Below, in pieces: positions 1 through 64,000 of a stretch of 64,000 bases of DNA. A model generated the notes under the pieces. The model had not been told where the DNA came from and did no database searches. It was given only the letters and a program-made list of their open reading frames with translations. Origin of the DNA: Flavobacterium aquidurense (GTDB taxonomy: Bacteria; Bacteroidota; Bacteroidia; Flavobacteriales; Flavobacteriaceae); NCBI GenBank assembly GCA_900107365.1, contig FNPS01000005.1:310001-374000 (forward strand), written 5' to 3'. Each line of letters begins with the position of its first letter. Positions within the stretch are counted from its first letter, which is position 1. Position numbers and translations under genes: made by a program.

Positions 1-157
1 CAAAGACAAAAACTTCGTGAGTTTGTTTGTTTTCGGCAGTTAAAATCTGTTCCGCTCCGTAAGATTTTTTTAAATCTAACGGATAGGAATTCAATATTGT
101 TTGACTGAACAATAATGAGTTAGAGGACAGAAGAAATAAAAATATAATTTTTTTCAC
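1..157 (-). CDS. Secreted protein, N-terminal fragment (runs off left edge)
   Basis: Read from a GTG start, this frame gives 52 codons and stays open to the window edge. The in-frame alternatives are worse: the ATG two bases upstream runs straight into TGA. The N-terminus is a typical signal peptide: Lys-Lys, then a hydrophobic stretch ending in FSQ, the usual flavobacterial cleavage context. The mature start contains NSYPLDLKKS. This resembles the start of the mature 480-aa protein at 4282-5724 (NSTPVKLKKN after SQ), so the two are probably paralogs of one secreted, perhaps beta-propeller-like family. Function is unknown. The GTG start and missing remainder limit confidence. Confidence 0.55.
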   Translation of the reverse strand, partial: MKKIIFLFLLSSNSLLFSQTILNSYPLDLKKSYGAEQILTAENKQTHEVFVF

Positions 158-167
158 ATTATTTTAG

Positions 168-197
168 CCACAAACATCATTCCACTTTTGTTTGTGG
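168..197. repeat. Short hairpin in the leader of the left-edge gene
   Basis: CCACAAACA (168-176) pairs perfectly with TGTTTGTGG (189-197) around a 12-base loop. It lies just upstream of the GTG start at 157, so it would fall in that gene's 5' leader. No T-run follows closely enough for a convincing terminator. Confidence 0.4.
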
Positions 198-263
198 AAA
201 TTTTTGAATAATGAAAAGTACAAATTATTTTCTATCAATTTTACATCTACAAAAAGAACAAAA

Positions 264-291
264 TAAAAAAGCCCTAAATTTCTTTAGAGCT
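264..291 (-). terminator. Rho-independent terminator of the OmpA-family gene
   Basis: On the minus strand AGCTCTAAA pairs with TTTAGGGCT (one G-U) around GAAA and is followed by TTTTTTA. It starts 16 bases after the stop of the gene at 307-1440. Confidence 0.75.
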
Positions 292-306
292 TAATTAAAA
301 ATGAGC

Positions 307-1440
307 TTATTTTACTTTGAAGGTAACTCTTCTGGCTAGTCTTCTGGCTTCAGCGGAGTCTTTTTGAATAGAGGTGTCAGCTCCTTCAGAAATAACATTT
401 AATCGCGAAGATGAGATACCAGCTTTCTCCAGAATAGTTTTAATGTTATTTGCTCTTGCATTTGATAGTTTATCATTGTATTCTGAGCTTCCAACCTGAT
501 CAGCATGCCCAACAATGTCAAGAGAAGCTGAAGGATTTTTTCTTAAATATGCTAAAATAACATCAATTGCAGCTGTTGAATTTTCGATTGGAGTTGATTT
601 ATTGAAATCAAAATAAACACTATAGTATTTGTCGTTGATCATTTCTTTAACGACATCTTTGTCATTCACTACTGTATTCGTAACTGGTTTTTCAATTACT
701 ACTTGCTTTTCAGGTATTTTGTTTACTAAAGCTTCAAGATTCGCAACTTTGTTTTCTAATGCGGCAACATCAGCATTTTCAGAGATTACAGTCCAGTCAG
801 CATGTTTAGAATTTTTACCTAAATAAATATTTAAACCGGCAGTTCCGGTAAATAATAATCCACTGAATCCTCTCGAATTTGTAGCGGCACCACCATCAAA
901 GGTATGATCCTGATAGGCATTAAAAATAGAACTTACATCACCGGTTAAGGCAAATCTGTCTGTTAATCTGATTTGTCCTGTAAGCCCAGCGATTAAATTA
1001 CCTACATTATCTTTTACATGTAAATCTTTATTTTCTAAACGTCCTACTCCAAAACCTGCGTGTCCCAGTAAACCAAAAGTGTTTGTCCAGGTTTCAAAAT
1101 TCATTATTCTTCCCAGATTAGCGACTCCTTGAAGATCAATTCTGTAGTATTTTGAATCAAAATCAATTGAACTATTATTTTGGCCCGTAAAAGTATTATA
1201 TCCAACATCCGCTTTTAAACCGAATTTGTTGTTCATCATATATCTTACACCCAGATCAACAGTAAAAGGATTGATTCTTGAAGTGTAAAAGCCAGAAGTT
1301 AATGGACGCTGAGGTTTGTTAAAACCACCATCTAATTCTACAGACCACTTATTGTAACTAGTTGTAGGGTTGTTTTCTGTTTGTGCTTTTGCATGCATTA
1401 AACTTAATGCAAACGCCAGAGTAATTACAATTTTTTTCAT
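307..1440 (-). CDS. OmpA-family outer membrane porin/peptidoglycan anchor
   Basis: A 377-aa outer membrane protein. I chose the ATG at 1440 because it begins a clean signal peptide (MKKIVITLAFALSL, ending AKAQ); the longer frame to 1476 only adds a non-signal extension. After the signal comes an eight-strand-like beta barrel with GFNKP and LGVRYMMNNKFGLKADVGY-type strands, to about residue 205. A short coiled or linker segment follows (VAALENKVANLEALV). The last ~110 residues are an OmpA peptidoglycan-binding domain, with YFDFNKS, the GHAD motif and the closing RRVTFKVK. The family links the outer membrane to peptidoglycan. It has its own terminator and appears monocistronic. Confidence 0.92.
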   Translation of the reverse strand: MKKIVITLAFALSLMHAKAQTENNPTTSYNKWSVELDGGFNKPQRPLTSGFYTSRINPFTVDLGVRYMMNNKFGLKADVGYNTFTGQNNSSIDFDSKYYRIDLQGVANLGRIMNFETWTNTFGLLGHAGFGVGRLENKDLHVKDNVGNLIAGLTGQIRLTDRFALTGDVSSIFNAYQDHTFDGGAATNSRGFSGLLFTGTAGLNIYLGKNSKHADWTVISENADVAALENKVANLEALVNKIPEKQVVIEKPVTNTVVNDKDVVKEMINDKYYSVYFDFNKSTPIENSTAAIDVILAYLRKNPSASLDIVGHADQVGSSEYNDKLSNARANNIKTILEKAGISSSRLNVISEGADTSIQKDSAEARRLARRVTFKVK

Positions 1441-1546
1441 TGTATTTGAGATTTTAAATTTTTCCCAAACCAACAATTATTTGTAAGAATTACTTTCCGA
1501 CAGAAGTCACAATCATAATAAAATAAGATTTATTTGAAGATAAAAT

Positions 1547-2176
1547 TTAAGAGTTCATCAACTCCTGAAAGGTAGCAACGAATTGCCCAACATGTAAACC
1601 ATCCATCAAGCCATGATGTACATGTACCGACATGGCAATACTTCTTTTTCCGGATTCAGAAGTCATCATTTTCCCGAAAGAAATTTTAGGGCAGCTATCC
1701 GGGAAAGTATAACTTCTGGCATGAGAAAGCGATGTAAAATTAAGCCACGGAATAGCCGAAAAATGGATCACATTGTCATCATCAAAAGATCTGGTAAAAA
1801 GTCCGGTTGTATTTTGAATTCGTTCGATTTCTGCCAAAGCAGTCTGTTCAAAAATTCTAATATCAGCATTATATTCAATTAAAGAAAACCCAAAAGTACC
1901 ATCTTCGCGACCAATTGTTGCCGAAGCATCGATACGATCGTTAATGTAGATTTCGCCTTTTGAAATTCGATATTTAAAATTCTCGATCGCATTTACGGCA
2001 ACTAAGGTTTTGTGCAAATAATAAATGAAAAAAGAAGTTTTGAGACTTTTTGCCATTTGATAGGCTTTGGTACAATCGATTTCAACGGTTGCGCCAAAAA
2101 AAGGCTCTTCCATTCGGCTAAAATGGGCAAAGTGCTCTTTTCTATTCCAGTTTTCTAAGTCTAAAAGTGTTTTCAT
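1547..2176 (-). CDS. Chloramphenicol acetyltransferase-like (CatA-fold) protein
   Basis: 209 aa, close to the 210-220 aa of type A chloramphenicol acetyltransferases. The catalytic HHxxxDG motif is intact as HHGLMDG at about residues 187-193, and the N-terminal LENWNRKEHFAHF block is also typical. CAT enzymes are trimeric and transfer acetyl from acetyl-CoA to chloramphenicol. Chromosomal flavobacterial members may act on other substrates, so resistance is not proven. The start overlaps the stop of the upstream HAD gene by one base (TAATG), implying translational coupling. Acetyltransferase fold is confident; the substrate is unknown. Confidence 0.85.
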   Translation of the reverse strand: MKTLLDLENWNRKEHFAHFSRMEEPFFGATVEIDCTKAYQMAKSLKTSFFIYYLHKTLVAVNAIENFKYRISKGEIYINDRIDASATIGREDGTFGFSLIEYNADIRIFEQTALAEIERIQNTTGLFTRSFDDDNVIHFSAIPWLNFTSLSHARSYTFPDSCPKISFGKMMTSESGKRSIAMSVHVHHGLMDGLHVGQFVATFQELMNS

Positions 2177-2883
2177 TATAATAAATTAGGAAGCACTTCA
2201 GAAATTTTTTCGAAAGAGCTGAAATGAGTGTGCTCTACTTTATGGTTGATTTTTTCGTGTTCCCAAGTGGTATGAAACGGAATATGAACGGCATAACCGC
2301 CAATTTCCAAAACGGGCAAAACATCAGATTTTAAAGAATTTCCAATCATCAAAAATTCATTTGAACGAATATCTAAACGACCCAGCAATTTTTCATAATC
2401 AATCGTTTGTTTGTCTGACATTACTTCGATATGGTGAAAATAGTGCCCTAAACCAGAACGGTGCAATTTACTATGCTGGTCTTTCAAATCGCCTTTTGTG
2501 GCCACAACCAATTTGTACTTTCCTTGTAAAGCCTGCAATGTTTCTTCGATTCCGTCTAGAAGCTCAATAGGCTTTTCAAGTAATTCTTTTCCGTATTGAA
2601 TGATTTTTTCAATAACCTCAATCGGAATGGTATTGTTCGAAATGTTCATGGCCGCTTCGATCATCGACAAAATATAGCCTTTGATTCCGTAACCGTACAA
2701 AGGTAAATTGGCAATTTCAATTTTGAATAATTCCTGTGAAATGCCCTGATGCGAAAGATAATCTTCCATCAAAGCACAGAATTTATGTTCTGTTTCCTGA
2801 AAATAAGGTTCGTTTACGAACAAAGTGTCATCAGCATCAAATGCTATTACTTTTAAATTCGGTATTTTGCTTTTATGTAACAT
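2176..2883 (-). CDS. HAD-superfamily hydrolase
   Basis: 235 aa from the ATG at 2883. The longer frame to 2943 is rejected because its extra residues are encoded by the intergenic repeat array. HAD motif I is FDADDTL near residue 15. Motif II is the Thr of VVATKGD, motif III the Lys of KLHRSG..., and motif IV falls around IGNSLKSD. A helical cap separates motifs I and II, as in phosphoglycolate-phosphatase-like members. The family hydrolyses small phosphate esters through an aspartyl-phosphate; the substrate is not predictable here. The stop overlaps the start of the CAT-like gene (TAATG), so the two form an operon. Confidence 0.85.
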   Translation of the reverse strand: MLHKSKIPNLKVIAFDADDTLFVNEPYFQETEHKFCALMEDYLSHQGISQELFKIEIANLPLYGYGIKGYILSMIEAAMNISNNTIPIEVIEKIIQYGKELLEKPIELLDGIEETLQALQGKYKLVVATKGDLKDQHSKLHRSGLGHYFHHIEVMSDKQTIDYEKLLGRLDIRSNEFLMIGNSLKSDVLPVLEIGGYAVHIPFHTTWEHEKINHKVEHTHFSSFEKISEVLPNLL

Positions 2884-2888
2884 AGAAT

Positions 2889-3295
2889 TTTGTTTCAAGT
2901 TTATTTTTGTTTCAGGTTTCAGGTTTTTCCGCCACGAATTCACGAATTTTCTTTATTTTTTTTGCCACAGATTAAAAGAGTAAATAGATTTAAAAAAATA
3001 TCTGCACTGATTTGCTTAAATCTGTAAAATCTGCGTGAATTTTTTTTGCCACAAATTGCACAAATTTTCGCTAATTTTTTTGCCACTCCTGATCGCATCA
3101 GTGACTGAAGTTTTTTTAACCACAAATTGCACAAATTTTCGCGAATTTGCCACAGATTAAAATGATTTTAAAGATTTCTTTAAAATCTGCGTCGGTGCGC
3201 TTAAATCATAAAAGTCTGCGTGAAACTTTTTTCGGCACTAATTAAAAAAAATCTGTATATATCCGACTAGATCCGTGTCATCCGTGTGCCATTTA
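2889..3295. repeat. Array of class B and class I intergenic repeats
   Basis: This 400-base gap holds no convincing gene. It starts with class I words (GTTTCAAG, TTTCAGGTTTCAGG at 2892-2927), then tandem degenerate units of the type GCCACAGATTAAA / AATCTGCGTGAA. A 29-base direct repeat is nearly identical at 3049-3077 and 3120-3148 (CCACAAATTGCACAAATTTT core). The distal end (GATCCGTGTCATCCGTGTGC, 3271-3290) is related to 61566-61586. The 64-aa open frame across 2940-3134 is translated repeat, not a gene. Confidence 0.75.
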
Positions 3296-4183
3296 TCAAT
3301 CCTTAGAAAAAAGTCTTTTTAGCGAAATAGTCTTATCGTAAAAAGTAATTCTAATTCCGAGAAGTAAAATGATGCCACCAAAAACCATCTGTAAAGTTAT
3401 TTGTTCTTCTAAAAACAACCAAGCTAATATTGATGTTATTACCGCCTGACTTAGTAAACTCAGCGAAACTCTTGTGGCGCGCATGTGTTGTGTTGCATAA
3501 CTAATCGATAGCCAGGCGCACAATTGGCAAATTACAGCCTGTAAGACCAGAACAAACCAACCGGTATTGGAGAATCCGGTAAAAGGCTGATCCAGCGCAT
3601 AACATAGAATTCCCAAATAAACACTTGAAGCCAATAAACTGATCGTCATAAAGGACAAAACATCAACTTCTGACAATACATTTTTGCTGATCAAAAGATA
3701 AATCGAATACAGAATTCCGGATAAAACGGCAAATAGAAAAGCCTGATTGAAATCCAATTCCATAAAGAAACTAAAGCCAACCAAAGTCACCATTCCGAAT
3801 AACGAAACTACAGTTCCAATCCAGAAATTGGTTGCCGGTCTAATTTTCAAAAAGAAAAAAGAACCAATTCCGACCCAAAGTGGCGATAAATTCGTCAACA
3901 AAGAAGCCTGAGTCGCGCTTGAATCCTGAATGGCAATATTCCAAACCGCAACATCCGAAGAAAATAAAACACCGCAAAGCACTGCCAAAAGCAAGAACTT
4001 GGTCTTAGGAAGCTGAAAACTCTTCGTTATAATTACATAAGGTAAAAGCAGAAGAACAGCAAAAAACATACGGTAAAAAGCCGAGATTAATCCTGGTGCT
4101 AATTTGAGTTTAATCAATATCGGGAAAATTGAAATACAAAGTATCCCGCAAATTAAGGCTAATCTTGGTTTGGTAAGTTTCAT
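3296..4183 (-). CDS. EamA/DMT-family transporter
   Basis: 295 aa with ten predicted membrane helices in two five-helix halves, the classic drug/metabolite transporter duplication. The second half begins near the LLISKNVLSEVDVLS segment. The motif WVGIGSFFFLKIRPA... and the C-terminal ILAWLFLEEQITLQMVFGGIILLLGI match the EamA pattern of a Glu-rich loop before helix nine. Family members export amino acids, metabolites or drugs across the inner membrane; the substrate cannot be assigned. The gene is followed by the class B repeat array and is probably transcribed alone. Confidence 0.87.
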   Translation of the reverse strand: MKLTKPRLALICGILCISIFPILIKLKLAPGLISAFYRMFFAVLLLLPYVIITKSFQLPKTKFLLLAVLCGVLFSSDVAVWNIAIQDSSATQASLLTNLSPLWVGIGSFFFLKIRPATNFWIGTVVSLFGMVTLVGFSFFMELDFNQAFLFAVLSGILYSIYLLISKNVLSEVDVLSFMTISLLASSVYLGILCYALDQPFTGFSNTGWFVLVLQAVICQLCAWLSISYATQHMRATRVSLSLLSQAVITSILAWLFLEEQITLQMVFGGIILLLGIRITFYDKTISLKRLFSKD

Positions 4184-4244
4184 TATTTACGTGTTTTCGT
4201 GCCTGATCGTTTACAATTTACTGAATCTAAAGCAATTTTTAAAG

Positions 4245-4272
4245 AAAAAAAATCCCGGGTTTTAAGTCGGGA
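4245..4272 (-). terminator. Rho-independent terminator after the 480-aa secreted protein gene
   Basis: On the minus strand TCCCG (4272-4268) pairs with CGGGA (4257-4253) across a ten-base loop and is followed by TTTTTTTTC. It sits ten bases after the stop at 4282. Confidence 0.65.
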
Positions 4273-4281
4273 AGTGATTTT

Positions 4282-5724
4282 TTAGTCAGCAAATTTTCTG
4301 ATGACATATTCTTTGGCTTTATTGTCGTAATAACCCACATAATAGTTATTAGTCATTTTGAATAATGTCTGTGAAGAGACATCCGTATTTTTATCGAAGA
4401 AGTTTCTAATTTTGTCAAATGCCAGCGGTTGTAAGTTTTCTGTTAGGTGGTTATCATTTTTGTCAAATAAACCATCAATCTTGACTACTTTTCTTCGTTC
4501 ATATGAATTAAAGCTTTCTAATGTTGGATTGTAAACTATTGATGAAACTATAGATCCAACAGCACCAAAATTACCTAAAACAGCCTGGCCTAATGTAGCC
4601 CTAACCTCTGAAACACTTCCTAATGAAATAAGAGTTTTATCGCCTATATGGTAACAGCTAAGACCTGAGTTCATATTATTTAATTTTCTGATGAACTGCG
4701 AGCTGTTTTCCAGCACTCTTTTTGAACCTCCAAAATCACCGCCTTCCTGACTGATCTCCGAATTTTTAAATTCAATTGGTTTTGCCGCAGTGGCTGTATA
4801 AGCTTTTAAAATGGTATCATTTAAATCTTTTACATTGAAATACAAATGGTCAGATGAAGTCTTGATTTGGTATAATTTTTTATCGAAATAAAATGAATTT
4901 GAATTCAGCTCACTGCGATATTCTGACTGAATGATTGGGTGTTTTAGTAATTTTTCAGTAGCGGTAAAGCTTTTAAGATCCAAAATAATGGCTTGTGTGT
5001 AATCGATATTAGAATCTATTGTAACAACTATTTCATTTCCATCGAAATAACATTTCCTTTTATATGCCGCATCAGTTATAGATGTTGGATTTTCAGGAGT
5101 AATGTATTTAAGTGAAAAAGGATACTCAAACGGCAATAAATTTTCTTCTAGAACACCATATAAATCAGTTCTTTTATATACGCTATTGTAAAAATGAAAA
5201 TCTTTTAATACGATTGAATTTTCAGTATGTTTACCGTCTTTATCAAAAATATGTAGTTTAAAAGTACTACTTCGTTTAATAACTGTAAGAAGATAAAAGG
5301 TGTTTTCATTACTGAATTTTTGCAACACTTTTTCGTCCTTTAAAGATAAAACATATTCCTGAGTGATAATTTTACGGCTATCAAAATCATAAAGTTGAGA
5401 AAAAATCTCTTTATAATCATCTGAAGACCAATACAGTCTTACATTTGCATTTGCACTGTTGTAGCCTACCATTCCAACATAGGTTTTTAAGTTTGGCCTT
5501 GGTGCCGAAATACTGTCAGTAATCTGCATTTGTTCGTTTAAACGAATTGCTTTTACCTTTTCTTTATCACTAATAAATAATGTTGTTTCCTTTTTTTCAT
5601 TATTTACAATCTGAAAAATGTCTCTGTTTTTTTTAAGTTTTACAGGTGTAGAGTTTACAACTTCTTGTGAAAAAGAGATTAAACTGCTTAATAATAAGGA
5701 ATAGAAAAATATTTTTTTTACCAT
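4282..5724 (-). CDS. Secreted protein of unknown function, possible beta-propeller
   Basis: 480 aa with a clear signal peptide (KKIFFYSLLLSSLISFSQ). The mature part has no lipobox and no domain I can name. It contains repeated short beta-strand blocks alternating with charged turns, such as KEKVKAIRLN, FKLHIFDKDGK and YYVGYYDNKAKEYVIRKF, which suggests a WD/propeller-like fold. That is inference only. Its mature N-terminus resembles the truncated gene at 1-157, so a small paralogous family exists here. It has its own terminator and stands alone between the DMT transporter and metG. Confidence 0.6.
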   Translation of the reverse strand: MVKKIFFYSLLLSSLISFSQEVVNSTPVKLKKNRDIFQIVNNEKKETTLFISDKEKVKAIRLNEQMQITDSISAPRPNLKTYVGMVGYNSANANVRLYWSSDDYKEIFSQLYDFDSRKIITQEYVLSLKDEKVLQKFSNENTFYLLTVIKRSSTFKLHIFDKDGKHTENSIVLKDFHFYNSVYKRTDLYGVLEENLLPFEYPFSLKYITPENPTSITDAAYKRKCYFDGNEIVVTIDSNIDYTQAIILDLKSFTATEKLLKHPIIQSEYRSELNSNSFYFDKKLYQIKTSSDHLYFNVKDLNDTILKAYTATAAKPIEFKNSEISQEGGDFGGSKRVLENSSQFIRKLNNMNSGLSCYHIGDKTLISLGSVSEVRATLGQAVLGNFGAVGSIVSSIVYNPTLESFNSYERRKVVKIDGLFDKNDNHLTENLQPLAFDKIRNFFDKNTDVSSQTLFKMTNNYYVGYYDNKAKEYVIRKFAD

Positions 5725-5800
5725 TGCTGTAATTTGTCTTTGTTTTTTGGCGAATATCTAAATTATTTCTGAATATAGCTGTTAATTTTTTTTTGGAAAA

Positions 5801-5841
5801 TCAAAAAGCGTGAATCAATTAATCTCTTAATCGATTCACGC
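5801..5841 (-). terminator. Strong terminator of metG
   Basis: A 15-bp stem (GCGTGAATCGATTAA with its complement, one G-U) lies at 5808-5841 with a four-base loop, and TTTTTGATTTTCC follows on the minus strand. It begins about 23 bases after the metG stop. Confidence 0.8.
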
Positions 5842-5864
5842 CATTTTATAGGTAGTATAAAACG

Positions 5865-8000
5865 TTAGTTTACCGTTTCTCCATTTGGAGCGTCAGCATC
5901 CGGATTGATAAAAACCAATTTTCCTTCAGCATTTGTCGTCATCAAAATCATTCCCTGACTTTCGACACCACGTAATGCTCTTGGCGCTAAATTGGCTAAT
6001 ACAGAAACACGTTTTCCGATAATTTCTTCCGGAGAAAAGCTTTCTGCAATTCCTGAAACGATCGTACGAACGTCAATTCCGGTATCCACTTTAAGAACTA
6101 AAAGTTTATTTGCTTTTGGCATTTTTTCTGCTTCCAGAATGGTTCCAACACGAATGTCCATTTTGGCGAAATCCTCAAACTGAATCAAATCTTTTTGTGG
6201 TTCCGGTTGTTTGCTTTCTGCAAGATTAGCTGTTTTTGTAGCTTCCAATTTATCTATTTGTTTTTGTATTTCTTCGTCTTCTATTTTAGCAAAAAGCAAT
6301 TCAGCTTCGCCAATTTTATGCCCTGCCGGAATTAAATCTGAATTTTCAGCAATATCATTCCAACCTAAAACTTTATCTATAATGATGTCTTTTGCATCAC
6401 GGTTCTTCTCTTTAAGAAATTTGCTAAATCCTTCAAAATGCTCTTTAAGATCACTTAAATTAAGGATTTTAGAAAGTTTCGCTGATGTAAAAGGTAAAAA
6501 AGGCTCAGCTAAAACGCTCAAGGCAGTAGCAATTTGCAAAGCCACATACATTTGCGTTTTTACACGCTCCGGATTGTCTTTCATCACTTTCCAAGGCTCT
6601 TCGTCAGCAAGGTATTTATTTCCTAAACGGGCAACATTCATCAATTCGCCTAAAGCTTCACGAAATCTGTAACGCTCTACTGAACTCGAAATCACAGCCG
6701 GATACGCTTTTAATTCGGCTAAAGTTTGTTCGTCAACTTCTGAAAATTCATTTGGCGTCGGAATAACTCCTTCGTAATATTTGTTGGTTAAAACCACCAC
6801 ACGATTAATGAAATTCCCGAAAATAGCAACTAATTCGTTGTTATTTCTTGCCTGGAAATCTTTCCAGGTAAAATCGTTATCCTTAGTTTCTGGAGCATTT
6901 GAAGTTAATGCATAACGCAAAACGTCTTGTTTCTCCGGAAATTCTTCTAAATATTCGTGCAGCCAAACCGCCCAGTTTTTAGAAGTCGAAAGTTTGTTTC
7001 CTTCCAAATTCAAAAACTCATTTGCCGGAACGTTGTCTGGTAAAATATAGCTTCCTTCGGCTTTTAACATTGCAGGGAAAATGATACAGTGAAAAACAAT
7101 ATTATCTTTCCCAATAAAGTGAACTAATTTCGTTTCTTCATCTTTCCAGTATGGTTCCCAGTCTTTTCCTTCACGCGCTGCCCATTCTTTCGTAGACGAA
7201 ATATATCCGATAGGCGCATCAAACCAAACGTATAATTTTTTTCCTTCGGCACCTTCAACCGGAACATCAATTCCCCAATCCAGATCACGTGTTACCGCAC
7301 GAGGTTCTAATCCACCATCAACCCACGATTTAACTTGTCCGTAAACATTCGGTTTCCAGTCGTTTTTATGTCCAACCAAAATCCATTCTGTCAAGAAATC
7401 AGTGTATCTGTCTAGAGGTAAAAACCAGTGTTTTGTTTCTTTTAAAATTGGAGTTTCTCCGGTAATTGTCGATTTCGGATTAATCAAATCGGTAGCATTC
7501 AAAGTCGATCCGCAATTTTCACATTGATCGCCGTATGCTCCGTCATTGCCACATTTTGGGCATGTTCCAACCACAAAACGATCTGCTAGAAACTGATCTG
7601 CTTTTGCATCATACAATTGCTCTGTTGTTTCTTCAATAAAATCACCGTTATCATACAAAGTCCTGAAGAATTCCTGTGCCGTATCATGATGAATCTTAGC
7701 CGAAGTACGAGAATAATTATCAAATGAAATTCCGAAATCAGCAAATGATTTTCTTATAATTCCGTCGTATTTATCAATAACTTCTTGTGGTGTAATTCCT
7801 TCTTTTTTTGCTTTCATCGAAATTGCAACGCCATGTTCATCACTTCCGCAAATGAATGCAACGTCTTTTCCTTGCAAACGTAAATATCTCGAATAAATAT
7901 CTGCAGGCACGTAAACCCCCGCCAAATGCCCAATATGAATAGGTCCGTTGGTGTAAGGCAAGGCTGCCGTAATAGTATATCTCTTTGGATTCTGTATCAT
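5865..8000 (-). CDS. metG: Methionyl-tRNA synthetase
   Basis: 711 aa, full length for the class Ia enzyme that charges tRNA-Met. The HIGH signature appears as [11 protein letters not shown] at about residues 18-28 and the KMSKS loop as KLSTS before KNWAVWL. The connective domain carries a zinc site with two CxxC knuckles (CPKCG...CENCG near 146-163). The anticodon-binding helical domain follows. The last ~110 residues (from [11 protein letters not shown]) are a Trbp111-type tRNA-binding domain, as in dimeric bacterial MetG. A TATTTTTG -7 element lies 20 bases upstream of the ATG. The gene is monocistronic with a strong terminator. Confidence 0.98.
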
Positions 8001-8019
8001 AACTCAATTTTATTGAGTG

Positions 8020-8027
8020 CAAAAATA
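8020..8027 (-). promoter_or_regulatory. Probable metG promoter -7 element
   Basis: TATTTTTG on the minus strand matches TAnnTTTG and lies 19 bases before the metG ATG. The small palindrome ACTCAAT/ATTGAGT (8002-8018) lies between it and the start codon, so it would be in the mRNA leader. Confidence 0.55.
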
Positions 8028-8047
8028 AGCAATAGAATTGAGAATTT

Positions 8048-8250
8048 GTTATTTCGCGGAGATTCACAAAGAAAAAGCGCCAAGATTCGCGGAGAGTTTT
8101 AAGAAAAAGCCAATTAATCGCGCAAAGACGCAAAGGCGCAAAGAAAAATAAAACTTTGCGTCTTTGCGTCTTTGCGCGATTTTTTAATGAAATCAAATAA
8201 AAAGCTTAGCGTATCTCTGCGAAAACCTTCGTGTATCTCTGTGAAACAAC
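8048..8250. repeat. Nested class A palindrome between metG and the CDGSH gene
   Basis: An inner hairpin has 27-base arms differing at one position (8117-8143 and 8154-8180; ATCGCGCAAAGACGCAAAG core) around a ten-base A-rich loop. It is wrapped by an outer pair, 8048-8071 and 8227-8250, matching at 19 of 24 positions and containing the class A word TTTCACAGAGATnCAC. Further matching words (AAGATTCGC / GCGTATCT) lie between them. The whole 203-bp unit is non-coding, between divergent genes. Confidence 0.85.
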
Positions 8251-8344
8251 TCCCTAAAATAGAACCAGTTTAAACTAGCATCATAGGCGAAATCTTCAAA
8301 ATATATTTTGCAACCTTTGCCCTGAAAAAAACAAAGACAATTTT

Positions 8345-8572
8345 ATGAGCAAGACAAAACTTATCATCAATAAAAACGGATCAATCAAAATCGAAGGTGA
8401 TTTTGAAATCATGGATTCAGAAGGAACAGTTTACGGACTACAAGGAAGATCTGCACTAGGACTTTGCCGTTGCGGATTATCTGCAAACAAACCTTTTTGC
8501 GATGGTGGACACAGAAATAACTTCGAACACGATTCTGTTGCGTTTGATTTACCACCAATGAAAACGAATTAA
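8345..8572 (+). CDS. CDGSH-type iron-sulfur domain protein
   Basis: 75 aa, essentially one CDGSH domain. The 2Fe-2S ligands are all present: Cys41 and Cys43 in CRCG, Cys52 and His56 in FCDGGH. The spacing is that of the mitoNEET-like family (CxCx...PxCDGxH), with Gly in place of the usual Ser of CDGSH. These small proteins carry redox-active, labile clusters; the bacterial role is mostly unknown. It is monocistronic, between the large class A palindrome and a bidirectional terminator. Confidence 0.93.
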   Translation: MSKTKLIINKNGSIKIEGDFEIMDSEGTVYGLQGRSALGLCRCGLSANKPFCDGGHRNNFEHDSVAFDLPPMKTN

Positions 8573-8582
8573 TTTTCTGGTT

Positions 8583-8630
8583 GAGATATAAAAAAAGCTG
8601 CATTATTTAATGCAGCTTTTTTTATATCTC
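8583..8630. terminator. Bidirectional terminator between convergent genes
   Basis: GAGATATAAAAAAAGCTGCA and its complement form a nearly perfect palindrome with A/T runs on both sides. It serves the CDGSH gene on the plus strand. It also contains the stop codon of the minus-strand gene at 8622. Confidence 0.85.
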
Positions 8631-9365
8631 TTTTAATTTTGGTTTCACTTTATTAAAAAATGACTGATAAATATTGTTGTGTTCAGCATTTGTAATTCTT
8701 GAAAAGCCGCAATTATCAAAACATATTCTTAGATAGTTGATAAAGGTAGTATTGTGTTCTTCATTTAAAAATTTTGCATCAATACTTGGTTTTGATGTGA
8801 TTTGTATCGAATAGGACTGGCCTCCACTAATATTGTCTTTGTGTAGATAATCTGCTGAAAGATCTAATGAAACAAAACCCTCATCTTCAAAATATTGTTC
8901 AAAATCTTCTAATGCATATTCGTTTGTAGCCATTGTAACTAGTTCGTCGAGACTGATAATTTGGATTGGATCTGCACATTCCCAAATGAAATTTTCATTA
9001 GTCTCATAATCCCAACCAAAATTACAAGCACCAACGATTTTATAAAACATCTTTAAAGATATTGGCACAAATCCGAAAGGTTTAATAGATTCGTCAAGTT
9101 GTTGTAAAAGAGAATCTGTATTCGAGAAAGGTTTAATCAAGGGACGTTCAAAATTGAATTGAAAGTTGGTTTTAAAAAGATAATTGATGTCTAGTAACTC
9201 TTTGTAAATAACATCTAAATTATAAGAAACTCTTTCAAAAGTCTCCGTCATGACTTTTTCTATATCAACAATATTATCTGGTAAAAATGCATCTTCACCT
9301 AATTTATAAATGTCATCGTAAACCTTTTTAGTTTCGCCATTTAAGTATCTATCATAAAACGTCAT
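8622..9365 (-). CDS. Protein of unknown function, 247 aa (possible SUKH-like)
   Basis: A soluble 247-aa acidic protein with no signal peptide. I do not recognise a domain with confidence. The central part (FGFVPISLKMFYKIVGACNFGWDY...) is reminiscent of SMI1/KNR4 (SUKH) proteins, where a 'P..l..fY...nG' block is typical and many members are immunity proteins. The resemblance is weak, and no toxin gene lies beside it. The gene is 25 bases from the PhzF-like gene upstream, so co-transcription is possible. The stop codon is embedded in the shared terminator hairpin. Confidence 0.5.
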   Translation of the reverse strand: MTFYDRYLNGETKKVYDDIYKLGEDAFLPDNIVDIEKVMTETFERVSYNLDVIYKELLDINYLFKTNFQFNFERPLIKPFSNTDSLLQQLDESIKPFGFVPISLKMFYKIVGACNFGWDYETNENFIWECADPIQIISLDELVTMATNEYALEDFEQYFEDEGFVSLDLSADYLHKDNISGGQSYSIQITSKPSIDAKFLNEEHNTTFINYLRICFDNCGFSRITNAEHNNIYQSFFNKVKPKLKEI

Positions 9366-9390
9366 AAAACTATTATGTAGTTTGAAAATA

Positions 9391-10293
9391 TTATAAATAA
9401 AGTTCCCCTTTCATCGTAATAATCGACGAACCACCAACCAAAATATCTTCTTCACGATTCATAACTTCAATCATGGAAGCCTGTTTTAGTTTGACACCTT
9501 GCAGAATTTTATATTCTTTCTCTGATTTGGTGAATTTCTTTTGCGTTAAAAAGCCAATTAGTGGTCCTGCAGCCGTTCCTGTAGCAGGATCTTCATATAT
9601 TCCGATTATGGGATTGAAGAATCTTGTTTCTACTATGTGTTCCTGATTTTCATCAGCAAGGGTGAAACAATAAAAACCTTCGAATTTATATTCTTTTGAG
9701 ATTTCGATTAAGAGTTGGTTGTCCGGTACAATACTATTGAGTACCTGACTGTTTTTTATTGGAACCATCGTATGGGCAACTTCTGTTTTGACAATTGTCG
9801 GAACAAAGGCATTTACATCTAAATCCTCTATTTTTAAACCCAATGCTACAGCAATTCTATAAGTTGGAATTTCTTGTTTAATGACAGCCGATTTTTGATG
9901 CATTTGCACAACCGGATATTGTGTAACCGGGTCAAAACTTACCGTTAAAGGAATGGCAGAATGTTTCATGATTACAAAACGCTCACTTTCATTTTGTTCC
10001 TCAAAAATGGGTATTTTTTTTAGCAAAGCGCCACAAACAGCACCGAGTAAATTATGACCCGCGCCATCAATTTCAAAACCTGTTGGTGTAAAAGAACGAA
10101 CGTTAAGTGCTTTTTGTTTTGTGGAATAATAGACAAATGATGTCTCAGAATAGCCAAATTCTTTTGAGATATTTTGATAGGTTTCTAATTCTAAATCACC
10201 ATTTGTAAAAACAACCGACAACGGGTTTCCTTTATAACTTTTATTCGAGAATACATCTAAAACGTAGTATTGTAAAGTAGTTCTGCTTTCCAT
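9391..10293 (-). CDS. PhzF-family isomerase
   Basis: 300 aa, the usual PhzF length, made of two diaminopimelate-epimerase-like halves. The N-terminal YVLDVFSNKSYKGNPLSVV block is diagnostic. Glu50 in GYSETSF matches the catalytic glutamate of the family. GAGHNLLG and the second-half EDPATGTAAG complete the signature. PhzF itself isomerises a phenazine precursor, but no phenazine genes occur here, so a different isomerase or epimerase substrate is likely. The gene may be transcribed with the following unknown gene. Confidence 0.88.
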   Translation of the reverse strand: MESRTTLQYYVLDVFSNKSYKGNPLSVVFTNGDLELETYQNISKEFGYSETSFVYYSTKQKALNVRSFTPTGFEIDGAGHNLLGAVCGALLKKIPIFEEQNESERFVIMKHSAIPLTVSFDPVTQYPVVQMHQKSAVIKQEIPTYRIAVALGLKIEDLDVNAFVPTIVKTEVAHTMVPIKNSQVLNSIVPDNQLLIEISKEYKFEGFYCFTLADENQEHIVETRFFNPIIGIYEDPATGTAAGPLIGFLTQKKFTKSEKEYKILQGVKLKQASMIEVMNREEDILVGGSSIITMKGELYL

Positions 10294-10379
10294 TGTTTAT
10301 TTTTTTGATGAATGAAATTATAGATAGAGGATAAAGTTACTATTTGTCGTTCAATCAAAATGATAAACATTTGTTATTT

Positions 10380-10937
10380 TTACAACATTCGTTTCTGCTC
10401 TCCGCTAAATTTTATTGCTTTCTCCAATCTTGAAAGTCTGGTTTTTTCTTGTTTGGCGCTCATAATTACGTGAATTATTACTTTTTTGTACGATGGCGCC
10501 TGATTATTGAAATATTCCCAAGCTATTTTATTGGCTTTAAATTGCTTTTCGAACTCCGGGTCGAGAACATACGCTTCATTTTCATGAGAGTAAATTTTAG
10601 ATCTTTCGTCAGATTTTAATTCGAAAGCTTTTAATCCGGCTTCTTTCATCAATCCGGCTTTTGTGAGAACTTCGACTTTTTTAATATTGATAACACTCCA
10701 GATACTAGATTTTTTTCTCGGTGTAAATCTAATTGTATAACTTTCTTGGTCAATTGACTTACGAACGCCATCAATCCAGCCAAAACAAAGCGCCTGATCT
10801 ACAGATTCTGACCAGGTCATACATGGTTTTTTGGTACTCACTCTATAGAAACCAACGATAAGTTCGGTTTCAGTTTGGTGATGCTTTTCTAACCATGCTC
10901 TGAATTTTTCCTGTGTTGCGAAGAAGGTTGGGTTCAT
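10380..10937 (-). CDS. YdeI/OmdA-family protein
   Basis: 185 aa. The N-terminal half (FRAWLEKHHQTETELIVGFYRV, then WSESVDQALCFGWIDG and the FTPRKKSSIWSVIN block) matches the YdeI/OmpD-associated family. The C-terminal R-S-R-L-E-K-A helix also fits. The family has been linked to bacteriocin or antimicrobial-peptide tolerance in enterobacteria, but the biochemical role is unclear. It precedes a lipoprotein gene only three bases away on the same strand (stop of that gene at 10940), so order and spacing imply an operon. Confidence 0.82.
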   Translation of the reverse strand: MNPTFFATQEKFRAWLEKHHQTETELIVGFYRVSTKKPCMTWSESVDQALCFGWIDGVRKSIDQESYTIRFTPRKKSSIWSVINIKKVEVLTKAGLMKEAGLKAFELKSDERSKIYSHENEAYVLDPEFEKQFKANKIAWEYFNNQAPSYKKVIIHVIMSAKQEKTRLSRLEKAIKFSGEQKRML

Positions 10938-10939
10938 TT

Positions 10940-11458
10940 TTATTTATTTTTTAAAGAAGGAGGCAATGGTGGGCGATCAAAAATAGGTGCTTGATCACCA
11001 AAATAAATAGGCTTTATAGTTTTAATAAATGTAAGCTCTTTTTGAAATTCTCTTAAAAAATGATCGCAATCATAGAGTTTATCGGGTGCTGTACCACCAT
11101 AAATGAATATTAATTTTTTTTTATTATTGTTTAAAATTTCAAACTGTAAGCTTCCTCCATCAGCAATGTTTTCTTGTTGATAATAAGTAGAAAACTGATT
11201 AAAATTTAAACTCTTAAAAAATTTCTCAAGCCTGGTTTTTTGATGTTTATTTAGTACTGCATAAAAGTTTTCTTTGGGTTCAGGAAATCTTTTTTGAAAA
11301 TAAACTGTATCACTTTTTGTAAACTTAATTGAATTGTCTTGACGCAGTCCAGAACCAGACAAAATGAAACTATCAAACGGAAATTCGTTCACTTCTTCTT
11401 TTTTACATCCGAAGAAAATAAATACGATTGTAACTAATAAAACTCCTTTTCTCATCAT
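10940..11458 (-). CDS. Lipoprotein of unknown function, 172 aa
   Basis: The N-terminus (RKGVLLVTIVFIFFGC) is a lipoprotein signal peptide with a lipobox ending at Cys18, followed by KKEE. The mature region has no family I recognise. It includes YFQKRFPEPKENFYAVL, a Lys-rich strand (NNNKKKLIFIYGG), and a Pro-rich tail (PPLPPSLKNK). It lies nine bases from the 93-aa membrane protein gene upstream and three bases from the YdeI-like gene downstream, so the three are probably one unit. A periplasmic or surface role is inferred from the lipobox only. Confidence 0.65.
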   Translation of the reverse strand: MMRKGVLLVTIVFIFFGCKKEEVNEFPFDSFILSGSGLRQDNSIKFTKSDTVYFQKRFPEPKENFYAVLNKHQKTRLEKFFKSLNFNQFSTYYQQENIADGGSLQFEILNNNKKKLIFIYGGTAPDKLYDCDHFLREFQKELTFIKTIKPIYFGDQAPIFDRPPLPPSLKNK

Positions 11459-11467
11459 TTAAAATTA

Positions 11468-11749
11468 TTACAAATTTACAACCGCTCTTATAAGCCATAA
11501 AAGTATAATAAATCCCAGAAAAGAGAATTGTACTTTATTCACTTTTTGATTCCCAAACTTCCGGACTAAAAACCGATCGATCAATATAACTAACAAAACA
11601 GGAATCAGGCAAAACAAAATGTAAATTCCCATTAAGCCGTCTTCTGCGGAGTTGCCGTTTATTAGGATAATGGCGTAAATTATTCCTGCTATAATGGAGA
11701 GAATTCCTGCGATGTAGAATAGAGTTAGGTTTTTTGGGAGTTTGGTCAT
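11468..11749 (-). CDS. Small three-helix membrane protein
   Basis: 93 aa with three predicted membrane helices (LTLFYIAGILSIIAGIIYAI, IYILFCLIPVLLVILI and FLGFIILLWLIRAVV). There are no catalytic motifs. It closely precedes the lipoprotein gene and follows AbiH by 31 bases on the same strand. Function is unknown. Its location beside an AbiH gene does not by itself imply a defence role. Confidence 0.6.
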   Translation of the reverse strand: MTKLPKNLTLFYIAGILSIIAGIIYAIILINGNSAEDGLMGIYILFCLIPVLLVILIDRFLVRKFGNQKVNKVQFSFLGFIILLWLIRAVVNL

Positions 11750-11780
11750 TACTTAATTGTTTTGCAAATAATGTTTAAGA

Positions 11781-12767
11781 TTATTCTTTTAGAATATCTT
11801 TAAACATGGAGCAATTTACTCCAATATAGATTCTGTCTTCAATTATCTTTTTTTCTTCTTCAGATAACGATAATTTAGTTCTTGTTAAAAAGAGTCTTTT
11901 TAAAGCACGTTCTTTACGAGCTTTAAGATGTGGAGTTCTGGGATTTATATCCTCACACCTTGTAAAAATTATCAATCTCGAATCGTCTTTTAATTTATTT
12001 CCGATTAATTCCCACCAAATATTGTCAGTTTCTCCAATCGATGAACCAAAAAGACAAATAAGATTTGCTTGTTTTATTTGATTGGTACAAAGATTGTCGA
12101 CATTATGTTTTTGTGCTTTGTTGCAATTACTTTTTATCAGTGTTTCCAAAACATCTTGATTTTCATGAAAAACAGAATTTTTTATTTGCGATTTATCGTT
12201 TACCCCCATAATCATCCGATCATTTAGATAACCATGTAAGTGTTGAATTCCTCTCAAAAAAATTGATGCGTTGTTATGCGTTCCTATTTTATTATTAATA
12301 ATTTTATTGTCTAGTAAAGATTCTAGTACTTGTGTGTAATTTAGAGTAATAATATTTATTGACCAATCATGATGTTTCCATTTGTTTTTATACTCAACAA
12401 TTTCATCACTATCTGCTTTTAATAGTACTTTTTCTGGGAAGGAAAGATATTCGTGAAGCTTTTGTTTGTCTACTTTACTAAAGTCAATTTTCTTTTCTTC
12501 TTCAGATAAATAATTTGAAAGCTTTTCTCCAATATCAAAGATAACTTCATCTATTTCTTCCGTGGAATTTAAGTGCTCTGTATATTCTCCAAGTGATAAT
12601 TCTAAATCCGACCAATCTTTTAATTTATTAGATATTGTATTTTTTAGATTATTTAGAAGAATTCCATCAGATGGAATAGTTTGGTAATATTCATAAAAAT
12701 CGCTATACCGAGTTTTCATACCAAGATTAATATCAAAACCATTTCCAATAATAAAAACAATATTCAT
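11781..12767 (-). CDS. AbiH-family abortive infection protein
   Basis: 328 aa. The N-terminus IVFIIGNGFDINLGMKTRYS is the hallmark of AbiH, where GNGFD precedes LgLKTxYsdF. Further matches are ITLNYTQVLE, HLHGYLNDRMIMGVND and LFGSSIGETDNIWWELIGNKL, spread as in the family. AbiH from lactococcal plasmids makes phage-infected cells abort; its mechanism is poorly defined. The gene stands without recognisable partner defence genes and looks more AT-rich than its neighbours, hinting at acquisition. It may head an operon with the three small genes downstream. Confidence 0.85.
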   Translation of the reverse strand: MNIVFIIGNGFDINLGMKTRYSDFYEYYQTIPSDGILLNNLKNTISNKLKDWSDLELSLGEYTEHLNSTEEIDEVIFDIGEKLSNYLSEEEKKIDFSKVDKQKLHEYLSFPEKVLLKADSDEIVEYKNKWKHHDWSINIITLNYTQVLESLLDNKIINNKIGTHNNASIFLRGIQHLHGYLNDRMIMGVNDKSQIKNSVFHENQDVLETLIKSNCNKAQKHNVDNLCTNQIKQANLICLFGSSIGETDNIWWELIGNKLKDDSRLIIFTRCEDINPRTPHLKARKERALKRLFLTRTKLSLSEEEKKIIEDRIYIGVNCSMFKDILKE

Positions 12768-12888
12768 TTTTTAAAATATAATTTGTTTGTTACTTTTCTT
12801 ATGATAAAAGTTAAATTCTGAAGAGTTGCTAAAATACTCTTTTTTATTTCAAAATAATCTCACAAAACTAAATTTTCTTATGAAACTG

Positions 12889-12998
12889 TGAGCGTTAGGG
12901 ATGGAAGCGGCATCCTTTTGCGATACCTTGAATTCTCTCTTAAGACGAAACTTCAATCGCAAAAGATATAGCGGACAGCCCGACCGGAGGGAACGCCC
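12889..12998. ncRNA. Candidate structured RNA element
   Basis: This 110-base element is GC-richer than its surroundings and strongly structured. GCGTT (12892-12896) pairs with AACGC (12992-12996) as a closing stem. CTTTTGCGAT (12915-12924) pairs perfectly with ATCGCAAAAG (12956-12965). Single-stranded blocks such as GATGGAAGCGGCATCC and TATAGCGGACAGCCCGACC look like conserved motifs. From memory, similar blocks recur in other Bacteroidota intergenic regions; I cannot name the family. Strand is undetermined. The plus strand would lie directly upstream of the small gene at 13060, but that gene has its own -7 element after the RNA. Confidence 0.6.
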
Positions 12999-13023
12999 AA
13001 AATGTTATTGTCATTCATTTTCT

Positions 13024-13031
13024 TATATTTG
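13024..13031 (+). promoter_or_regulatory. Promoter -7 element of the small basic protein
   Basis: TATATTTG matches TAnnTTTG, 28 bases before the ATG at 13060. An ATTG about 18 bases upstream could serve as the -33 element. Confidence 0.55.
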
Positions 13032-13059
13032 CACAACAAAGTACTAAACCATAGAAATC

Positions 13060-13230
13060 ATGGCAAAAGGACCTGAGAAAAATACGAAAAACAAGGCTTT
13101 ACATACCAAATTGCTCAACAGGAAGAAAGCCAAAATTCAGGAAGAAAAGAGAGAACGCGCCTTGCGTTTGAAAGCTTTGGTGGCAAAAATGAACGAAAAG
13201 CAGCGTACAGACGGAGCTGAAGGCATATAA
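13060..13230 (+). CDS. Small basic protein, 56 aa
   Basis: A 56-aa frame from ATG 13060 to TAA 13230. The sequence is very rich in Lys and Arg (MAKGPEKNTKNKALHTKLLN, then RKKAKIQEEKRERALRLKAL) and predicted to be mostly helical. No signal or membrane segment is present. I recall similar short basic proteins in flavobacterial genomes but cannot name a family. Nucleic-acid or ribosome binding is a plausible inference from charge. It is supported by a well-placed -7 promoter element and by coding-like codon use. Confidence 0.65.
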   Translation: MAKGPEKNTKNKALHTKLLNRKKAKIQEEKRERALRLKALVAKMNEKQRTDGAEGI

Positions 13231-13300
13231 ATTCAGATTGTATTTCTTTTCTGTTTTTATTTAACTGAAATTTGCAAATCAATCTCAAAACAAAAATTAA

Positions 13301-13843
13301 ATGGAGGAATTCGGTAGAATAATAGTTTCTGAAACGGCAATGAATAGTGAAAATCTTCATGATTTGATTCATTCTAATATTTCAGTTATCAATTTAATGC
13401 GCGAAGAAGGTGTCGACGACGAATTTATTCACGCTGACGCTTTAATGAGTTATTATCTTGATTATTATTGGTCCCAATATGCCGAGGGAAATTTTGCCCA
13501 GTTTGTTTATAAATCGGCTTGGAATAAAGAATTAAACGAATTAATCGAAGAAGGCCTGGCCTTGATTGGCGCCGAAAAACACCTGGAATTGTTTCAACAG
13601 CAAAGCAAGAGAGTCAAATTGATGAGCAGCGTTAAGCTGAATAAATTTGTGAGCGGGAAATTTGAAGGCGTGAATCCGGTTCGCGATTCTTTGAACAATG
13701 ATACTTTTTATGAATTAGAAGAAAATTTAGTAACCTTAAACGCTAATTTCCTGAAAAACCACCCTGACTTTGAAGTGCTTTCGGTAGATGATATGTTTGC
13801 TACTTTGGAGGAATATGTGGGGCATGAGATTAAGCGCGCTTAA
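13301..13843 (+). CDS. DMP19-like (DUF4375) protein
   Basis: 180 aa, soluble. The central region (LMSYYLDYYWSQYAEGNFAQFVY, then ELIEEGLALIGAEKHLELF) fits the DMP19/DUF4375 pattern, in which an acidic helical protein carries an 'evxnGGfxQfxyN'-like block followed by a helix with 'aLxxIGa'. The prototype from Neisseria is a DNA-mimic that sequesters a transcription factor; most relatives are uncharacterised. This protein is acidic overall, in keeping with that. A decayed copy of its 3' end occurs 180 bases downstream (14006-14025). It is probably monocistronic. Confidence 0.6.
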   Translation: MEEFGRIIVSETAMNSENLHDLIHSNISVINLMREEGVDDEFIHADALMSYYLDYYWSQYAEGNFAQFVYKSAWNKELNELIEEGLALIGAEKHLELFQQQSKRVKLMSSVKLNKFVSGKFEGVNPVRDSLNNDTFYELEENLVTLNANFLKNHPDFEVLSVDDMFATLEEYVGHEIKRA

Positions 13844-13860
13844 GGTTTTTAGTTAAAAAA

Positions 13861-13965
13861 AAGGTTTTACCACCGAGATACACTAAGATTTTACACAGAG
13901 ATACACAAAGGTTTTTTAAAATAACTTTGTGTATCTCTGTGCTGTTTTTGTGAATCTCTGCGAAA
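13861..13965. repeat. Class A palindrome, first tandem copy
   Basis: A perfect 17-bp inverted repeat, CACAGAGATACACAAAG (13894-13910) with its complement (13925-13941). It is nested in a weaker outer pair built from the same words (ACCGAGATACACTAAG and GTGAATCTCTGCG). It begins 18 bases after the stop of the DMP19-like gene. Confidence 0.85.
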
Positions 13966-13989
13966 TAATTCTACTCTCAATTAGTTGTT

Positions 13990-14025
13990 TTTTTGGTACT
14001 TTTAGGTGAGATTAAACGTGCTTAA
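13990..14025 (+). pseudogene. Decayed duplicate of the 3' end of the DMP19-like gene
   Basis: The sequence at 14006-14025 matches 17 of 20 bases of the gene's own end (13824-13843). In frame it still reads EIKRA-stop, and two of the three differences are synonymous (AAG/AAA Lys, CGC/CGT Arg). Weaker similarity (TACTTT, AGG) extends upstream to about 13990. It separates two class A palindromes, which suggests that gene end plus repeat was once duplicated in tandem. Confidence 0.5.
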
Positions 14026-14043
14026 TTAATTTAACCGCAAAAA

Positions 14044-14172
14044 GTTTTACCACAGAGTAACGCAAAGGTTTCACAGAGAATCACAAAGTTCTTATTTAAT
14101 CTGGCAAAGTCACAAATTTAATTCCCTTTGTGTAACTCTGTGAAAATTCTTTGTGTATCTCTGTGGTAAAAT
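14044..14172. repeat. Class A palindrome, second tandem copy
   Basis: Two nested inverted repeats. The outer arms are 14045-14067 and 14149-14171 (20 of 23 positions; TTTTACCACAGAG core). The inner arms are 14069-14088 and 14126-14145 (17 of 20; TTTCACAGAG core). It ends about 20 bases before a TAnnnTTTG-like promoter and the next start. Confidence 0.85.
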
Positions 14173-14209
14173 GCTTAATTTTAGTTCTGTATAAATTTTG
14201 CTCATATTT

Positions 14210-14776
14210 ATGGAAGAACTAACGCACATCAAGTCGATTATCGGGATTATTTTGGGGTTGAGTTTAACACACCTTATTAAGGGATCGGTTATTTTTATTC
14301 AGCATCCGGGGCGAAAGAAAATCTATTTTGTACACTCGCTTTGGGTGTTTTATGTTTTTTTGCTGATTATTCATTTTTGGTGGTGGGAGTTTAATCTGAA
14401 GCTGATAACGGAATGGTATTTTGTAGATTACTTTTTTATCATCTGTTATATTCTGATTTATTATCTGCTCTGCGCGATTTTGTATCCTGACGATCTTGTG
14501 GATTATACGGGTTATGAAGATTACTTTTATTCTCGTAAAAACTGGTTCTTTGCGATTCTGGCCATGAGTTTTATTGCCGACATGATTGATACAGCTATAA
14601 AAGGCGGAAACTACTTTTTGTACAATCAAACAGAATATTATGTAAGGATCGCGTCACATGTTGCGCTTTGTTTAGTGGCAATAAAAATTCATAATAAAAT
14701 TTTTCATACTGTGTTAGCGATACTTTTTATCGTTTATGAGCTCTCTTATATATTAAGATTGTTTAATATTGAGTAG
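14210..14776 (+). CDS. Multi-pass membrane protein of unknown function
   Basis: 188 aa from the ATG at 14210; the frame could extend to a TTG at 14198, but that would sit in the promoter region. Six hydrophobic segments are predicted, including IIGIILGLSLTHLIKG, LWVFYVFLLIIHFWWWEF, YFFIICYILIYYLLCAILY and a C-terminal TVLAILFIVYELSYIL. No family is recognised. A TA-nnn-TTTG element ends ten bases before the ATG, so the message would have a very short leader. It is monocistronic. Confidence 0.65.
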   Translation: MEELTHIKSIIGIILGLSLTHLIKGSVIFIQHPGRKKIYFVHSLWVFYVFLLIIHFWWWEFNLKLITEWYFVDYFFIICYILIYYLLCAILYPDDLVDYTGYEDYFYSRKNWFFAILAMSFIADMIDTAIKGGNYFLYNQTEYYVRIASHVALCLVAIKIHNKIFHTVLAILFIVYELSYILRLFNIE

Positions 14777-14825
14777 AAATGGCTTTTTGATGATAATAAT
14801 TTATAATTGTAAGGATAGTATTGTT

Positions 14826-14833
14826 TATATTTG
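14826..14833 (+). promoter_or_regulatory. Promoter -7 element of the PKD lipoprotein
   Basis: TATATTTG, an exact TAnnTTTG match, 39 bases before the ATG at 14873. Confidence 0.55.
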
Positions 14834-14872
14834 TATGAATAACATTTTAAAAAATACCTAAAAACTAAAATC

Positions 14873-15232
14873 ATGAAAAAAACGGCGACAATTTTGTTTT
14901 TCGTTGCATTATTAACTTTAAATCTTTCTTGCGGGAAAGATGATATAGAAAAAGGAATTGACTGTGTTGCTGAATCGATCTATGAAAAAGTAAAACATAC
15001 AGCAGATGCTACCGATCCTAAAAAAATCAATTTTTCAGTTGAATACACCGGAAGTAAAACATTAAAATCTGTAAAATGGACATTTGGAGACGGAAGTCCA
15101 TCTGTAGATGGTGTATCTGTTTCTCATACTTATAGTGCTGCCGGAACTTATTCGGTAAAAGCGGATATAACTGTTGAGGAGGGAAAAGGTACTTGTACGT
15201 CCTCTCCTGTAAAAAGTGTTACTGTAAATTAA
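14873..15232 (+). CDS. PKD-domain lipoprotein
   Basis: 119 aa. The signal peptide ends in a lipobox (LNLSCG, Cys20). The mature protein is a single PKD (Ig-like) domain, recognised by VKWTFGDGSPS, the later SHTYSAAGTYSVKADI and the closing beta strand VKSVTVN. PKD domains usually mediate protein or polysaccharide contacts at the cell surface. Two cysteines (CVAES and GTCTSSP) could form a disulfide. It has its own promoter and a strong terminator, so it is monocistronic. The binding partner is unknown. Confidence 0.85.
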   Translation: MKKTATILFFVALLTLNLSCGKDDIEKGIDCVAESIYEKVKHTADATDPKKINFSVEYTGSKTLKSVKWTFGDGSPSVDGVSVSHTYSAAGTYSVKADITVEEGKGTCTSSPVKSVTVN

Positions 15233-15238
15233 AATATT

Positions 15239-15284
15239 CTGAACCCATTAAATGTAAAGGTTGCATTTAATGGGTTCAGTTTTT
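15239..15284 (+). terminator. Terminator of the PKD lipoprotein gene
   Basis: A perfect 16-bp stem (CTGAACCCATTAAATG and its complement, 15239-15279) with a nine-base loop, followed by TTTTT. Confidence 0.9.
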
Positions 15285-15354
15285 GATAGGTTATTTTCTG
15301 CCGAGTCCTGAAATTTCGCTCGTAATGATTTTAGTTATTTAAAATAGATTCAAA

Positions 15355-16899
15355 ATGAGATATAAATGCGTGCAGATATTGCTTTTTCTTCTTGTTGAAA
15401 TAGGCTTTTCTCAAAATAAAATTAATCTTTTTTCGGAGATCAATTATAGTTCTATTCCAGCGGTTTCTTTAAATGAGTACAAATCGGTTCAGGAACGTAA
15501 TATCAGATTTCAAAATCCCAATATTGCTTTAGGAATTGCCATTTCGGGCGGTGGTTCGAGAGCGCAGTTTTTCAGTATGGGTGTTCTTTTGGGTTTAGAA
15601 GAAATTCAGGAAAACAACCAGCAACGTAACTTCTTAAATGAAATCGATTATTTCTCAACCGTTTCGGGAGGTTGCTATTCGGCTGGTTATTATTTGACAA
15701 TTTTAAAAAATAAACTCAATCACGATAATTGTACCTTTAATGAGTTTTATTTCTCCAAAGCCGATGCATTTAAAGATTATGTAGATAAATCGGCTACGAT
15801 TTTGTCACTTTTAAACAACAGCCGAAACGAAAAAGGAGATAAAATTTCGATGACGCAACGACTCGATTCGGAAATTCTGCAATACGACAACATCAATCCT
15901 GATAATCCGAACAAGTTTGCCACCCAAATGTTGATGTCTGATTTTTTTGTTCCGAAGGAAAGTAAAAATACCCCCAGTTTACCTATGATGGTTGCCAACG
16001 GAACAGCTTATAACAACGGAGAACGCATTCCGTTTATGCCTCACATTATTCGGGGTTTGAATCTGAATTCGTCTTTGGCACCCAATAAAGCCACAATTCC
16101 TTTAAATCATAATGAGGTAAATGACGGTTTCGATTTTCCGGTTACGTATGCCATTACTGCCAGTTCTGCTTTTCCGGGTGTTTTGCCCAAAGTGAAATTC
16201 GGTGTAAAAAATCAGCAGAAAATATTATGTATTATCGATGGTGGGGCTTCGGATAATATGGGATATAAAACTTTGGTCGAATTGCTTAACAATGATTCTA
16301 AAGTAGATAATAAAAACAAACGCGCCCTTTTTATTGATTGTCTGGGGCAGGGAAAAAAAGAACCTTATATCAGTGATGAAAAAATTAAACTGATTTCACT
16401 TTTCGAAACGGCATCTTTATATACAGTTCAAACGCGCTATATTACTTTTGACAGAGATGTCGAAAATTTAATGGATCGTTATAAAATTCCGGTTTCTAAT
16501 TATCAGGTTATTGGTTTTACAACGCTTCGGGATCATTTGTTAAAGATGGACAAAGATCAGAAGTATGAAGATTTGGTAACCGAATTAAAAAATTCAGACG
16601 ATGATTATTCAACCTGGTTGCGATTTTATGGCAATTTCAAAAAAGAATTAATTGATCAGTTTGGAGAACTCAGCTTTACAAAAGATAAAGATGGAGAAGT
16701 TATTCTGGCTACTTTAACCAGAGAGAAATTCAGTGAATTGACACCGTCTGAAATTCTGATTTTATATGAATTTGCCTCTCATGTGCAAACCAAACTTCGA
16801 ATTGCCCCGGAAGAAAGAGAGGTTTTATTGCTTTCCGGCCGTCTGGCAACCTTTTTGAAAACAAACGAACTTAAGGAATTATTGGTGGAGCGTAAATGA
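15355..16899 (+). CDS. Secreted patatin-like phospholipase
   Basis: 514 aa with a signal peptide ending GFSQ. The patatin oxyanion loop is GGGSR at about residues 65-69. The nucleophile is probably Ser104 in STVSGGC, where the usual first Gly of GxSxG is Val-preceded. The dyad Asp is Asp295 in IDGGASDN. The C-terminal 200 residues are helical and unassigned. Patatin enzymes hydrolyse acyl groups from phospholipids. The signal suggests a periplasmic or exported role rather than the cytosol. No close partner gene is seen, and a class A repeat follows the stop. Confidence 0.85.
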   Translation: MRYKCVQILLFLLVEIGFSQNKINLFSEINYSSIPAVSLNEYKSVQERNIRFQNPNIALGIAISGGGSRAQFFSMGVLLGLEEIQENNQQRNFLNEIDYFSTVSGGCYSAGYYLTILKNKLNHDNCTFNEFYFSKADAFKDYVDKSATILSLLNNSRNEKGDKISMTQRLDSEILQYDNINPDNPNKFATQMLMSDFFVPKESKNTPSLPMMVANGTAYNNGERIPFMPHIIRGLNLNSSLAPNKATIPLNHNEVNDGFDFPVTYAITASSAFPGVLPKVKFGVKNQQKILCIIDGGASDNMGYKTLVELLNNDSKVDNKNKRALFIDCLGQGKKEPYISDEKIKLISLFETASLYTVQTRYITFDRDVENLMDRYKIPVSNYQVIGFTTLRDHLLKMDKDQKYEDLVTELKNSDDDYSTWLRFYGNFKKELIDQFGELSFTKDKDGEVILATLTREKFSELTPSEILILYEFASHVQTKLRIAPEEREVLLLSGRLATFLKTNELKELLVERK

Positions 16900-16903
16900 T
16901 TTT

Positions 16904-17005
16904 GTTTCACAGAGATACACAAAGAAAATGCATAGAGGTTCACAAATAGTTTGTAATACTTTGTGGACCTCTATGTAAATCTTCGTATAATTTTTATGAA
17001 ATAAC
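16904..17005. repeat. Class A palindrome after the patatin gene
   Basis: The inner arms 16931-16945 and 16961-16975 match at 14 of 15 positions (CATAGAGGTTCACAA). The left outer flank has the canonical word TTTCACAGAGATACACAAAG (16905-16924); the right outer arm is degenerate. Confidence 0.75.
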
Positions 17006-17107
17006 TTACGAATTTCTAGAAATTATGTAAATCGTCGGGAAATTTGTGTAACACATCGGGAAAACTTTAAAATTAATTTAGCACTATTAATTTTAAAGAA
17101 ATCAAAC

Positions 17108-17527
17108 ATGAAAACGAAAAGCTTTTTACTCGCCTTAATCCTAAGCGTTGGCTTATTTACAACATCTTGCAGCAATGATGATAATGAAGGGGAAACATTA
17201 GTTCCATTAGAAGGAAAATGGGATCTTAGCAAAACTGGAACTGTTATAAATGGTACAGAAACATTAATTGATCCAGTCGAAAATGCAAATAATTGCAGAA
17301 AAGACTATATCGAACTTAAATTGGATAACACAATTAATGTTGGAGATTATGATTCAGCAGTAACTGCTTGTGCATTAACAGTTCAATCAGGAATTTATTC
17401 AAGATCACACAATAATATAACTACAGTTATAAATGGTGTTACTGTAACTCAGGATATCGTGAATCTTACACTTAAAGAATTAAAAGTGAAAGATGCAGCT
17501 GGTGTTATCAGAGTTTATACAAGATAA
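17108..17527 (+). CDS. Lipocalin-like lipoprotein
   Basis: 139 aa. The signal peptide ends in a lipobox (TTSCS, Cys21) followed by an Asn/Asp-rich tether. The mature part starts LEGKWDLSKTG, the G-x-W opening of lipocalin-like domains common in Bacteroidota lipoproteins. It continues with alternating beta strands, ending LTLKELKVKDAAGVIRVYTR. Such proteins are thought to bind small hydrophobic ligands, but no ligand is known here. It has a strong terminator and appears to be a single-gene unit. Confidence 0.75.
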   Translation: MKTKSFLLALILSVGLFTTSCSNDDNEGETLVPLEGKWDLSKTGTVINGTETLIDPVENANNCRKDYIELKLDNTINVGDYDSAVTACALTVQSGIYSRSHNNITTVINGVTVTQDIVNLTLKELKVKDAAGVIRVYTR

Positions 17528-17565
17528 ATTATCTTATTTGCTAAATCTCATTTTGGAGATATAGC

Positions 17566-17602
17566 TAACGGAAACAGCTTGGGGGCTGTTTCCGTTTTTT
17601 TT
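17566..17602 (+). terminator. Terminator of the lipocalin-like gene
   Basis: AACGGAAACAGC and its exact complement (17566-17595) around a six-base loop, then a run of T. Confidence 0.9.
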
Positions 17603-17632
17603 TGGATAATTTTCTACTATAATTTTCTTCCA

Positions 17633-18187
17633 TTAGGCGTTTTTCCACTCGTCTATGGTAAGAACATTTGCATGACGCAGCAAAATTTTTGTTGTCAAAA
17701 CGCGATGTACTTCTTCATCACGATCGGCACATCCGTCTGAGAGTACGGTTATTTTAAAGTCTTTATCACTGGCCTCGGTTGTTGTCGAAAGCACTATGCC
17801 GCTTGTCGCAACTCCCGTTAGTATTAAATGCTGAATTCCTTTTGACCTTAAGATAACTTCTAATTCACTTCCTGTAAAAGCACTTACGCGACGTTTAGTA
17901 ACATGAATGTCATTTTCTTGCTGTGCTAATGCCGGATGAACTTTAGAGAATTCTTCCAAATTAATATTGGCAATGTGTTCTCTCGTTGCTGAAAAAACTT
18001 TGTTGTTCGGACTTATTTCTGCAGCTCCGTTCTTAAAACCAAGTGTCGCAAAAATAATTTGAATGTTTTTGTCCCGGGCAATTGCAATAGCTTTCGTTAT
18101 ATTTTTGATGACATCTTCAGTATTTGGGAAAGTTCCTAATATTCCAAGCTGAATGTCCATTACGAGTAATGCTGTATTTTGATTCAT
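17633..18187 (-). CDS. Isochorismatase-fold hydrolase lacking the usual Cys
   Basis: 184 aa. The fold is clear: Asp11 in LLVMDIQLG and Lys98 in VTKRRVSAF match the catalytic Asp and Lys. The segment LTGVATSGIVLSTTTEASD matches the third motif, in which amidase-type members have Cys at the position occupied here by Ile131. Cysteine-dependent amidase or nicotinamidase chemistry is therefore unlikely, and the true reaction is unknown. It is separated by two bases from the MFS gene upstream, so the two are co-transcribed and may act on or export a common compound. Confidence 0.85.
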   Translation of the reverse strand: MNQNTALLVMDIQLGILGTFPNTEDVIKNITKAIAIARDKNIQIIFATLGFKNGAAEISPNNKVFSATREHIANINLEEFSKVHPALAQQENDIHVTKRRVSAFTGSELEVILRSKGIQHLILTGVATSGIVLSTTTEASDKDFKITVLSDGCADRDEEVHRVLTTKILLRHANVLTIDEWKNA

Positions 18188-18189
18188 TT

Positions 18190-19470
18190 TTAAATAGTAT
18201 TATTAATGTTGTCTGTTTCTTCAGTATTGATAGTCAATAATTTCTTTTTGTTTTTTGTCTTTTTCTTATGAAGCGCATAAAATGAAAATGCAATAATTAG
18301 CGCCATAATTCCCTGTAGTAAAATACTATTGGGTGCGCCAATATATTTGGAAACGAATCCAATAAGCAAACTCCCAAGCGGAATCATTCCGAATGCGGCC
18401 ATTGCAAAAAAGCTTATAACTCTTCCTCTCATGGCTTCCTCAGCTTCTAATTGCAAAATAGTGTTACAAATCGGAATCAGTGACATAGTTCCAAATCCGC
18501 AGACAACCGCTATAGCCATTGCGATTGGAAAAACATTAAGGTGCGAAAAAATAATTAAGCTCACTCCAAGAATTAGCGTATTTGTAAATAGTATTTTCTT
18601 GAGACTAGTTCCCGATTTTAAAGAAGCCAGATATATCGCAGCCGTAACTGCACCCAAACCAATAAAACTGTTGATGTAACCAAAAGTTGCCGCATCTCCG
18701 TGGAAAATTACTTTGGCATAAACGGGTAAAAGGGTGTTGTAAGGAACTACCAACAAACTTAAAAGGGATAATATCAAAAGGATCACGCTAATTTTCGGCG
18801 TGTTTTTCATGTATAAAAACCCTTCTTTCAAGTCGGTCATTACTTTCTTTTTTACCGGATTGGGATGATAAGGCGGGAGTTTCATTAGCATCAATGAAAT
18901 AATTACGGCTACAAAACTGATTGCATTAAGTAAAAAACAATTTGCAGCACCAAATTGAGTCAATATAATTCCGGATAAAGAAGGTCCGATTAACCGAGCC
19001 AAATTGTTCAATGTAGAGTTCAAAGCAATGGCATTTGGGAGATCTTCTTTTTTATTGATGATATCATGAACCAAAGGCTGGCGCGCCGGAATATCAAAGG
19101 CGTTTACAATGCCCAATAAAACACTTAATGATAATATTTGCCAAATTTGATGATGCCCGGTAAAGACTAAAACAGTTAATAAAATGGCTTGTACGGCAGA
19201 AACAATTTGAGTGATCATCAAAACTTTATAGCGATTGTACCGGTCTGCAACAACTCCTCCAAAAACGGAAAACAAAAAAGACGGAAATTGTTCTGCAAAA
19301 ACAGTTACTCCCAGCATAAATGTCGAATGGGTCATGCTGTAGACAATCCAGACAACTGCGGTCCGCTGCATCCACATTCCGATTCTTGAAACCAGTTGTC
19401 CTCCAAAAAACAATGCATAATTCCGACTTTGAAACGCTTTGAATGTTCTGATGTTTAGAAGCTTTATCAT
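18190..19470 (-). CDS. MFS transporter, EntS-like
   Basis: 426 aa with twelve predicted membrane helices. The N-terminal NYALFFGGQLVSRIGMWMQR and the DRYNRYKVLM loop between helices two and three match the major facilitator group that includes the enterobactin exporter EntS. The C-terminus is a basic, soluble tail (HKKKTKNKKKLL). Family members export siderophores, drugs or metabolites using the proton gradient. Its partner is an isochorismatase-fold protein two bases downstream, but no siderophore synthase genes are present, so a siderophore role is only suggested. Confidence 0.85.
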   Translation of the reverse strand: MIKLLNIRTFKAFQSRNYALFFGGQLVSRIGMWMQRTAVVWIVYSMTHSTFMLGVTVFAEQFPSFLFSVFGGVVADRYNRYKVLMITQIVSAVQAILLTVLVFTGHHQIWQILSLSVLLGIVNAFDIPARQPLVHDIINKKEDLPNAIALNSTLNNLARLIGPSLSGIILTQFGAANCFLLNAISFVAVIISLMLMKLPPYHPNPVKKKVMTDLKEGFLYMKNTPKISVILLILSLLSLLVVPYNTLLPVYAKVIFHGDAATFGYINSFIGLGAVTAAIYLASLKSGTSLKKILFTNTLILGVSLIIFSHLNVFPIAMAIAVVCGFGTMSLIPICNTILQLEAEEAMRGRVISFFAMAAFGMIPLGSLLIGFVSKYIGAPNSILLQGIMALIIAFSFYALHKKKTKNKKKLLTINTEETDNINNTI

Positions 19471-19610
19471 TAAAATTTGTATTTAATTAGGCCGGAAATA
19501 TTTTCTCTGGAATAGAAATCACTTTTAAAATTAAAAACAAATCCTGAAACCAGAACATGAGATTCTGAATTTTGTGAAAAATTTTGCATAACGTAAGAAA
19601 ATCAAAAAAA

Positions 19611-19655
19611 CCTTCGTGCCTCTCTGCGTAATTTTTGTGTATCTCTGTGGAATAA
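19611..19655. repeat. Half class A repeat
   Basis: Words CCTTCGTGCCTCTCTGCG and TTTTTGTGTATCTCTGTGGA resemble the right arm of the class A palindromes, but no matching left arm is present. It lies between the divergent MFS and serS genes. Confidence 0.55.
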
Positions 19656-19698
19656 CTTTTTAGGCTAAACTTTGTCGTATTCTTAGCAAACATTTCCT

Positions 19699-19706
19699 TA
19701 AATTTG
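19699..19706 (+). promoter_or_regulatory. serS promoter -7 element
   Basis: TAAATTTG matches TAnnTTTG, 39 bases before the ATG at 19746. Its position excludes the upstream in-frame TTG at 19704 as the start. Confidence 0.65.
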
Positions 19707-19745
19707 CTTCCTTTATATAAAAATACTAGTTATAAACACAAAGCT

Positions 19746-21017
19746 ATGTTACAAATCGCATTTATTAGAGAGAATCAGGAGAAAGTAATCAAGGCTTTAG
19801 CAAAACGAAATATCGATGCTAAAAGCGTTGTTGAAGAAGTGGTGCAATTAGACGAAAATCGTCGTGCTACACAAGTAGAGTTAGACAATACTTTAGCTGA
19901 ATCTAATAAATTATCCAAAGATATAGGGGAATTGATGAAAGCAGGAGAGAAATCTAAAGCCGCAATCTTAAAAGAAAAAACTGTTTCCTTAAAAGAAAAA
20001 AGTAAAGAATTGGGCGAAAAAGCAGAAGCTTTGGCAACCGAATTGACGAATAAATTATACACATTACCAAACCTTCCGGCTGATATTGTTCCTGAAGGAA
20101 AAACTCCGGATGACAATTTGAATGTTTTCGAGGAAGGTGATATTCCGGTTTTGCATGAAGGTGCACAACCTCACTGGGAATTGGTAAAAAAATACGATAT
20201 CATCGATTTTGAATTGGGTGTGAAAATTACAGGTGCAGGTTTTCCGGTTTACAAAGGAAAAGGTGCTCGTTTGCAACGTGCCTTAATCAATTATTTCTTA
20301 GATAAAAATACAGCTGCAGGATATAATGAAGTTCAGGTACCGCATTTGGTAAACGAAGCTTCAGGTTACGGAACAGGACAATTGCCTGACAAAGAAGGGC
20401 AAATGTATCATTCAACAGTTGATGATTTATATTTGATTCCAACGGCTGAGGTTCCGGTTACGAATTTATACCGCGATGTTATTTTAAACGAAAGCGAATT
20501 GCCAGTTTTAAACACCGCTTACACACCATGTTTCCGTCGTGAAGCAGGTTCTTACGGAGCGCATGTTCGCGGATTGAATCGTTTGCACCAATTTGATAAA
20601 GTAGAAATTGTACGTATCGAACATCCGGATAATTCTTATGCAGCATTGGACGGAATGGTGGAACACGTAAAAGATATCTTAAAAGAATTGAAATTACCAT
20701 ACCGCGTTTTACGTTTGTGTGGTGGCGATATGGGTTTCACATCGGCTTTGACGTATGATTTTGAAGTGTTTTCTACAGCGCAGGATCGTTGGTTAGAAAT
20801 TAGTTCAGTTTCTAATTTTGAGACTTTCCAGGCCAATCGTTTGAAATTACGTTTCAAAGACAAAGATGGAAAAAACCAATTGGCACATACGCTTAACGGA
20901 AGTTCATTGGCTTTGCCAAGAGTGTTGGCTGGAATTTTAGAAAATTACCAAACACCGGAAGGAATCGTAATTCCAGAAGTTTTACGTCCTTACTGTGGAT
21001 TTGATATTATAAACTAA
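19746..21017 (+). CDS. serS: Seryl-tRNA synthetase
   Basis: 423 aa, typical for class II SerRS. I chose ATG 19746 because the protein then starts MLQIAFIRENQEKVIKALAK, as in the family, and the promoter motif lies just upstream. The N-terminal ~100 residues form the long antiparallel coiled coil that contacts the tRNA arm. The catalytic core has motif 2 (TPCFRREAGSYGAHVRGLNRLHQFDKVE) and motif 3 near the end (LNGSSLALPRVLAGILE). It heads a series of plus-strand genes (lgt, TPR protein, DUF4286, rsmA, mgtE) whose spacers are all palindromic repeats. Confidence 0.98.
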   Translation: MLQIAFIRENQEKVIKALAKRNIDAKSVVEEVVQLDENRRATQVELDNTLAESNKLSKDIGELMKAGEKSKAAILKEKTVSLKEKSKELGEKAEALATELTNKLYTLPNLPADIVPEGKTPDDNLNVFEEGDIPVLHEGAQPHWELVKKYDIIDFELGVKITGAGFPVYKGKGARLQRALINYFLDKNTAAGYNEVQVPHLVNEASGYGTGQLPDKEGQMYHSTVDDLYLIPTAEVPVTNLYRDVILNESELPVLNTAYTPCFRREAGSYGAHVRGLNRLHQFDKVEIVRIEHPDNSYAALDGMVEHVKDILKELKLPYRVLRLCGGDMGFTSALTYDFEVFSTAQDRWLEISSVSNFETFQANRLKLRFKDKDGKNQLAHTLNGSSLALPRVLAGILENYQTPEGIVIPEVLRPYCGFDIIN

Positions 21018-21020
21018 TTT

Positions 21021-21106
21021 AGTTTACAGTTTACAGTCTCAGTTTACAGCCTCAGCACAAAGCTGAAAACTGAGACTGCGACTGAAAACTGCGACTGAAA
21101 ACTGGA
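21021..21106. repeat. Class D palindrome between serS and lgt
   Basis: CAGTCTCAGTTTACAGC (21034-21050) pairs with GCTGAAAACTGAGACTG (21062-21078) at 16 of 17 positions. Extra copies of GCGACTGAAAACT follow and end at the lgt ATG. The stem sits inside the probable operon. Confidence 0.85.
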
Positions 21107-21109
21107 ATT

Positions 21110-21934
21110 ATGGCGAATGGAATTTTGTACTGGAATGTGGATCCTGTAATAGTTATGATAACGGATAGTTTTCCTTTAAAATATTACGGAGCTCTTTTTG
21201 CCTCTGGACTCTTGCTTGGATATTATATTGTTCGCAATATTTATAAAAAAGAGCAGCTGTCATTAGACAACCTTGATAGCCTGCTGGTTTATGTAATTGT
21301 GGGTACAATTTTAGGAGCCCGATTGGGACATTGCTTTTTTTATGAACCTGATTATTTTTTTAAACATCCCATAGAAATACTTTTGCCTATTCAGAAAATT
21401 GCCGGAGTTTATAAGTTTGTTGGTTTTCAGGGTTTAGCCAGTCATGGTGGTACAATCGGTGTTTTAATTGCTATCGTTTTATATTGCAAAAAATACAAAG
21501 TCAATTTTTTAGGACTGCTGGACAGAATGGCAATTGGAGTTCCGGTTACAGGAGCTTTTATCAGATTTGGGAATTTTATGAATTCTGAAATCTACGGAAA
21601 ACCGACAAATGGCAATTGGGGAGTTGTTTTTCAACGAGATGATATGATCCCGAGGCATCCGACACAATTGTATGAAGCATTTTCGTATTTGCTGATATTT
21701 GCCCTTTTATTTTGGATGTATAAATCAGAAAAAATAAAACAAGCCAAAGGATTATTATTTGGGACTTTCCTGACATTGTTGTTTTTGGCCCGTTTTTTAA
21801 TCGAATTTTTTAAGGAAAACCAGGAAAGTTTTGAGAACAATATGTTGATTAATATGGGACAAATTTTAAGTATTCCTTTTATTTTAATTGGCTTAACTTT
21901 GATTGTCTGGAAATCGAATGTTGAAATTAAATAA
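21110..21934 (+). CDS. lgt: Prolipoprotein diacylglyceryl transferase
   Basis: 274 aa with about seven membrane helices. Lgt transfers diacylglycerol from phosphatidylglycerol to the lipobox Cys of prolipoproteins in the inner membrane. The signature GNFMNSEIYG is exact around residues 151-160, and SHGG with its conserved His lies in the preceding loop. RHPTQLYEA also matches. The window's many lipoproteins are its expected substrates. The ATG immediately follows the class D palindrome that fills the gap from serS. Confidence 0.96.
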   Translation: MANGILYWNVDPVIVMITDSFPLKYYGALFASGLLLGYYIVRNIYKKEQLSLDNLDSLLVYVIVGTILGARLGHCFFYEPDYFFKHPIEILLPIQKIAGVYKFVGFQGLASHGGTIGVLIAIVLYCKKYKVNFLGLLDRMAIGVPVTGAFIRFGNFMNSEIYGKPTNGNWGVVFQRDDMIPRHPTQLYEAFSYLLIFALLFWMYKSEKIKQAKGLLFGTFLTLLFLARFLIEFFKENQESFENNMLINMGQILSIPFILIGLTLIVWKSNVEIK

Positions 21935-21941
21935 TAGTTCG

Positions 21942-22009
21942 CAGTCACAGTCTCAGTTTACAGTAGATATTACGCTGAAAACTGATACTGAAAACTGAGA
22001 CTAAGACTG
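21942..22009. repeat. Class D palindrome between lgt and the TPR gene
   Basis: CAGTCACAGTCTCAGTTTAC... (21942-21963) pairs with 21988-22009 at 19 of 22 positions. Same vocabulary as the previous spacer, different arrangement. Confidence 0.85.
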
Positions 22010-22026
22010 ACTAAAAGAACTGAAAT

Positions 22027-23808
22027 ATGAAAAACATCTTTATCTATATCGTTTTGTTCTGGTCGACACTCCTTTTTTCTCAAAATGAGCAACTGGCGCA
22101 ATATTACTACGATAAAGGTGATTTCGAAAAAGCAAAAATCAGTTATGAGGAGCTTTTAAACAGTGCACCATCCAATACCCAATACTTTTTAAGAACGGTA
22201 GATTGTTATCAGCAATTGCAGCAATTTGCTTTGGCTGAAAAAATGATTCAGGATCGTTATAATAAATACAAACAGGGTGTTTTTTTAGTAGAATTGGGAT
22301 ATAATTTCCAACTTCAGAAAAATGATGCAAAAGCCAAAAATTATTACGATCAGGCTATAGAGAAAATCAAAACGAATGCTAATGATGTTTACGGAATCGG
22401 AAATTCTTTCGAGAAAAAAGTATTGTTAGAATATGCTTTGAAAGCCTATCAAACGGCAATGCAGGTGCAGCCGAATTACAATTTTAATTTCCAAATCGGA
22501 ATGTTGTACGGACAGTTGGGTAAGACTGATCAAATGATTGATCTTTTGTTAACAGAATCCTATAATAATCCACAGAATGCTAATTTAATTCAGACGCAAC
22601 TATCCCGTTTCATGAATGGTGAGACAGATAATACGGCTTTTAAAGATGCGATGCGAAAAGCCTTAATCCTGAAAACACAAAAAGATCAGGATGTATTCTG
22701 GAATCACTATTTAAGTTGGTTTTATGTACAGCAAAAGGAATTTGGAAAAGCGTTTATCCAGGAAAAAGCGATTTACAAGCGCGAACCCGAATCACTTTCG
22801 AGTATTGTCAATTTGAGTCAGTTTGCATTAAATGAAGATGACACGGAAACAGCTTCTGAGATTTTGAACTTTATCCTTCTTAATACCAAAGATTTAGATT
22901 TATTGGTGCAGACCAATTACTATTTAATGGAAATTAAAATTGATAAAGCACAGGAAAAAGACTATCCAATAATTGACGCTGAGTTACAACAATTGCTTAC
23001 AACCTATGAAATAACTCCTTTTACCTTATCTTTGCAATTAATTCAGGCGCATTTTAAGGCATTTAATTTAAAAAAGCCAGAAGAGGGTATCGCAATTGTT
23101 AAACGAGCTTTAGAGCTTAATTTGAATGATTATCAGGAAGCGGATGCTAAGATGGAGTTGGGGGATATTTTGCTTTTGCAGGAAAAGTTCAATCAGGCGT
23201 TGATTTATTATTCGCAGATTCAATTGGATTTAAAGAATGATGTTGTAGCGCACGAAGCAAGTTTGAAAGCAGCCAAAACAAGTTATTTTAAAACTGATTT
23301 TGAATGGGCTTTAAAACAATTTAAAGAATTAAAATCGGCCAACACACAGTTGATAGCAAATGATGCACTGGAATATTTTTTATTGATAAATGACAACACC
23401 GTTGCCGATTCGACACAAACGGCATTAAAGCAATTTGCAAAAGGTGATTTTCTACTTTATCAAAATAAAAAACCAGAAGCGATTGCACAGTTTCAAAACA
23501 TTCTGAAAACCTATAAAGGACAGGAAATCGAAGCTGTAACAATGTTGCGTTTAGGTAAAATTTATGAAAGTCTGAAGGATTATAATTCGGCTTTAAGCCA
23601 ATACCAGCAGATCATTGACCATCATAGCGACGGAATTTATGTTGATGAAGCTTTGTTTTTTTCGGCAGAAATTTACAACGACGAATTAAAAGATACAGAA
23701 AAGGCAAAACCTTTGTATGAAAAGGTAATTTTTAACCATCAGGATAGTATTTACTTTGTTGATGCGAGAAAAAAATACCGCGAGTTGAGAGGAGACAAGA
23801 ATTTATAA
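22027..23808 (+). CDS. Secreted TPR-repeat protein
   Basis: 593 aa with a signal peptide (IFIYIVLFWSTLLFSQNE). The whole mature part is alpha-helical tetratricopeptide repeats: YYDKGDFEKAKISYEELLN near the start, AYQTAMQVQPNYNFNFQIGMLYGQLG in the middle and MLRLGKIYESLKDYNSALSQYQQII near the end, each with the W/L-G-Y-A-like spacing. TPR proteins scaffold protein complexes. Periplasmic members in Bacteroidota often support envelope assembly, but no partner is visible here. It sits in the serS-lgt series between two different palindromic spacers. Confidence 0.88.
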   Translation: MKNIFIYIVLFWSTLLFSQNEQLAQYYYDKGDFEKAKISYEELLNSAPSNTQYFLRTVDCYQQLQQFALAEKMIQDRYNKYKQGVFLVELGYNFQLQKNDAKAKNYYDQAIEKIKTNANDVYGIGNSFEKKVLLEYALKAYQTAMQVQPNYNFNFQIGMLYGQLGKTDQMIDLLLTESYNNPQNANLIQTQLSRFMNGETDNTAFKDAMRKALILKTQKDQDVFWNHYLSWFYVQQKEFGKAFIQEKAIYKREPESLSSIVNLSQFALNEDDTETASEILNFILLNTKDLDLLVQTNYYLMEIKIDKAQEKDYPIIDAELQQLLTTYEITPFTLSLQLIQAHFKAFNLKKPEEGIAIVKRALELNLNDYQEADAKMELGDILLLQEKFNQALIYYSQIQLDLKNDVVAHEASLKAAKTSYFKTDFEWALKQFKELKSANTQLIANDALEYFLLINDNTVADSTQTALKQFAKGDFLLYQNKKPEAIAQFQNILKTYKGQEIEAVTMLRLGKIYESLKDYNSALSQYQQIIDHHSDGIYVDEALFFSAEIYNDELKDTEKAKPLYEKVIFNHQDSIYFVDARKKYRELRGDKNL

Positions 23809-23818
23809 TTCAGATTTC

Positions 23819-23878
23819 AGACTTTAGATTTTAGATTTTTATTGGAATCTAAAATCTAAAATCTAAAATCTAAAATCA
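23819..23878. repeat. Class C palindrome between the TPR and DUF4286 genes
   Basis: TTTAGATTTTAGATTT (23823-23838) faces its complement AAATCTAAAATCTAAA (23852-23867). The right arm continues with two further copies of the 7-base word. Confidence 0.8.
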
Positions 23879-23884
23879 AGAAAA

Positions 23885-24196
23885 ATGATTATTTACAACG
23901 TTACAACCAATATACACGAAAGCGTTCATGACCAATGGTTAAAGTGGATGCAGGAAAAACACATACCGGAAATTCTGGCAACAGAAAAATTTTCGTCTGC
24001 AAGAATTGTGAGAGTTTTAATTGAAGAAGAAATGGGCGGAATTACGTATTCTGTTCAATATGTTACCGATAGCAAAGAAACTTTAGAAAAGTATTATTTG
24101 GAAGAACAACCGAAATTTGATAGAGAAGCTTTAGAGTTATTCGCAGATAAAATGCTTTCTTTCAGAACCGAATTAGAAGTTATTTCGGAACATTAA
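23885..24196 (+). CDS. DUF4286 family protein
   Basis: 103 aa, soluble. The sequence opens MIIYNVTTNIHESVHDQWLKWM and continues IPEILATEKFSSARIVRVL, then YYLEEQPKFDREALELFADKML, which is the pattern of the small DUF4286 family of Bacteroidota. It is predicted to be a ferredoxin-like alpha/beta fold, as in dimeric barrel proteins; this is inference. The gene lies directly upstream of rsmA, separated by a perfect 23-bp inverted repeat. Function is unknown. Confidence 0.8.
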   Translation: MIIYNVTTNIHESVHDQWLKWMQEKHIPEILATEKFSSARIVRVLIEEEMGGITYSVQYVTDSKETLEKYYLEEQPKFDREALELFADKMLSFRTELEVISEH

Positions 24197-24207
24197 AAAA
24201 AGATTTT

Positions 24208-24276
24208 TAGATTATTAGACTTCTTAGATTTTTAGACTTACTTAAAATCTAACAATCTAAGAAGTCTAATAATCTA
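24208..24276. repeat. Class E perfect palindrome before rsmA
   Basis: The arms 24208-24230 and 24254-24276 are exact 23-base complements (TAGATTATTAGACTTCTTAG core). The spacer between DUF4286 and rsmA is almost entirely this element. No T-run follows, so it is a poor terminator. Confidence 0.9.
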
Positions 24277-24293
24277 GCAATCTAAAAAAGAAA

Positions 24294-25079
24294 ATGGAAA
24301 AAGTAAAAGCCAAAAAACATTTAGGACAACACTTCTTAAAAGATGAAAGTATCGCAAAGGCAATCGCAGATACCTTAAGCTTAAAGGGATACGATGAGGT
24401 TTTAGAAATAGGACCGGGGATGGGTGTGTTGACTAAGTATTTGCTTGACAAACCAATTAATACGCACGTAATCGAAATTGACACCGAATCTGTGACGTAT
24501 TTGGGTGAAAATTATCCGAAATTAAAAGATCAGATTATCTCTCAGGATTTTCTGAAATACAATATTAATGAGGTTTACAAAGACAAACAATTCGCTATAA
24601 TCGGGAACTTCCCTTATAATATTTCGACTCAGATCGTTTTCAGGACTTTAGAGTTTAGAGACCAGATTCCTGAGTTTTCGGGAATGTTTCAAAAGGAAGT
24701 TGCCGAACGTATTTGCGAGAAAAAAGGCTCTAAAGCTTACGGAATCTTATCCGTATTAGCACAGGCTTTCTATATTACTGAGTACTTGTTTACTGTTGAC
24801 GAAAATGTTTTTATTCCTCCGCCCAAGGTGAAATCGGGTGTGATGAAAATGACCCGAAAGGAAGATTATAGTCTTCCATGTGGTGAAAAGTTGTTCTTTA
24901 CGGTAGTGAAAACTGCTTTTCAGCAAAGACGAAAAACATTACGTAACAGTTTGAAAACATTAAATTTAACTGATGATTTGCGATTAGACACTATCTTTGA
25001 TAAACGTCCCGAGCAACTTAGTGTAGAAGAATTTATTGAACTGACTCAAAAAATAGAAGCCGATGGAGTTCAAAGTTAG
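24294..25079 (+). CDS. rsmA: 16S rRNA dimethyladenosine transferase
   Basis: 261 aa, full length for RsmA/KsgA, which dimethylates two adjacent adenosines in helix 45 of 16S rRNA during 30S maturation. The start [20 protein letters not shown] is typical. SAM motif I is [11 protein letters not shown] and the catalytic N-x-P-Y motif is NFPYNIS. The C-terminal helical domain includes [13 protein letters not shown]. The end overlaps the start of mgtE by 17 bases in another frame, showing tight coupling. Confidence 0.97.
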
Positions 25080-26412
25080 CAAAGATTTAATCCACCAATT
25101 AGAAGAGCACATTGTTAATAAAAACGACAAGGAACTTGAAGTTTTATTAAACGATTTGCACCACGCCGATATTGCCGAAATACTAGATGAACTGGATTTC
25201 GACGAAGCAACCTATATTTTCAGGGTTTTAGATAGCGATAAAACAGCAGAAATTCTTCTTGAACTAGAAGATGATTTGCGTGAAAACATCTTAAGCCGAC
25301 TTTCACCTAAAGAAATTGCCGAAGAGCTTGATGAGCTTGAAACCAATGACGCGGCAGATATTATCGGGGAACTTTCGCAGGAAATTAAAGCAGAGGTAAT
25401 CTCGGAATTAAATGATGTTGAACACGCGAAAGATATTGTCGAATTATTACGCTACGATGAAAATTCGGCGGGTGGTTTGATGGGAAAAGAGTTGGTAAAA
25501 GTCAATGAAAACTGGAATGTACTAACATGCGTTAAAGAAATGCGTATTCAGGCGGAAAACGTGTCAAGAGTGCATTCAATCTATGTGGTTGATGATGAAA
25601 ACCGATTAAAAGGAAGATTATCATTAAAAGATTTATTGACGACTTCTACCAAAACTCAGATTGGTGATATCTATATCAGAAAACTAAATTTTGTAAACGT
25701 TGATACCGAAGATGTTGAGGTAGCTCGGATCATGCAAAAATACGACTTAGAAGCTATTCCGGTTGTGGATGAACTGGGTCGCCTGGTGGGAAGAATTACC
25801 ATTGATGATATATTAGATGTAATCAAGGACGAAGCCGATAAAGATTACCAGTTAGCGGCGGGTATTACACAAGACGTTGAATCAAACGATAGTGTTTTGG
25901 AGTTAACCAAAGCGCGTTTACCATGGCTTTTGATTGGAATGGTGATCGAAATTGTGGCTTCTTTTGTTTTGAAAGGAAATGAAGATATATTCAAAATCCA
26001 TTCTACTCTAATCATTTTTGTACCATTGCTTTCGGCAACAGCAGGAAATATTGGGGTTCAGGCCTCGGCAATTGTCGTACAAGGGTTGGCGAACGGAACT
26101 TTAAAAGAATTTAGCCGAGGATATTTCAGTAAAGAAATTACCGTTTCTATGATTTCAGGAACTATTATTTCATTGCTATTATTAGGATATCATTCGATTA
26201 TGTACCAACAATATCTGGTGGGTTTTGCGATTTCGATTTCGATGATTGTAGTGATTTTGTTCGCTGCGACTTTGGGAACTCTGGTGCCGCTTTTCCTTCA
26301 TAAAAATAAGATTGATCCCGCTATTGCTACAGGTCCGTTTATCACGACAACCAATGACGTTTTTGGAATTATGCTCTACTTTGGAGTAGCCAAATTGATT
26401 CTTGGGTTTTAG
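25063..26412 (+). CDS. mgtE: Magnesium transporter MgtE
   Basis: 449 aa, the standard MgtE length. Order: an N-terminal superhelical domain with [19 protein letters not shown], two CBS domains (about 125-250, with [21 protein letters not shown] and [23 protein letters not shown]), then five membrane helices. The pore helices include [14 protein letters not shown] and the conserved acidic [19 protein letters not shown]. It is a magnesium-gated Mg2+ channel in the inner membrane; the cytoplasmic domains sense Mg2+. The start lies inside the rsmA end. Confidence 0.96.
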
Positions 26413-26480
26413 ATTTTTGCCACAAATTAATAGATAACAGTGATTTAAGATCCTTAAAATCTATGTAATTTGCGAAACTA
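26411..26480. repeat. Class B element between mgtE and proC
   Basis: TTTTTGCCACAAATTA and the facing TAATTTGCGAAA words, with AAGATCCTTAAAATCTATG between, follow the class B vocabulary of the 2930-3290 array. The pairing is imperfect. Confidence 0.6.
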
Positions 26481-26512
26481 AATTATGCTATTAACCAGCC
26501 AATACATAAGCA

Positions 26513-27289
26513 ATGAAAGTACATATAATTGGAGGAGGGAATCTTGGGGTTTCTATTGCCTTGGGAATTGCCAAATTCTCAAAAAACAATCAGGTTACCG
26601 TAACGAGAAGAAACACAGCCAGTATTCAATATTTATCTGAATACGGAATCACGGTTTCTAACGATAATAAACACAACATTCAGGAAGCTGATGTAGTGAT
26701 TTTAACTATTAAACCGTATCAGGTTGATACTGTTTTTGCTGAAATCTTACCGATAATAAAAGGGAAAACGATTGCTTCTGCAGTGAGCGGTTTGTCTTTG
26801 GATATGCTTCAGTCAAAAACAAACAACGAATATCCTGTTGTGCGTATCATGCCGAATATTGCAGCGCAGTTTGGAGAATCGGCAACTTGTATTTCTTTTC
26901 CTGAAACAGATCGTGAAGAAGCGATGCCAATTGTAGATTTGTTCCAAGATTTGGGAACTGCTCCGGTTATCGATGAAAAATTAATGGATGCAGCAACAGT
27001 TCTTGGAGCATGCGGAACGGCCTATGCCTTAAGATATATACGCGCCTCGATGCAGGCCGGAATCGAAATTGGTTTTGATTCACAGACAGCTTTAGCAATT
27101 GCAGCACAAACAGTAAAAGGAGCAGCAAAAATGTTATTAGAGGAAAAAGTACATCCGGAACAATTAATTGACCGTGTAACGACGCCTCAGGGTTGTACAA
27201 TTGTCGGTTTGAATGAAATGGAACATAATGGGTTTAGTTCTTCTTTGATAAAAGGGATTAAGACTTCTTTGAAACAAATCAAAGGTTAG
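26513..27289 (+). CDS. proC: Pyrroline-5-carboxylate reductase
   Basis: 258 aa. The enzyme performs the last step of proline synthesis, reducing P5C with NAD(P)H. The N-terminal Rossmann motif is IGGGNLGVSIA. The substrate and dimer region is intact: VRIMPNIAAQFGES, the GACGTAYALRYI loop and the C-terminal VTTPQGCTIVGLNEME, the family's V-T-x-P-x-G-x-T-I block. It is slightly shorter than the E. coli enzyme but complete. The class B spacer separates it from mgtE, and a strong inverted repeat follows. Confidence 0.93.
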   Translation: MKVHIIGGGNLGVSIALGIAKFSKNNQVTVTRRNTASIQYLSEYGITVSNDNKHNIQEADVVILTIKPYQVDTVFAEILPIIKGKTIASAVSGLSLDMLQSKTNNEYPVVRIMPNIAAQFGESATCISFPETDREEAMPIVDLFQDLGTAPVIDEKLMDAATVLGACGTAYALRYIRASMQAGIEIGFDSQTALAIAAQTVKGAAKMLLEEKVHPEQLIDRVTTPQGCTIVGLNEMEHNGFSSSLIKGIKTSLKQIKG

Positions 27290-27299
27290 ATTTTTAAAG

Positions 27300-27360
27300 A
27301 AATTCCAATATAGAAAATTCCAAATTCCAATGCTTAGGCTTGGGATTTGGAATTTTTGTT
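27300..27360. repeat. Class H repeat and convergent hairpin, left of the cytochrome gene
   Basis: Bases 27300-27330 recur inverted at 27827-27857 with 29 of 31 matches (AAATTCCAATATAG opening). Locally AAATTCCAAATTCCAA (27315-27330) also pairs with 27340-27355 at 15 of 16 positions, followed by a T-run. It may thus double as a terminator for proC. Confidence 0.85.
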
Positions 27361-27423
27361 TTTTAAAGATGAGTAGTGTTCCTTGGGAATGACAATATTG
27401 CGAATAGTAGGTTTTTCCAGGTT

Positions 27424-27825
27424 TTACTTGCTCTTACAATATTCTATTAAATTGGCTATTTCTTTTTTATTCAATGTTCTAGAGAATGCCAATCTATGAT
27501 AATCGATTCCCCATTCTTCAACTTTTGTACTATCAATTTTGTGCTTATTTTTAGCTAGCCATTTTATAAATACCAAAGAATCAGTTTCAGCAAGTGCCGG
27601 TCCAGTTGATCTCGCATTTTTTTTATGACAAGCTGCACAGTTAGAATTAAAAATTTCTTTTCCTTTTGTTTCCTTTTCAGTAAAATTTGGTGTCCCACAC
27701 CAAGGAACTGGAATTGCACATCCAGGACTCTCAGGAACATATATTTTTATTTGATATAAAATTACTCCAACAAGCAGAATAATTAATGTCATTGAAATTA
27801 TAAGTATCTGTTTGATTTTATTCAT
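27424..27825 (-). CDS. Membrane-anchored c-type cytochrome
   Basis: 133 aa. Residues 5-25 form an N-terminal membrane anchor and a periplasmic single-heme domain follows. The heme motif CAACH lies at 63-67, in SNCAACHKK, with TGPALAE after it. No Met occurs after residue 12, so the usual distal Met ligand of class I cytochromes is absent; His110 in IDYHRLAF stands near the expected place. Two further Cys (36, 43) lie before the heme and Cys130 near the end. The role in electron transfer is probable, the partner unknown. The gene is flanked by a 31-base inverted repeat. Confidence 0.85.
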   Translation of the reverse strand: MNKIKQILIISMTLIILLVGVILYQIKIYVPESPGCAIPVPWCGTPNFTEKETKGKEIFNSNCAACHKKNARSTGPALAETDSLVFIKWLAKNKHKIDSTKVEEWGIDYHRLAFSRTLNKKEIANLIEYCKSK

Positions 27826-27826
27826 T

Positions 27827-27857
27827 TTGGAATTTGGAATTTCTTATATTGGAATTT
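27827..27857. repeat. Class H repeat, right of the cytochrome gene
   Basis: The inverted partner of 27300-27330 (29 of 31), beginning TTGGAATTTGGAATTT. It abuts the cytochrome ATG (27825) and reaches to just before the stop of the ABM-like gene (27861). A third, partial copy (TTGGAATTTGGATTTTC) lies at 28195-28211. Confidence 0.85.
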
Positions 27858-27860
27858 TAA

Positions 27861-28160
27861 TCAGCTAAAAACCTCAAAATGCTCCACGGTCTCTTCAAAT
27901 TCCAAAAGAAAAGCATCATCTTCCGGATAGTATTTTGCTTTTTCAAAATCTTGACCGGCAAAGTTTTTAATGACTTCGAGATTCTCCCAATACGTAATCA
28001 AAGTAAAATGACCTTCGTTGTTTTTGATGTTTCTTAAAAAAGATAATTTTATAAAACCAACTGTTTTTGAATAATCGGGAATAGCAGTTTTCTGTAGAAA
28101 CTCGGTGTAAACTTCATAGTCCTCTACTCTTGTTTTTCCGTGCCAGATTCTTGCGATCAT
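27861..28160 (-). CDS. ABM-like dimeric alpha/beta-barrel protein
   Basis: 99 aa. The opening MIARIWHGKTRVEDYEVYTEFL and the later FTLITYWENLEVIKNFAG segment fit the antibiotic biosynthesis monooxygenase / dimeric alpha-beta barrel fold. Its members include small oxygenases and heme-handling enzymes. No catalytic residue is diagnostic, so the reaction is unknown. The gene lies between two copies of the class H repeat (27827-27857 and 28195-28211). It may be transcribed with the cytochrome gene 36 bases downstream, but the repeat separates them. Confidence 0.7.
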   Translation of the reverse strand: MIARIWHGKTRVEDYEVYTEFLQKTAIPDYSKTVGFIKLSFLRNIKNNEGHFTLITYWENLEVIKNFAGQDFEKAKYYPEDDAFLLEFEETVEHFEVFS

Positions 28161-28194
28161 AATAATAAGTTTTAAAGTTAGTTATCATGTGATG

Positions 28195-28211
28195 TTGGAA
28201 TTTGGATTTTC
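28195..28211. repeat. Class H repeat, partial copy
   Basis: TTGGAATTTGGATTTTC repeats the first part of 27827-27857 in the same orientation, one mismatch in the first 16 bases. It lies between the ABM-like gene and nhaA. Confidence 0.65.
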
Positions 28212-28215
28212 TTTT

Positions 28216-29352
28216 TTAGATTTTTTTCAATACATATTTCAAATAAACAAACCCAAAAATTCCGGAAAGTACAGAAGCAATCAAAATAGCAATTTTAGAA
28301 AAAACAATGGTTTCCGGATCTTTGAAAGCCAAAATGGTAATGAAAATCGACATTGTAAAACCAATTCCGCCTAACATTCCGGCACCTAAAATATGTGTCC
28401 ATTTTAATCTCTTTGGAAGAGCACAAAGGCCGGCGGTTACTCCCAAAAAAGAAAAAAGTAGAATTCCTAAAGGCTTTCCAACAGTTAAGCCTAAAATAAT
28501 TCCGAAAGTATTGGGGTGATCAAGACCCTGATGCCAATCAGAATCTATTGCAATACAAGTATTGGCAACTGCAAACAATGGCAAAATAAAGAAAGCAACG
28601 GGTTTGTGTAAAAAGTGTTGTAATTTATAGGAAACTGATTTTTCTCCACCATCTCCAAATGGAATCACAAATGCAAGAATAACACCTGTAATGGTCGCAT
28701 GAACACCAGAATTCAGCATAAAATACCACATAAAAACACCGCCAATTAAATACGGAATAATATTGTTGACTTTTTTTCTGTTTAAAATAAATAAGAAACC
28801 CCAAATGGCTAGTGCAATTCCAAGATTTAGAAATGAAATTGAAGTGGTGTAAAAAATAGCAATAACAATTATAGCGCCCAAATCATCAATAACCGCAAGT
28901 GCAGTTAAAAATACTTTTAAGGAAGGCGGAACTTTATTTCCCAACAATGACAAAATTCCAATCGCAAAAGCAATGTCTGTTGCCATCGGAATTCCAGCTC
29001 CGTTTTGGGTTGCAGTTCCAAAATTCAAGGCTAAAAATATTCCTGCAGGAACTAACATTCCTCCTAAGGCTGCCATTAAAGGCAAAGAAGCATTTTTTAT
29101 ACTCGATAATTCTCCGTGATAAATTTCGCGTTCTAATTCCAAACCAATTAACAAAAAGAAAATCGTCATCAATCCGTCATTGATCCAATGCGTGATAGAA
29201 TGCCCGCCTAAATCTGTCTCCCAAAAAGCGATATAATTGGTCTGAAAAGAAGAATTCGCCAGATAAAGAGATAGCAATGTCACAAAAAGCAGTAAAAGAC
29301 CGCCTGATTTTTCGTTTTCAAAAAATGATTTAAAAGTCTTTGTCAATTTCAT
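28216..29352 (-). CDS. nhaA: Na+/H+ antiporter NhaA
   Basis: 378 aa, close to the E. coli 388, with about twelve helices. The start FFENEKSGGLLLLFVTLLSLYLANS is typical. The functional segment MATDIAFAIGILSLLG is intact and is followed by LKVFLTALAVIDDLGAIIVIAIFYT, containing the two adjacent aspartates that bind Na+ and protons. NhaA exchanges two H+ for one Na+ and helps in salt and alkaline tolerance. The gene appears to be transcribed alone. Confidence 0.96.
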   Translation of the reverse strand: MKLTKTFKSFFENEKSGGLLLLFVTLLSLYLANSSFQTNYIAFWETDLGGHSITHWINDGLMTIFFLLIGLELEREIYHGELSSIKNASLPLMAALGGMLVPAGIFLALNFGTATQNGAGIPMATDIAFAIGILSLLGNKVPPSLKVFLTALAVIDDLGAIIVIAIFYTTSISFLNLGIALAIWGFLFILNRKKVNNIIPYLIGGVFMWYFMLNSGVHATITGVILAFVIPFGDGGEKSVSYKLQHFLHKPVAFFILPLFAVANTCIAIDSDWHQGLDHPNTFGIILGLTVGKPLGILLFSFLGVTAGLCALPKRLKWTHILGAGMLGGIGFTMSIFITILAFKDPETIVFSKIAILIASVLSGIFGFVYLKYVLKKI

Positions 29353-29450
29353 GTGAGAGAATTTTTGCTGATTGAAGCTGAATCATGTAGAATTCTCAGC
29401 GGAGTTATTTTCAAAGTTAAAAAAAAATATAGGCAATAAAAAATTATCAG

Positions 29451-29476
29451 AAAACTTGAAACCTGAAACTTGAAAC
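29451..29476. repeat. Class I word repeat
   Basis: AAAACTTGAAACCTGAAACT... repeats the 8-base word TTGAAACC/T three times. It is the reverse complement of words at 2892-2927, so the two loci share one vocabulary. Confidence 0.5.
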
Positions 29477-29507
29477 TTTCCAGTATTTAGGAATAAATAA
29501 TAAGCTG

Positions 29508-29515
29508 TATTTTTG
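29508..29515 (+). promoter_or_regulatory. Promoter -7 element of the 2-hydroxyacid dehydrogenase gene
   Basis: TATTTTTG matches TAnnTTTG, 19 bases before the ATG at 29535. Confidence 0.55.
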
Positions 29516-29534
29516 TGCTTATTAAATCAATTTT

Positions 29535-30479
29535 ATGAGCATAAAAATTCTACATATCGACAGCAATAATCCAATCCTTTGGCAACAACTTGAAGATGCC
29601 GGATTTGAAAACCACGCCGATTTTAAATCTTCGAAGGAAGAAATTGAAGCTAAAATTCACGATTATAACGGAATCGTAATCAGAAGCCGTTTTAAAATCG
29701 ATAAAACTTTTTTGGATAAGGCTACCAATTTACAGTTTATTGCCAGAGTTGGCGCAGGCTTAGAAAGTATCGATTGTGATTATGCCGAGACAAAAGCAAT
29801 ACACTTAATTGCGGCTCCAGAAGGTAATCGCAACGCTGTTGCAGAACATTCTCTTGGTGTAATTTTATCCCTTTTTAATAATTTGAATCAGGCTAACGCC
29901 GAGATAAGAGCGGGGCACTGGAATCGTGAAAGTAATCGCGGTCATGAACTGGATGGAAAAACAGTTGGGATTATCGGTTATGGAAACATGGGAAAAGCTT
30001 TCGCTAAAAAACTTCGTGGCTTTGATGTTGATGTTTTATTTCATGATATTTTAGAAAATGTTGGCGATGAAAATGCCAAACAAGTTTCATTAGTCGAATT
30101 GCAAAAAAGAACGGATGTTTTGAGTTTACATCTTCCATGGACGCCAGAAACAGACAAAATGGTAAATGGGGACTTTATAAACGCATTTGCGAAGCCATTT
30201 TGGATTATTAATACTTCGCGTGGTAAAAATATCGTTACGGCAGATTTAGTTGAAGCTATGAAGTCTAAAAAGATTCTGGGGGCAGGTCTTGATGTTTTGG
30301 AGTATGAGAAGTTATCTTTTGAAACACTTTTTCAGGATAAAAATACCCCGGAAGCTTTTCAATATTTACTACAAGCCAAAAATGTTTTGTTAACGCCGCA
30401 TATTGCAGGCTGGACTTTTGAAAGTCATGAAAGATTGGCGCAGGTTATTGTAGACAAAATCAAGGCAGTTTATGCTTAA
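29535..30479 (+). CDS. D-isomer-specific 2-hydroxyacid dehydrogenase
   Basis: 314 aa. The NAD domain has VGIIGYGNMGKAFAKKL with the GxGxxG pattern. The catalytic Arg lies in INTSRGKNIV, a Glu in GLDVLEYEK, and the catalytic His in LLTPHIAGWT. The N-terminal VIRSRFKIDK and FIARVGAGLESIDC blocks resemble phosphoglycerate dehydrogenase (SerA), but there is no ACT regulatory domain and the protein is shorter than SerA. Serine-pathway activity is possible, not proven. It is monocistronic with its own -7 promoter. Confidence 0.88.
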   Translation: MSIKILHIDSNNPILWQQLEDAGFENHADFKSSKEEIEAKIHDYNGIVIRSRFKIDKTFLDKATNLQFIARVGAGLESIDCDYAETKAIHLIAAPEGNRNAVAEHSLGVILSLFNNLNQANAEIRAGHWNRESNRGHELDGKTVGIIGYGNMGKAFAKKLRGFDVDVLFHDILENVGDENAKQVSLVELQKRTDVLSLHLPWTPETDKMVNGDFINAFAKPFWIINTSRGKNIVTADLVEAMKSKKILGAGLDVLEYEKLSFETLFQDKNTPEAFQYLLQAKNVLLTPHIAGWTFESHERLAQVIVDKIKAVYA

Positions 30480-30650
30480 TAATGCAATATAGCTAAGACT
30501 TAAAGAGTTGTGTTTTTTCTCTAAAATCAATTTAGTTTTTTATAACAAGTCTTTTCTTTAAAAGTAACATTCGGAATTAGTTTTTAAGATTATTTTTTTC
30601 TAATATTGTTCGGAAAATTTTTAACAAAATTTTTAGACAGGAGCAGCCGA

Positions 30651-30673
30651 AAATCCTAAATAGAGTAGGATTT
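30651..30673 (+). promoter_or_regulatory. Leader hairpin upstream of the DUF805/TM2 cluster
   Basis: AAATCCTA (30651-30658) pairs exactly with TAGGATTT (30666-30673) around seven bases, followed after a short spacer by seven T before the ATG at 30698. It could be an attenuator-like leader structure or chance; the T-run is separated from the stem by ten bases. Confidence 0.35.
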
Positions 30674-30697
30674 AACTAACTAATTTTTTTATTAATT

Positions 30698-31123
30698 ATG
30701 ATTGAATGGTATAAAAAGGCAGTTTTTGAGAACTATGCTGACTTCACTGGAAGAGCCAGAAGAAGTGAATACTGGTATTTTCGTTTAGCCACAACAGTTA
30801 TTTTTTTATTGTTTATAATTTTGGGTGTAGTAGTATATGCTACTACTTCTAATGGCCCTTTGGCTGTCGGTTTAGCTTGCGGATTACTTGTTCTTTATTC
30901 GCTGCTTACTCTTATTCCTTCTTTATCGGTTTCAGTACGAAGAATGCATGATATTGGTAAAAGTGGCTGGACTATTCTTGTTTCTATGATTCCACTAGTT
31001 GGTCCTATCTGGATACTAGTTTTATTATTCACTGAGGGAGATTCTGGCGAAAACTATTATGGAGCAGATCCAAAAAGTGAAGTGGAAGAAATAAATGAAA
31101 TTGGAAATGTTGAATTACAATAA
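30698..31123 (+). CDS. DUF805 membrane protein (copy 1)
   Basis: 141 aa. DUF805 signature: MIEWYKKAVFENYADFTGRARRSEYW at the start and SVRRMHDIGKSGWTILVSMIPLVGPIWILVLL later. Three to four membrane helices are predicted, then an acidic tail (DPKSEVEEINEIGN). The family is widespread and uncharacterised. A paralog lies three genes downstream (31830-32240), with about the same first 35 residues. The gene heads the cluster DUF805-TM2-TM2-DUF805, with 34 bases to the next start. Confidence 0.9.
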   Translation: MIEWYKKAVFENYADFTGRARRSEYWYFRLATTVIFLLFIILGVVVYATTSNGPLAVGLACGLLVLYSLLTLIPSLSVSVRRMHDIGKSGWTILVSMIPLVGPIWILVLLFTEGDSGENYYGADPKSEVEEINEIGNVELQ

Positions 31124-31157
31124 TTAAGCAAAATTATAATAATCAAAATAGATAATA

Positions 31158-31439
31158 ATGGAAAATACAAAACCAGAAGCTTGGAATACTCCATCAACTC
31201 CAAGGCAAGAGAATAAAAAAGTTGTAGCAGGTATTCTTGCTATTTTACTAGGAGGATTAGGGATTCATAAATTTATATTGGGATATACACAGGAAGGAAT
31301 TATTCAATTAGTTATTGGTATCGTTTCTTGTGGAGCAATTAGCGGATTAATTGGTTTGATAGAAGGAATTATTTACCTGACAAAAACCGACGAAGAGTTT
31401 TACCAGACATACCAAGTTGGTAAAAAAGGCTGGTTCTAA
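31158..31439 (+). CDS. TM2-domain protein (copy 1)
   Basis: 93 aa. After a short polar N-terminus comes a TM2 domain: NKKVVAGILAILLGGLGIHKFILGY, a turn, then a second membrane helix and LIEGIIYLTKTDEEFYQTY. TM2 proteins are small two-helix membrane proteins of unknown bacterial function. It shares most of its sequence with the next gene, including the tail TDEEFYxTYQVGxKxWF, so the two arose by duplication. It is inside the DUF805/TM2 cluster. Confidence 0.9.
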   Translation: MENTKPEAWNTPSTPRQENKKVVAGILAILLGGLGIHKFILGYTQEGIIQLVIGIVSCGAISGLIGLIEGIIYLTKTDEEFYQTYQVGKKGWF

Positions 31440-31522
31440 AAAATAGTAATAATCTCATTTTCAACAGTGAATGCGATTTTCTTTTTAATAATAATTGATT
31501 TCAAATCTAAAAATTAAAGAAT

Positions 31523-31786
31523 ATGGAAAATACACAAGCAGAGTTTGGAGCTCCCAAACAAGAAAACAAAAAGGTTGTAGCTGGAATTTTCGCAATCTTA
31601 CTTGGCGTTTTAGGGGTTCATAAATTTTATTTAGGATATACTAAAGAAGGTGTTATTCAGCTGATTTTAGGGCTTCTTTGCGGAATTGGCGGACTTATTG
31701 GTCTTATAGAAGGCATAATTTACCTGACAAAAACGGATGAAGAGTTCTATGAGACTTATCAGGTTGGAAGAAAGCCCTGGTTTTAA
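31523..31786 (+). CDS. TM2-domain protein (copy 2)
   Basis: 87 aa, paralog of the preceding gene: KQENKKVVAGIFAILLGVLG, HKFYLGYTKEG, then GGLIGLIEGIIYLTKTDEEF. It differs mainly in lacking a few residues at the inter-helix turn (VSCGAISG versus LCGIGG). Both keep the HKFxLGY motif of TM2 domains. It is followed after 43 bases by the second DUF805 gene. The function of the whole cluster is unknown; conserved small membrane proteins in one unit suggest a joint complex. Confidence 0.9.
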   Translation: MENTQAEFGAPKQENKKVVAGIFAILLGVLGVHKFYLGYTKEGVIQLILGLLCGIGGLIGLIEGIIYLTKTDEEFYETYQVGRKPWF

Positions 31787-31829
31787 TATTTAAATACTTT
31801 TAATTAAAAATAGCTTACAATAAAAAATT

Positions 31830-32240
31830 ATGATTGAATGGTACAAAAAGGTAGTTTTTGAAAACTATGCTAATTTTAGCGGCAGAGCCAGAAGAAGCGA
31901 ATATTGGTTTTATACGTTAGCGACAATAATAATTTCGATTCTTTTAATGATAGTTGATGTTTTTCTAGGTCTTACTATTGGAAGAGGTGAATTAGGAATA
32001 TGTCGTGGTGTATATTCTTTATTAGTTTTTATACCTGGATTGGCTGTCTTAGTGAGACGTTTACATGATGTTGGTAAAAGTGGCTGGTTTTTCTTTATTG
32101 TATTTATACCACTAGCAGGAATCATTTGGCTTTTAGTTCTGTTATGTACAGAAGGGGAGTCAGGAACAAATCCATGGGGAGTTGATCCAAAAGATGACTT
32201 TGATGAAATTAGCGAAATTGGCAATGAACAGCCTTATTAG
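31830..32240 (+). CDS. DUF805 membrane protein (copy 2)
   Basis: 136 aa, paralog of the cluster's first gene: MIEWYKKVVFENYANFSGRA and RRLHDVGKSGWFFFIVFIPLAG match it closely, while the membrane helices between diverge. The acidic tail (DPKDDFDEISEIGNE) is also shared. The gene closes the cluster, and a bidirectional terminator follows 14 bases later. Biological role unknown. Confidence 0.9.
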   Translation: MIEWYKKVVFENYANFSGRARRSEYWFYTLATIIISILLMIVDVFLGLTIGRGELGICRGVYSLLVFIPGLAVLVRRLHDVGKSGWFFFIVFIPLAGIIWLLVLLCTEGESGTNPWGVDPKDDFDEISEIGNEQPY

Positions 32241-32254
32241 TTGTAAATAAAAAA

Positions 32255-32299
32255 GTATAAAAAAACCCGTTAGTAATTTTTACTAACGGGTTTTTCTTT
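32255..32299. terminator. Bidirectional terminator between the DUF805 cluster and olsF
   Basis: AAAAACCCGTTAGTAA (32261-32276) and its exact complement (32280-32295) form a hairpin with U-runs on either strand. Confidence 0.9.
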
Positions 32300-32315
32300 T
32301 TATATAGTTTGCAGT

Positions 32316-34118
32316 TTAATCTTCTTTCTCAGATAATTTGCGCTCTAATTCTATTTGAAATTCTTCAATAACGGGTTTCATGGTACTCTCCGGAATATCA
32401 GCAATCCTGATGTACATTAAACCGTCAATTGCATTGTTGAATAAAGGATCGACGTTGAAAGCTACAACACGTGCATTTTGCTTAATATATTTCTTAATTA
32501 AAACAGGTAAACGTAAATTTCCTGGTTCTAATTCGTCAATGATTTTATCAAATTTATTTAAGTCTGATTCGGCTTCATCAAAAATAAAGTCTTTATCAGC
32601 ATCTTTCAATTTTACTTTATACGCTTTCTTTGGGTGAATATACTGCGCAATATAAGGATCGTAATAATTCGATTTCATAAACTCAATCATCAATGATTTA
32701 GAGAAATCAGAAAATTGATTACTGATACTTACACCACCTAACAAGTATTTGTGTTCAGGATGACGCAATGTAGTATGAATAATCCCTTTCCACAATAAGA
32801 ATAAAGGCATTGGTTTTTGCTGGTATTCTTTTACGATAAATGCACGACCCATTTCGATCGATTTGTGCATCATATCATGCAATTCTGGTTCAAATCTAAA
32901 AAGGTCATTCAGATAAAAACCTTCAATTCCGTATTTCGGGTAAATTTCAGATCCCAATCCCATACGGTAGGCACCAGCGATTTGTTTGGTTTCATCATCC
33001 CATAAAAACATATGGTGATAATATTGGTCAAATTTATCTAAGTCGATCGATTCGTTAGTTCCTTCTCCCACTTCGCGGAAGGTGATCTCACGCAAACGGC
33101 CAATTTCATGTAAAATATTTGGGATAGATTTCGCTCTTGCAAAAAATACTTCGTAGTTTTTACTTTGTAGTAAGCGACAATCACTATTTCTTAAAGCATC
33201 AACTTCAGCAATCATTTTTGATCCGCTAGCCGGTGTAACGATCTTTTTAGGTGCTTTTGGTATCTTTAAACTTGCAGTATCAATTAATTTACTGTCCTTT
33301 TCAAAAGGATTCGCAAGCATATAGGTTTTCTTTCTTAAGAATTCTGAATACTCTTCAAATGATTGAAGTTCATTTTGTTCGTTTACCGAGATCGGTTTAC
33401 CAATACGAACTTTAATGACACGATCTTTTTGAGTTAACAATTCAGACGGCAATTTTGCAGTACGCAAAGTATCGTCGATTTTAGAAAGCCAGTAGAATAA
33501 TTTGCTGTTTTTAGCATGAAAATAAATGGGTACAACCGGAACTTTTGCTTTTCTGATTAACTTCAAAGCGCCTTCTTCCCAAGGTTTGTCAACTACTAAT
33601 TTTCCATCTTTATAAGTGGAAACTTCCCCGGCAGGAAAAATCCCTAACGGTTTTCCATCGCTTAAATGACGCAAAGTTTCTTTAATTCCCACCACGCTCG
33701 ATTTGGCATCCTTATGATTTTCAAAAGGATTAACCGGCATGATATATTTTTTAAGCGGAACAATTCGGTGTAATAAAAAGTTGGCGATGATTTTGAAATT
33801 TGGTTCTCTTTCCAACATTAATTTCAAAAGCAAAATACCATCAATCCCTCCAAGCGGATGATTTGAGATGGTAATATAGGCACCGTCTTTAGGTAAACGT
33901 TTCAAATCTTCTTCAGGAATTTCGAATTTAATCTCCATCTCATCCAAAATACCGTTCAAAAACGCAACATCCTCTAAGTGTTTATTGTGATCGTAAATTT
34001 TATTAAGGGTAGAGATCTTAAGAACCTTCATAAGAATCCAGCCAGAAAAAGTACCGAAAACCCCGTACTTATCAACATTTATTGCCTTTGCAACTTCTTT
34101 CGCGGTAACTAAACCCAT
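32316..34118 (-). CDS. olsF: Bifunctional ornithine-lipid acyltransferase
   Basis: 600 aa with two acyltransferase halves. The N-terminal half has the glycerolphosphate-type motif NHPLGGID (86-93) and FPAGEVS, matching an O-acyltransferase. The C-terminal half (from about 310, with RLREITFREVGEGTNESIDLDKFDQYY and GAYRMGLGSEI) is an N-acyl-amino-acid, GNAT-like domain. This order is that of OlsF, characterised in Serratia and F. johnsoniae, which makes the phosphorus-free ornithine lipids alone. A TATCTTTG -7 element lies 30 bases upstream. Related Bacteroides enzymes make glycine lipids, so that product is also possible. Confidence 0.85.
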   Translation of the reverse strand: MGLVTAKEVAKAINVDKYGVFGTFSGWILMKVLKISTLNKIYDHNKHLEDVAFLNGILDEMEIKFEIPEEDLKRLPKDGAYITISNHPLGGIDGILLLKLMLEREPNFKIIANFLLHRIVPLKKYIMPVNPFENHKDAKSSVVGIKETLRHLSDGKPLGIFPAGEVSTYKDGKLVVDKPWEEGALKLIRKAKVPVVPIYFHAKNSKLFYWLSKIDDTLRTAKLPSELLTQKDRVIKVRIGKPISVNEQNELQSFEEYSEFLRKKTYMLANPFEKDSKLIDTASLKIPKAPKKIVTPASGSKMIAEVDALRNSDCRLLQSKNYEVFFARAKSIPNILHEIGRLREITFREVGEGTNESIDLDKFDQYYHHMFLWDDETKQIAGAYRMGLGSEIYPKYGIEGFYLNDLFRFEPELHDMMHKSIEMGRAFIVKEYQQKPMPLFLLWKGIIHTTLRHPEHKYLLGGVSISNQFSDFSKSLMIEFMKSNYYDPYIAQYIHPKKAYKVKLKDADKDFIFDEAESDLNKFDKIIDELEPGNLRLPVLIKKYIKQNARVVAFNVDPLFNNAIDGLMYIRIADIPESTMKPVIEEFQIELERKLSEKED

Positions 34119-34148
34119 GTACTATTTTTAATTTATTAGAGCAGCGAA

Positions 34149-34156
34149 CAAAGATA
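34149..34156 (-). promoter_or_regulatory. olsF promoter -7 element
   Basis: TATCTTTG on the minus strand, an exact TAnnTTTG match, 30 bases before the ATG at 34118. Confidence 0.6.
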
Positions 34157-34208
34157 ACAAAAAACTCTACTTTTCGTTGATTCAAACGCAAACTTTCCAC
34201 TTTTTTAT

Positions 34209-34216
34209 TACATTTG
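34209..34216 (+). promoter_or_regulatory. xth promoter -7 element
   Basis: TACATTTG matches TAnnTTTG, 22 bases before the ATG at 34239. Confidence 0.55.
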
Positions 34217-34238
34217 GAATCCTAAAAAAAATACACTG

Positions 34239-35000
34239 ATGAAAATTATTTCTTATAATGTTAACGGAATTCGTGCCGCAATTACTAAAGGTTTTATCGA
34301 ATGGCTACAACAGGCAAACCCTGATGTAATTTGCCTTCAGGAAATAAAAGCGACTCAGGAACAAATTCCGGTCGACGATATCACGGCTGCCGGCTATCCG
34401 TTTCAATATTATTATCCGGCAACAAAAAAAGGATATAGTGGTGTAGCTATACTTTCTAAAATAAAACCCAACAATGTCGTTTTCGGAACCGGAATTCATC
34501 ATATGGATTTTGAAGGTCGTAACCTTCGTGCTGATTTTGACGATTGTTCCGTTATGAGTTTATATCTTCCGTCAGGAACTAATATTGAAAGATTAGATCA
34601 TAAATTTATGTTTATGGATGACTTTCAAAACTACATCAACGAATTAAAAGTAACGATTCCGAATCTGATCATTTGTGGAGATTACAACATTTGCCATGAA
34701 GCAATCGACATTCATGACCCGGTTCGAAATAAAACGGTTTCAGGATTTTTACCTCAGGAACGTGCCTGGCTGGATGCTTTCATGAAATCTGGATTTATTG
34801 ATAGTTTCCGTCATTTCAACAAAGATCCGCATCATTATTCGTGGTGGAGCTACCGCGCCGGAGCCCGCGGAAATAACAAAGGATGGCGTATCGATTACAA
34901 TTTGGTAAGCGATTCTTTGGAGCACAGATTAAAGCGTGCCGTTATTCTCCCAGATGCCGTTCACTCAGATCACTGTCCGGTTTTAGTAGAAATTGACTAA
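34239..35000 (+). CDS. xth: Exodeoxyribonuclease III
   Basis: 253 aa. The endonuclease/exonuclease/phosphatase fold is clear from MKIISYNVNGIRAAITKGF, CLQEIKATQEQIP with its metal-binding Glu, and GDYNICHEAIDIHDP. The last motif is DAVHSDHCPVLVEID with Asp-His. The family's AP-endonuclease and 3' exonuclease activities act in base excision repair. The length and start fit. It is divergent from olsF and appears monocistronic. Confidence 0.95.
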   Translation: MKIISYNVNGIRAAITKGFIEWLQQANPDVICLQEIKATQEQIPVDDITAAGYPFQYYYPATKKGYSGVAILSKIKPNNVVFGTGIHHMDFEGRNLRADFDDCSVMSLYLPSGTNIERLDHKFMFMDDFQNYINELKVTIPNLIICGDYNICHEAIDIHDPVRNKTVSGFLPQERAWLDAFMKSGFIDSFRHFNKDPHHYSWWSYRAGARGNNKGWRIDYNLVSDSLEHRLKRAVILPDAVHSDHCPVLVEID

Positions 35001-35114
35001 AGTTTGGTATTGTTCTTGTTGAAGGAATAGCAGTTTAAAATTCAAAATTGACATTGGTATTGAATTTTGATATTGTTTGATTATTAATACCCTCCAAATA
35101 AAAACAGAAGTAAA

Positions 35115-36059
35115 ATGATTAAAAAGGCCTCAGTCGGATTACTAGTTGTAGCGATGTCTATGACTTCATGTGTATCCAAGAAAATTTACAACGATCTTGA
35201 ATCCAAATATTCAGATCTTAAAAAAGAAAATCGTTCCATTGCTGATGAAAATGCAGAATTGCAAAAATCAAAAAATCAGTTAGAATTAGATCGTGATAAA
35301 CTAACCAAAGATTTAGAAAGCACAAAGAATGATCTTGCTAAGCAAAAAGCAGATTTAGCTGCAGCTCAAAATAAATTTAAGGTTTTGCAGGATTCTTACA
35401 ACGCATTAGAGAAAAACAGTAACGATGCATTAGAAAGCAACATGGCTAAAAATCGTGAATTGTTAGCGCAATTAGAAGCAAAATCTAAAAAATTAGCCGA
35501 AGAACAAGCACGTTTAGACAAAACAGCAAGCCGATTAAACGAATTAGAAGCCATGATCGCTGCCAAAGAAGCAGCAATGAAAAAACTGAAAGAAACTTTA
35601 TCTAAAGCCTTAAATGGTTTTGAAGGAAAAGGTTTGACCGTAGAGCAGAAAAACGGAAAAGTATATGTTTCTATGGAAAATAAATTGCTTTTTAATTCAG
35701 GAAGCTGGGCTGTTGGTGTTGAAGGAAGAAAAGCAGTTGTAGAATTAGGAAAAGTATTAGGAGACAATCCGGATCTTTCAGTACTTATCGAAGGACATAC
35801 AGATGACGACCCATATGCAGGTTCAGGACCAATTGCAAACAACTGGGATTTGTCAACAAAAAGAGCAACTGCAATTGTAAATATTTTAAGTGAAAACACT
35901 AAAATCAACAAACAAAAATTAACAGCGGCAGGTCGCAGCGAATTTTCTCCGTTAGCAAGCAACGCAACACCAGAGGGAAAAGCTAAAAACCGTAGAATCG
36001 AAATCATCTTAACACCAAGATTAGATGAAATCGCTGAGATGCTTAATAGTATAAATTAA
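35115..36059 (+). CDS. OmpA-family lipoprotein with coiled coil
   Basis: 314 aa. A lipobox (SMTSC, Cys19) follows the signal peptide. Residues about 25-165 form a long coiled coil with many Lys, Glu and Leu (LESKYSDLKKEN..., LEATASRLNELEAMIAAKEAA-like heptads). The last ~120 residues are an OmpA peptidoglycan-binding domain, with VLIEGHTDDDPYAG and KNRRIEIILTP. The coiled coil could span the periplasm between the outer membrane anchor and the cell wall. It is monocistronic, followed by the class F repeat and a terminator. Confidence 0.92.
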   Translation: MIKKASVGLLVVAMSMTSCVSKKIYNDLESKYSDLKKENRSIADENAELQKSKNQLELDRDKLTKDLESTKNDLAKQKADLAAAQNKFKVLQDSYNALEKNSNDALESNMAKNRELLAQLEAKSKKLAEEQARLDKTASRLNELEAMIAAKEAAMKKLKETLSKALNGFEGKGLTVEQKNGKVYVSMENKLLFNSGSWAVGVEGRKAVVELGKVLGDNPDLSVLIEGHTDDDPYAGSGPIANNWDLSTKRATAIVNILSENTKINKQKLTAAGRSEFSPLASNATPEGKAKNRRIEIILTPRLDEIAEMLNSIN

Positions 36060-36097
36060 GATGCTAAGGTTCTAAGGGACTAAGATTCTAAGATTTT

Positions 36098-36132
36098 AAA
36101 AGGGTTCAGAGTTTTACTTTGAACCCTTTTTT
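36098..36132 (+). terminator. Terminator of the OmpA-lipoprotein gene
   Basis: AAAAGGGTTCA and its exact complement (36098-36130) around 11 bases, then TT. It lies inside the class F inverted repeat. Confidence 0.8.
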
Positions 36133-36272
36133 ATTGAAATTCCAATGATGAAATTCCAAATTTTAGTTGAAAATATTCTTAGGAAGTTTGGAATTTGAAA
36201 TTTTTAAATTTGGAATTTACTTTTTATGTCCTTTTTAACTTCTGTAGCATTTTCATTTGAAGAATCCCGTTG

Positions 36273-36280
36273 TATCTTTG
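36273..36280 (+). promoter_or_regulatory. Promoter -7 element of the aldo/keto reductase gene
   Basis: TATCTTTG, an exact TAnnTTTG match, 66 bases before the ATG. The right arm of the class F repeat would be in the leader of this transcript. Confidence 0.55.
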
Positions 36281-36346
36281 AAACTTATTACCCAAAAGAA
36301 AAAAACTTAGAATCTTAGTCCCTTAGAACCTTAGAAACTCAAAAAA

Positions 36347-37384
36347 ATGATCTACACAACTTTACCCAACACCGATATAAAAGTTAGTAAAATCTGTCTC
36401 GGAACTATGACTTTCGGGCAGCAAAATACAGAAGCAGAAGGCCATGCTCAAATGGATTATGCACTTGAAAGAGGCGTAAACTTTTTTGATACCGCGGAGA
36501 TGTATTCCGTTCCGGCAAGTGAGGCAACTTATGGAAGTACGGAGAAAATCGTTGGAACCTGGTTTAAGAAATCAGGAAACCGCGAAAAAGTGATTTTAGC
36601 TTCTAAAATTGCCGGTCCAAATGCCAATTTTGGCTATATGCGCGAAAAATTGGATTTCTCTCCTGCGAGTATTAAATATGCCGTAGAAAATAGCTTAAAA
36701 CGCCTTCAAACCGATTATATCGACTTATATCAAATGCATTGGCCAGAACGTAAAACGAATACTTTTGGACAACGTGCTTTTAAAGTGCAGAATGATCCTT
36801 GGGAAGATAATTTCAGAGAAGTTTTAGAAACTTTCAATGGCTTAATCAAAGAAGGAAAAATAAAACATATTGGTGTTTCTAATGAAAATGCCTGGGGAAT
36901 GATGCGTTTTCTGGAAGAAAGCAAATATCAAAACCTGCCAAGAATCAAAACGATTCAAAATCCGTACAACTTATTAAACCGCCTTTTTGAAGTTGGTTCT
37001 GCCGAAGTGGCTCTGCATGAAAATGTTGGTTTACTAGGATATTCCCCATTAGGGTTTGGAACTTTGACAGGTAAATTCTTAACCGGAGAAGAACATTCAA
37101 ATGCGAGAATCAAACTTTTTCCGCAGTATACTCGTTATAACAGCGAGCAATGCACACAAGCAACAAAATTGTATCAGGAAATTGCTAAAAAACACGGCTT
37201 GACATTGACAGAATTGGCAATGGGTTTTGTATTGCAACAGCCGTTTCTAACCAGTGCCATTATTGGTGCTACAACATTGGAACAATTAAAAGAAAATATC
37301 GATACTATTGATATTGTGCTTTCAAAAGAAATCTTAAACGAGATTGAGAAAGTTCAGGCTATTATTCCTGATCCGGCGCCCTAA
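36347..37384 (+). CDS. Aldo/keto reductase, Tas-like
   Basis: 345 aa, a little longer than most aldo/keto reductases and similar in length to E. coli Tas. Start: VSKICLGTMTFGQQNTEAEG. The catalytic set is visible: Asp and Tyr in FFDTAEMYS, Lys in VILASKIAG and His in YQMHWPER. The loop after it (ERKTNTFGQRAFKVQND) is the Tas-like insertion. NADPH-binding residues are in the C-terminal AIIGATTLEQLKENI. It reduces carbonyl compounds with NADPH; the substrate is unknown. The mRNA leader includes the class F arm. Confidence 0.9.
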   Translation: MIYTTLPNTDIKVSKICLGTMTFGQQNTEAEGHAQMDYALERGVNFFDTAEMYSVPASEATYGSTEKIVGTWFKKSGNREKVILASKIAGPNANFGYMREKLDFSPASIKYAVENSLKRLQTDYIDLYQMHWPERKTNTFGQRAFKVQNDPWEDNFREVLETFNGLIKEGKIKHIGVSNENAWGMMRFLEESKYQNLPRIKTIQNPYNLLNRLFEVGSAEVALHENVGLLGYSPLGFGTLTGKFLTGEEHSNARIKLFPQYTRYNSEQCTQATKLYQEIAKKHGLTLTELAMGFVLQQPFLTSAIIGATTLEQLKENIDTIDIVLSKEILNEIEKVQAIIPDPAP

Positions 37385-37393
37385 ATAAAGAAA

Positions 37394-37514
37394 TTAAACA
37401 CGAATTTCACAAATTGCCAGAGATTGATCTGTGCTAATTTGTGGAATTTTTTATTGTAGTTATTTAAATTTAATCGAAAAATAATTCATGTAAATCTGTG
37501 AAATTCGTGTTTAA
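37394..37514. repeat. Class B palindrome ending in a stop codon
   Basis: TTAAACACGAATTTCACA (37394-37411) and its perfect 18-base complement (37497-37514) enclose AATTTGTGG and GTAAATCTGTG words of the class B type. The right arm contains the stop codon (37511-37513) of the minus-strand gene, so it is under coding constraint at its end. Confidence 0.9.
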
Positions 37515-39475
37515 AGATCAAATTCATCTCCAATAGACAAAGAATCTACTGGTACTGCTGTTGAATCCGGAGCTTTGATTCTAATTAAAGAACGGGCGTT
37601 TCCAGAAATGTAAACTGGCAATTGTCCAATGGTATCTTCCGGAACCAAAAGTCCTCTTCTAAACATTAAGTTTTTTAAGAATTTCTGATTTTTTAATGCG
37701 TAATCTTTCAAGTTTCCTTGTTCATTAAACTGATACATGAACTTACGAGGCTTTGGAATGATAGTGGCTAAATAAAGACATTCATCTACATTTAAGGCTG
37801 AAGGACTTTTTTGGAAATAAAAATGACTTGCTTCTCCAATTCCGTATACGTTTGGTCCCCATTCTATAATATTGAAATACACTTCCAGCATTCTTTCTTT
37901 GCTGACAATTCGGTTGTTTTCTAAAATATAAACCAATAAAATCTCTTCCAGTTTTCTCGAAACCGTTTTTTCACGAGTCAGAAAAACGTTTTTAATCAAT
38001 TGCATGCTGATAGTACTGGCTCCGCGTGAGAACTTTTTAGTTCGGATATTCTTCAGAATCGATTGTTTGAAAGCTTCATTGATGAAACCACGATGTTGGA
38101 AGAACGACGGATCTTCAGTAGTCAGAACACATTTTCTTAAATAAGGTGAAATCTGATCTAATGGTGTGTAATTTGGATTGGCATTTCCAACCAAAATTGG
38201 ACGTTGCAAAACATTCTGAATTATGGCACGATAAACAAATTCTCCATTTAGTTTGTTCAGATTTGCTTCTCCGTATTTCGTGATTCTTAAGTCTTCCTTA
38301 TTCATTTTGCTGTCAAAAACCAGCGTATTCGGTTTGTTTTTATTGAATTTGAAATCCAGTTTATAATCGAAATTTCCAGTTGCTTCCATTCCCTGAAAAT
38401 GAGTAAATAATCCGTCAGGCAACGAAACAATAAAATCTTGCGCTTTCATTTTCGGAATGTTAACTTTCAAAGTATAAACCGTATCTTTTTCAGTATTATA
38501 AGAAACATATGGTTTTACTTTTATTTTATTCAATTGCATGGTCGAAGTGCTGTCAATCGAAATAAAATCATCTCCCAATAAAAAGCGATAATCAAAACGG
38601 GCGTTTTTGATTACAACATCTTTGCTGGCAATTTTTGGATGATTGATTTTTAGATTGGTAATCGAAGTATAACCGTCAATATGTAATTCACTTCCGTCTT
38701 TATCTATATTTTCAACGTTCAATCGAATAGAATCGAAGCTTGCTTTCAAATTATATCGTTCATCCAAATACGGAACACGAATGGCGCCGGTATCCAGATT
38801 GAAAAATCGAATATCTGCTTTTTTGTTTCTAGGATCAGCAAAACCTTTTATGTTCCAACGCTGATCAAAATCTTTGCTTTGAACATGAAGATTGGTTTCA
38901 AGCTGTTTATTGTCTAAAACAAGCTTGCTAATCGCTATAGAAGCTTTTTTTCCGTTGTCATCAATTCGGAAAGTCAGATTTTCTAAATTCATGTCGGTTG
39001 GAACCAAATTCAATAATTTTGAAATAATTCTATACGCAAAAGTGGCGTATTTGCGTTTTTCGTTAGTATCTGACTCTGATTTGTCTCTTTTAAGGAAAGC
39101 GTCAAAGTTGCGTACTTTTCCCTTTTTTACAAACTGAACATAGCCATTATTGATTTTCAAAGTTCCAACCTGAACATCGCCAATCAATAAACTAGATAAG
39201 CTGATGCTGGTTTCTATTTTGTGGATATGAAAAAGGGTATCGGCATTTTTTGGAACCAGGGTAACATCTGATAATTTAATCGTGGACAAACCATCAAATG
39301 ATGCTGATTTTACTGAAAAAGTACTGTTATAATCAACGGTCATTTTATGCTGTACTTTAGCAATGGCTTGTTTTAAAAGCGAGTTGCGAAAAAAGTAAAG
39401 TCCCGAAAAAAGCACTGCTAATACCAGGGAAAGTATTAAAAGTGCTTTGTATATTTTTTGTTTTGGAAAATTCAT
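37511..39475 (-). CDS. GT51 transglycosylase with AsmA-like N-terminal region
   Basis: 654 aa. After an N-terminal membrane helix (ALLILSLVLAVLFSGLYFF), residues about 30-390 form a beta-rich region with AsmA-like repeats (FDGLSTIKLSDVTLVPKNADT). The last 230 residues are a glycosyltransferase 51 domain: TTEDPSFFQHRGF with the catalytic Glu, RGASTISMQLIKNVFL and NIIEWGPNVYGIGEAS. GT51 enzymes polymerise lipid II into glycan strands. No transpeptidase domain follows, so it is a monofunctional glycosyltransferase with an unusual N-terminal half. It lies 19 bases downstream of radA on the same strand. Confidence 0.85.
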   Translation of the reverse strand: MNFPKQKIYKALLILSLVLAVLFSGLYFFRNSLLKQAIAKVQHKMTVDYNSTFSVKSASFDGLSTIKLSDVTLVPKNADTLFHIHKIETSISLSSLLIGDVQVGTLKINNGYVQFVKKGKVRNFDAFLKRDKSESDTNEKRKYATFAYRIISKLLNLVPTDMNLENLTFRIDDNGKKASIAISKLVLDNKQLETNLHVQSKDFDQRWNIKGFADPRNKKADIRFFNLDTGAIRVPYLDERYNLKASFDSIRLNVENIDKDGSELHIDGYTSITNLKINHPKIASKDVVIKNARFDYRFLLGDDFISIDSTSTMQLNKIKVKPYVSYNTEKDTVYTLKVNIPKMKAQDFIVSLPDGLFTHFQGMEATGNFDYKLDFKFNKNKPNTLVFDSKMNKEDLRITKYGEANLNKLNGEFVYRAIIQNVLQRPILVGNANPNYTPLDQISPYLRKCVLTTEDPSFFQHRGFINEAFKQSILKNIRTKKFSRGASTISMQLIKNVFLTREKTVSRKLEEILLVYILENNRIVSKERMLEVYFNIIEWGPNVYGIGEASHFYFQKSPSALNVDECLYLATIIPKPRKFMYQFNEQGNLKDYALKNQKFLKNLMFRRGLLVPEDTIGQLPVYISGNARSLIRIKAPDSTAVPVDSLSIGDEFDL

Positions 39476-39494
39476 AAAGTAGTTTTATAAAAAA

Positions 39495-40856
39495 TCAACC
39501 AAATAAAATACTGGCTACATCTTCAATTTTCGCTACAAGCTCAATTTTGATTCCGGTATTTTTTAAGGCGATTTTATTGTACTTAGATACAAAGATAGTA
39601 TTGAATCCTAATTTTTCAGCTTCCTGAATGCGTTGATCTACGCGATTGACAGGTCTAATTTCGCCTGAAAGGCCAACTTCACCGGCAAAACAAAAGCCTT
39701 TGGTTACCGGAATATCTTCGTTGGAAGATAAAATAGCGGCAACAACAGCCAGGTCAATTGCAGGATCATCAACAGAAATTCCGCCTGTCACGTTCAGGAA
39801 AACGTCTTTAGCGCCTAAACGAAATCCGGCTCTTTTTTCTAAAACAGCCAGGATCATGTTTAATCTTTTGGCATTGTAGCCAGTTGTGCTTCGTTGAGGA
39901 GTTCCGTAAACCGCTGTACTAACGAGCGATTGTATTTCAATCATCAACGGACGCATGCCTTCCATCGTAGTAGCAATCGCAGTTCCGGACATTTCTTCGT
40001 CTTTGTGCGAAATCAATATTTCTGAAGGATTACTTACTTCACGCAAACCGCTTCCTAACATTTCGTAAATTCCCAATTCGGCGGTTGAGCCAAAACGGTT
40101 TTTTAAGGAACGTAAAATTCGGTACACGTGATTTCGGTCGCCTTCAAATTGCAAAACGGTATCAACCATGTGCTCCAGGATTTTTGGTCCGGCGATATTT
40201 CCGTCTTTTGTAATATGTCCGATTAAAATAACCGGAATATTGGTTTCTTTTGCGAATTTTATAAGTTCAGCCGTAGTTTCTCTGATTTGAGAAATACTTC
40301 CGGCAGTAGATTCAATATAATCGGTATGTAAAGTCTGAATGGAATCAATAATGACAATTTCAGGTTGAATGGCTTCAATTTGTTTGAAGATATTCTGCGT
40401 TTTTGTTTCTGTCAAAATATAGCAATTATCGCTATTTGGTGTGATTCTCTCGGCACGCATCTTTATTTGCTTCTGACTTTCTTCACCAGAAACGTATAAA
40501 GTTTTATATGGTAGTTTTAATGAAATTTGGAGCAAAAGTGTACTTTTTCCTATTCCTGGTTCACCACCTAAAAGTGTTAACGAGCCAGGGACAATTCCGC
40601 CACCTAAAACACGATTCAATTCACCATCAGTTGTATCCATTCTGATTTCCTGAGCCGAATCGATTTCGTTGATTTTTAAAGGGCGTGGTGCTTTGGTGCT
40701 GGAGGTAGGTTCGCTTTTCCAGGCCACTTTTTCCTGCTTCTGAATGATTTCCTCAGCAATAGTATTCCATTCTTTGCAGGCATTGCATTGCCCCTGCCAT
40801 TTGGCATATTGGGTTCCGCAATTCTGGCAAAAAAAGGAAGTTTTAACTTTTGACAT
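39495..40856 (-). CDS. radA: DNA repair protein RadA
   Basis: 453 aa, full length. The N-terminal zinc finger is CQNCGTQYAKWQGQCNAC. The RecA-like core has the Walker A motif GGEPGIGKST, the RadA-specific KNRFGS motif and, in the C-terminal half, a Lon-like domain (GGISVDDPAIDLAVVAAILSS, GEIRPVNRVDQRIQEA). RadA helps branch migration in recombination repair. Its start codon overlaps the stop of the esterase gene by one base, so both are translated from one message. Confidence 0.97.
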   Translation of the reverse strand: MSKVKTSFFCQNCGTQYAKWQGQCNACKEWNTIAEEIIQKQEKVAWKSEPTSSTKAPRPLKINEIDSAQEIRMDTTDGELNRVLGGGIVPGSLTLLGGEPGIGKSTLLLQISLKLPYKTLYVSGEESQKQIKMRAERITPNSDNCYILTETKTQNIFKQIEAIQPEIVIIDSIQTLHTDYIESTAGSISQIRETTAELIKFAKETNIPVILIGHITKDGNIAGPKILEHMVDTVLQFEGDRNHVYRILRSLKNRFGSTAELGIYEMLGSGLREVSNPSEILISHKDEEMSGTAIATTMEGMRPLMIEIQSLVSTAVYGTPQRSTTGYNAKRLNMILAVLEKRAGFRLGAKDVFLNVTGGISVDDPAIDLAVVAAILSSNEDIPVTKGFCFAGEVGLSGEIRPVNRVDQRIQEAEKLGFNTIFVSKYNKIALKNTGIKIELVAKIEDVASILFG

Positions 40857-42010
40857 TATTTGGTTTTTTTGGCAAGTGTATTCATTTCATCAATTTTCTC
40901 GTACATCAAATCCTTGTTCAAATCACCGATCGGTTCCATTTGCGAAGCATTTTGATATTTTTTTGAAGCATGTTTCGGATCTCCCATTTTTTCATACATC
41001 AAGCCTAATTCATATTCTCCCAACATGGCTTTTGGATAATTTACATTTCCAATTTCGGCCATTTTTCCTAATTCATCGTAAGCGTTCTTTTTTAATATAA
41101 GAGTTTCTATAATTTTGAAATCACTAATTCTTACCGGAATTTGAACTCCCAAAACTTTAGACATGACACTATATTTATTCTCCAGGTAATCAGCATAACC
41201 TGATTCAAGAACAGCGATTTTTTCATTGTATTCTGCAGAATTTATAGGTCGGTAAACTTCAAAAATTTGATATAAAGCGCTTGGTATGGCATGTAATACC
41301 TGAGTGTAATGTGTAGTTCCTTTGAATACATCATATTTATAATTTACTAACGGATTATTTGCAATTTTAATATTGCTGTCTAATTTTTCAATAGGTTCTT
41401 TAATTTTTTTATTGTCTCCGTCAGCTACAGACAAATAGTAAAACAAAGGCTCGGTCACTTTAGCAAATTTTTCAGGAACCCTAACTTCCATTTTATTTGC
41501 AAGTTCAGGACTGAAAGAAATGTAGGCGTTAAAAAGAGGTTGTTCCTTATATAAATAGAAATTAATGAAACTTGCAGTTACATCATGTCCGGCAATAATT
41601 CTAAAAGGTGCTGTTCGGTATTTTTTTTCAATGTAAGGCAGTAATTCGGCTCCTATAAATTCATAAAAATCGGCTCCTTTTTCAAAAGGAAGACCGGTAT
41701 TCTGATCAATTGTTGTATCATCTTCACGCTCATCATTTTTATTTTGATGCACACCAATGATAATCATTTCTGGTATATCTCCCCAGTAATTGCCGTAACT
41801 TATAGCTCCGGAAAAAGGATCAAATAAATAATCGCCATCCAGTAAATAGAGGACAGGATATTTTTTTTCAGGATTAGCTTCGTAAGAAGCAGGAAGTCCG
41901 ATGGTTATTCTTCGTTCTTCTCCCAATTTTTCAGATTTAATATTGTCGAATTTTTTCTGGGCAAAAGAAGAAATTGACACTAAAATAAACAGTAGGTAAG
42001 CTTTTTTCAT
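40856..42010 (-). CDS. Secreted alpha/beta-hydrolase, esterase family
   Basis: 384 aa from the ATG at 42010, chosen because it begins the signal peptide (KKAYLLFILVSISSFAQ). The esterase domain (Fes/IroE-like) shows YPVLYLLDGDYLFDPFSGAI, then IIGVHQNKNDERE and the GHDVTASF segment. The usual nucleophile context G-x-S-x-G reads G-H-D-V-T, with Asp where Ser is expected, so activity may be altered or lost. The final hundred residues are helical TPR-like (YELGLMYEKMGDPKHASKKYQ). It is coupled to radA by a one-base overlap. Confidence 0.8.
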   Translation of the reverse strand: MKKAYLLFILVSISSFAQKKFDNIKSEKLGEERRITIGLPASYEANPEKKYPVLYLLDGDYLFDPFSGAISYGNYWGDIPEMIIIGVHQNKNDEREDDTTIDQNTGLPFEKGADFYEFIGAELLPYIEKKYRTAPFRIIAGHDVTASFINFYLYKEQPLFNAYISFSPELANKMEVRVPEKFAKVTEPLFYYLSVADGDNKKIKEPIEKLDSNIKIANNPLVNYKYDVFKGTTHYTQVLHAIPSALYQIFEVYRPINSAEYNEKIAVLESGYADYLENKYSVMSKVLGVQIPVRISDFKIIETLILKKNAYDELGKMAEIGNVNYPKAMLGEYELGLMYEKMGDPKHASKKYQNASQMEPIGDLNKDLMYEKIDEMNTLAKKTK

Positions 42011-42213
42011 GATTTGTGGCATTTCAGTAAATTAAAAAGTATTGAAATAATGTAGCAATATAATACTTTATTTGCTTTTTTCTTACAGTAGGATTTTAAA
42101 AAGCGATGAACTTTTGAGTCTGAATCTGTTTTGAATTTAGGCCAAAGAAATAGTGTTTGAACAAAAATAAATTTTGTCAAATTATTGGGAAGATAAAGTG
42201 TAAAAAGAAATAC

Positions 42214-42564
42214 TTAGGTTAACGAATTATCGTTTTCATTAGGGAAAATGATCCATGGTTTGAAGGTTTTTGCTTCTTCAAAATCCAGGGTAGCATAAGA
42301 TATAATGATGATAATGTCGTCTTTTTGAACTTTTCTTGCAGCAGGACCATTCAGTGTAATATCTCCTGAATTTTTCTCTCCTTTAATAGCATAAGTTTCA
42401 AAACGTTCGCCATTATTGATATTTACAATAGATACTTTTTCACCTTCAATAATATTGGAGGCTTCCAGTAATGTTTCGTCAATAGTAATACTGCCGATGT
42501 AATTTAAATCAGCACCAGTTACTTTTACACGATGAATTTTAGATTTTATAACTTGAATTTGCAT
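42214..42564 (-). CDS. panD: Aspartate 1-decarboxylase
   Basis: 116 aa, the normal length. The autocatalytic cleavage site that makes the pyruvoyl cofactor is Gly24-Ser25 in YIGSITID. Lys9 in IKSKIHR and the tail NGPAARKVQKDDIIIIISYA also match. PanD converts aspartate to beta-alanine for pantothenate and coenzyme A. It is separated by 14 bases from panC, which supplies the pantothenate synthetase step. Confidence 0.96.
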   Translation of the reverse strand: MQIQVIKSKIHRVKVTGADLNYIGSITIDETLLEASNIIEGEKVSIVNINNGERFETYAIKGEKNSGDITLNGPAARKVQKDDIIIIISYATLDFEEAKTFKPWIIFPNENDNSLT

Positions 42565-42578
42565 GCTGCAAAGGTAAA

Positions 42579-43427
42579 TTAATTTAATGAAATGGTGTCA
42601 ATCAGTCTTATAGAATTAACAAATACTGCTATAAAGGCACGATAGTTTTTGTCTTTAATTTTGTTTTCTATAGGTAATAATGTGGATTCGTCAGCAATAA
42701 CAAAATATTCAAGCTCAAATCTTGGGTTGCCTTCAAAAGAATTTTTAACAAATTCTATCGTTTCTTCCGGACTTTTTGTTTTGAATATTTCTTTGGCTTC
42801 CGTTAAAATTTTATAAATAATAGCCGCTTCTTTTCGTTCTTCAGTAGTTAAGCGCTCATTTCGGGAACTCATTGCCAACTGATTTTCTTCTCTAAAAATA
42901 GGACAGCCCACAACATTTACCGGTAAATGATTTTTCTCAACCATCTTTTTAACGATCTGCAATTGCTGAAAATCTTTCTCCCCAAAATAAGCATTGGTTG
43001 GAGTAACAATTTCAAATAATCGTTTTACAATGGTTCCGACTCCGTTAAAATGTCCGGGTCTGAATTTTCCTTCCATTTGATTTTCCAATCCGTCAAAATC
43101 AAAATCCTGAGATATTGTCTTTCCTTCATAAATATCTTCTACAGAAGGAGCGTATAAAATGATTTTGTCACTTAAACCTCTCATTTTTTTTACATCCTCT
43201 TCAAGTGTTCTTGGGTATTTTGCAAGATCTTCAGGGTTGTTAAATTGCGTAGGGTTTACGAAAATACTAACAACAGTATCATCGTTTTCTTTAAGAGATC
43301 GTTGCATTAAAGCCAGATGCCCTTGATGTAAAGCGCCCATTGTTGGTACAAATCCGATAGTTGAATTTGTGGTTTTGATAGTTTTTAAATAAGCTATCAA
43401 AGCTACTTTACCGTAGAAAATATGCAT
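42579..43427 (-). CDS. panC: Pantothenate synthetase
   Basis: 282 aa. The start at 43427 gives MHIFYGKVALIAYLK, similar to other PanC. The longer frame to 43457 is excluded because its start lies inside the -7 promoter motif (43451-43458). The nucleotide motif TMGALHQGHLALMQ (HIGH-like), GEKDFQQLQIVKKMV and MSSRNERLT are typical. The enzyme joins pantoate and beta-alanine using ATP. It is the first gene of the panC-panD unit and divergent from the starch-synthase-like gene. Confidence 0.95.
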   Translation of the reverse strand: MHIFYGKVALIAYLKTIKTTNSTIGFVPTMGALHQGHLALMQRSLKENDDTVVSIFVNPTQFNNPEDLAKYPRTLEEDVKKMRGLSDKIILYAPSVEDIYEGKTISQDFDFDGLENQMEGKFRPGHFNGVGTIVKRLFEIVTPTNAYFGEKDFQQLQIVKKMVEKNHLPVNVVGCPIFREENQLAMSSRNERLTTEERKEAAIIYKILTEAKEIFKTKSPEETIEFVKNSFEGNPRFELEYFVIADESTLLPIENKIKDKNYRAFIAVFVNSIRLIDTISLN

Positions 43428-43450
43428 GGCGGTATTATTAAAATTTAGTG

Positions 43451-43458
43451 CAAACATA
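43451..43458 (-). promoter_or_regulatory. panC promoter -7 element
   Basis: TATGTTTG on the minus strand, 23 bases before the ATG at 43427; decides the panC start. Confidence 0.6.
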
Positions 43459-43489
43459 ATATATTAGTTATAAACTGCATAAATTTTTG

Positions 43490-43497
43490 TAATTTTG
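43490..43497 (+). promoter_or_regulatory. -7 element of the starch-synthase-like gene
   Basis: TAATTTTG matches TAnnTTTG, 38 bases before the ATG at 43536. It lies 31 bases from the divergent panC element. Confidence 0.6.
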
Positions 43498-43535
43498 CAA
43501 CGTTTTTATTACCAAAAATTAAGTAAAATACTATT

Positions 43536-44342
43536 ATGAAAGATAAGAGGATATTATATGTATCATCTGAAGTCGTGCCTTATTTGGCTGAAAATGAGGT
43601 TTCTTTAATGTCTTATGACGTTCCAAAAATGATTAATGATCAAGGAGGTCAGATAAGAATTTTCATGCCCAGATATGGAAATATTAACGAAAGAAGACAC
43701 CAGTTACACGAAGTAATTAGACTTTCAGGAATGAATTTGGTAGTGAATGACTTAGATATGCCATTGATTATTAAAGTAGCTTCTATTCCGAAAGAAAGAA
43801 TTCAGGTTTATTTTATCGATAATGATGAATATTTTAAGCGTAAAGCAACTTTTGCTGACGAAGAGGGAGTGTTGTATCCTGACAATGACGAAAGAGCAAT
43901 ATTTTTTGCAAAAGGAGTTGTCGAAACGGTAAAAAAATTAAATTGGGTTCCGGATATTATTCACGTTCATGGTTGGTTGGCTGCTATGTTGCCAATTTAC
44001 ATGAAACATTATTATAAAAATGAAGCTTTATTTTCTGAAACTAAAATCGTAACGTCTGTTTACGGGCAGTCTTTTGACGAAAATTTAGATTTAGAAATGA
44101 TCAACAAGGTGAAATTTGATGGTGTACCACATGAATCGGTTGCCGATTTAGAAACACCAAATTACGAAAATATCTTAAAGGCCAGCATATTGCATTCTGA
44201 TGCTGTGATTATTGCATCCGAAAATGTATCCCCAAGTTTAACAAAATTTATAGAATCTTCAGGAAAACCTTTTTTACCTTTCGCCACGAAAGATGCATTC
44301 GCTGAAGCGTATACAAATTTCTATAAAAGTATGGGTCTTTAA
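43536..44342 (+). CDS. GT5-only starch/glycogen-synthase-like protein
   Basis: 268 aa, about half the length of GlgA. It matches only the N-terminal GT5 domain: RILYVSSEVVPYLAENE at the start and IIHVHGWLAAMLPIYMKHYY in the middle. The usual K-x-G-G-L substrate motif is replaced (YLAENEVSLMS), and the second Rossmann half is absent. The reading frame ends cleanly and the next gene begins 21 bases later, so it is not a recent truncation. A true glycogen synthase activity is unlikely. It precedes a DUF4270 lipoprotein and glmS, hinting at an envelope-related role. Confidence 0.8.
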   Translation: MKDKRILYVSSEVVPYLAENEVSLMSYDVPKMINDQGGQIRIFMPRYGNINERRHQLHEVIRLSGMNLVVNDLDMPLIIKVASIPKERIQVYFIDNDEYFKRKATFADEEGVLYPDNDERAIFFAKGVVETVKKLNWVPDIIHVHGWLAAMLPIYMKHYYKNEALFSETKIVTSVYGQSFDENLDLEMINKVKFDGVPHESVADLETPNYENILKASILHSDAVIIASENVSPSLTKFIESSGKPFLPFATKDAFAEAYTNFYKSMGL

Positions 44343-44363
44343 ATTTTAACTTTATTATTAAAC

Positions 44364-45947
44364 ATGTATAATACTTCTTTTATTAAGAAAATTCTATTAG
44401 TTGCAACGGTTGTTCTTTTATATTCTTGCGATAAAGATTTTAATGCGATTGGTGATAATTTGATTGGAGATAATCATTTTGATCTTCAGGGTGAAAAATA
44501 TGACGTTTTGGCTTATAACCAGGAAATAACTCCTATTCAATCAAACGCATTGGCAGTTAATGGTTTAGGTATTTATGATAATCCTGTTTTAGGAACTACT
44601 AAAGGAAATTATGTGACTCAGCTTATAATGGCTTCATATGCACCAACTATTGGTGACGAACCTGTTGCTGATAGTGTAGTGTTGAGTGTTCCTTATTTTA
44701 AGCATGTAAAAAGCTCAAATGCAGATGGTAGCACAACTTATGAGTTGGATTCTATTTATGGAGCAACAGCGGGTAAGCTTAAATTGAGTGTTTATGAGTC
44801 AGGCGTTCAAATGCGTACTTCTTATTTTGATAGCGGATCTCAAATGGCTCAATTATATTATACGGATCAAAATACTGATTTTGATAATTTTAAAAAAGAA
44901 CCACGATTAAATGACGATCCAAGTGTATTGCAAAATGATCAGTTCTTTTTTAGTTCTGCAGAAATTAATCAATTAACAACAGATGCAACAACTGGTAAAA
45001 AAACACTTAGCAGACTTGCACCTGAAATGCATCTGAAATTAAATACGGGTTTCTTTGATGATAAAATTTTAAAAGCTCCTGCTACTAAGCTTGCTAGTGC
45101 TGATGCTTTTCAGGAATATTTCAGAGGATTGTATTTTAAAGTAGAAAGACCCGATACTGGCCCTACCAATATGGCCTTGTTGGACTTTTCTAAAGGTAAA
45201 ATAACAATTTATTATAAGGCTAAAACAGCTATCACAACAGATGCCGAAACGGTAAAAGAGAATAAAACTCTTGATTTAACTTTAGGTTCTGCTACTGCCA
45301 GTTTGTTAAATGACACTAAAAACAGCACTTATGATACTGCAATAAAGAATCCTGATAATGTCAATGGTGATGCTAATCTTTATTTAAAAGGGGGTCAGGG
45401 ATCGCTTGCTGTAATTGATCTTTCTAATTTTGCAACTAAATTGGCTGAAATAAGAGCTAATAAATGGATGGTGAACGAAGCAAATTTGGTATTTTACATC
45501 GATTCTGATAAAATGAAAGATGCAGATTATGAGCCAAAAAGAGTTTACTTATATGATTTGACTAACAATGTTCCGCTAATAGATTATTCAGATGGTACGA
45601 GCGGGTTTGCGGGTACAGATCCGAAAGCAACCAGATATATTTTTGGGGGACTATTAGAAGTAGATGCTACCACTAAACGTGGAAAATCGTACAAGGTTAG
45701 GATTACTAATCATATCAGAAATCTTATAAAAGACGCTACAGCTGTAAATGTAAAATTAGGTTTGGTTGTAACAGAAAGTATTGATATTGCAACTTCAAAT
45801 AAATTGAAATTAAAAAACAGCGTTATTTCAGAAGCGCCAAGAGGATCAGTTATGAGCCCGGTAGGAACAATTTTGTATGGAAGTAAAGCATCTGTTCCGG
45901 AAGCGCAAAGATTGAGACTTGAAGTTTACTACACGAAACCAAATTAA
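44364..45947 (+). CDS. DUF4270 lipoprotein
   Basis: 527 aa. A lipoprotein signal ends at Cys22 (LLYSCDKDF). The rest matches the Bacteroidota DUF4270 family: DNLIGDNHFDLQGEKYDV, VADSVVLSVPYF, LNTGFFDDKIL and the C-terminal LRLEVYYTKPN. The family is surface-exposed or periplasmic and uncharacterised. It lies between the GT5-only protein (21 bases) and glmS (9 bases), so the three are very probably one transcript. Confidence 0.88.
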   Translation: MYNTSFIKKILLVATVVLLYSCDKDFNAIGDNLIGDNHFDLQGEKYDVLAYNQEITPIQSNALAVNGLGIYDNPVLGTTKGNYVTQLIMASYAPTIGDEPVADSVVLSVPYFKHVKSSNADGSTTYELDSIYGATAGKLKLSVYESGVQMRTSYFDSGSQMAQLYYTDQNTDFDNFKKEPRLNDDPSVLQNDQFFFSSAEINQLTTDATTGKKTLSRLAPEMHLKLNTGFFDDKILKAPATKLASADAFQEYFRGLYFKVERPDTGPTNMALLDFSKGKITIYYKAKTAITTDAETVKENKTLDLTLGSATASLLNDTKNSTYDTAIKNPDNVNGDANLYLKGGQGSLAVIDLSNFATKLAEIRANKWMVNEANLVFYIDSDKMKDADYEPKRVYLYDLTNNVPLIDYSDGTSGFAGTDPKATRYIFGGLLEVDATTKRGKSYKVRITNHIRNLIKDATAVNVKLGLVVTESIDIATSNKLKLKNSVISEAPRGSVMSPVGTILYGSKASVPEAQRLRLEVYYTKPN

Positions 45948-45956
45948 TAAATATAT

Positions 45957-47804
45957 ATGTGTGGAATTGTTGGGTATATCGGCCATCGAGAGGCGTATCC
46001 TATTGTTATAAAAGGATTAAAGCGGCTCGAATACAGAGGTTATGATAGCGCAGGTGTTATGTTGTATGACAACTCAGGTATTAAACTTTGTAAAACAAAA
46101 GGTAAGGTTTCGGATCTTGAAGCTAAAGCAAAAGACGGTTTTACTACTAATGGAACTATTGGAATTGGGCATACCCGTTGGGCAACTCATGGAGTTCCAA
46201 ATGATGTAAATTCGCATCCGCACCTTTCTAATTCTGGTGAATTAGTGATAATTCACAACGGAATTATAGAAAATTATGCACCTCTTAAAGAAGAATTAAT
46301 AAAAAGAGGTTATACTTTTAAATCAGATACAGATACTGAAGTTTTAGTGAACTTAATTGAAGAAGTTCAAAAAAAGGAAGGTATCAAATTAGGAAAGGCA
46401 GTGCAAATTGCTTTGAATCAAGTGGTAGGAGCTTATGCTATTGCTGTATTTGATAAAAAAAATCCTGATGAAATTGTTGCTGCAAGATTGGGTAGTCCAT
46501 TGGCAATTGGAGTTGGCGAAGGAGAATATTTTATTGCTTCTGATGCTTCTCCTTTTATTGAATATACTTCAAATGCAATTTATCTTGAAGATGGTGAAAT
46601 GGCAAACATTAGATTGCATAAGCCGCTTAAAGTTAGAAAAATAAAAGATGACTCTTTAGTAGATCCTTATATTCAGGAGCTTCAAATGAATTTGGAGCAA
46701 ATTGAAAAAGGTGGTTATGATCATTTTATGCTTAAGGAAATCTATGAGCAACCAAATGTTATAAAAGATACTTACAGAGGAAGACTTCATGCAAATGAGG
46801 GAATTGTTCAACTGGCTGGTGTTGAAGATAATCTTGAAAAATTCTTAAATGCCAAACGAATTCTGATTGTTGCTTGTGGTACATCATGGCATGCAGGTTT
46901 AGTAGCTGAGTATATTTTTGAAGAATTTACCCGTATTCCTGTAGAAGTGGAATACGCTTCTGAATTTAGATACAGAAATCCAATTATAAATAAAGATGAT
47001 GTTGTTATTGCAATCTCTCAATCTGGAGAAACTGCTGATACAATGGCAGCTATTAAACTGGCTAAAGAAAATGGAGCTTTTGTTTTTGGAGTTTGTAATG
47101 TTGTAGGTTCTTCTATTTCAAGAGAAAGTCATGCAGGTGCTTATACACATGCAGGTCCTGAAATTGGAGTAGCATCAACTAAAGCTTTTACTACTCAAAT
47201 CACAGTTTTGACTATGATTGCTCTGAGATTAGGAAAAGCTAAAGGAACATTGTCAAATCCTGATTTCCATGCTTATTTACAAGAATTGGAATTAATTCCT
47301 GAAAAAGTTGCGGAAGCTTTAGAAACAAATGACAGAGCAAAAGAAATTGCCGCTGCTTTTAAAGATGCGCCAAATTGCCTGTATTTAGGCCGTGGATATA
47401 ATTTCCCTGTTGCACTAGAAGGAGCGTTGAAGCTAAAAGAGATTTCCTATATTCATGCTGAAGGATATCCTGCTGCTGAAATGAAACACGGACCAATTGC
47501 TTTGATTGATGAGCATATGCCGGTTATTGTTATTGCACCTAAACAAGGACATTACGATAAGATTGTAAGTAATATTCAGGAAATTAAATCAAGAAGTGGA
47601 AAAATTATTGCCGTTGTTACTAAAGGTGATACCCAGGTTCGCGAATTGGCCGATTATGTAATCGAGATTCCGGAAACTTCTGATGCATTGTCTCCGCTAA
47701 TTACCACAATACCATTACAATTACTTTCGTACCATATTGCTGTTATGAGAGGTTGTAATGTCGATCAGCCACGTAATTTGGCTAAATCGGTTACAGTAGA
47801 ATAA
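45957..47804 (+). CDS. glmS: Glutamine-fructose-6-phosphate aminotransferase
   Basis: 615 aa. After Met removal, Cys2 of MCGIVGYIGHREAY is the glutaminase nucleophile. The N-terminal glutaminase has the motif GHTRWATHG. Two SIS domains follow, with ACGTSWHAGLVAEY and SQSGETADTMAAI. The C-terminus PRNLAKSVTVE is standard. GlmS makes glucosamine-6-phosphate for peptidoglycan and LPS. It is the last gene of the GT5-DUF4270-glmS unit, with a terminator 23 bases after its stop. Confidence 0.98.
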   Translation: MCGIVGYIGHREAYPIVIKGLKRLEYRGYDSAGVMLYDNSGIKLCKTKGKVSDLEAKAKDGFTTNGTIGIGHTRWATHGVPNDVNSHPHLSNSGELVIIHNGIIENYAPLKEELIKRGYTFKSDTDTEVLVNLIEEVQKKEGIKLGKAVQIALNQVVGAYAIAVFDKKNPDEIVAARLGSPLAIGVGEGEYFIASDASPFIEYTSNAIYLEDGEMANIRLHKPLKVRKIKDDSLVDPYIQELQMNLEQIEKGGYDHFMLKEIYEQPNVIKDTYRGRLHANEGIVQLAGVEDNLEKFLNAKRILIVACGTSWHAGLVAEYIFEEFTRIPVEVEYASEFRYRNPIINKDDVVIAISQSGETADTMAAIKLAKENGAFVFGVCNVVGSSISRESHAGAYTHAGPEIGVASTKAFTTQITVLTMIALRLGKAKGTLSNPDFHAYLQELELIPEKVAEALETNDRAKEIAAAFKDAPNCLYLGRGYNFPVALEGALKLKEISYIHAEGYPAAEMKHGPIALIDEHMPVIVIAPKQGHYDKIVSNIQEIKSRSGKIIAVVTKGDTQVRELADYVIEIPETSDALSPLITTIPLQLLSYHIAVMRGCNVDQPRNLAKSVTVE

Positions 47805-47824
47805 AGATTACAATTCATTATATG

Positions 47825-47857
47825 TTAAAAAAGCGAGATTTAGGTCTCGCTTTTTTT
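47825..47857 (+). terminator. glmS terminator
   Basis: AAAAAGCGAGA and TCTCGCTTTTT around TTTAGG, ending in a T-run. The following ~250 bases to the TonB receptor hold no gene and no clear repeat. Confidence 0.9.
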
Positions 47858-48106
47858 ATTATCATATTTTTTTTCTGACCCCTCTATTTTTATTATATCC
47901 TCATTTTTTATCTTAAATTTTATATGTATGCATACTATTTAAGATTTGAAATGCATTGTTGTTGCTGTTAATTTAAGAAAAGCTAATGTGAAAAAGTTAA
48001 AATACTAGCAAAAAATATGCGTTATATTAATTTTTTTTAACGTTTTATTATTAATATCAAAAATATTTGTATTTTGGCTAGATAAACTAACCAAAAACTA
48101 ACCCAC

Positions 48107-50938
48107 ATGAGAGTGTATTTGCTAATTATGTTGTTTTTCTGCGGCGCGTCCTTTGCGCAGAATACAATTACTGGTTCTGTTACCGATAGTAACAAACAAT
48201 CTATTCCCGGTGCCAATGTTGTTGTAGTAGGAGAGCGTAGTGGAGCTTCTGCTGATTTTGATGGTACATTTAAACTGACCACTTCCGCTAAGTTACCTTT
48301 TACAATTAAAATTTCAGCAGTGGGATTCGGAGCTAAAACAGTTTCGATCACATCGGCTAATCAAAAGGTAAATGTGATTCTAAAAGATGAAGAAAATAAA
48401 CTGGATGAGATCGTAGTTTCTGCTTCAAGAACTCCTGAGCGTGTTTTGGAGTCTCCTGTTACCATTGAAAGAATGGGTATTCAGGATATTAAAAAGACAG
48501 CTTCGCCATCATTTTACGATGGATTAGAAAATTTAAAGGAAGTACAGATGAATACTAGTAGTATGTCCTTTAAATCTATAAACACAAGGGGTTTTGCTAC
48601 TGTTGCCAATACACGTTTTATGCAGTTAGTAGATGGAATGGATAACTCATCACCTTTGCTGAATTTTGTATTGGGAAATATGATTGGTGTTTCTGAGATT
48701 GACGTTCAAAGTGTTGAATTGTTGCCAGGTGCATCTTCTGCTTTATATGGTGCGAACGCTTTTAATGGTATTTTATTTATGAACAGTAAAAGCCCTTTTA
48801 CAGATCAGGGAATTGATGTTTATTTAAAATTGGGTCAGACTTCTCAGCATGCTGCAGGTACAAATGCTTCTGTAGATTTTGGAATCAGAGCAGCAAAAAC
48901 TTTTAATAAATATTTTGCGGCTAAAGCAAATTTCACTTACATGCAGGCTACGGATTGGTATGCAACCAATTATGCAGATAAAACAGTTGCTGGTATTGAT
49001 AGAAGTAATCCAAATTATGATGGAATAAATGTATATGGAGACGAAGTATCAACAAATATAAAAGGTGTTGGACAGTCTTTGGCCAGTTTAGGATTGATTC
49101 CTGCAGGAGCTGTAAATTTGTTGCCTAATAGCAATGTTAGTAGAACGGGATACAATGAGATTGATCTTACTGATAATAAGGCATCCAATTTAAAAATTGA
49201 TTTTTCTTTGCACGCAAGACCTTTTGGAGATGAGAGATTAGAAATTATCTGGCAAAGTAAATTTGGTTTTGGTAATGCCGTTTACCAAGGTGCAAATCGT
49301 TATTATTTGAATAATTTTTTCATGCAGCAACATAAACTTGAGCTTAAAGGAAAGAATTTTTTCGTTAGAGGATATACAACATCAGAAGATGGAGGAAATT
49401 CTTATGATATGGTATTTACAGGTATAAATGTTGATAGAAAATGGAAAGACGATAAAACTTGGTTTGGTCAATATGCCGGAGCTTATATTCAGTCTACTTT
49501 AGCTGGTATGACACCTGCGAATGCAGATAAGGCGGCAAGAGCTACTGCTGATACAGGCCGTTTTTTGCCGGGATCTCCAGAGTTTCAAAAAGCGTTTAAT
49601 GAAGTAATTAAAGACGAAAGTGTCTTGACTGGTTCAAAATTGGTTGACAATTCAAGGATTTATCACTCTGATGCAAATTATAATTTTAGAGATTTAATCA
49701 AATTTGCAGAGATTCAGGTTGGAGGTTCATTTAGATTATATGAATTGAATTCTCATGGTAGAATTTATACAGACGCTGACGGTCCAATTAATTATAATGA
49801 ATATGGGGCTTACACTCAATTGATGAAAAAATTCATGGACGATAGATTGAAGTTTACAGGATCAATTCGTTATGATAAATCTAAAAATTTCGACGGAAAC
49901 TTTTCGCCAAGACTATCTCTTGTTTATTCAGGCGGAGAAAAGAAAAATCATAATTTCAGAGGATCTTTTCAAACAGGTTTCAGAAATCCATCTACACAAG
50001 ATCAATATATAGGATTTAATATTGGCAATGCAGTGTTGATTGGATCTGCACCTGACAACTTAGGAAGATTTAGTGAAACATTTAATCTTAGTCCAGAAGG
50101 TCAGGCTTATAGTGGCGGAAATACAACTAAAGACATGACAGGTTATGATGCGTATGGAAATTCGTACATAGCAAGTTCTGTAAGTGCTTTTGCTGCAATG
50201 GCGGGATCAAATCCGGTTGCGGCGGCAGCATTATTGAAAAAATCGAATGCTAATTACGTTAAGCCTGAGAAAGTAAAAGCTTTTGAGTTAGGATATCGTT
50301 CTGTTTTTGAAGGCTTTTCAATAGATCTTAACGGGTATTATAATATCTACAATGATTTTATTGGTAACCTAAATGTGATTTCTACTTATTATGGTCAGGC
50401 TCAGGACAATCCAAATCTTGCAGGAGGAGCTACAGATCCTGGTTTTCAATCGGTTCGTGCAATTCAAAATGGAGAATATAGAGCGTATCAATTGTATACC
50501 AATTCTGATGTAGAGATTCATTCGCTTGGATTTGGAGCAGGATTTTCTAAAAAAATTATTGCGGGTTATGAGTTAGGTGTAAGCTATAATTACGCTCAAT
50601 TTGATTTTGACAAGGAAAAAGATCCAAGTTTCGAAGCAGGATTTAATACGCCTAAACATAGAATTAAAGCTTCTATTGGAAATGAAAAAGTGTTCGAAAA
50701 CTTCGGATTTAATGTTAGCGCAAGATGGAATAGTGAATACGAGTGGCAAGCAGGTTTTGCTGATGGTATAATTGAATCGGCTACTGTAATTGATGCACAA
50801 ATTAATTATGCTGTGCCAAAAATGAAGTCTACATTTAAATTGGGGGCTGCTAATATTGGTGGAAAAGAATATACTCAGGTAATTGGTGCGGGATTAATTG
50901 GTCAGCAGTATTTTGCTTCATGGACATTCAATCCGTAA
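48107..50938 (+). CDS. TonB-dependent receptor with regulatory-like domain
   Basis: 943 aa. A signal peptide (FFCGASFAQ) precedes a carboxypeptidase-regulatory-like domain (GSVTDSNKQSIPGANVVVVG, about 20-100). Then comes the plug (LDEIVVSASRTPERVLESP, with SVELLPGASSALYGANAFNGIL) and a long 22-strand-type barrel ending ASWTFNP, whose terminal aromatic residue fits outer-membrane insertion. It imports an unknown substrate using the TonB system. The partner gene 84 bases downstream encodes an SGNH lipoprotein, not a SusD-like one, so the substrate is more likely lipid or ester-linked than a starch-type glycan. Confidence 0.93.
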   Translation: MRVYLLIMLFFCGASFAQNTITGSVTDSNKQSIPGANVVVVGERSGASADFDGTFKLTTSAKLPFTIKISAVGFGAKTVSITSANQKVNVILKDEENKLDEIVVSASRTPERVLESPVTIERMGIQDIKKTASPSFYDGLENLKEVQMNTSSMSFKSINTRGFATVANTRFMQLVDGMDNSSPLLNFVLGNMIGVSEIDVQSVELLPGASSALYGANAFNGILFMNSKSPFTDQGIDVYLKLGQTSQHAAGTNASVDFGIRAAKTFNKYFAAKANFTYMQATDWYATNYADKTVAGIDRSNPNYDGINVYGDEVSTNIKGVGQSLASLGLIPAGAVNLLPNSNVSRTGYNEIDLTDNKASNLKIDFSLHARPFGDERLEIIWQSKFGFGNAVYQGANRYYLNNFFMQQHKLELKGKNFFVRGYTTSEDGGNSYDMVFTGINVDRKWKDDKTWFGQYAGAYIQSTLAGMTPANADKAARATADTGRFLPGSPEFQKAFNEVIKDESVLTGSKLVDNSRIYHSDANYNFRDLIKFAEIQVGGSFRLYELNSHGRIYTDADGPINYNEYGAYTQLMKKFMDDRLKFTGSIRYDKSKNFDGNFSPRLSLVYSGGEKKNHNFRGSFQTGFRNPSTQDQYIGFNIGNAVLIGSAPDNLGRFSETFNLSPEGQAYSGGNTTKDMTGYDAYGNSYIASSVSAFAAMAGSNPVAAAALLKKSNANYVKPEKVKAFELGYRSVFEGFSIDLNGYYNIYNDFIGNLNVISTYYGQAQDNPNLAGGATDPGFQSVRAIQNGEYRAYQLYTNSDVEIHSLGFGAGFSKKIIAGYELGVSYNYAQFDFDKEKDPSFEAGFNTPKHRIKASIGNEKVFENFGFNVSARWNSEYEWQAGFADGIIESATVIDAQINYAVPKMKSTFKLGAANIGGKEYTQVIGAGLIGQQYFASWTFNP

Positions 50939-51021
50939 TTAGAAATTTTCAAACAAAAATAAATAGGTTATTGCTTTCTTATCTAAAAGTTTGAAAGAGG
51001 TAATTTTAAAATATATAAATT

Positions 51022-52590
51022 ATGATAAAAAATTTCAAATGGCTATTATTGGTTTCGTTAACCTTTGTGGCTTGTAATAGTGATGATGATGTGGCAACGA
51101 TCGTAGATTCTTCTGATGGTTTGCCTTTGACTTCTGGTACTGCTAATTTTTCAAAATATGTTGCTTTAGGGAATTCCTTAACGTCGGGTTTTAGTGATGG
51201 TGCTTTATTTAAAAAAGGGCAAGAAGGTGCTTATACTACTATTTTAGCAGAACAATTCAAACTTGTTGGAGGAGGAGAATTCAAAATTCCTTACACAAAT
51301 GATAATATTGGAGGTTTGCTTTTTAGTGGACAAGTAAATCCGGCTTTCGGACCAAGATTGTATTTTAACGGTTCTGCACCAGTTCCTGTTGCCGGAACTC
51401 CTACTACAGAAGTTATAAATCCTGCAGTTGTAGCTGCAGGTCCTTATAATAATACAGGTGTTCCCGGAGCGAAAAGTTTTCATTTATTATCGCCAACTTA
51501 TGGAAGCCCGGCCGGTCTGGCAAATGGAACAGCAAATCCGTATTATGTACGTTTTGCTCCAAATGGAACAACATCGGTATTGACTTATGCAATGAGTCAA
51601 GCGCCGACATTCTTTTCCTTATGGATTGGAAATAATGACGTTCTGGGATATGCAACTTCCGGAGGTGATGGCACAAATCCTATTACACCAGTTAGTGGCG
51701 CTGCAGGTGTTGGTTTTGATGGAACATATGCCGCTCTTATCACTACTTTGACATCGGCAGGAGCAAAAGGTGTGGTAGCCAATATTCCGTATGTAACTTC
51801 TATTCCGTTTTTTAAGACGGTTCCTTATAATCCACTTACTGCTTCCGTATTAGGAAGTGGAAATACTGCAGTTGGTGTGGCTACGATAAATGCATTAAAT
51901 GCACAGTTGTATGGGCCTTTAAAACAAGCTTTAACTGCTTTTAGTGCGGGAACAAGAATTAACTTGTTGTCTACAACAGGTTCAAATCCATTATTGATAA
52001 AAGATGAATCTCTGACAAACTTATCAGCACAGCTTACAGCGGCTTTTACGCCTACTTTAGGCGCTCAGACAGCGGCTTTTTATGGTGCCGTTTTTGGACA
52101 GGCGCGTCAGGCAACTGCCGCTGATTTAGTTCTTTTAACAACACAGTCAGCTATTGGTGCAGCGCCAACAGCTGCAAATTCAGGATTAGGAGTCGCGCCT
52201 CCTGCGCCTTTGGATAAATTCGGAATTACGTACCCTTTACAGGATAAGTATGTTCTAATTCCAACAGAAATTGCAGAATTAGCAACAGCAACAAAAGCTT
52301 TTAATGCAATAATAAAATCACTTGCAGATTCTAAAGGCTTAGCTTTTGTAGATGCAAATGCAATTATGGATCAAATTGACAAAGGCGGAATTGTAGCCAA
52401 TAATTTTACAATGGCATCAACATTTGTAACCGGAGGAACTTTCTCTTTAGATGGTGTGCATCCTTCGCCAAGAGGATATGCCTTTATTGCAAATAAGTTT
52501 ATTGAGGCTATAAATGCTAAATATGGATCAAACCTAAAGGGTGTAGATGTGGGGAATTATCCAATTCTATATCCTGCAGTATTACCGTAA
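51022..52590 (+). CDS. SGNH/GDSL-type esterase lipoprotein
   Basis: 522 aa. The lipobox gives Cys18 (TFVACNSDDD). The SGNH blocks are all visible: block I is VALGNSLTSGFSDG, with Ser52 as the nucleophile and GNSL in place of GDSL; block III is IGNNDVLGY; and block V is DGVHPSPRGYAF with the catalytic Asp and His near the C-terminus. The middle third is Ala/Thr-rich. Such enzymes hydrolyse esters such as lipids or acetyl groups. The lipoprotein sits 84 bases after the TonB receptor and would act at the cell surface to feed it. Confidence 0.88.
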   Translation: MIKNFKWLLLVSLTFVACNSDDDVATIVDSSDGLPLTSGTANFSKYVALGNSLTSGFSDGALFKKGQEGAYTTILAEQFKLVGGGEFKIPYTNDNIGGLLFSGQVNPAFGPRLYFNGSAPVPVAGTPTTEVINPAVVAAGPYNNTGVPGAKSFHLLSPTYGSPAGLANGTANPYYVRFAPNGTTSVLTYAMSQAPTFFSLWIGNNDVLGYATSGGDGTNPITPVSGAAGVGFDGTYAALITTLTSAGAKGVVANIPYVTSIPFFKTVPYNPLTASVLGSGNTAVGVATINALNAQLYGPLKQALTAFSAGTRINLLSTTGSNPLLIKDESLTNLSAQLTAAFTPTLGAQTAAFYGAVFGQARQATAADLVLLTTQSAIGAAPTAANSGLGVAPPAPLDKFGITYPLQDKYVLIPTEIAELATATKAFNAIIKSLADSKGLAFVDANAIMDQIDKGGIVANNFTMASTFVTGGTFSLDGVHPSPRGYAFIANKFIEAINAKYGSNLKGVDVGNYPILYPAVLP

Positions 52591-52610
52591 AGCCCATTTT
52601 TTTTAGTAAG

Positions 52611-52648
52611 AAAGTCACTCATTTCTAAAATGTAGTGGCTTTTTTTTA
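52611..52648 (+). terminator. Terminator of the receptor/SGNH unit
   Basis: AAAGTCACT pairs with AGTGGCTTT (one G-U) and the inner CATTT with AAATG, then eight T. Confidence 0.85.
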
Positions 52649-52755
52649 TTTCAATGAAAATTGCTATTTTAGATTTTTTAGGCCTGTCTTTTAGGAATCA
52701 AACAAAATCATAGTATTTTTTATGAAAAAAAAATTGATTTTATATTTTAAAAAAT

Positions 52756-52763
52756 TATCTTTG
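52756..52763 (+). promoter_or_regulatory. atpD promoter -7 element
   Basis: TATCTTTG matches TAnnTTTG, and TTG at 52734-52736 lies 19 bases upstream as the -33 element. The start is at 52825. Confidence 0.7.
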
Positions 52764-52821
52764 CGCTCTGAAAAAAGAGGTATTTTCGATAAACCTAAAT
52801 AGCTATTTAATAAATACATAA

Positions 52822-54336
<1,515 letters not shown>

Positions 54337-54339
54337 ATC

Positions 54340-54402
54340 TAGTTTTCAGTATTCAGTCCCAGTATTCAGTACTGAGACTTTTAACTGAGACTGTAAACTA
54401 AA
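54340..54402. repeat. Class D palindrome between atpD and atpC
   Basis: TAGTTTTCAGTATTCAGTCC faces ACTGAGACTGTAAACTA words (imperfect arms 54340-54370 and 54371-54402). Same vocabulary as the serS-lgt spacers. No T-run follows. Confidence 0.75.
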
Positions 54403-54407
54403 AAAGT

Positions 54408-54689
54408 ATGATTTTAGAAATAGTATCACCAGAAGCAAAATTATTTTCAGGAGAAGTAACTTCAGTTACATTGCCTGGGGTTGATGGAAGCTTTCAAATA
54501 TTGAATCACCATGCTCCTATCGTTTCTATTCTAGAAAAAGGAACTATTAAAATTGCAGCGCCAAGTTTCAATTTTTCTAAAGAAGTAGCAGGTAAATTCA
54601 CGAAAGTAAATGACCAAACCTATACATTAGAGATTACGTCAGGTACTATCGAAATGAAAGACAATAAAATTATTGTTTTAGTTGACTAA
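54408..54689 (+). CDS. atpC: ATP synthase subunit epsilon
   Basis: 93 aa, matching only the N-terminal beta-sandwich of the subunit (LEIVSPEAKLFSGEVTSVTL, GSFQILNHHAPIVSIL). The C-terminal helical hairpin that inhibits ATP hydrolysis in E. coli is absent, which is common in Bacteroidota. It contacts the central stalk of F1. It is co-transcribed with atpD across the class D palindrome and ends at a strong terminator. Confidence 0.93.
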   Translation: MILEIVSPEAKLFSGEVTSVTLPGVDGSFQILNHHAPIVSILEKGTIKIAAPSFNFSKEVAGKFTKVNDQTYTLEITSGTIEMKDNKIIVLVD

Positions 54690-54709
54690 AACAATTTGAA
54701 AATAGATTA

Positions 54710-54741
54710 AAAAGCCAAACAGTATTGTTTGGCTTTTTTTA
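54710..54741 (+). terminator. atpD-atpC terminator
   Basis: AAAAGCCAAACA and its exact complement (54710-54737) around GTAT, followed by T. Confidence 0.9.
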
Positions 54742-54881
54742 TTTCTATAATTTTGTACTATTAGAATCTCTTTATAAAATATTGATTTTTAAAATAAAAG
54801 CTCAGTAAGTTTTTATTGTTTTTTGCTTTATCTAATAGATAAAGCAAAAATGAGTTATGTCAAATTTTATAAAGAAAACAC

Positions 54882-55520
54882 ATGAAAAATATACATAAAG
54901 TAGCCGTTTTAGGCGGTGGCGGCAGAACTGGAAAATATCTTGTAAACCAGTTATTGAAACAAGGATTTAGTATAAAACTCTTACTTAGAAATCCTGAAAA
55001 TTTTACGCTTCAACATTCAGACATTGAAGTTATCAAAGGCGATGCTCTTGATTCGTATTCCATTACACTATTGCTAAAAGATTGTCAGGCTGTTTTGAGT
55101 ACGGTTGGACAGCGAAAAGATGAGCCACTTGTAGCAAGCGTAGCCACGAGCCACATTTTGAAAGTAATTAAGGACTATGAAATACAAAGATATATTTTGC
55201 TGGCTGGACTTAATATCGATACTCCATTTGACAAAAAAAGTCCAAAAACTAGTATGGCTACAGATTGGATGAAAACTAATTTTCCGATTATTCAGGAAGA
55301 CAGACAAAAAGCCTATGATTTGTTGGTTGCAAGTAATGTGAATTGGACGCAGGTTCGGGTGCCGTTTATTGAATTTATTGATAAAAACTCTGAAATCTCA
55401 GTAAGTTTAGAAGACTGTTTAGGAGAAAAAATAAGTGCAAATGATATTGCTGGATTTATGATAACTGAAATGCTGGAATCTAAATACAGTAGAAAATCGC
55501 CGTTTATAAGTGCGATATAA
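54882..55520 (+). CDS. NAD(P)-binding NmrA-like oxidoreductase
   Basis: 212 aa. The N-terminal Rossmann motif is HKVAVLGGGGRTGKYLV, of the atypical SDR type. The following VIKGDALDSYSITLLLKDC also fits, with the Asp. No Tyr-x-x-x-Lys catalytic pair is evident, so it may be a redox sensor rather than an enzyme, as in NmrA. It is isolated between the ATP-synthase terminator and its own terminator before bioF. Confidence 0.8.
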   Translation: MKNIHKVAVLGGGGRTGKYLVNQLLKQGFSIKLLLRNPENFTLQHSDIEVIKGDALDSYSITLLLKDCQAVLSTVGQRKDEPLVASVATSHILKVIKDYEIQRYILLAGLNIDTPFDKKSPKTSMATDWMKTNFPIIQEDRQKAYDLLVASNVNWTQVRVPFIEFIDKNSEISVSLEDCLGEKISANDIAGFMITEMLESKYSRKSPFISAI

Positions 55521-55534
55521 AAATCAAATTGAAG

Positions 55535-55566
55535 ACAGCGGGCGACATCACGCCTGCTGTTTGTTT
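55535..55566 (+). terminator. Terminator before bioF
   Basis: ACAGCGGGCG pairs with CGCCTGCTGT (one G-U, 55535-55560) and is followed by TTGTTT. Confidence 0.7.
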
Positions 55567-55584
55567 AATTTGAGTTCAATTTCA

Positions 55585-55592
55585 TAACTTTG
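55585..55592 (+). promoter_or_regulatory. bioF promoter -7 element, probably leaderless
   Basis: TAACTTTG matches TAnnTTTG and ends only five bases before the ATG at 55598, so the transcript would start at or within about three bases of the start codon. A TTTG at 55560-55563 could be the -33 element. Confidence 0.55.
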
Positions 55593-55597
55593 CTTTT

Positions 55598-56758
55598 ATG
55601 AAATTACCTGAAAATCTTATTCAAAAGCTTGAAACCCGAAAGCAAAATAACGCGTTAAGACAATTGCCAAGTTTTAATAATCTTGTCGATTTTTCTTCAA
55701 ACGACTATATCGGATTTTCACGATCTGAAGCTATTTTCAAAGTGGCACATCATTATCTGGTCGAAAATGAGATTATTCAGAATGGTGCGACAGGTTCGCG
55801 ATTAATTTCCGGAAACCATTCTTTGTATCAAATAGCAGAAACTTTTATTGCTGCATTTCATGAAGCTGAATCAGCTCTAATTTTTAATTCGGGCTACGAT
55901 GTCAATGTTGGTTTTTTTAGCGCTGTACCGCAACGAAATGATGTTATTTTGTATGATGAGTTAAGTCATGCTTCAATTCGTGATGGAATTACAATGTCGA
56001 ATGCGAAATCATACAAATTCAATCACAATGATTTTGAAGATTTAGAAAGACTTATTATAAAATTCCAATCTTCTAAAGTCCAGACTCCAGGCAATATCTA
56101 CATCGTTACTGAAACTGTTTTTTCTATGGATGGTGACACTCCAAATTTAGACGAACTGGTAGCGCTTTCAGAGAAATACAATTGTTATTTAGTTGTGGAT
56201 GAAGCGCATACTCTTGGCGTTTTTGGTGAAAAAGGTGAAGGCTTGATTCAATATCTGAACTTACACCATAGAATTTTTGCCCGTATCATGACTTTCGGAA
56301 AAGGTTTAGGATGCCATGGAGCGGTTGTTCTAGGAAGTCAGGAACTAAAAAAATACTTAGTAAACTTCGCCAGAAGTTTTATTTATACAACAGGATTGTC
56401 TCCACATTCTGTTGCTACTGTTTTAGTAGCGTATCAGCATTTAGAGATTGAAAAGGAAAACATTGAAAAACTGCGTCAAAATATTGTGTTTTTCAATCAA
56501 CAGAAAAATTTATTAGGCTTAAAGCCGATGTTTGTTAGAAGTAAATCGGCTATTCAGTCTGCGATTGTTCCCGGCAACGAAAAAGTGAAACAATTAGCAC
56601 AACAACTACAGGATAAAGGTTTTGATGTAAAACCAATTCTCTCACCAACCGTTCCGGAAGGCCAGGAACGCTTGCGTTTTTGTATTCACAGTTATAATTC
56701 TCAAGAAGAAATAAATCAGGTTTTAGAACTTCTAAGAAATTTTGTCTTTATAGTTTAA
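55598..56758 (+). CDS. bioF: 8-amino-7-oxononanoate synthase
   Basis: 386 aa. The PLP enzyme condenses pimeloyl-ACP (or CoA) with alanine. The PLP Lys is Lys235 in FGKGLG, with Asp201 and His204 in DEAHTLGVFG. DFSSNDYIGFS at the start is typical of the BioF group. It could in principle be a 2-amino-3-ketobutyrate ligase, but bioD and bioA lie 2.6 kb downstream on the same strand, so biotin synthesis is likely. The message is likely leaderless. Confidence 0.9.
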   Translation: MKLPENLIQKLETRKQNNALRQLPSFNNLVDFSSNDYIGFSRSEAIFKVAHHYLVENEIIQNGATGSRLISGNHSLYQIAETFIAAFHEAESALIFNSGYDVNVGFFSAVPQRNDVILYDELSHASIRDGITMSNAKSYKFNHNDFEDLERLIIKFQSSKVQTPGNIYIVTETVFSMDGDTPNLDELVALSEKYNCYLVVDEAHTLGVFGEKGEGLIQYLNLHHRIFARIMTFGKGLGCHGAVVLGSQELKKYLVNFARSFIYTTGLSPHSVATVLVAYQHLEIEKENIEKLRQNIVFFNQQKNLLGLKPMFVRSKSAIQSAIVPGNEKVKQLAQQLQDKGFDVKPILSPTVPEGQERLRFCIHSYNSQEEINQVLELLRNFVFIV

Positions 56759-56760
56759 AT

Positions 56761-56848
56761 TATTTCACAGAGATACACAAAGTAATAGGGAGATTCACAG
56801 AGATTTTTGTGAATCTCTTTTTTTTGCTTTGTGAATCTCTGTGAAATA
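56761..56848. repeat. Class A palindrome after bioF
   Basis: The outer arms 56761-56782 and 56827-56848 match at 21 of 22 positions (TATTTCACAGAGATACACAA). The inner GAGATTCAC (56790-56798) pairs perfectly with GTGAATCTC (56809-56817). It starts two bases after the bioF stop. Confidence 0.9.
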
Positions 56849-56957
56849 GCCGTATTTCCTCACTTTTTTAAATTTTTTATAAAAAAGTTTATTTTTTTTT
56901 GTAACGTTTTGATTATTCGATTACTTACGAGTCGTAATCAAATAAACCAAAATAATT

Positions 56958-57152
56958 ATGAAAAAAGAATCAACTTCAAAAAGCGAGAGAACTTCTAACT
57001 TTATATTTATATTTTTAACTTCTCTCGGATTAGGGTACACTTTAGTAAACCATTTTATATTCGATAAACCAAGAACAGAAACACTCGTTGTAATGATTTG
57101 TTTATTTGTGATTTCAATCGCTTCCTGGCAACGAAAAAAATTCATGAAATAA
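56958..57152 (+). CDS. Small two-helix membrane protein, 64 aa
   Basis: 64 aa: a charged N-terminus (MKKESTSKSERTS), two hydrophobic helices (NFIFIFLTSLGLGYTLV and LVVMICLFVISIASW) and a basic end (QRKKFMK). No family is recognised. Coding-like composition and the plausible ATG argue for a gene, but no promoter motif was verified. It may be part of the TraB/ECF segment that splits the biotin genes. Confidence 0.55.
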   Translation: MKKESTSKSERTSNFIFIFLTSLGLGYTLVNHFIFDKPRTETLVVMICLFVISIASWQRKKFMK

Positions 57153-57159
57153 TAATAGC

Positions 57160-57233
57160 GGGTTTCAATCATCAAATCAATCAATCATCAGATCACAATC
57201 ATCAATCAATTATCAACTTAATCAATCAATCAA
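57160..57233. repeat. Tandem AATC(A) short repeat
   Basis: AATCAATCAATCA-type words repeated with small variations (ATCATCA, AATCAATCAA) across the leader of the TraB-like gene and ending at its ATG. Probably slippage-prone. Confidence 0.65.
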
Positions 57234-58094
57234 ATGAAAAATTTATTCAAATCAGTAGTTACAGTAATCGCAATTATTTTTAGTTTGTCAAATCAGGCAC
57301 AAACAAAATCTCCAAAACTTGAGAATTCTCTTTTATGGGAAGTCTCAGGAAACGGTTTAGAAAAGCCATCTTATTTATACGGAACCATTCATGTGATTTG
57401 TGGAGAAGATTATTTTCTTTCTGAAAAGACAAAGAAAGCATTTGAAGCTTCGGGTAAATTAGTTTTAGAAATGAATTATGCAGACCCGAATGAAATGGAA
57501 TTTATGCAAAAAAGTGCAATGGGAAAAGAGCCTTTGAGCAAAAAATTAAATCCGGAACAATTGGCTAAATTAGATGCGATATTAAAAAAATCAACAGGAA
57601 TGACTATTAAACAGGTAGATGCTTTTACTTTGATGACAGTATCGGGTTTAATTTCGATGAAAAATTTTGGCTGCACAGATATGAAATTTTATGAAATGGA
57701 ATTTGCAGCCATGGCTAAAAAACGAAATATTGAAGTAGTTGGACTTGAAACTGTTAAATTTCAAATTGAAAGTTATGGAAATGCTTATTCAGATGATGAA
57801 ACGATAGCAATGTCAGAAGAAGCGGATGATGATACAGATTTGTCAGTTGCAAATTATAAGAAAGAAAATATAGAAGAACTATACAAAGCTTCAACTGCAG
57901 CAGATATTATGACTGCTAAGGCTAAAAAGTACATGCTGGACGAAAGAAATAGTAAGTGGGTTGAAGTTTTACCTGAACTGATGAAAAAAGAAAGTTTATT
58001 TGTGGGAGTAGGTGCGGCGCATTTAGGGGGAGAATTTGGAGTGATTAATTTATTGAGAAAAGCAGGATATATCGTAAAACCAATAATGAACTAA
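57234..58094 (+). CDS. Secreted TraB/GumN-family protein
   Basis: 286 aa with a signal peptide (SVVTVIAIIFSLSNQAQ). The TraB/GumN pattern is clear: SYLYGTIHV near the start with its conserved His, MKFYEMEFAAMAKKRN in the middle and LFVGVGAAHLGGEFGVINLLRKAGY at the end. Relatives are thought to be metalloproteases of the Tiki group or accessory proteins of unknown role; residues for metal binding (His in GTIH and the C-terminal GAAH) are present. It lies seven bases before the sigma factor, suggesting one unit. Confidence 0.87.
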   Translation: MKNLFKSVVTVIAIIFSLSNQAQTKSPKLENSLLWEVSGNGLEKPSYLYGTIHVICGEDYFLSEKTKKAFEASGKLVLEMNYADPNEMEFMQKSAMGKEPLSKKLNPEQLAKLDAILKKSTGMTIKQVDAFTLMTVSGLISMKNFGCTDMKFYEMEFAAMAKKRNIEVVGLETVKFQIESYGNAYSDDETIAMSEEADDDTDLSVANYKKENIEELYKASTAADIMTAKAKKYMLDERNSKWVEVLPELMKKESLFVGVGAAHLGGEFGVINLLRKAGYIVKPIMN

Positions 58095-58101
58095 AACTGT
58101 T

Positions 58102-58605
58102 TTGAAAGAAAAAGAACAAGAGTTTTTAAGTCGGATAGAAAATCACAAAGGAATTTTGTACAAAGTTTCCAAGATGTATATGGACAATCATGATGATCAA
58201 CAGGATTTGTTTCAGGAGATTGTTTGTCAGCTTTGGAAATCATATGATTCGTTCAGAAATGAAAGTCAGTTTTCGACCTGGATGTATCGTGTAGCGGTTA
58301 ATACTGCAATCGTTTTTCTGAGAAAGGAAAAAAGGAAAGTTGATAAATATGAAATTGCTTCAGAAAATATAAAGGACGATGAAGGAGACTCACACATCAA
58401 AGAAAGTCAGTTGGATCATTTTTATAAAGCCGTTCAGAAACTGGAAAAAATTGACAAAGCGATTATTTTTTATCAACTAGAAGGTTTTTCACATAAAGAA
58501 ATAGGCGATAATCTTGGAATTTCTGAAGGGAACGCCAGAGTGAAGTTAAACAGAGCAAAAGAAAAATTAAAAGAAATTATTAAAAATCAAGGATATGGAT
58601 TTTGA
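58102..58605 (+). CDS. ECF-type RNA polymerase sigma factor
   Basis: 167 aa from a TTG start, since no in-frame ATG precedes region 2. Sigma region 2 spans about 10-80 (DDQQDLFQEIVCQLWKSYDSF, then STWMYRVAVNTAIVFLRK). Region 4 covers about 110-160 (EGFSHKEIGDNLGISEGNARVKLNRAKEKL, a helix-turn-helix for the -35). It is an extracytoplasmic-function sigma factor. Its gene overlaps the following membrane-protein gene by 11 bases, the usual arrangement for a sigma/anti-sigma pair. No target promoter can be seen. Confidence 0.93.
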   Translation: MKEKEQEFLSRIENHKGILYKVSKMYMDNHDDQQDLFQEIVCQLWKSYDSFRNESQFSTWMYRVAVNTAIVFLRKEKRKVDKYEIASENIKDDEGDSHIKESQLDHFYKAVQKLEKIDKAIIFYQLEGFSHKEIGDNLGISEGNARVKLNRAKEKLKEIIKNQGYGF

Positions 58606-59212
58606 CGATATACAAAACGCATGGAAGAATGAAGAAACTAAAAATGTTGTTCTTCCAAATAATTTAGAAAAAATACAATCGGTGAATATGCCTTTGGATA
58701 AAATTAGAAAAAATTTAAAAAAAGATCTGATTGCTCAAATAGTTTCAGTGGTTTTCGTCGGGATCGTTCCGTTAATTATTGAACTGAAATATAGTTTTTT
58801 TCTTGCCTATTATTTATTGTATGCACTATCAATAGTAATCTTAATTAGTTTTACAATAAGATTATATGTGTACTATAAAAATTTTACAGATGTCGCAACA
58901 ACAACCAAAGACAATTTGTATGAGATCTATTACAATATAAAGTTGTTTATGGAGACGTACAAATCTGCTACTTACACTTTTATTCCTTTTGGACTGTTTT
59001 ATATGTTTTTATTGCCCTTAGGTAAAAAATCAGGTAAACTGTTAAATCGTATTTTAGATGCAAATCAGGAAAATGTTGCCCTAATAGTTGTATTGATAAT
59101 AGTTGTATTTATGACATTGATGTGGCTTATGACGGAAGGACATGTGAAATTATTTTACGGAAAATATGCCAAAGAAATCAAAAAAGTAATAGACGAATTA
59201 AAAGAAGAATAA
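58595..59212 (+). CDS. Membrane protein, probable regulator of the sigma factor
   Basis: 205 aa. The N-terminal ~45 residues are cytosolic (MDFDDIQNAWKNEETKNVVL...). Four hydrophobic segments follow, including AQIVSVVFVGIVPLIIEL, LAYYLLYALSIVILISFTI and ALIVVLIIVVFMTLMWLM. No known anti-sigma domain is recognised, but it overlaps the sigma gene by 11 bases and the short N-terminal region resembles that of small anti-sigma factors. The role as an anti-sigma factor is inferred from position only. Confidence 0.7.
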   Translation: MDFDDIQNAWKNEETKNVVLPNNLEKIQSVNMPLDKIRKNLKKDLIAQIVSVVFVGIVPLIIELKYSFFLAYYLLYALSIVILISFTIRLYVYYKNFTDVATTTKDNLYEIYYNIKLFMETYKSATYTFIPFGLFYMFLLPLGKKSGKLLNRILDANQENVALIVVLIIVVFMTLMWLMTEGHVKLFYGKYAKEIKKVIDELKEE

Positions 59213-59217
59213 AACTC

Positions 59218-59249
59218 AACCCATCGTAATTGATGGGTTTGTTGTTTTT
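59218..59249 (+). terminator. Terminator of the TraB/ECF segment
   Basis: AACCCATC and GATGGGTT (59218-59239) with a six-base loop, then TGTTGTTTTTA. Modest strength. Confidence 0.6.
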
Positions 59250-59268
59250 ATTGGTATTTTTGTGGGGA

Positions 59269-59360
59269 ATTACACGGAGATTCGCAAAGGAGACGCAGAG
59301 ATTCACAAAACTATTTATTCTTTGTGTTGCTTGTGTCTCCTTTGCGAATCTCTGCGAAAT
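59269..59360. repeat. Class A palindrome before bioD
   Basis: CGGAGATTCGCAAAGGAGAC (59275-59294) and its complement (59335-59354) match at 19 of 20 positions. The right arm ends 8 bases before the bioD ATG (59369). It faces the class A element after bioF across the 2.5-kb segment. Confidence 0.9.
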
Positions 59361-59368
59361 AGCAATCT

Positions 59369-59986
59369 ATGAAAATATTTATAACAGGAATTTCAACTGA
59401 TGTGGGTAAAACGGTAACATCAGCAATAGTAGTAGAAGCTTTAGAAGCAGATTATTGGAAGCCTATTCAGGCTGGAGATTTGGACAATTCTGACAGTCAT
59501 AAAGTGAAATCGTATGTTTCAAATTCCAAATCTCAATTCTTCCCGAACAGTTATGCCTTAAATACGCCTGCAAGTCCGCATCTGGCAGCAGAAATTGATG
59601 GAGTAACAATTGATTTAAAACAGATTCACGAGCCAAAAACAGAAAATCATTTGGTTGTAGAAGGGGCAGGAGGAATATTTGTTCCGTTGAATGAAAATGA
59701 TACCATTATCGATTTAATTCAACCAGACTATAAAGTAATTGTAGTTTCAAGACATTATTTAGGAAGCATCAATCATACTTTATTGACTATAGAAGCTATT
59801 CAGAACAGAGGTTTTCAAGTGGCGGGAATTATCTTCAGCGGAAGCGAAAACAAATCGACTGAAAGTTTAATTCTGAACAAAACCGGAGTAAAATGTATCG
59901 GAAGAATTGATGAAGAACCGTATTTTGATCAAAATGTGATTCGCGAATACGCTGATTTGTTTCGAGACAATCTTCTTGGGTTGTAG
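59369..59986 (+). CDS. bioD: Dethiobiotin synthetase
   Basis: 205 aa. The P-loop is ISTDVGKTV near the start (usually GTDVGKT). Substrate-site elements WKPIQAGD and VEGAGGIFVPL are present. BioD makes dethiobiotin from 7,8-diaminononanoate with CO2 and ATP. The start codon follows the class A palindrome by eight bases. It is followed, after a class G spacer, by bioA. Confidence 0.95.
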   Translation: MKIFITGISTDVGKTVTSAIVVEALEADYWKPIQAGDLDNSDSHKVKSYVSNSKSQFFPNSYALNTPASPHLAAEIDGVTIDLKQIHEPKTENHLVVEGAGGIFVPLNENDTIIDLIQPDYKVIVVSRHYLGSINHTLLTIEAIQNRGFQVAGIIFSGSENKSTESLILNKTGVKCIGRIDEEPYFDQNVIREYADLFRDNLLGL

Positions 59987-59992
59987 TATATC

Positions 59993-60215
59993 GAGAATAG
60001 ATTATAGAAGCAAGAAACAAGAAACAAGAAGAAAGAAACAAGAAGAAAGAAACAAGAAGAAAGATGAAAGAGGATTAAATAGGAATTGCTGGTGAGAAAA
60101 TACAGTATTGAAATAAGAGAATAGAAACAAGAATTGCAGCTTAGCAAATAGACTTTCTTATCTTTGCGGAAACTATAGAGTTTAGTCTTTCTTCTTGACT
60201 CTATAATCTATTCTC
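59993..60215. repeat. Class G inverted repeat around the bioA promoter
   Basis: GAGAATAGATTATAGA (59993-60008) recurs exactly inverted at 60200-60215. The left side then expands into AAACAAGAAGAAAG units, three in tandem (about 60022-60064), while the right side has one CTTTCTTCTTG. The -7 element of bioA lies inside. Confidence 0.85.
60159..60166 (+). promoter_or_regulatory. bioA promoter -7 element
   Basis: TATCTTTG matches TAnnTTTG, with TTG at 60134-60136 as -33 (22 bases away), 55 bases before the ATG at 60222. Confidence 0.6.
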
Positions 60216-60221
60216 TAAAAA

Positions 60222-61493
60222 ATGACATTAACAGAAAAAGACAGCCAATATCTTTGGCATCCTTATACACAGCACAAAACTTCGCAAACGCCAATTGCCA
60301 TTTCGAGAGGAGAAGGCGCATTGCTTTGGGACGAAAACAATAAAGAATATATTGATGCGATTGCGTCCTGGTGGGTAAATCCGTTTGGACACAGCAATAA
60401 ATTTATTGCCGATGCGATTTACAAACAGCTCACTACTTTAGAACACGTTTTATTTGGTGGTTTTACACATGAACCAGCGATAAAAGTAGCTGAGAAGCTG
60501 ATGGAAATTCTTCCAAAGAATCAACAAAAAATCTTCTTTTCTGATAATGGTTCGACAGCAGTTGAAGTGGCTATAAAAGTAGCTTTACAGTATTTTTTTA
60601 ATAAAAATGAAAAACGCACCACTATAATAGCTTTCGAAAATGCTTTTCACGGAGATACTTTTGCGGCAATGGCGGCAAGTGGAATCTCATTTTATACCCA
60701 GGCTTTTCAGGGAATGTTTATAGATGTAGTCCGAATTCCGGTTCCGGTAAAAGGGCAGGAGCAGGAAAGTTTTGAAGCACTAAAGAATGTAATTCAAACG
60801 CACAATTGCGCTGGTTTTATTTTTGAGCCTTTGGTTCAGGGAGCGGCCGGCATGGTGATGTATGAACCAGAAGCCTTAGGGAAGCTGATTCAGATTTGCA
60901 AAGAAAATAAGGTCTTGACAATAGCCGACGAAGTAATGACGGGCTTTGGTAAAACCGGAAAAACCTTTGCAATGGATTATGTTTCAGAAGATCCGGATAT
61001 GATTTGCCTGTCGAAAGCATTAACAGGAGGAACAATTCCGATGGCAATTACCACTTTTACGCAAGATGTTTTTGATGCTTTTTATGATGATGATATCAAT
61101 AAAGCTTTATTTCATGGACATACTTTTACGGCAAATCCAACGGGATGTGCAGCTGCTTTGGCCAGTATCGATTTATTGCAGACGCGTGAAATGCAGGCGA
61201 ATATTGAAAGAATAAATAGAAGTCACTTACAGTTTCAAAAGAAGATTGAAAATCATTCAAAAGTGATTACAGCCAGAACTTTGGGCGTTATTTTTGCTGT
61301 TGAAATTAAATCATATGCTGAAGAAAGTTATTACGGATCCATGCGAACCAAACTATATAATTTCTTTATCGATAAAGGTGTTATTTTGAGACCTGTTGGA
61401 AATATCGTTTATATTCTTCCTCCTTACATAATGACGGATGACCAACTTCAGAAAGTATATAAAACAATTGAAGAAGCCATAGAAATGGTGTGA
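60222..61493 (+). CDS. bioA: Adenosylmethionine-8-amino-7-oxononanoate aminotransferase
   Basis: 423 aa. The PLP Lys is Lys265 in LSKALTGGTIP. WHPYTQHKT at the start, ASWWVNPFGHSNKFI and the SAM-binding HPYTQ region are those of BioA. IADEVMTGFGKTG with its Asp is typical. It uses SAM as amino donor to form 7,8-diaminononanoate. It follows bioD, with the class G spacer and its own -7 promoter between them. Confidence 0.97.
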   Translation: MTLTEKDSQYLWHPYTQHKTSQTPIAISRGEGALLWDENNKEYIDAIASWWVNPFGHSNKFIADAIYKQLTTLEHVLFGGFTHEPAIKVAEKLMEILPKNQQKIFFSDNGSTAVEVAIKVALQYFFNKNEKRTTIIAFENAFHGDTFAAMAASGISFYTQAFQGMFIDVVRIPVPVKGQEQESFEALKNVIQTHNCAGFIFEPLVQGAAGMVMYEPEALGKLIQICKENKVLTIADEVMTGFGKTGKTFAMDYVSEDPDMICLSKALTGGTIPMAITTFTQDVFDAFYDDDINKALFHGHTFTANPTGCAAALASIDLLQTREMQANIERINRSHLQFQKKIENHSKVITARTLGVIFAVEIKSYAEESYYGSMRTKLYNFFIDKGVILRPVGNIVYILPPYIMTDDQLQKVYKTIEEAIEMV

Positions 61494-61600
61494 TTTTGCC
61501 GACAGATTTAACGGATTAAACAGATTTACGCAAATTAATAATTTGAAATCAGTGCAAATCCGTTTCACCCGTGCCATCCGCGTGCTATCACGCACCCTTT
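61494..61600. repeat. Class B element between bioA and the ketoacyl synthase
   Basis: GACAGATTTAACGGATTAAA and AGTGCAAATCCGTTTC words of the class B vocabulary. A small hairpin GCGTG-CTAT-CACGC is at 61579-61592. The ATCCGCGTGC end resembles 3280-3290. Confidence 0.6.
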
Positions 61601-61721
61601 TTCGAAAAGCTTAGCGAACTTAATACACAATTAGTTAAGACTTTTTATAAACTTTTGCGACCTTTGCGTAAATCTTTTCGCCGTTTGCGGTTAAAAACAC
61701 AACAGGCATAAAAACACTATT

Positions 61722-62891
61722 TTGAATACAAATAAAATCTCTATAACTGCTTTTTCCTCCATTTCTCCTTTAGGAAATAATGTCGCTGAAGTTTGGGAAA
61801 AATACCTCGATAATAAACATTGTTTTTCTCAACAATTTTTAGATCAACAGGAAACTTCTGTAGCTGCTTTAAGTGCCGAATCAAAGCAAATCGTTGCTGA
61901 GATTCGGGAATCAGATCCTAAATATAAATTTTTAGATGATTCCGTTTTGTTTGCATTGGCGGCTTCCAGAAAAGCAGTTGAACAAGCTGGTTGGAAATTG
62001 GATGATATCTTCGGAATCAACATTGGTTCTTCTCGTGGTGCTACCGATTTATTTGAAAAACATTATAAAACATACATCGACACAGGAAAAGCACAGACTC
62101 TGGCTTCTCCAACTACCACTTTAGGGAATATCTCTTCCTGGATCGCGCACGATTTACAAAGTGTCGGTCCTGAGATTTCGCATTCTATTACCTGTTCGAC
62201 TGCACTTCATGCGGTATTAAATGGTGTTGCGTGGTTAAAATCCGGAATGGCAGATAAATTTTTAGTAGGAGGAAGTGAAGCACCGTTGACCGATTTTACG
62301 ATTGCTCAAATGAGAGCTTTAAAAATATATTCGCGTATTAATCCGGAGGAAGAAAGCTGGCCCAATCTGGCTTTTGATTTTGATAAAACACAAAACACCA
62401 TGATTTTGGGCGAAGGCGCTGCCGTTTGCTGTTTAGAAGCAGGTGAGGCAGAAAATGCGATTGCTTATATAACTGGTGTTGGTTATGCCACTGAAATTTT
62501 AGAGCATAATATTTCTATTTCTGCCGAGGCGGACTGTTTTCAGAAGTCTATGAAAATGGCACTAAAAGATGAAAATTTAGAAGATATTGATGTTATTGTA
62601 ATGCATGCTCCCGGAACCATAAAAGGTGATTTAACGGAATTACGTGCCATCGAAAAAGTATTCGGATCAAAATTACCTTTGTTAACTACGAATAAATGGA
62701 AAATTGGGCATACGTTTGGAGCTTCCGGAATATTAAGTTTAGAATTAGCCCTTTTGATGATAGAGCACGACAGGTTTATTGGAGTGCCGTTTGGAGAAAA
62801 ACAAAACCAGGTAAAACCAATCAAAAAGGTAATGATTAATGCGGTTGGTTTTGGGGGAAATGCTGTTAGTATTTTGATTGAAAAAAGATAA
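61722..62891 (+). CDS. Beta-ketoacyl synthase-like enzyme of the biotin cluster
   Basis: 389 aa from a TTG start; an in-frame TAA just upstream excludes an earlier start. The KAS II-type fold has Cys158 in SITCSTALHAV, His295 in VMHAPGT and His330 in KWKIGHTFGASG, so the Cys-His-His triad is complete. FabF normally elongates acyl-ACP in fatty acid synthesis. Here it directly follows bioF/bioD/bioA with no bioC or bioH in view, so it may form the pimelate precursor of biotin. That role is inference from the location. Confidence 0.85.
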   Translation: MNTNKISITAFSSISPLGNNVAEVWEKYLDNKHCFSQQFLDQQETSVAALSAESKQIVAEIRESDPKYKFLDDSVLFALAASRKAVEQAGWKLDDIFGINIGSSRGATDLFEKHYKTYIDTGKAQTLASPTTTLGNISSWIAHDLQSVGPEISHSITCSTALHAVLNGVAWLKSGMADKFLVGGSEAPLTDFTIAQMRALKIYSRINPEEESWPNLAFDFDKTQNTMILGEGAAVCCLEAGEAENAIAYITGVGYATEILEHNISISAEADCFQKSMKMALKDENLEDIDVIVMHAPGTIKGDLTELRAIEKVFGSKLPLLTTNKWKIGHTFGASGILSLELALLMIEHDRFIGVPFGEKQNQVKPIKKVMINAVGFGGNAVSILIEKR

Positions 62892-62929
62892 TTAGATTTT
62901 AGATTTTAGATTTTAGATTTTAGATTTTA
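62892..62929. repeat. Class C tandem heptamer
   Basis: The 7-base word TTAGATT/TTTTAGA repeated about five times directly after the ketoacyl synthase stop, same vocabulary as 23819-23878 but without the opposite arm. Confidence 0.8.
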
Positions 62930-62930
62930 C

Positions 62931-62969
62931 AAAAAAAACTCCATTCGCTGCGGCGAATGGAGTTTTTTT
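62931..62969. terminator. Bidirectional terminator between convergent genes
   Basis: AAAAAAACTCCATTCGC and its exact complement (62932-62969) around TGCG, with T/A runs at both ends. It serves the ketoacyl synthase and the T9SS protein gene on the other strand. Confidence 0.95.
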
Positions 62970-62984
62970 GTCGTTTCTTTTTAT

Positions 62985-64000
62985 TTATTGAAATATGATT
63001 TTCTTCGTTACGACATAATCGTTTTCTAAAGTCACTTTCACCAATAAAACCTGATTGGCTGCCTGCAGGTTTGATATTGATAATTCAGTAGATCCAACTT
63101 TCTTTTTATTATAAAGTTGTTTTCCGTTAATGTCAAAAATGGTGATTTCTTTGATGTTTTCTTTTACCGATGAAACTTTTATCGTTTTATCTTTTACAGC
63201 AACCAAAAATCCGTTTTCGATATTTTCGAAATCGCCGGTTCCCAATGTTTTATTGGTGTAGCGTAAAACGAAGCGATCTGTAAAAGTTCCTGCGACAGTT
63301 GTAAAAGTGTAATTGCTTGCAGTAAGGTCATGAATTACAGATGTGGTTTTATCTTCTAAATAAATCTTCTGAGTAGTCATGTTTCCGTCGACTTCGTCAA
63401 TAGAAATGGTGAAATCGCCATTAATTGTCGTACGGTATCCTAATGGTATACTATCTGCTTCTTTAAAAGGAAGCGCACGTCCTTGAATTACTAATTTGTC
63501 ACTTTGATTGATGCTGTAAAAGTCCAGGTACTTATTTGCATCAATAGTGGTGCCGTCAAAAAGGCTTTCATACGCATCCGTCGCTCCTTCAATATAACCT
63601 ACCATTAACTGCTTAAAAGCTCCTTCTGTATTGGTCATATTTAACCATACACGATGTTTTTCTAATCCAGTTGTTTTAGAATCTTTTCCTGGCTTGTAGA
63701 ATTGGCCATTATCCTTTCCTCCTGATCGCATAGTGTTTGTAAAAACAAGTGATCCAGGAGTTTTTGTACCCGCAAAGAAAGCTTGTCCTGCACCAATCTG
63801 ACCACTAGGTCTTGCATAGTTGTTTGCATTATTTGCCGATCCTGCCGGTTCTGCAACTTTTACGCTACCAGTAAGATTATAAGTAGCATAATCATCTGAC
63901 CCGTATTGATATGCACCTCCTAATACTACAGGTGTGTTATGTGTCCAGAAATAAAGAGTTCCCTTTAACATATCACGATTTGCAAGTATAAATTTTTCAG
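62985..64000 (-). CDS. T9SS-sorted surface protein, C-terminal part (runs off right edge)
   Basis: At least 338 codons are open to the window edge; reading continues in frame upstream of the Met at 63971 (EKFILANRD...), so the true start is outside. Repetitive beta-strand blocks (GTLYFWTHNTPVVLGGAYQYGS and LNMTNTEGAFKQLMVGYIEGA) resemble flavobacterial surface proteins. The last ~75 residues are a type A T9SS sorting domain (VSSVKENIKEITIFDINGKQLYN, LLVKVTLENDYVVTKKIIF). It is exported through the type IX system and anchored or released. Function unknown. Confidence 0.88.
   Translation of the reverse strand, partial: EKFILANRDMLKGTLYFWTHNTPVVLGGAYQYGSDDYATYNLTGSVKVAEPAGSANNANNYARPSGQIGAGQAFFAGTKTPGSLVFTNTMRSGGKDNGQFYKPGKDSKTTGLEKHRVWLNMTNTEGAFKQLMVGYIEGATDAYESLFDGTTIDANKYLDFYSINQSDKLVIQGRALPFKEADSIPLGYRTTINGDFTISIDEVDGNMTTQKIYLEDKTTSVIHDLTASNYTFTTVAGTFTDRFVLRYTNKTLGTGDFENIENGFLVAVKDKTIKVSSVKENIKEITIFDINGKQLYNKKKVGSTELSISNLQAANQVLLVKVTLENDYVVTKKIIFQ

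Follow-up and report, generated by a model that had tools for sequence, protein, structure and literature searches.

Four consecutive spacers of the gene series running from serS to rsmA in Flavobacterium aquidurense are each occupied by a palindrome, which raises the question of whether a hairpin is needed at these positions or whether repeats have simply settled there. We addressed this question in a window of 64,000 nt (the whole stretch of DNA analysed) and at the corresponding junctions of related genomes.

Palindromes in the serS-rsmA series

The four palindromes that a preliminary description had placed in these gaps were all found there, and every gap folded far beyond its shuffled versions (z from −5.8 to −9.5, 0/200 shuffles as good in each gap; Table 1). 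The 23-bp perfect arm claimed for the DUF4286-rsmA gap could be read directly from the sequence. The four gaps had also been credited with a different palindrome each. They do not carry four different words: only two dispersed word families are involved, D (CTGAAAA/TTTACAG) in the serS-lgt and lgt-TPR gaps, and TTAGATT, the word common to classes C and E, in the other two. According to the folds, stems end 10 nt (serS-lgt), 4 nt (lgt-TPR), 13 nt (TPR-DUF4286) and 10 nt (DUF4286-rsmA) before the next ATG. A single Rfam match, Flavo-1, was obtained within the window.

A run of four hairpin gaps, chosen post hoc out of a 5.44-Mb genome, was only mildly unusual in shuffles of contig C18. At an inverted-repeat score of at least 15 such a run occurred in 81/5000 shuffles (173/5000 counting only gaps of at least 30 nt), at a score of at least 16 in 32/5000 (55/5000, same restriction), and at a score of at least 12 in 992/5000 (1790/5000).

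Table 1. Genes, gaps and hairpins of the window, with predicted RNA folds of the four gaps
Feature	Position	Strand	Remarks
serS (seryl-tRNA synthetase)	19746..21017	+	Pfam tRNA-synt_2b, Seryl_tRNA_N; 3′ end with position-conserved hairpin; start codon taken from the gene caller
serS-lgt gap	21018-21109		Fold −35.5 kcal/mol, z −7.3; stem at positions 1-82 of 92
Family D hairpin, serS-lgt gap	21018..21099	+	R, native M or others here in relatives
lgt (prolipoprotein diacylglyceryl transferase)	21110..21934	+	Pfam LGT
lgt-TPR gap	21935-22026		Fold −31.2 kcal/mol, z −5.8; stem at positions 1-88 of 92
Family D hairpin, lgt-TPR gap	21935..22022	+	Facultative
TPR-repeat protein	22027..23808	+	Pfam TPR families
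TPR-DUF4286 gap	23809-23884		Fold −24.7 kcal/mol, z −6.6; stem at positions 4-63 of 76
TTAGATT-family hairpin (class C), TPR-DUF4286 gap	23812..23871	+	Nearly identical in relative G154
DUF4286 protein	23885..24196	+	Pfam PF14114
DUF4286-rsmA gap	24197-24293		Fold −39.6 kcal/mol, z −9.5; stem at positions 5-87 of 97
TTAGATT-family hairpin (class E, 23-bp perfect arm), DUF4286-rsmA gap	24201..24283	+	
rsmA	24294..25079	+	Pfam RrnaAD
mgtE	25063-26412		Pfam MgtE; 17-nt overlap with rsmA, therefore no gap behind rsmA
Family D hairpin, atpD-atpC gap (54337-54407)	54343..54404	+	Second junction with exchanged hairpins

Hairpins at the same junctions in other Flavobacterium

Hairpins, defined by an ungapped score of at least 10 within 120 nt past the stop codon, were present behind serS in 69/84 Flavobacterium loci (82%; shuffles 6%), with identical gaps or rows counted once and two loci (L065, L068) excluded as not named Flavobacterium. 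In the same genomes the proportion behind neighbouring genes was 16–38% (lgt about 10–11/35, TPR 33/86, DUF4286 14/86, mgtE 8/49), against 0–6% of shuffles, in windows of 120 nt that may extend into the following gene. Counting M rows as present raised the serS figure to 75/84, with 7 changes; the nine remaining failures comprised three bulged D hairpins (folds near −43 kcal/mol) and six loci apparently devoid of a hairpin.

Eight hairpin families were represented at serS-lgt (D 30, R 25, M 13, V 5, J 2, P 2, F 1 and A 1 of the 84 loci), with five loci in no family. The family changed at least 24 times among the 79 named rows, and again 24 times with just the 68 named rows scoring at least 10; when unassigned rows were treated as a state, 29 changes were obtained, compared with 41–49 in ten label shuffles. 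Labels were set by regular expression, with five corrected by hand (L029, L063, L146, L159, L165) and one divergent variant (L153) assigned to R by hand; the letters M, V, J, P, Y, H, X, Z, K, A, B, F and I were coined in the present analysis. Distant same-family gaps had a mean identity of 0.58–0.68 (individual pairs up to 0.97), as opposed to 0.78–0.82 in the first 300 nt of lgt. Of 11 stem pairs in R, nine were formed in 25/25 rows and five of these nine had changed on both sides, which is weak evidence of compensation, because rows picked by motif favour paired arms and R variants are dispersed.

A second junction, atpD-atpC, was selected because a swap had been seen there. The 30 loci, from closest relatives, were reduced to 28 distinct gaps by removing two identical ones (L297, L308); 23/28 carried a hairpin scoring at least 10 (shuffles 5.7%), at least six families were present, and 11 family changes were counted in 22 rows. 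Nearly identical whole-gap alleles were found in distant species without raised similarity of the flanks, and a search for flanks transferred along with the gap found none at this junction, the nearest 50 nt showing no raised identity. Homologous recombination seldom leaves edges this sharp, and selection on the gap sequence is a possible alternative cause.

At the remaining three gaps, position-specific retention was not supported. D words occupied the lgt-TPR gap in 20/35 relatives, while hairpins were facultative at TPR-DUF4286 and DUF4286-rsmA, several relatives having one-sided word arrays or none at all (gaps above 300 nt were set aside in this comparison, and the third state at DUF4286-rsmA pools CTTTGTG words with the absence of words). 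In some relatives one-sided octamer arrays stand directly before the start codon, with CTTAGAAC words preceding DUF4286 and CTTTGTG words preceding rsmA. Hairpins at these three gaps look like ordinary repeat insertions. The initial proposal that different words serve the same position is thus supported for serS-lgt and for atpD-atpC, a junction not named in it, and not supported for the other three gaps; close relatives do carry hairpins, and their complete absence, which the preliminary description had named as contrary evidence, was not encountered.

Dispersed repeats and alternative explanations

The right-arm word of D had 54 exact matches in the F. aquidurense genome (G000), compared with 0 for the reversed word. 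Positions of D sites rest on 30 of these matches together with 15/15 from a second set (45 loci in all), an array on contig C27 with two rows being counted once. Among the matches listed for this genome, 0/30 sites lay in ORFs, 23/30 were in co-directional, 6 in convergent and 1 in divergent context; an upstream stop codon stood within 15 nt in 25 of the 29 sites having one, and the next start codon within 15 nt in only 5/23, at distances of up to 561 nt. Anchoring to start codons was accordingly rejected for D, and the suggested closeness of the arm end to the start codon holds for the four window stems (4–13 nt), not for D sites generally, most of which lie close behind stop codons. For the other families the distances did not discriminate between the two ends: with a slack of at least 100 nt, 78 elements were nearer the stop and 53 nearer the start.

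Six families reached densities of 0.91 per kb in convergent, 0.66 in co-directional and 0.23 in divergent gaps, and about 0.004 in coding sequence. These densities exclude H, R and TTAGATT, whose words are unspecific in this setting (68/114 H and 13/23 R clusters in ORFs; reversed-word controls H 31, R 50 and TTAGATT 13, the last control being invalid). Counts in gaps of the F. aquidurense genome revealed no clear overall bias of word orientation relative to transcription. R was dispersed over 67/199 genomes in up to 27 copies. M was found in 24/101 genomes (reversed control 6/101), never in more than one copy per genome; 15 of the 24 were located 1.8–2.9 kb upstream of DUF4286, four lay elsewhere with two mismatches each, and five were not placed. 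M is a native single-copy hairpin, not a repeat.

The main rival explanation treats the elements as selfish or neutral REP-like sequences without function, which insert preferentially behind stop codons and at hairpins already present, one hairpin thereby replacing another; this could mimic retention, and we regard it as a real possibility, if not a probable one. The dispersal of D and R and the avoidance of ORFs by D agree with it. Two separate clades (L025, L148) have a CCCGAAGCTTCGGG-type palindrome nested in the loop of their serS R hairpin, and composites of R with this type occurred at 13 places in 7/199 genomes, that of L148 included. Orthologous gaps were also correlated: a hairpin was present in 32/48 partner gaps where the F. 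aquidurense gap had one and in 17/64 where it had none (score of at least 10, four partners summed). Against a hotspot stand the excess at serS over neighbouring genes of the same genomes and the retention of M, which is no repeat.

A general role of the hairpins in terminating or attenuating transcription, with downstream genes having their own promoters, is improbable. M and R at serS do resemble intrinsic terminators in combining a stem with a T-rich tail (6.1 and 5.9 T per 10 nt, respectively), whereas D (2.2), including the window hairpin, and V (2.0) have no such tail. D and V together make up 35/84 serS loci, and termination therefore cannot be the function common to all serS hairpins. 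A simple terminator scan, which requires G+C pairs, matched none of the four window hairpins; its one match lay within lgt, with 3.7 expected. Separate promoters and full terminators in each gap had been named at the outset as contrary evidence. With the consensus TTG-N17-23-TANNTTTG, promoters were found in none of the loci at three of the four gaps (serS-lgt 0/37, the other two 0/37 and 0/88) and in 9/62 loci at DUF4286-rsmA, by an insensitive scan that detects a promoter in only 9/37 divergent gaps of the F. aquidurense genome itself.

Mobilisation as REPs by a REP-associated Y1 transposase (RAYT) appears very unlikely. Like REPs (PMC3733652), the elements are short, many-copy, intergenic palindromes near stop codons, D and R being both extragenic and high in copy number, and the F. 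aquidurense genome contains 11 Y1_Tnp matches. Yet the ten Y1 loci read in this genome are flanked by other palindromes; the roughly 1.9 kb surrounding each of the 11 matches contained no R words and only 0–2 D, 0–2 TTAGATT and 0–3 CTTTGCG-type words, and RAYT mobilisation was not supported in this genome. The GTAG or CGTC tag of the REP definition (PMC3733652) was absent from the foot of the four window stems, which also differ from REPs in their arms of 6–9-nt tandem words and longer stems. GTAG REPs often provide a TAG stop codon (PMC3733652); L132 and L145 read TAGTTTACAG across the lgt stop and its D element, and L025, L143 and L157 have close variants of this sequence. A survey of REPs (PMC12306157) reports thousands of candidates in two Flavobacterium genomes.

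That the word arrays act in translation, by binding proteins or serving as leaders ahead of start codons, is suggested by the one-sided CTTAGAAC or CTTTGTG arrays and is highly improbable, since D elements stand behind stop codons, sometimes hundreds of nt before the next start, and elements are frequent in convergent gaps, where start codons are absent. TAACTGA heptamers, reported in PMC4679880 from Beggiatoaceae, Cyanobacteria and five Bacteroidetes, are likewise short intergenic tandem words. They are described there as direct repeats without predicted structure, mostly directly before starts, whereas Flavobacterium words mostly form hairpins, with D behind stop codons, and no window element consists of direct repeats of one heptamer directly before a start. 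A search of PMC2267715 for Bacteroidetes names gave no hit.

Known protective hairpins and a proposed role in Flavobacterium

A close parallel is the SRPS type (selective RNA processing and stabilisation) of in-operon hairpin located directly behind the upstream gene; according to PMC5927463 and PMC4423207, the malE-malF and C. cellulolyticum cip-cel hairpins shield the upstream segment and set subunit ratios, and E. coli protective structures are generally within coding sequence (PMC5927463). Position-conserved stable hairpins at the upstream 3′ end were found at serS and atpD, and not at the other three gaps. The Flavobacterium case differs in that several unrelated repeat families substitute for one another between species. 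The literature searched, with few subscription papers, contained nothing recognisable on these families or on hairpin exchange at a fixed junction.

That hairpin sequence varies among species, and is drawn from unrelated repeats, suggests that shape rather than sequence matters at these two junctions. The reading we favour, which has about an even chance of being right, is that structure is kept at serS-lgt and atpD-atpC while its sequence is replaceable, and that the other three gaps hold tolerated REP-like copies. The hairpins at serS-lgt and atpD-atpC probably protect upstream mRNA. Starting roughly 5–40 nt past the upstream stop codon, such a hairpin would form a 3′ barrier in the polycistronic mRNA, so that a cut within the gap or beyond it would leave the upstream cistron protected; alternatively it may act as a weak attenuator. 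Either would be expected to leave serS above lgt and atpD above atpC. REP-like repeat families of the same kind would supply these hairpins, and the word-palindromes at lgt-TPR, TPR-DUF4286 and DUF4286-rsmA would have settled behind stop codons, mostly without a junction-specific role. Alleles would move between species probably by short-tract homologous recombination anchored in the conserved coding flanks.

More tentatively, selected operon junctions in Flavobacterium, such as these two, may be structural cassettes that need a hairpin of whatever sequence, whole gap alleles built from different dispersed repeat families being exchanged between species from stop codon to start codon. If so, dispersed repeats would provide a shared stock of exchangeable elements for RNA stability, tuning ratios such as beta:epsilon of ATP synthase, whose F1 contains three beta (atpD) subunits and one epsilon (atpC). 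A role of REP-like repeats is thus testable at atpD-atpC, a junction of known subunit ratio. The serS-lgt junction, where most loci keep a hairpin through repeated changes of family, is a natural experiment on what selection acts on. If any hairpin family works equally well there, selection would be acting on structure rather than on sequence, and this would account for selfish palindromes acquiring a use; scans for conserved sequence overlook such exchangeable hairpins.

Palindromes of the serS series and their genomic background

The window lies on contig C18 of the F. aquidurense genome (G000) and carries a co-oriented series of serS, lgt, a TPR protein gene, DUF4286, rsmA and mgtE, with the rsmA and mgtE reading frames overlapping. 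From serS to rsmA the gaps measure 92, 92, 76 and 97 nt, and all four are filled by palindromes with arms of 6-8-nt words (fold z-scores versus 200 shuffles of -7.3 for serS-lgt, -5.8 for lgt-TPR, -6.6 for TPR-DUF4286 and -9.5 for DUF4286-rsmA). The first two palindromes belong to family D (words CTGAAAA, CTGAGA, CTGCGA and TTTACAG; family letters are our own), and the latter two to the TTAGATT family.

Coordinates of features (window positions unless a contig of G000 is named; the other word palindromes or arrays comprise CGCAAAG, CACAGAGATACAC, AGAAACAAGAAGAA and TTAGATT)
Feature	Position	Remarks
Other word palindrome or array	8116-8181	
Flavo-1 RNA (RF01705)	12887-12989	52 bits; sole Rfam match above gathering score in the window
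Other word palindrome or array	13871-13941	
Four palindrome-filled gaps, serS to rsmA	21018-24293	
atpD-atpC gap	54337-54407	
Other word palindrome or array	59269-59360	
Other word palindrome or array	60006-60071	
Other word palindrome or array	62892-62929	
Tandem D hairpins (locus L004)	C27:347956-348550	eight ~75-nt units behind one gene
Long palindrome	C18:160694-161249	GTCATTGCGAGGAACGAAGCAATC
Long palindrome	C18:256520-256694	CTTCGACTTCGCTCAGTCTGAC

A scan of contig C18 and 60 kb of contig C8 for inverted repeats with a score of at least 12 placed them in gaps between co-directional (60/270), convergent (28/40) and divergent genes (6/38), compared with 6/382, 2/74 and 4/74, respectively, in shuffled gaps of at least 30 nt. 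Palindromes are thus common in gaps, and finding four in succession is only slightly out of the ordinary. The portion of the genome that was sampled holds numerous families, frequently built of 6-9-nt words. The right-arm word of D has 54 exact matches in G000 (none for the reversed control) and was found in 22 of 199 family genomes, G000 counted, the others holding far fewer copies (1-8).

Among 30 listed D sites, 23 lay between co-directional genes, six between convergent and one between divergent genes, and none within an ORF. D is an element of gene 3' flanks, since the listed sites cluster by upstream stop codons (within 15 nt in 25 of the 29 having one) and not by start codons (the next one within 15 nt in 5 of 23, at distances of up to 561 nt). 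Six families pooled (D, K, A, B, F and I; 1.24 Mb from five genomes) avoid coding DNA and are sparsest in divergent gaps, with 121 co-directional, 36 convergent and 12 divergent elements and four in ORFs. Elements of these families were not found flanking the Y1 transposase genes of G000. Y1 genes at four loci (L015-L018) have nearby palindromes of their own (GCGCGAGCGTCCCGCTCGTGC, AGTCCCGAAGGCTTTCGGGATT), perhaps classical REP systems. Some of the tandem D units show matching word changes across both arms, and the two long palindromes on C18 presumably also occur in distant phyla.

Hairpins behind serS and in the neighbouring gaps

In the 120 nt after the stop codon, a hairpin (ungapped score of at least 10) followed serS at 69 of 84 Flavobacterium loci, and lgt, TPR, DUF4286 and mgtE at 10/35, 33/86, 14/86 and 8/49, respectively (shuffles, 0-6%). 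It was also present at 38 of 50 serS loci without lgt behind (160-nt windows), and at 11 of 28 loci outside Flavobacterium (other Flavobacteriaceae and neighbours). At least eight unrelated sequences form it. Besides M, R and D there are five that are less frequent, and T-rich tails follow M and R but not D or the family V. M is a native hairpin, present in 24 of 101 genomes with at most one copy each (reversed control 6/101); in 15 of these genomes it sits 1.8-2.9 kb upstream of DUF4286, where the end of serS is expected. R is a dispersed palindrome present in 67 of 199 genomes.

On an 84-row tree, weak in places and with long branches, the family changed at least 24 times among the 79 named rows and at least 15 times when only the 55 rows of R or D were considered. 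With unassigned rows as a state there were 29 changes versus 41-49 in ten label shuffles, so that family is partly inherited. Hairpin presence, M rows scored as present, amounted to 75/84 with seven changes. In the R stem at serS, nine of 11 core pairs were formed in 25 of 25 rows and five of the nine had changed on both sides; as these rows were selected by a motif favouring pairing and the same variants exist as dispersed copies, another copy swapped in is as possible as point compensation.

The preliminary description had proposed that the hairpins of all four gaps might be functional. In G154, the nearest relative, in which many ordinary gaps are nearly identical to those of G000, the serS-lgt hairpin is R (AACCTAACAGG...), unrelated to D, and the lgt-TPR gap is 57 nt long without D; the TPR-DUF4286 element is the same, and that of DUF4286-rsmA is a diverged TTAGATT member. 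Across 35 relatives with lgt behind serS, the window included, serS-lgt held R in 20 (two labelled by eye, one of them the divergent L153) and D in the other 15; D words occupied lgt-TPR in 20. TPR-DUF4286 (86 gaps) held TTAGATT in 20, CTTAGAAC in 23, TTAACCGG in nine, H alone in two and no word in 32; of 60 DUF4286-rsmA gaps of at most 300 nt, 10 held TTAGATT, another 13 had CTTTGTG-type words and the remaining 37 no word. Minimum state changes on the 35-row tree were 9, 9, 10 and 12 in gene order. Because the elements of the last three gaps come and go among relatives, several of which have one-sided arrays or none, the proposal is supported at serS-lgt only, one gap of four, and the most likely reading of the other three palindromes is that they belong to dispersed families of this kind and are tolerated where they follow stop codons.

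The DUF4286-rsmA gap of several relatives (e.g. L020, L025, L132, L136) contains a coding insert of ~0.3-0.9 kb that some close relatives have and others lack, and that in part resembles, by eye, a small nucleotidyltransferase. Five MAG loci (L042, L043, L053, L059, L063) are labelled Klebsiella, Rhizobium, Sphingobacterium or Nitrotoga; the locus is Flavobacterium-like, and the bins look misnamed or contaminated.

The atpD-atpC junction

Comparison of orthologous co-directional gaps of G000 with four partner genomes brought out a second place in the window to which the proposal can be extended, atpD-atpC, where G154 and G053 carry an unrelated hairpin and G114 and G075 carry D. Scores of at least 8, 10 and 12 were reached in 27, 23 and 20 of 28 distinct gaps (30 loci; shuffles 35%, 5.7% and 0%), rates that are not unbiased estimates because the locus was picked for being seen swapped. 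The sole gap scoring below 8 is 15 nt long. At least six word families occur. Across 22 rows the family changes 11 times, compared with 10-14 times in ten shuffles, and so hardly tracks the species tree.

Mean gap identity was 0.92 in same-family pairs (n = 44) and 0.52 in different-family pairs (n = 187), while atpD 3' ends were 0.94 alike in both; in the nearest 50 nt of flank, same-family pairs scarcely exceeded different-family pairs (0.908 vs 0.892 and 0.931 vs 0.927 on the two sides). The entire gap is common to G096 and G159 (identity 0.99; atpD 0.925, rsmA 0.82) and to G154 and G077 (0.99; 0.923, 0.85). A stretch inside such shared gaps, TCAAGC..GCTTGATAAA, was found nowhere else in 1.24 Mb beyond atpD-atpC of G154. 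Gap sharing without raised flank similarity points either to very short recombination tracts or to selection on each allele, of which the former is tentatively preferred.

Possible explanations: insertion hotspot or mRNA barrier

The main rival explanation of the serS and atpD pattern is a hotspot of hairpin insertion without function. It keeps this standing because palindromes are nested in palindromes (at serS of L025 and L148, from two clades, the loop of R contains one of CCCGAAGCTTCGGG type; 7 of 199 genomes carry this composite, at 13 places in all) and because orthologous gaps in general tend to agree in whether they hold a hairpin (32/48 vs 17/64). The CCCGAAGCTTCGGG-type palindrome adjoins the CCTAACAG arm of R at a constant point in L025, L148 and 12 further places. 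An insensitive promoter scan of the serS-lgt gap found none.

For a hairpin whose presence is kept and whose sequence is free, an mRNA barrier fits better than a terminator, since D lacks a T tail, or a protein-binding word, since the words differ between hairpins. At both junctions the upstream product is plausibly required in excess over the downstream one; F1 contains three beta subunits for each epsilon. The arrangement, a hairpin behind the upstream gene, resembles that of E. coli malE-malF (PMC5927463) and the clostridial cip-cel operon (PMC4423207), where passages of the two sources describe such hairpins as protecting the upstream part of processed mRNA and setting subunit ratios. The serS and atpD hairpins of Flavobacterium may act as barriers that protect the upstream mRNA, their presence being kept while their sequence is free to change.
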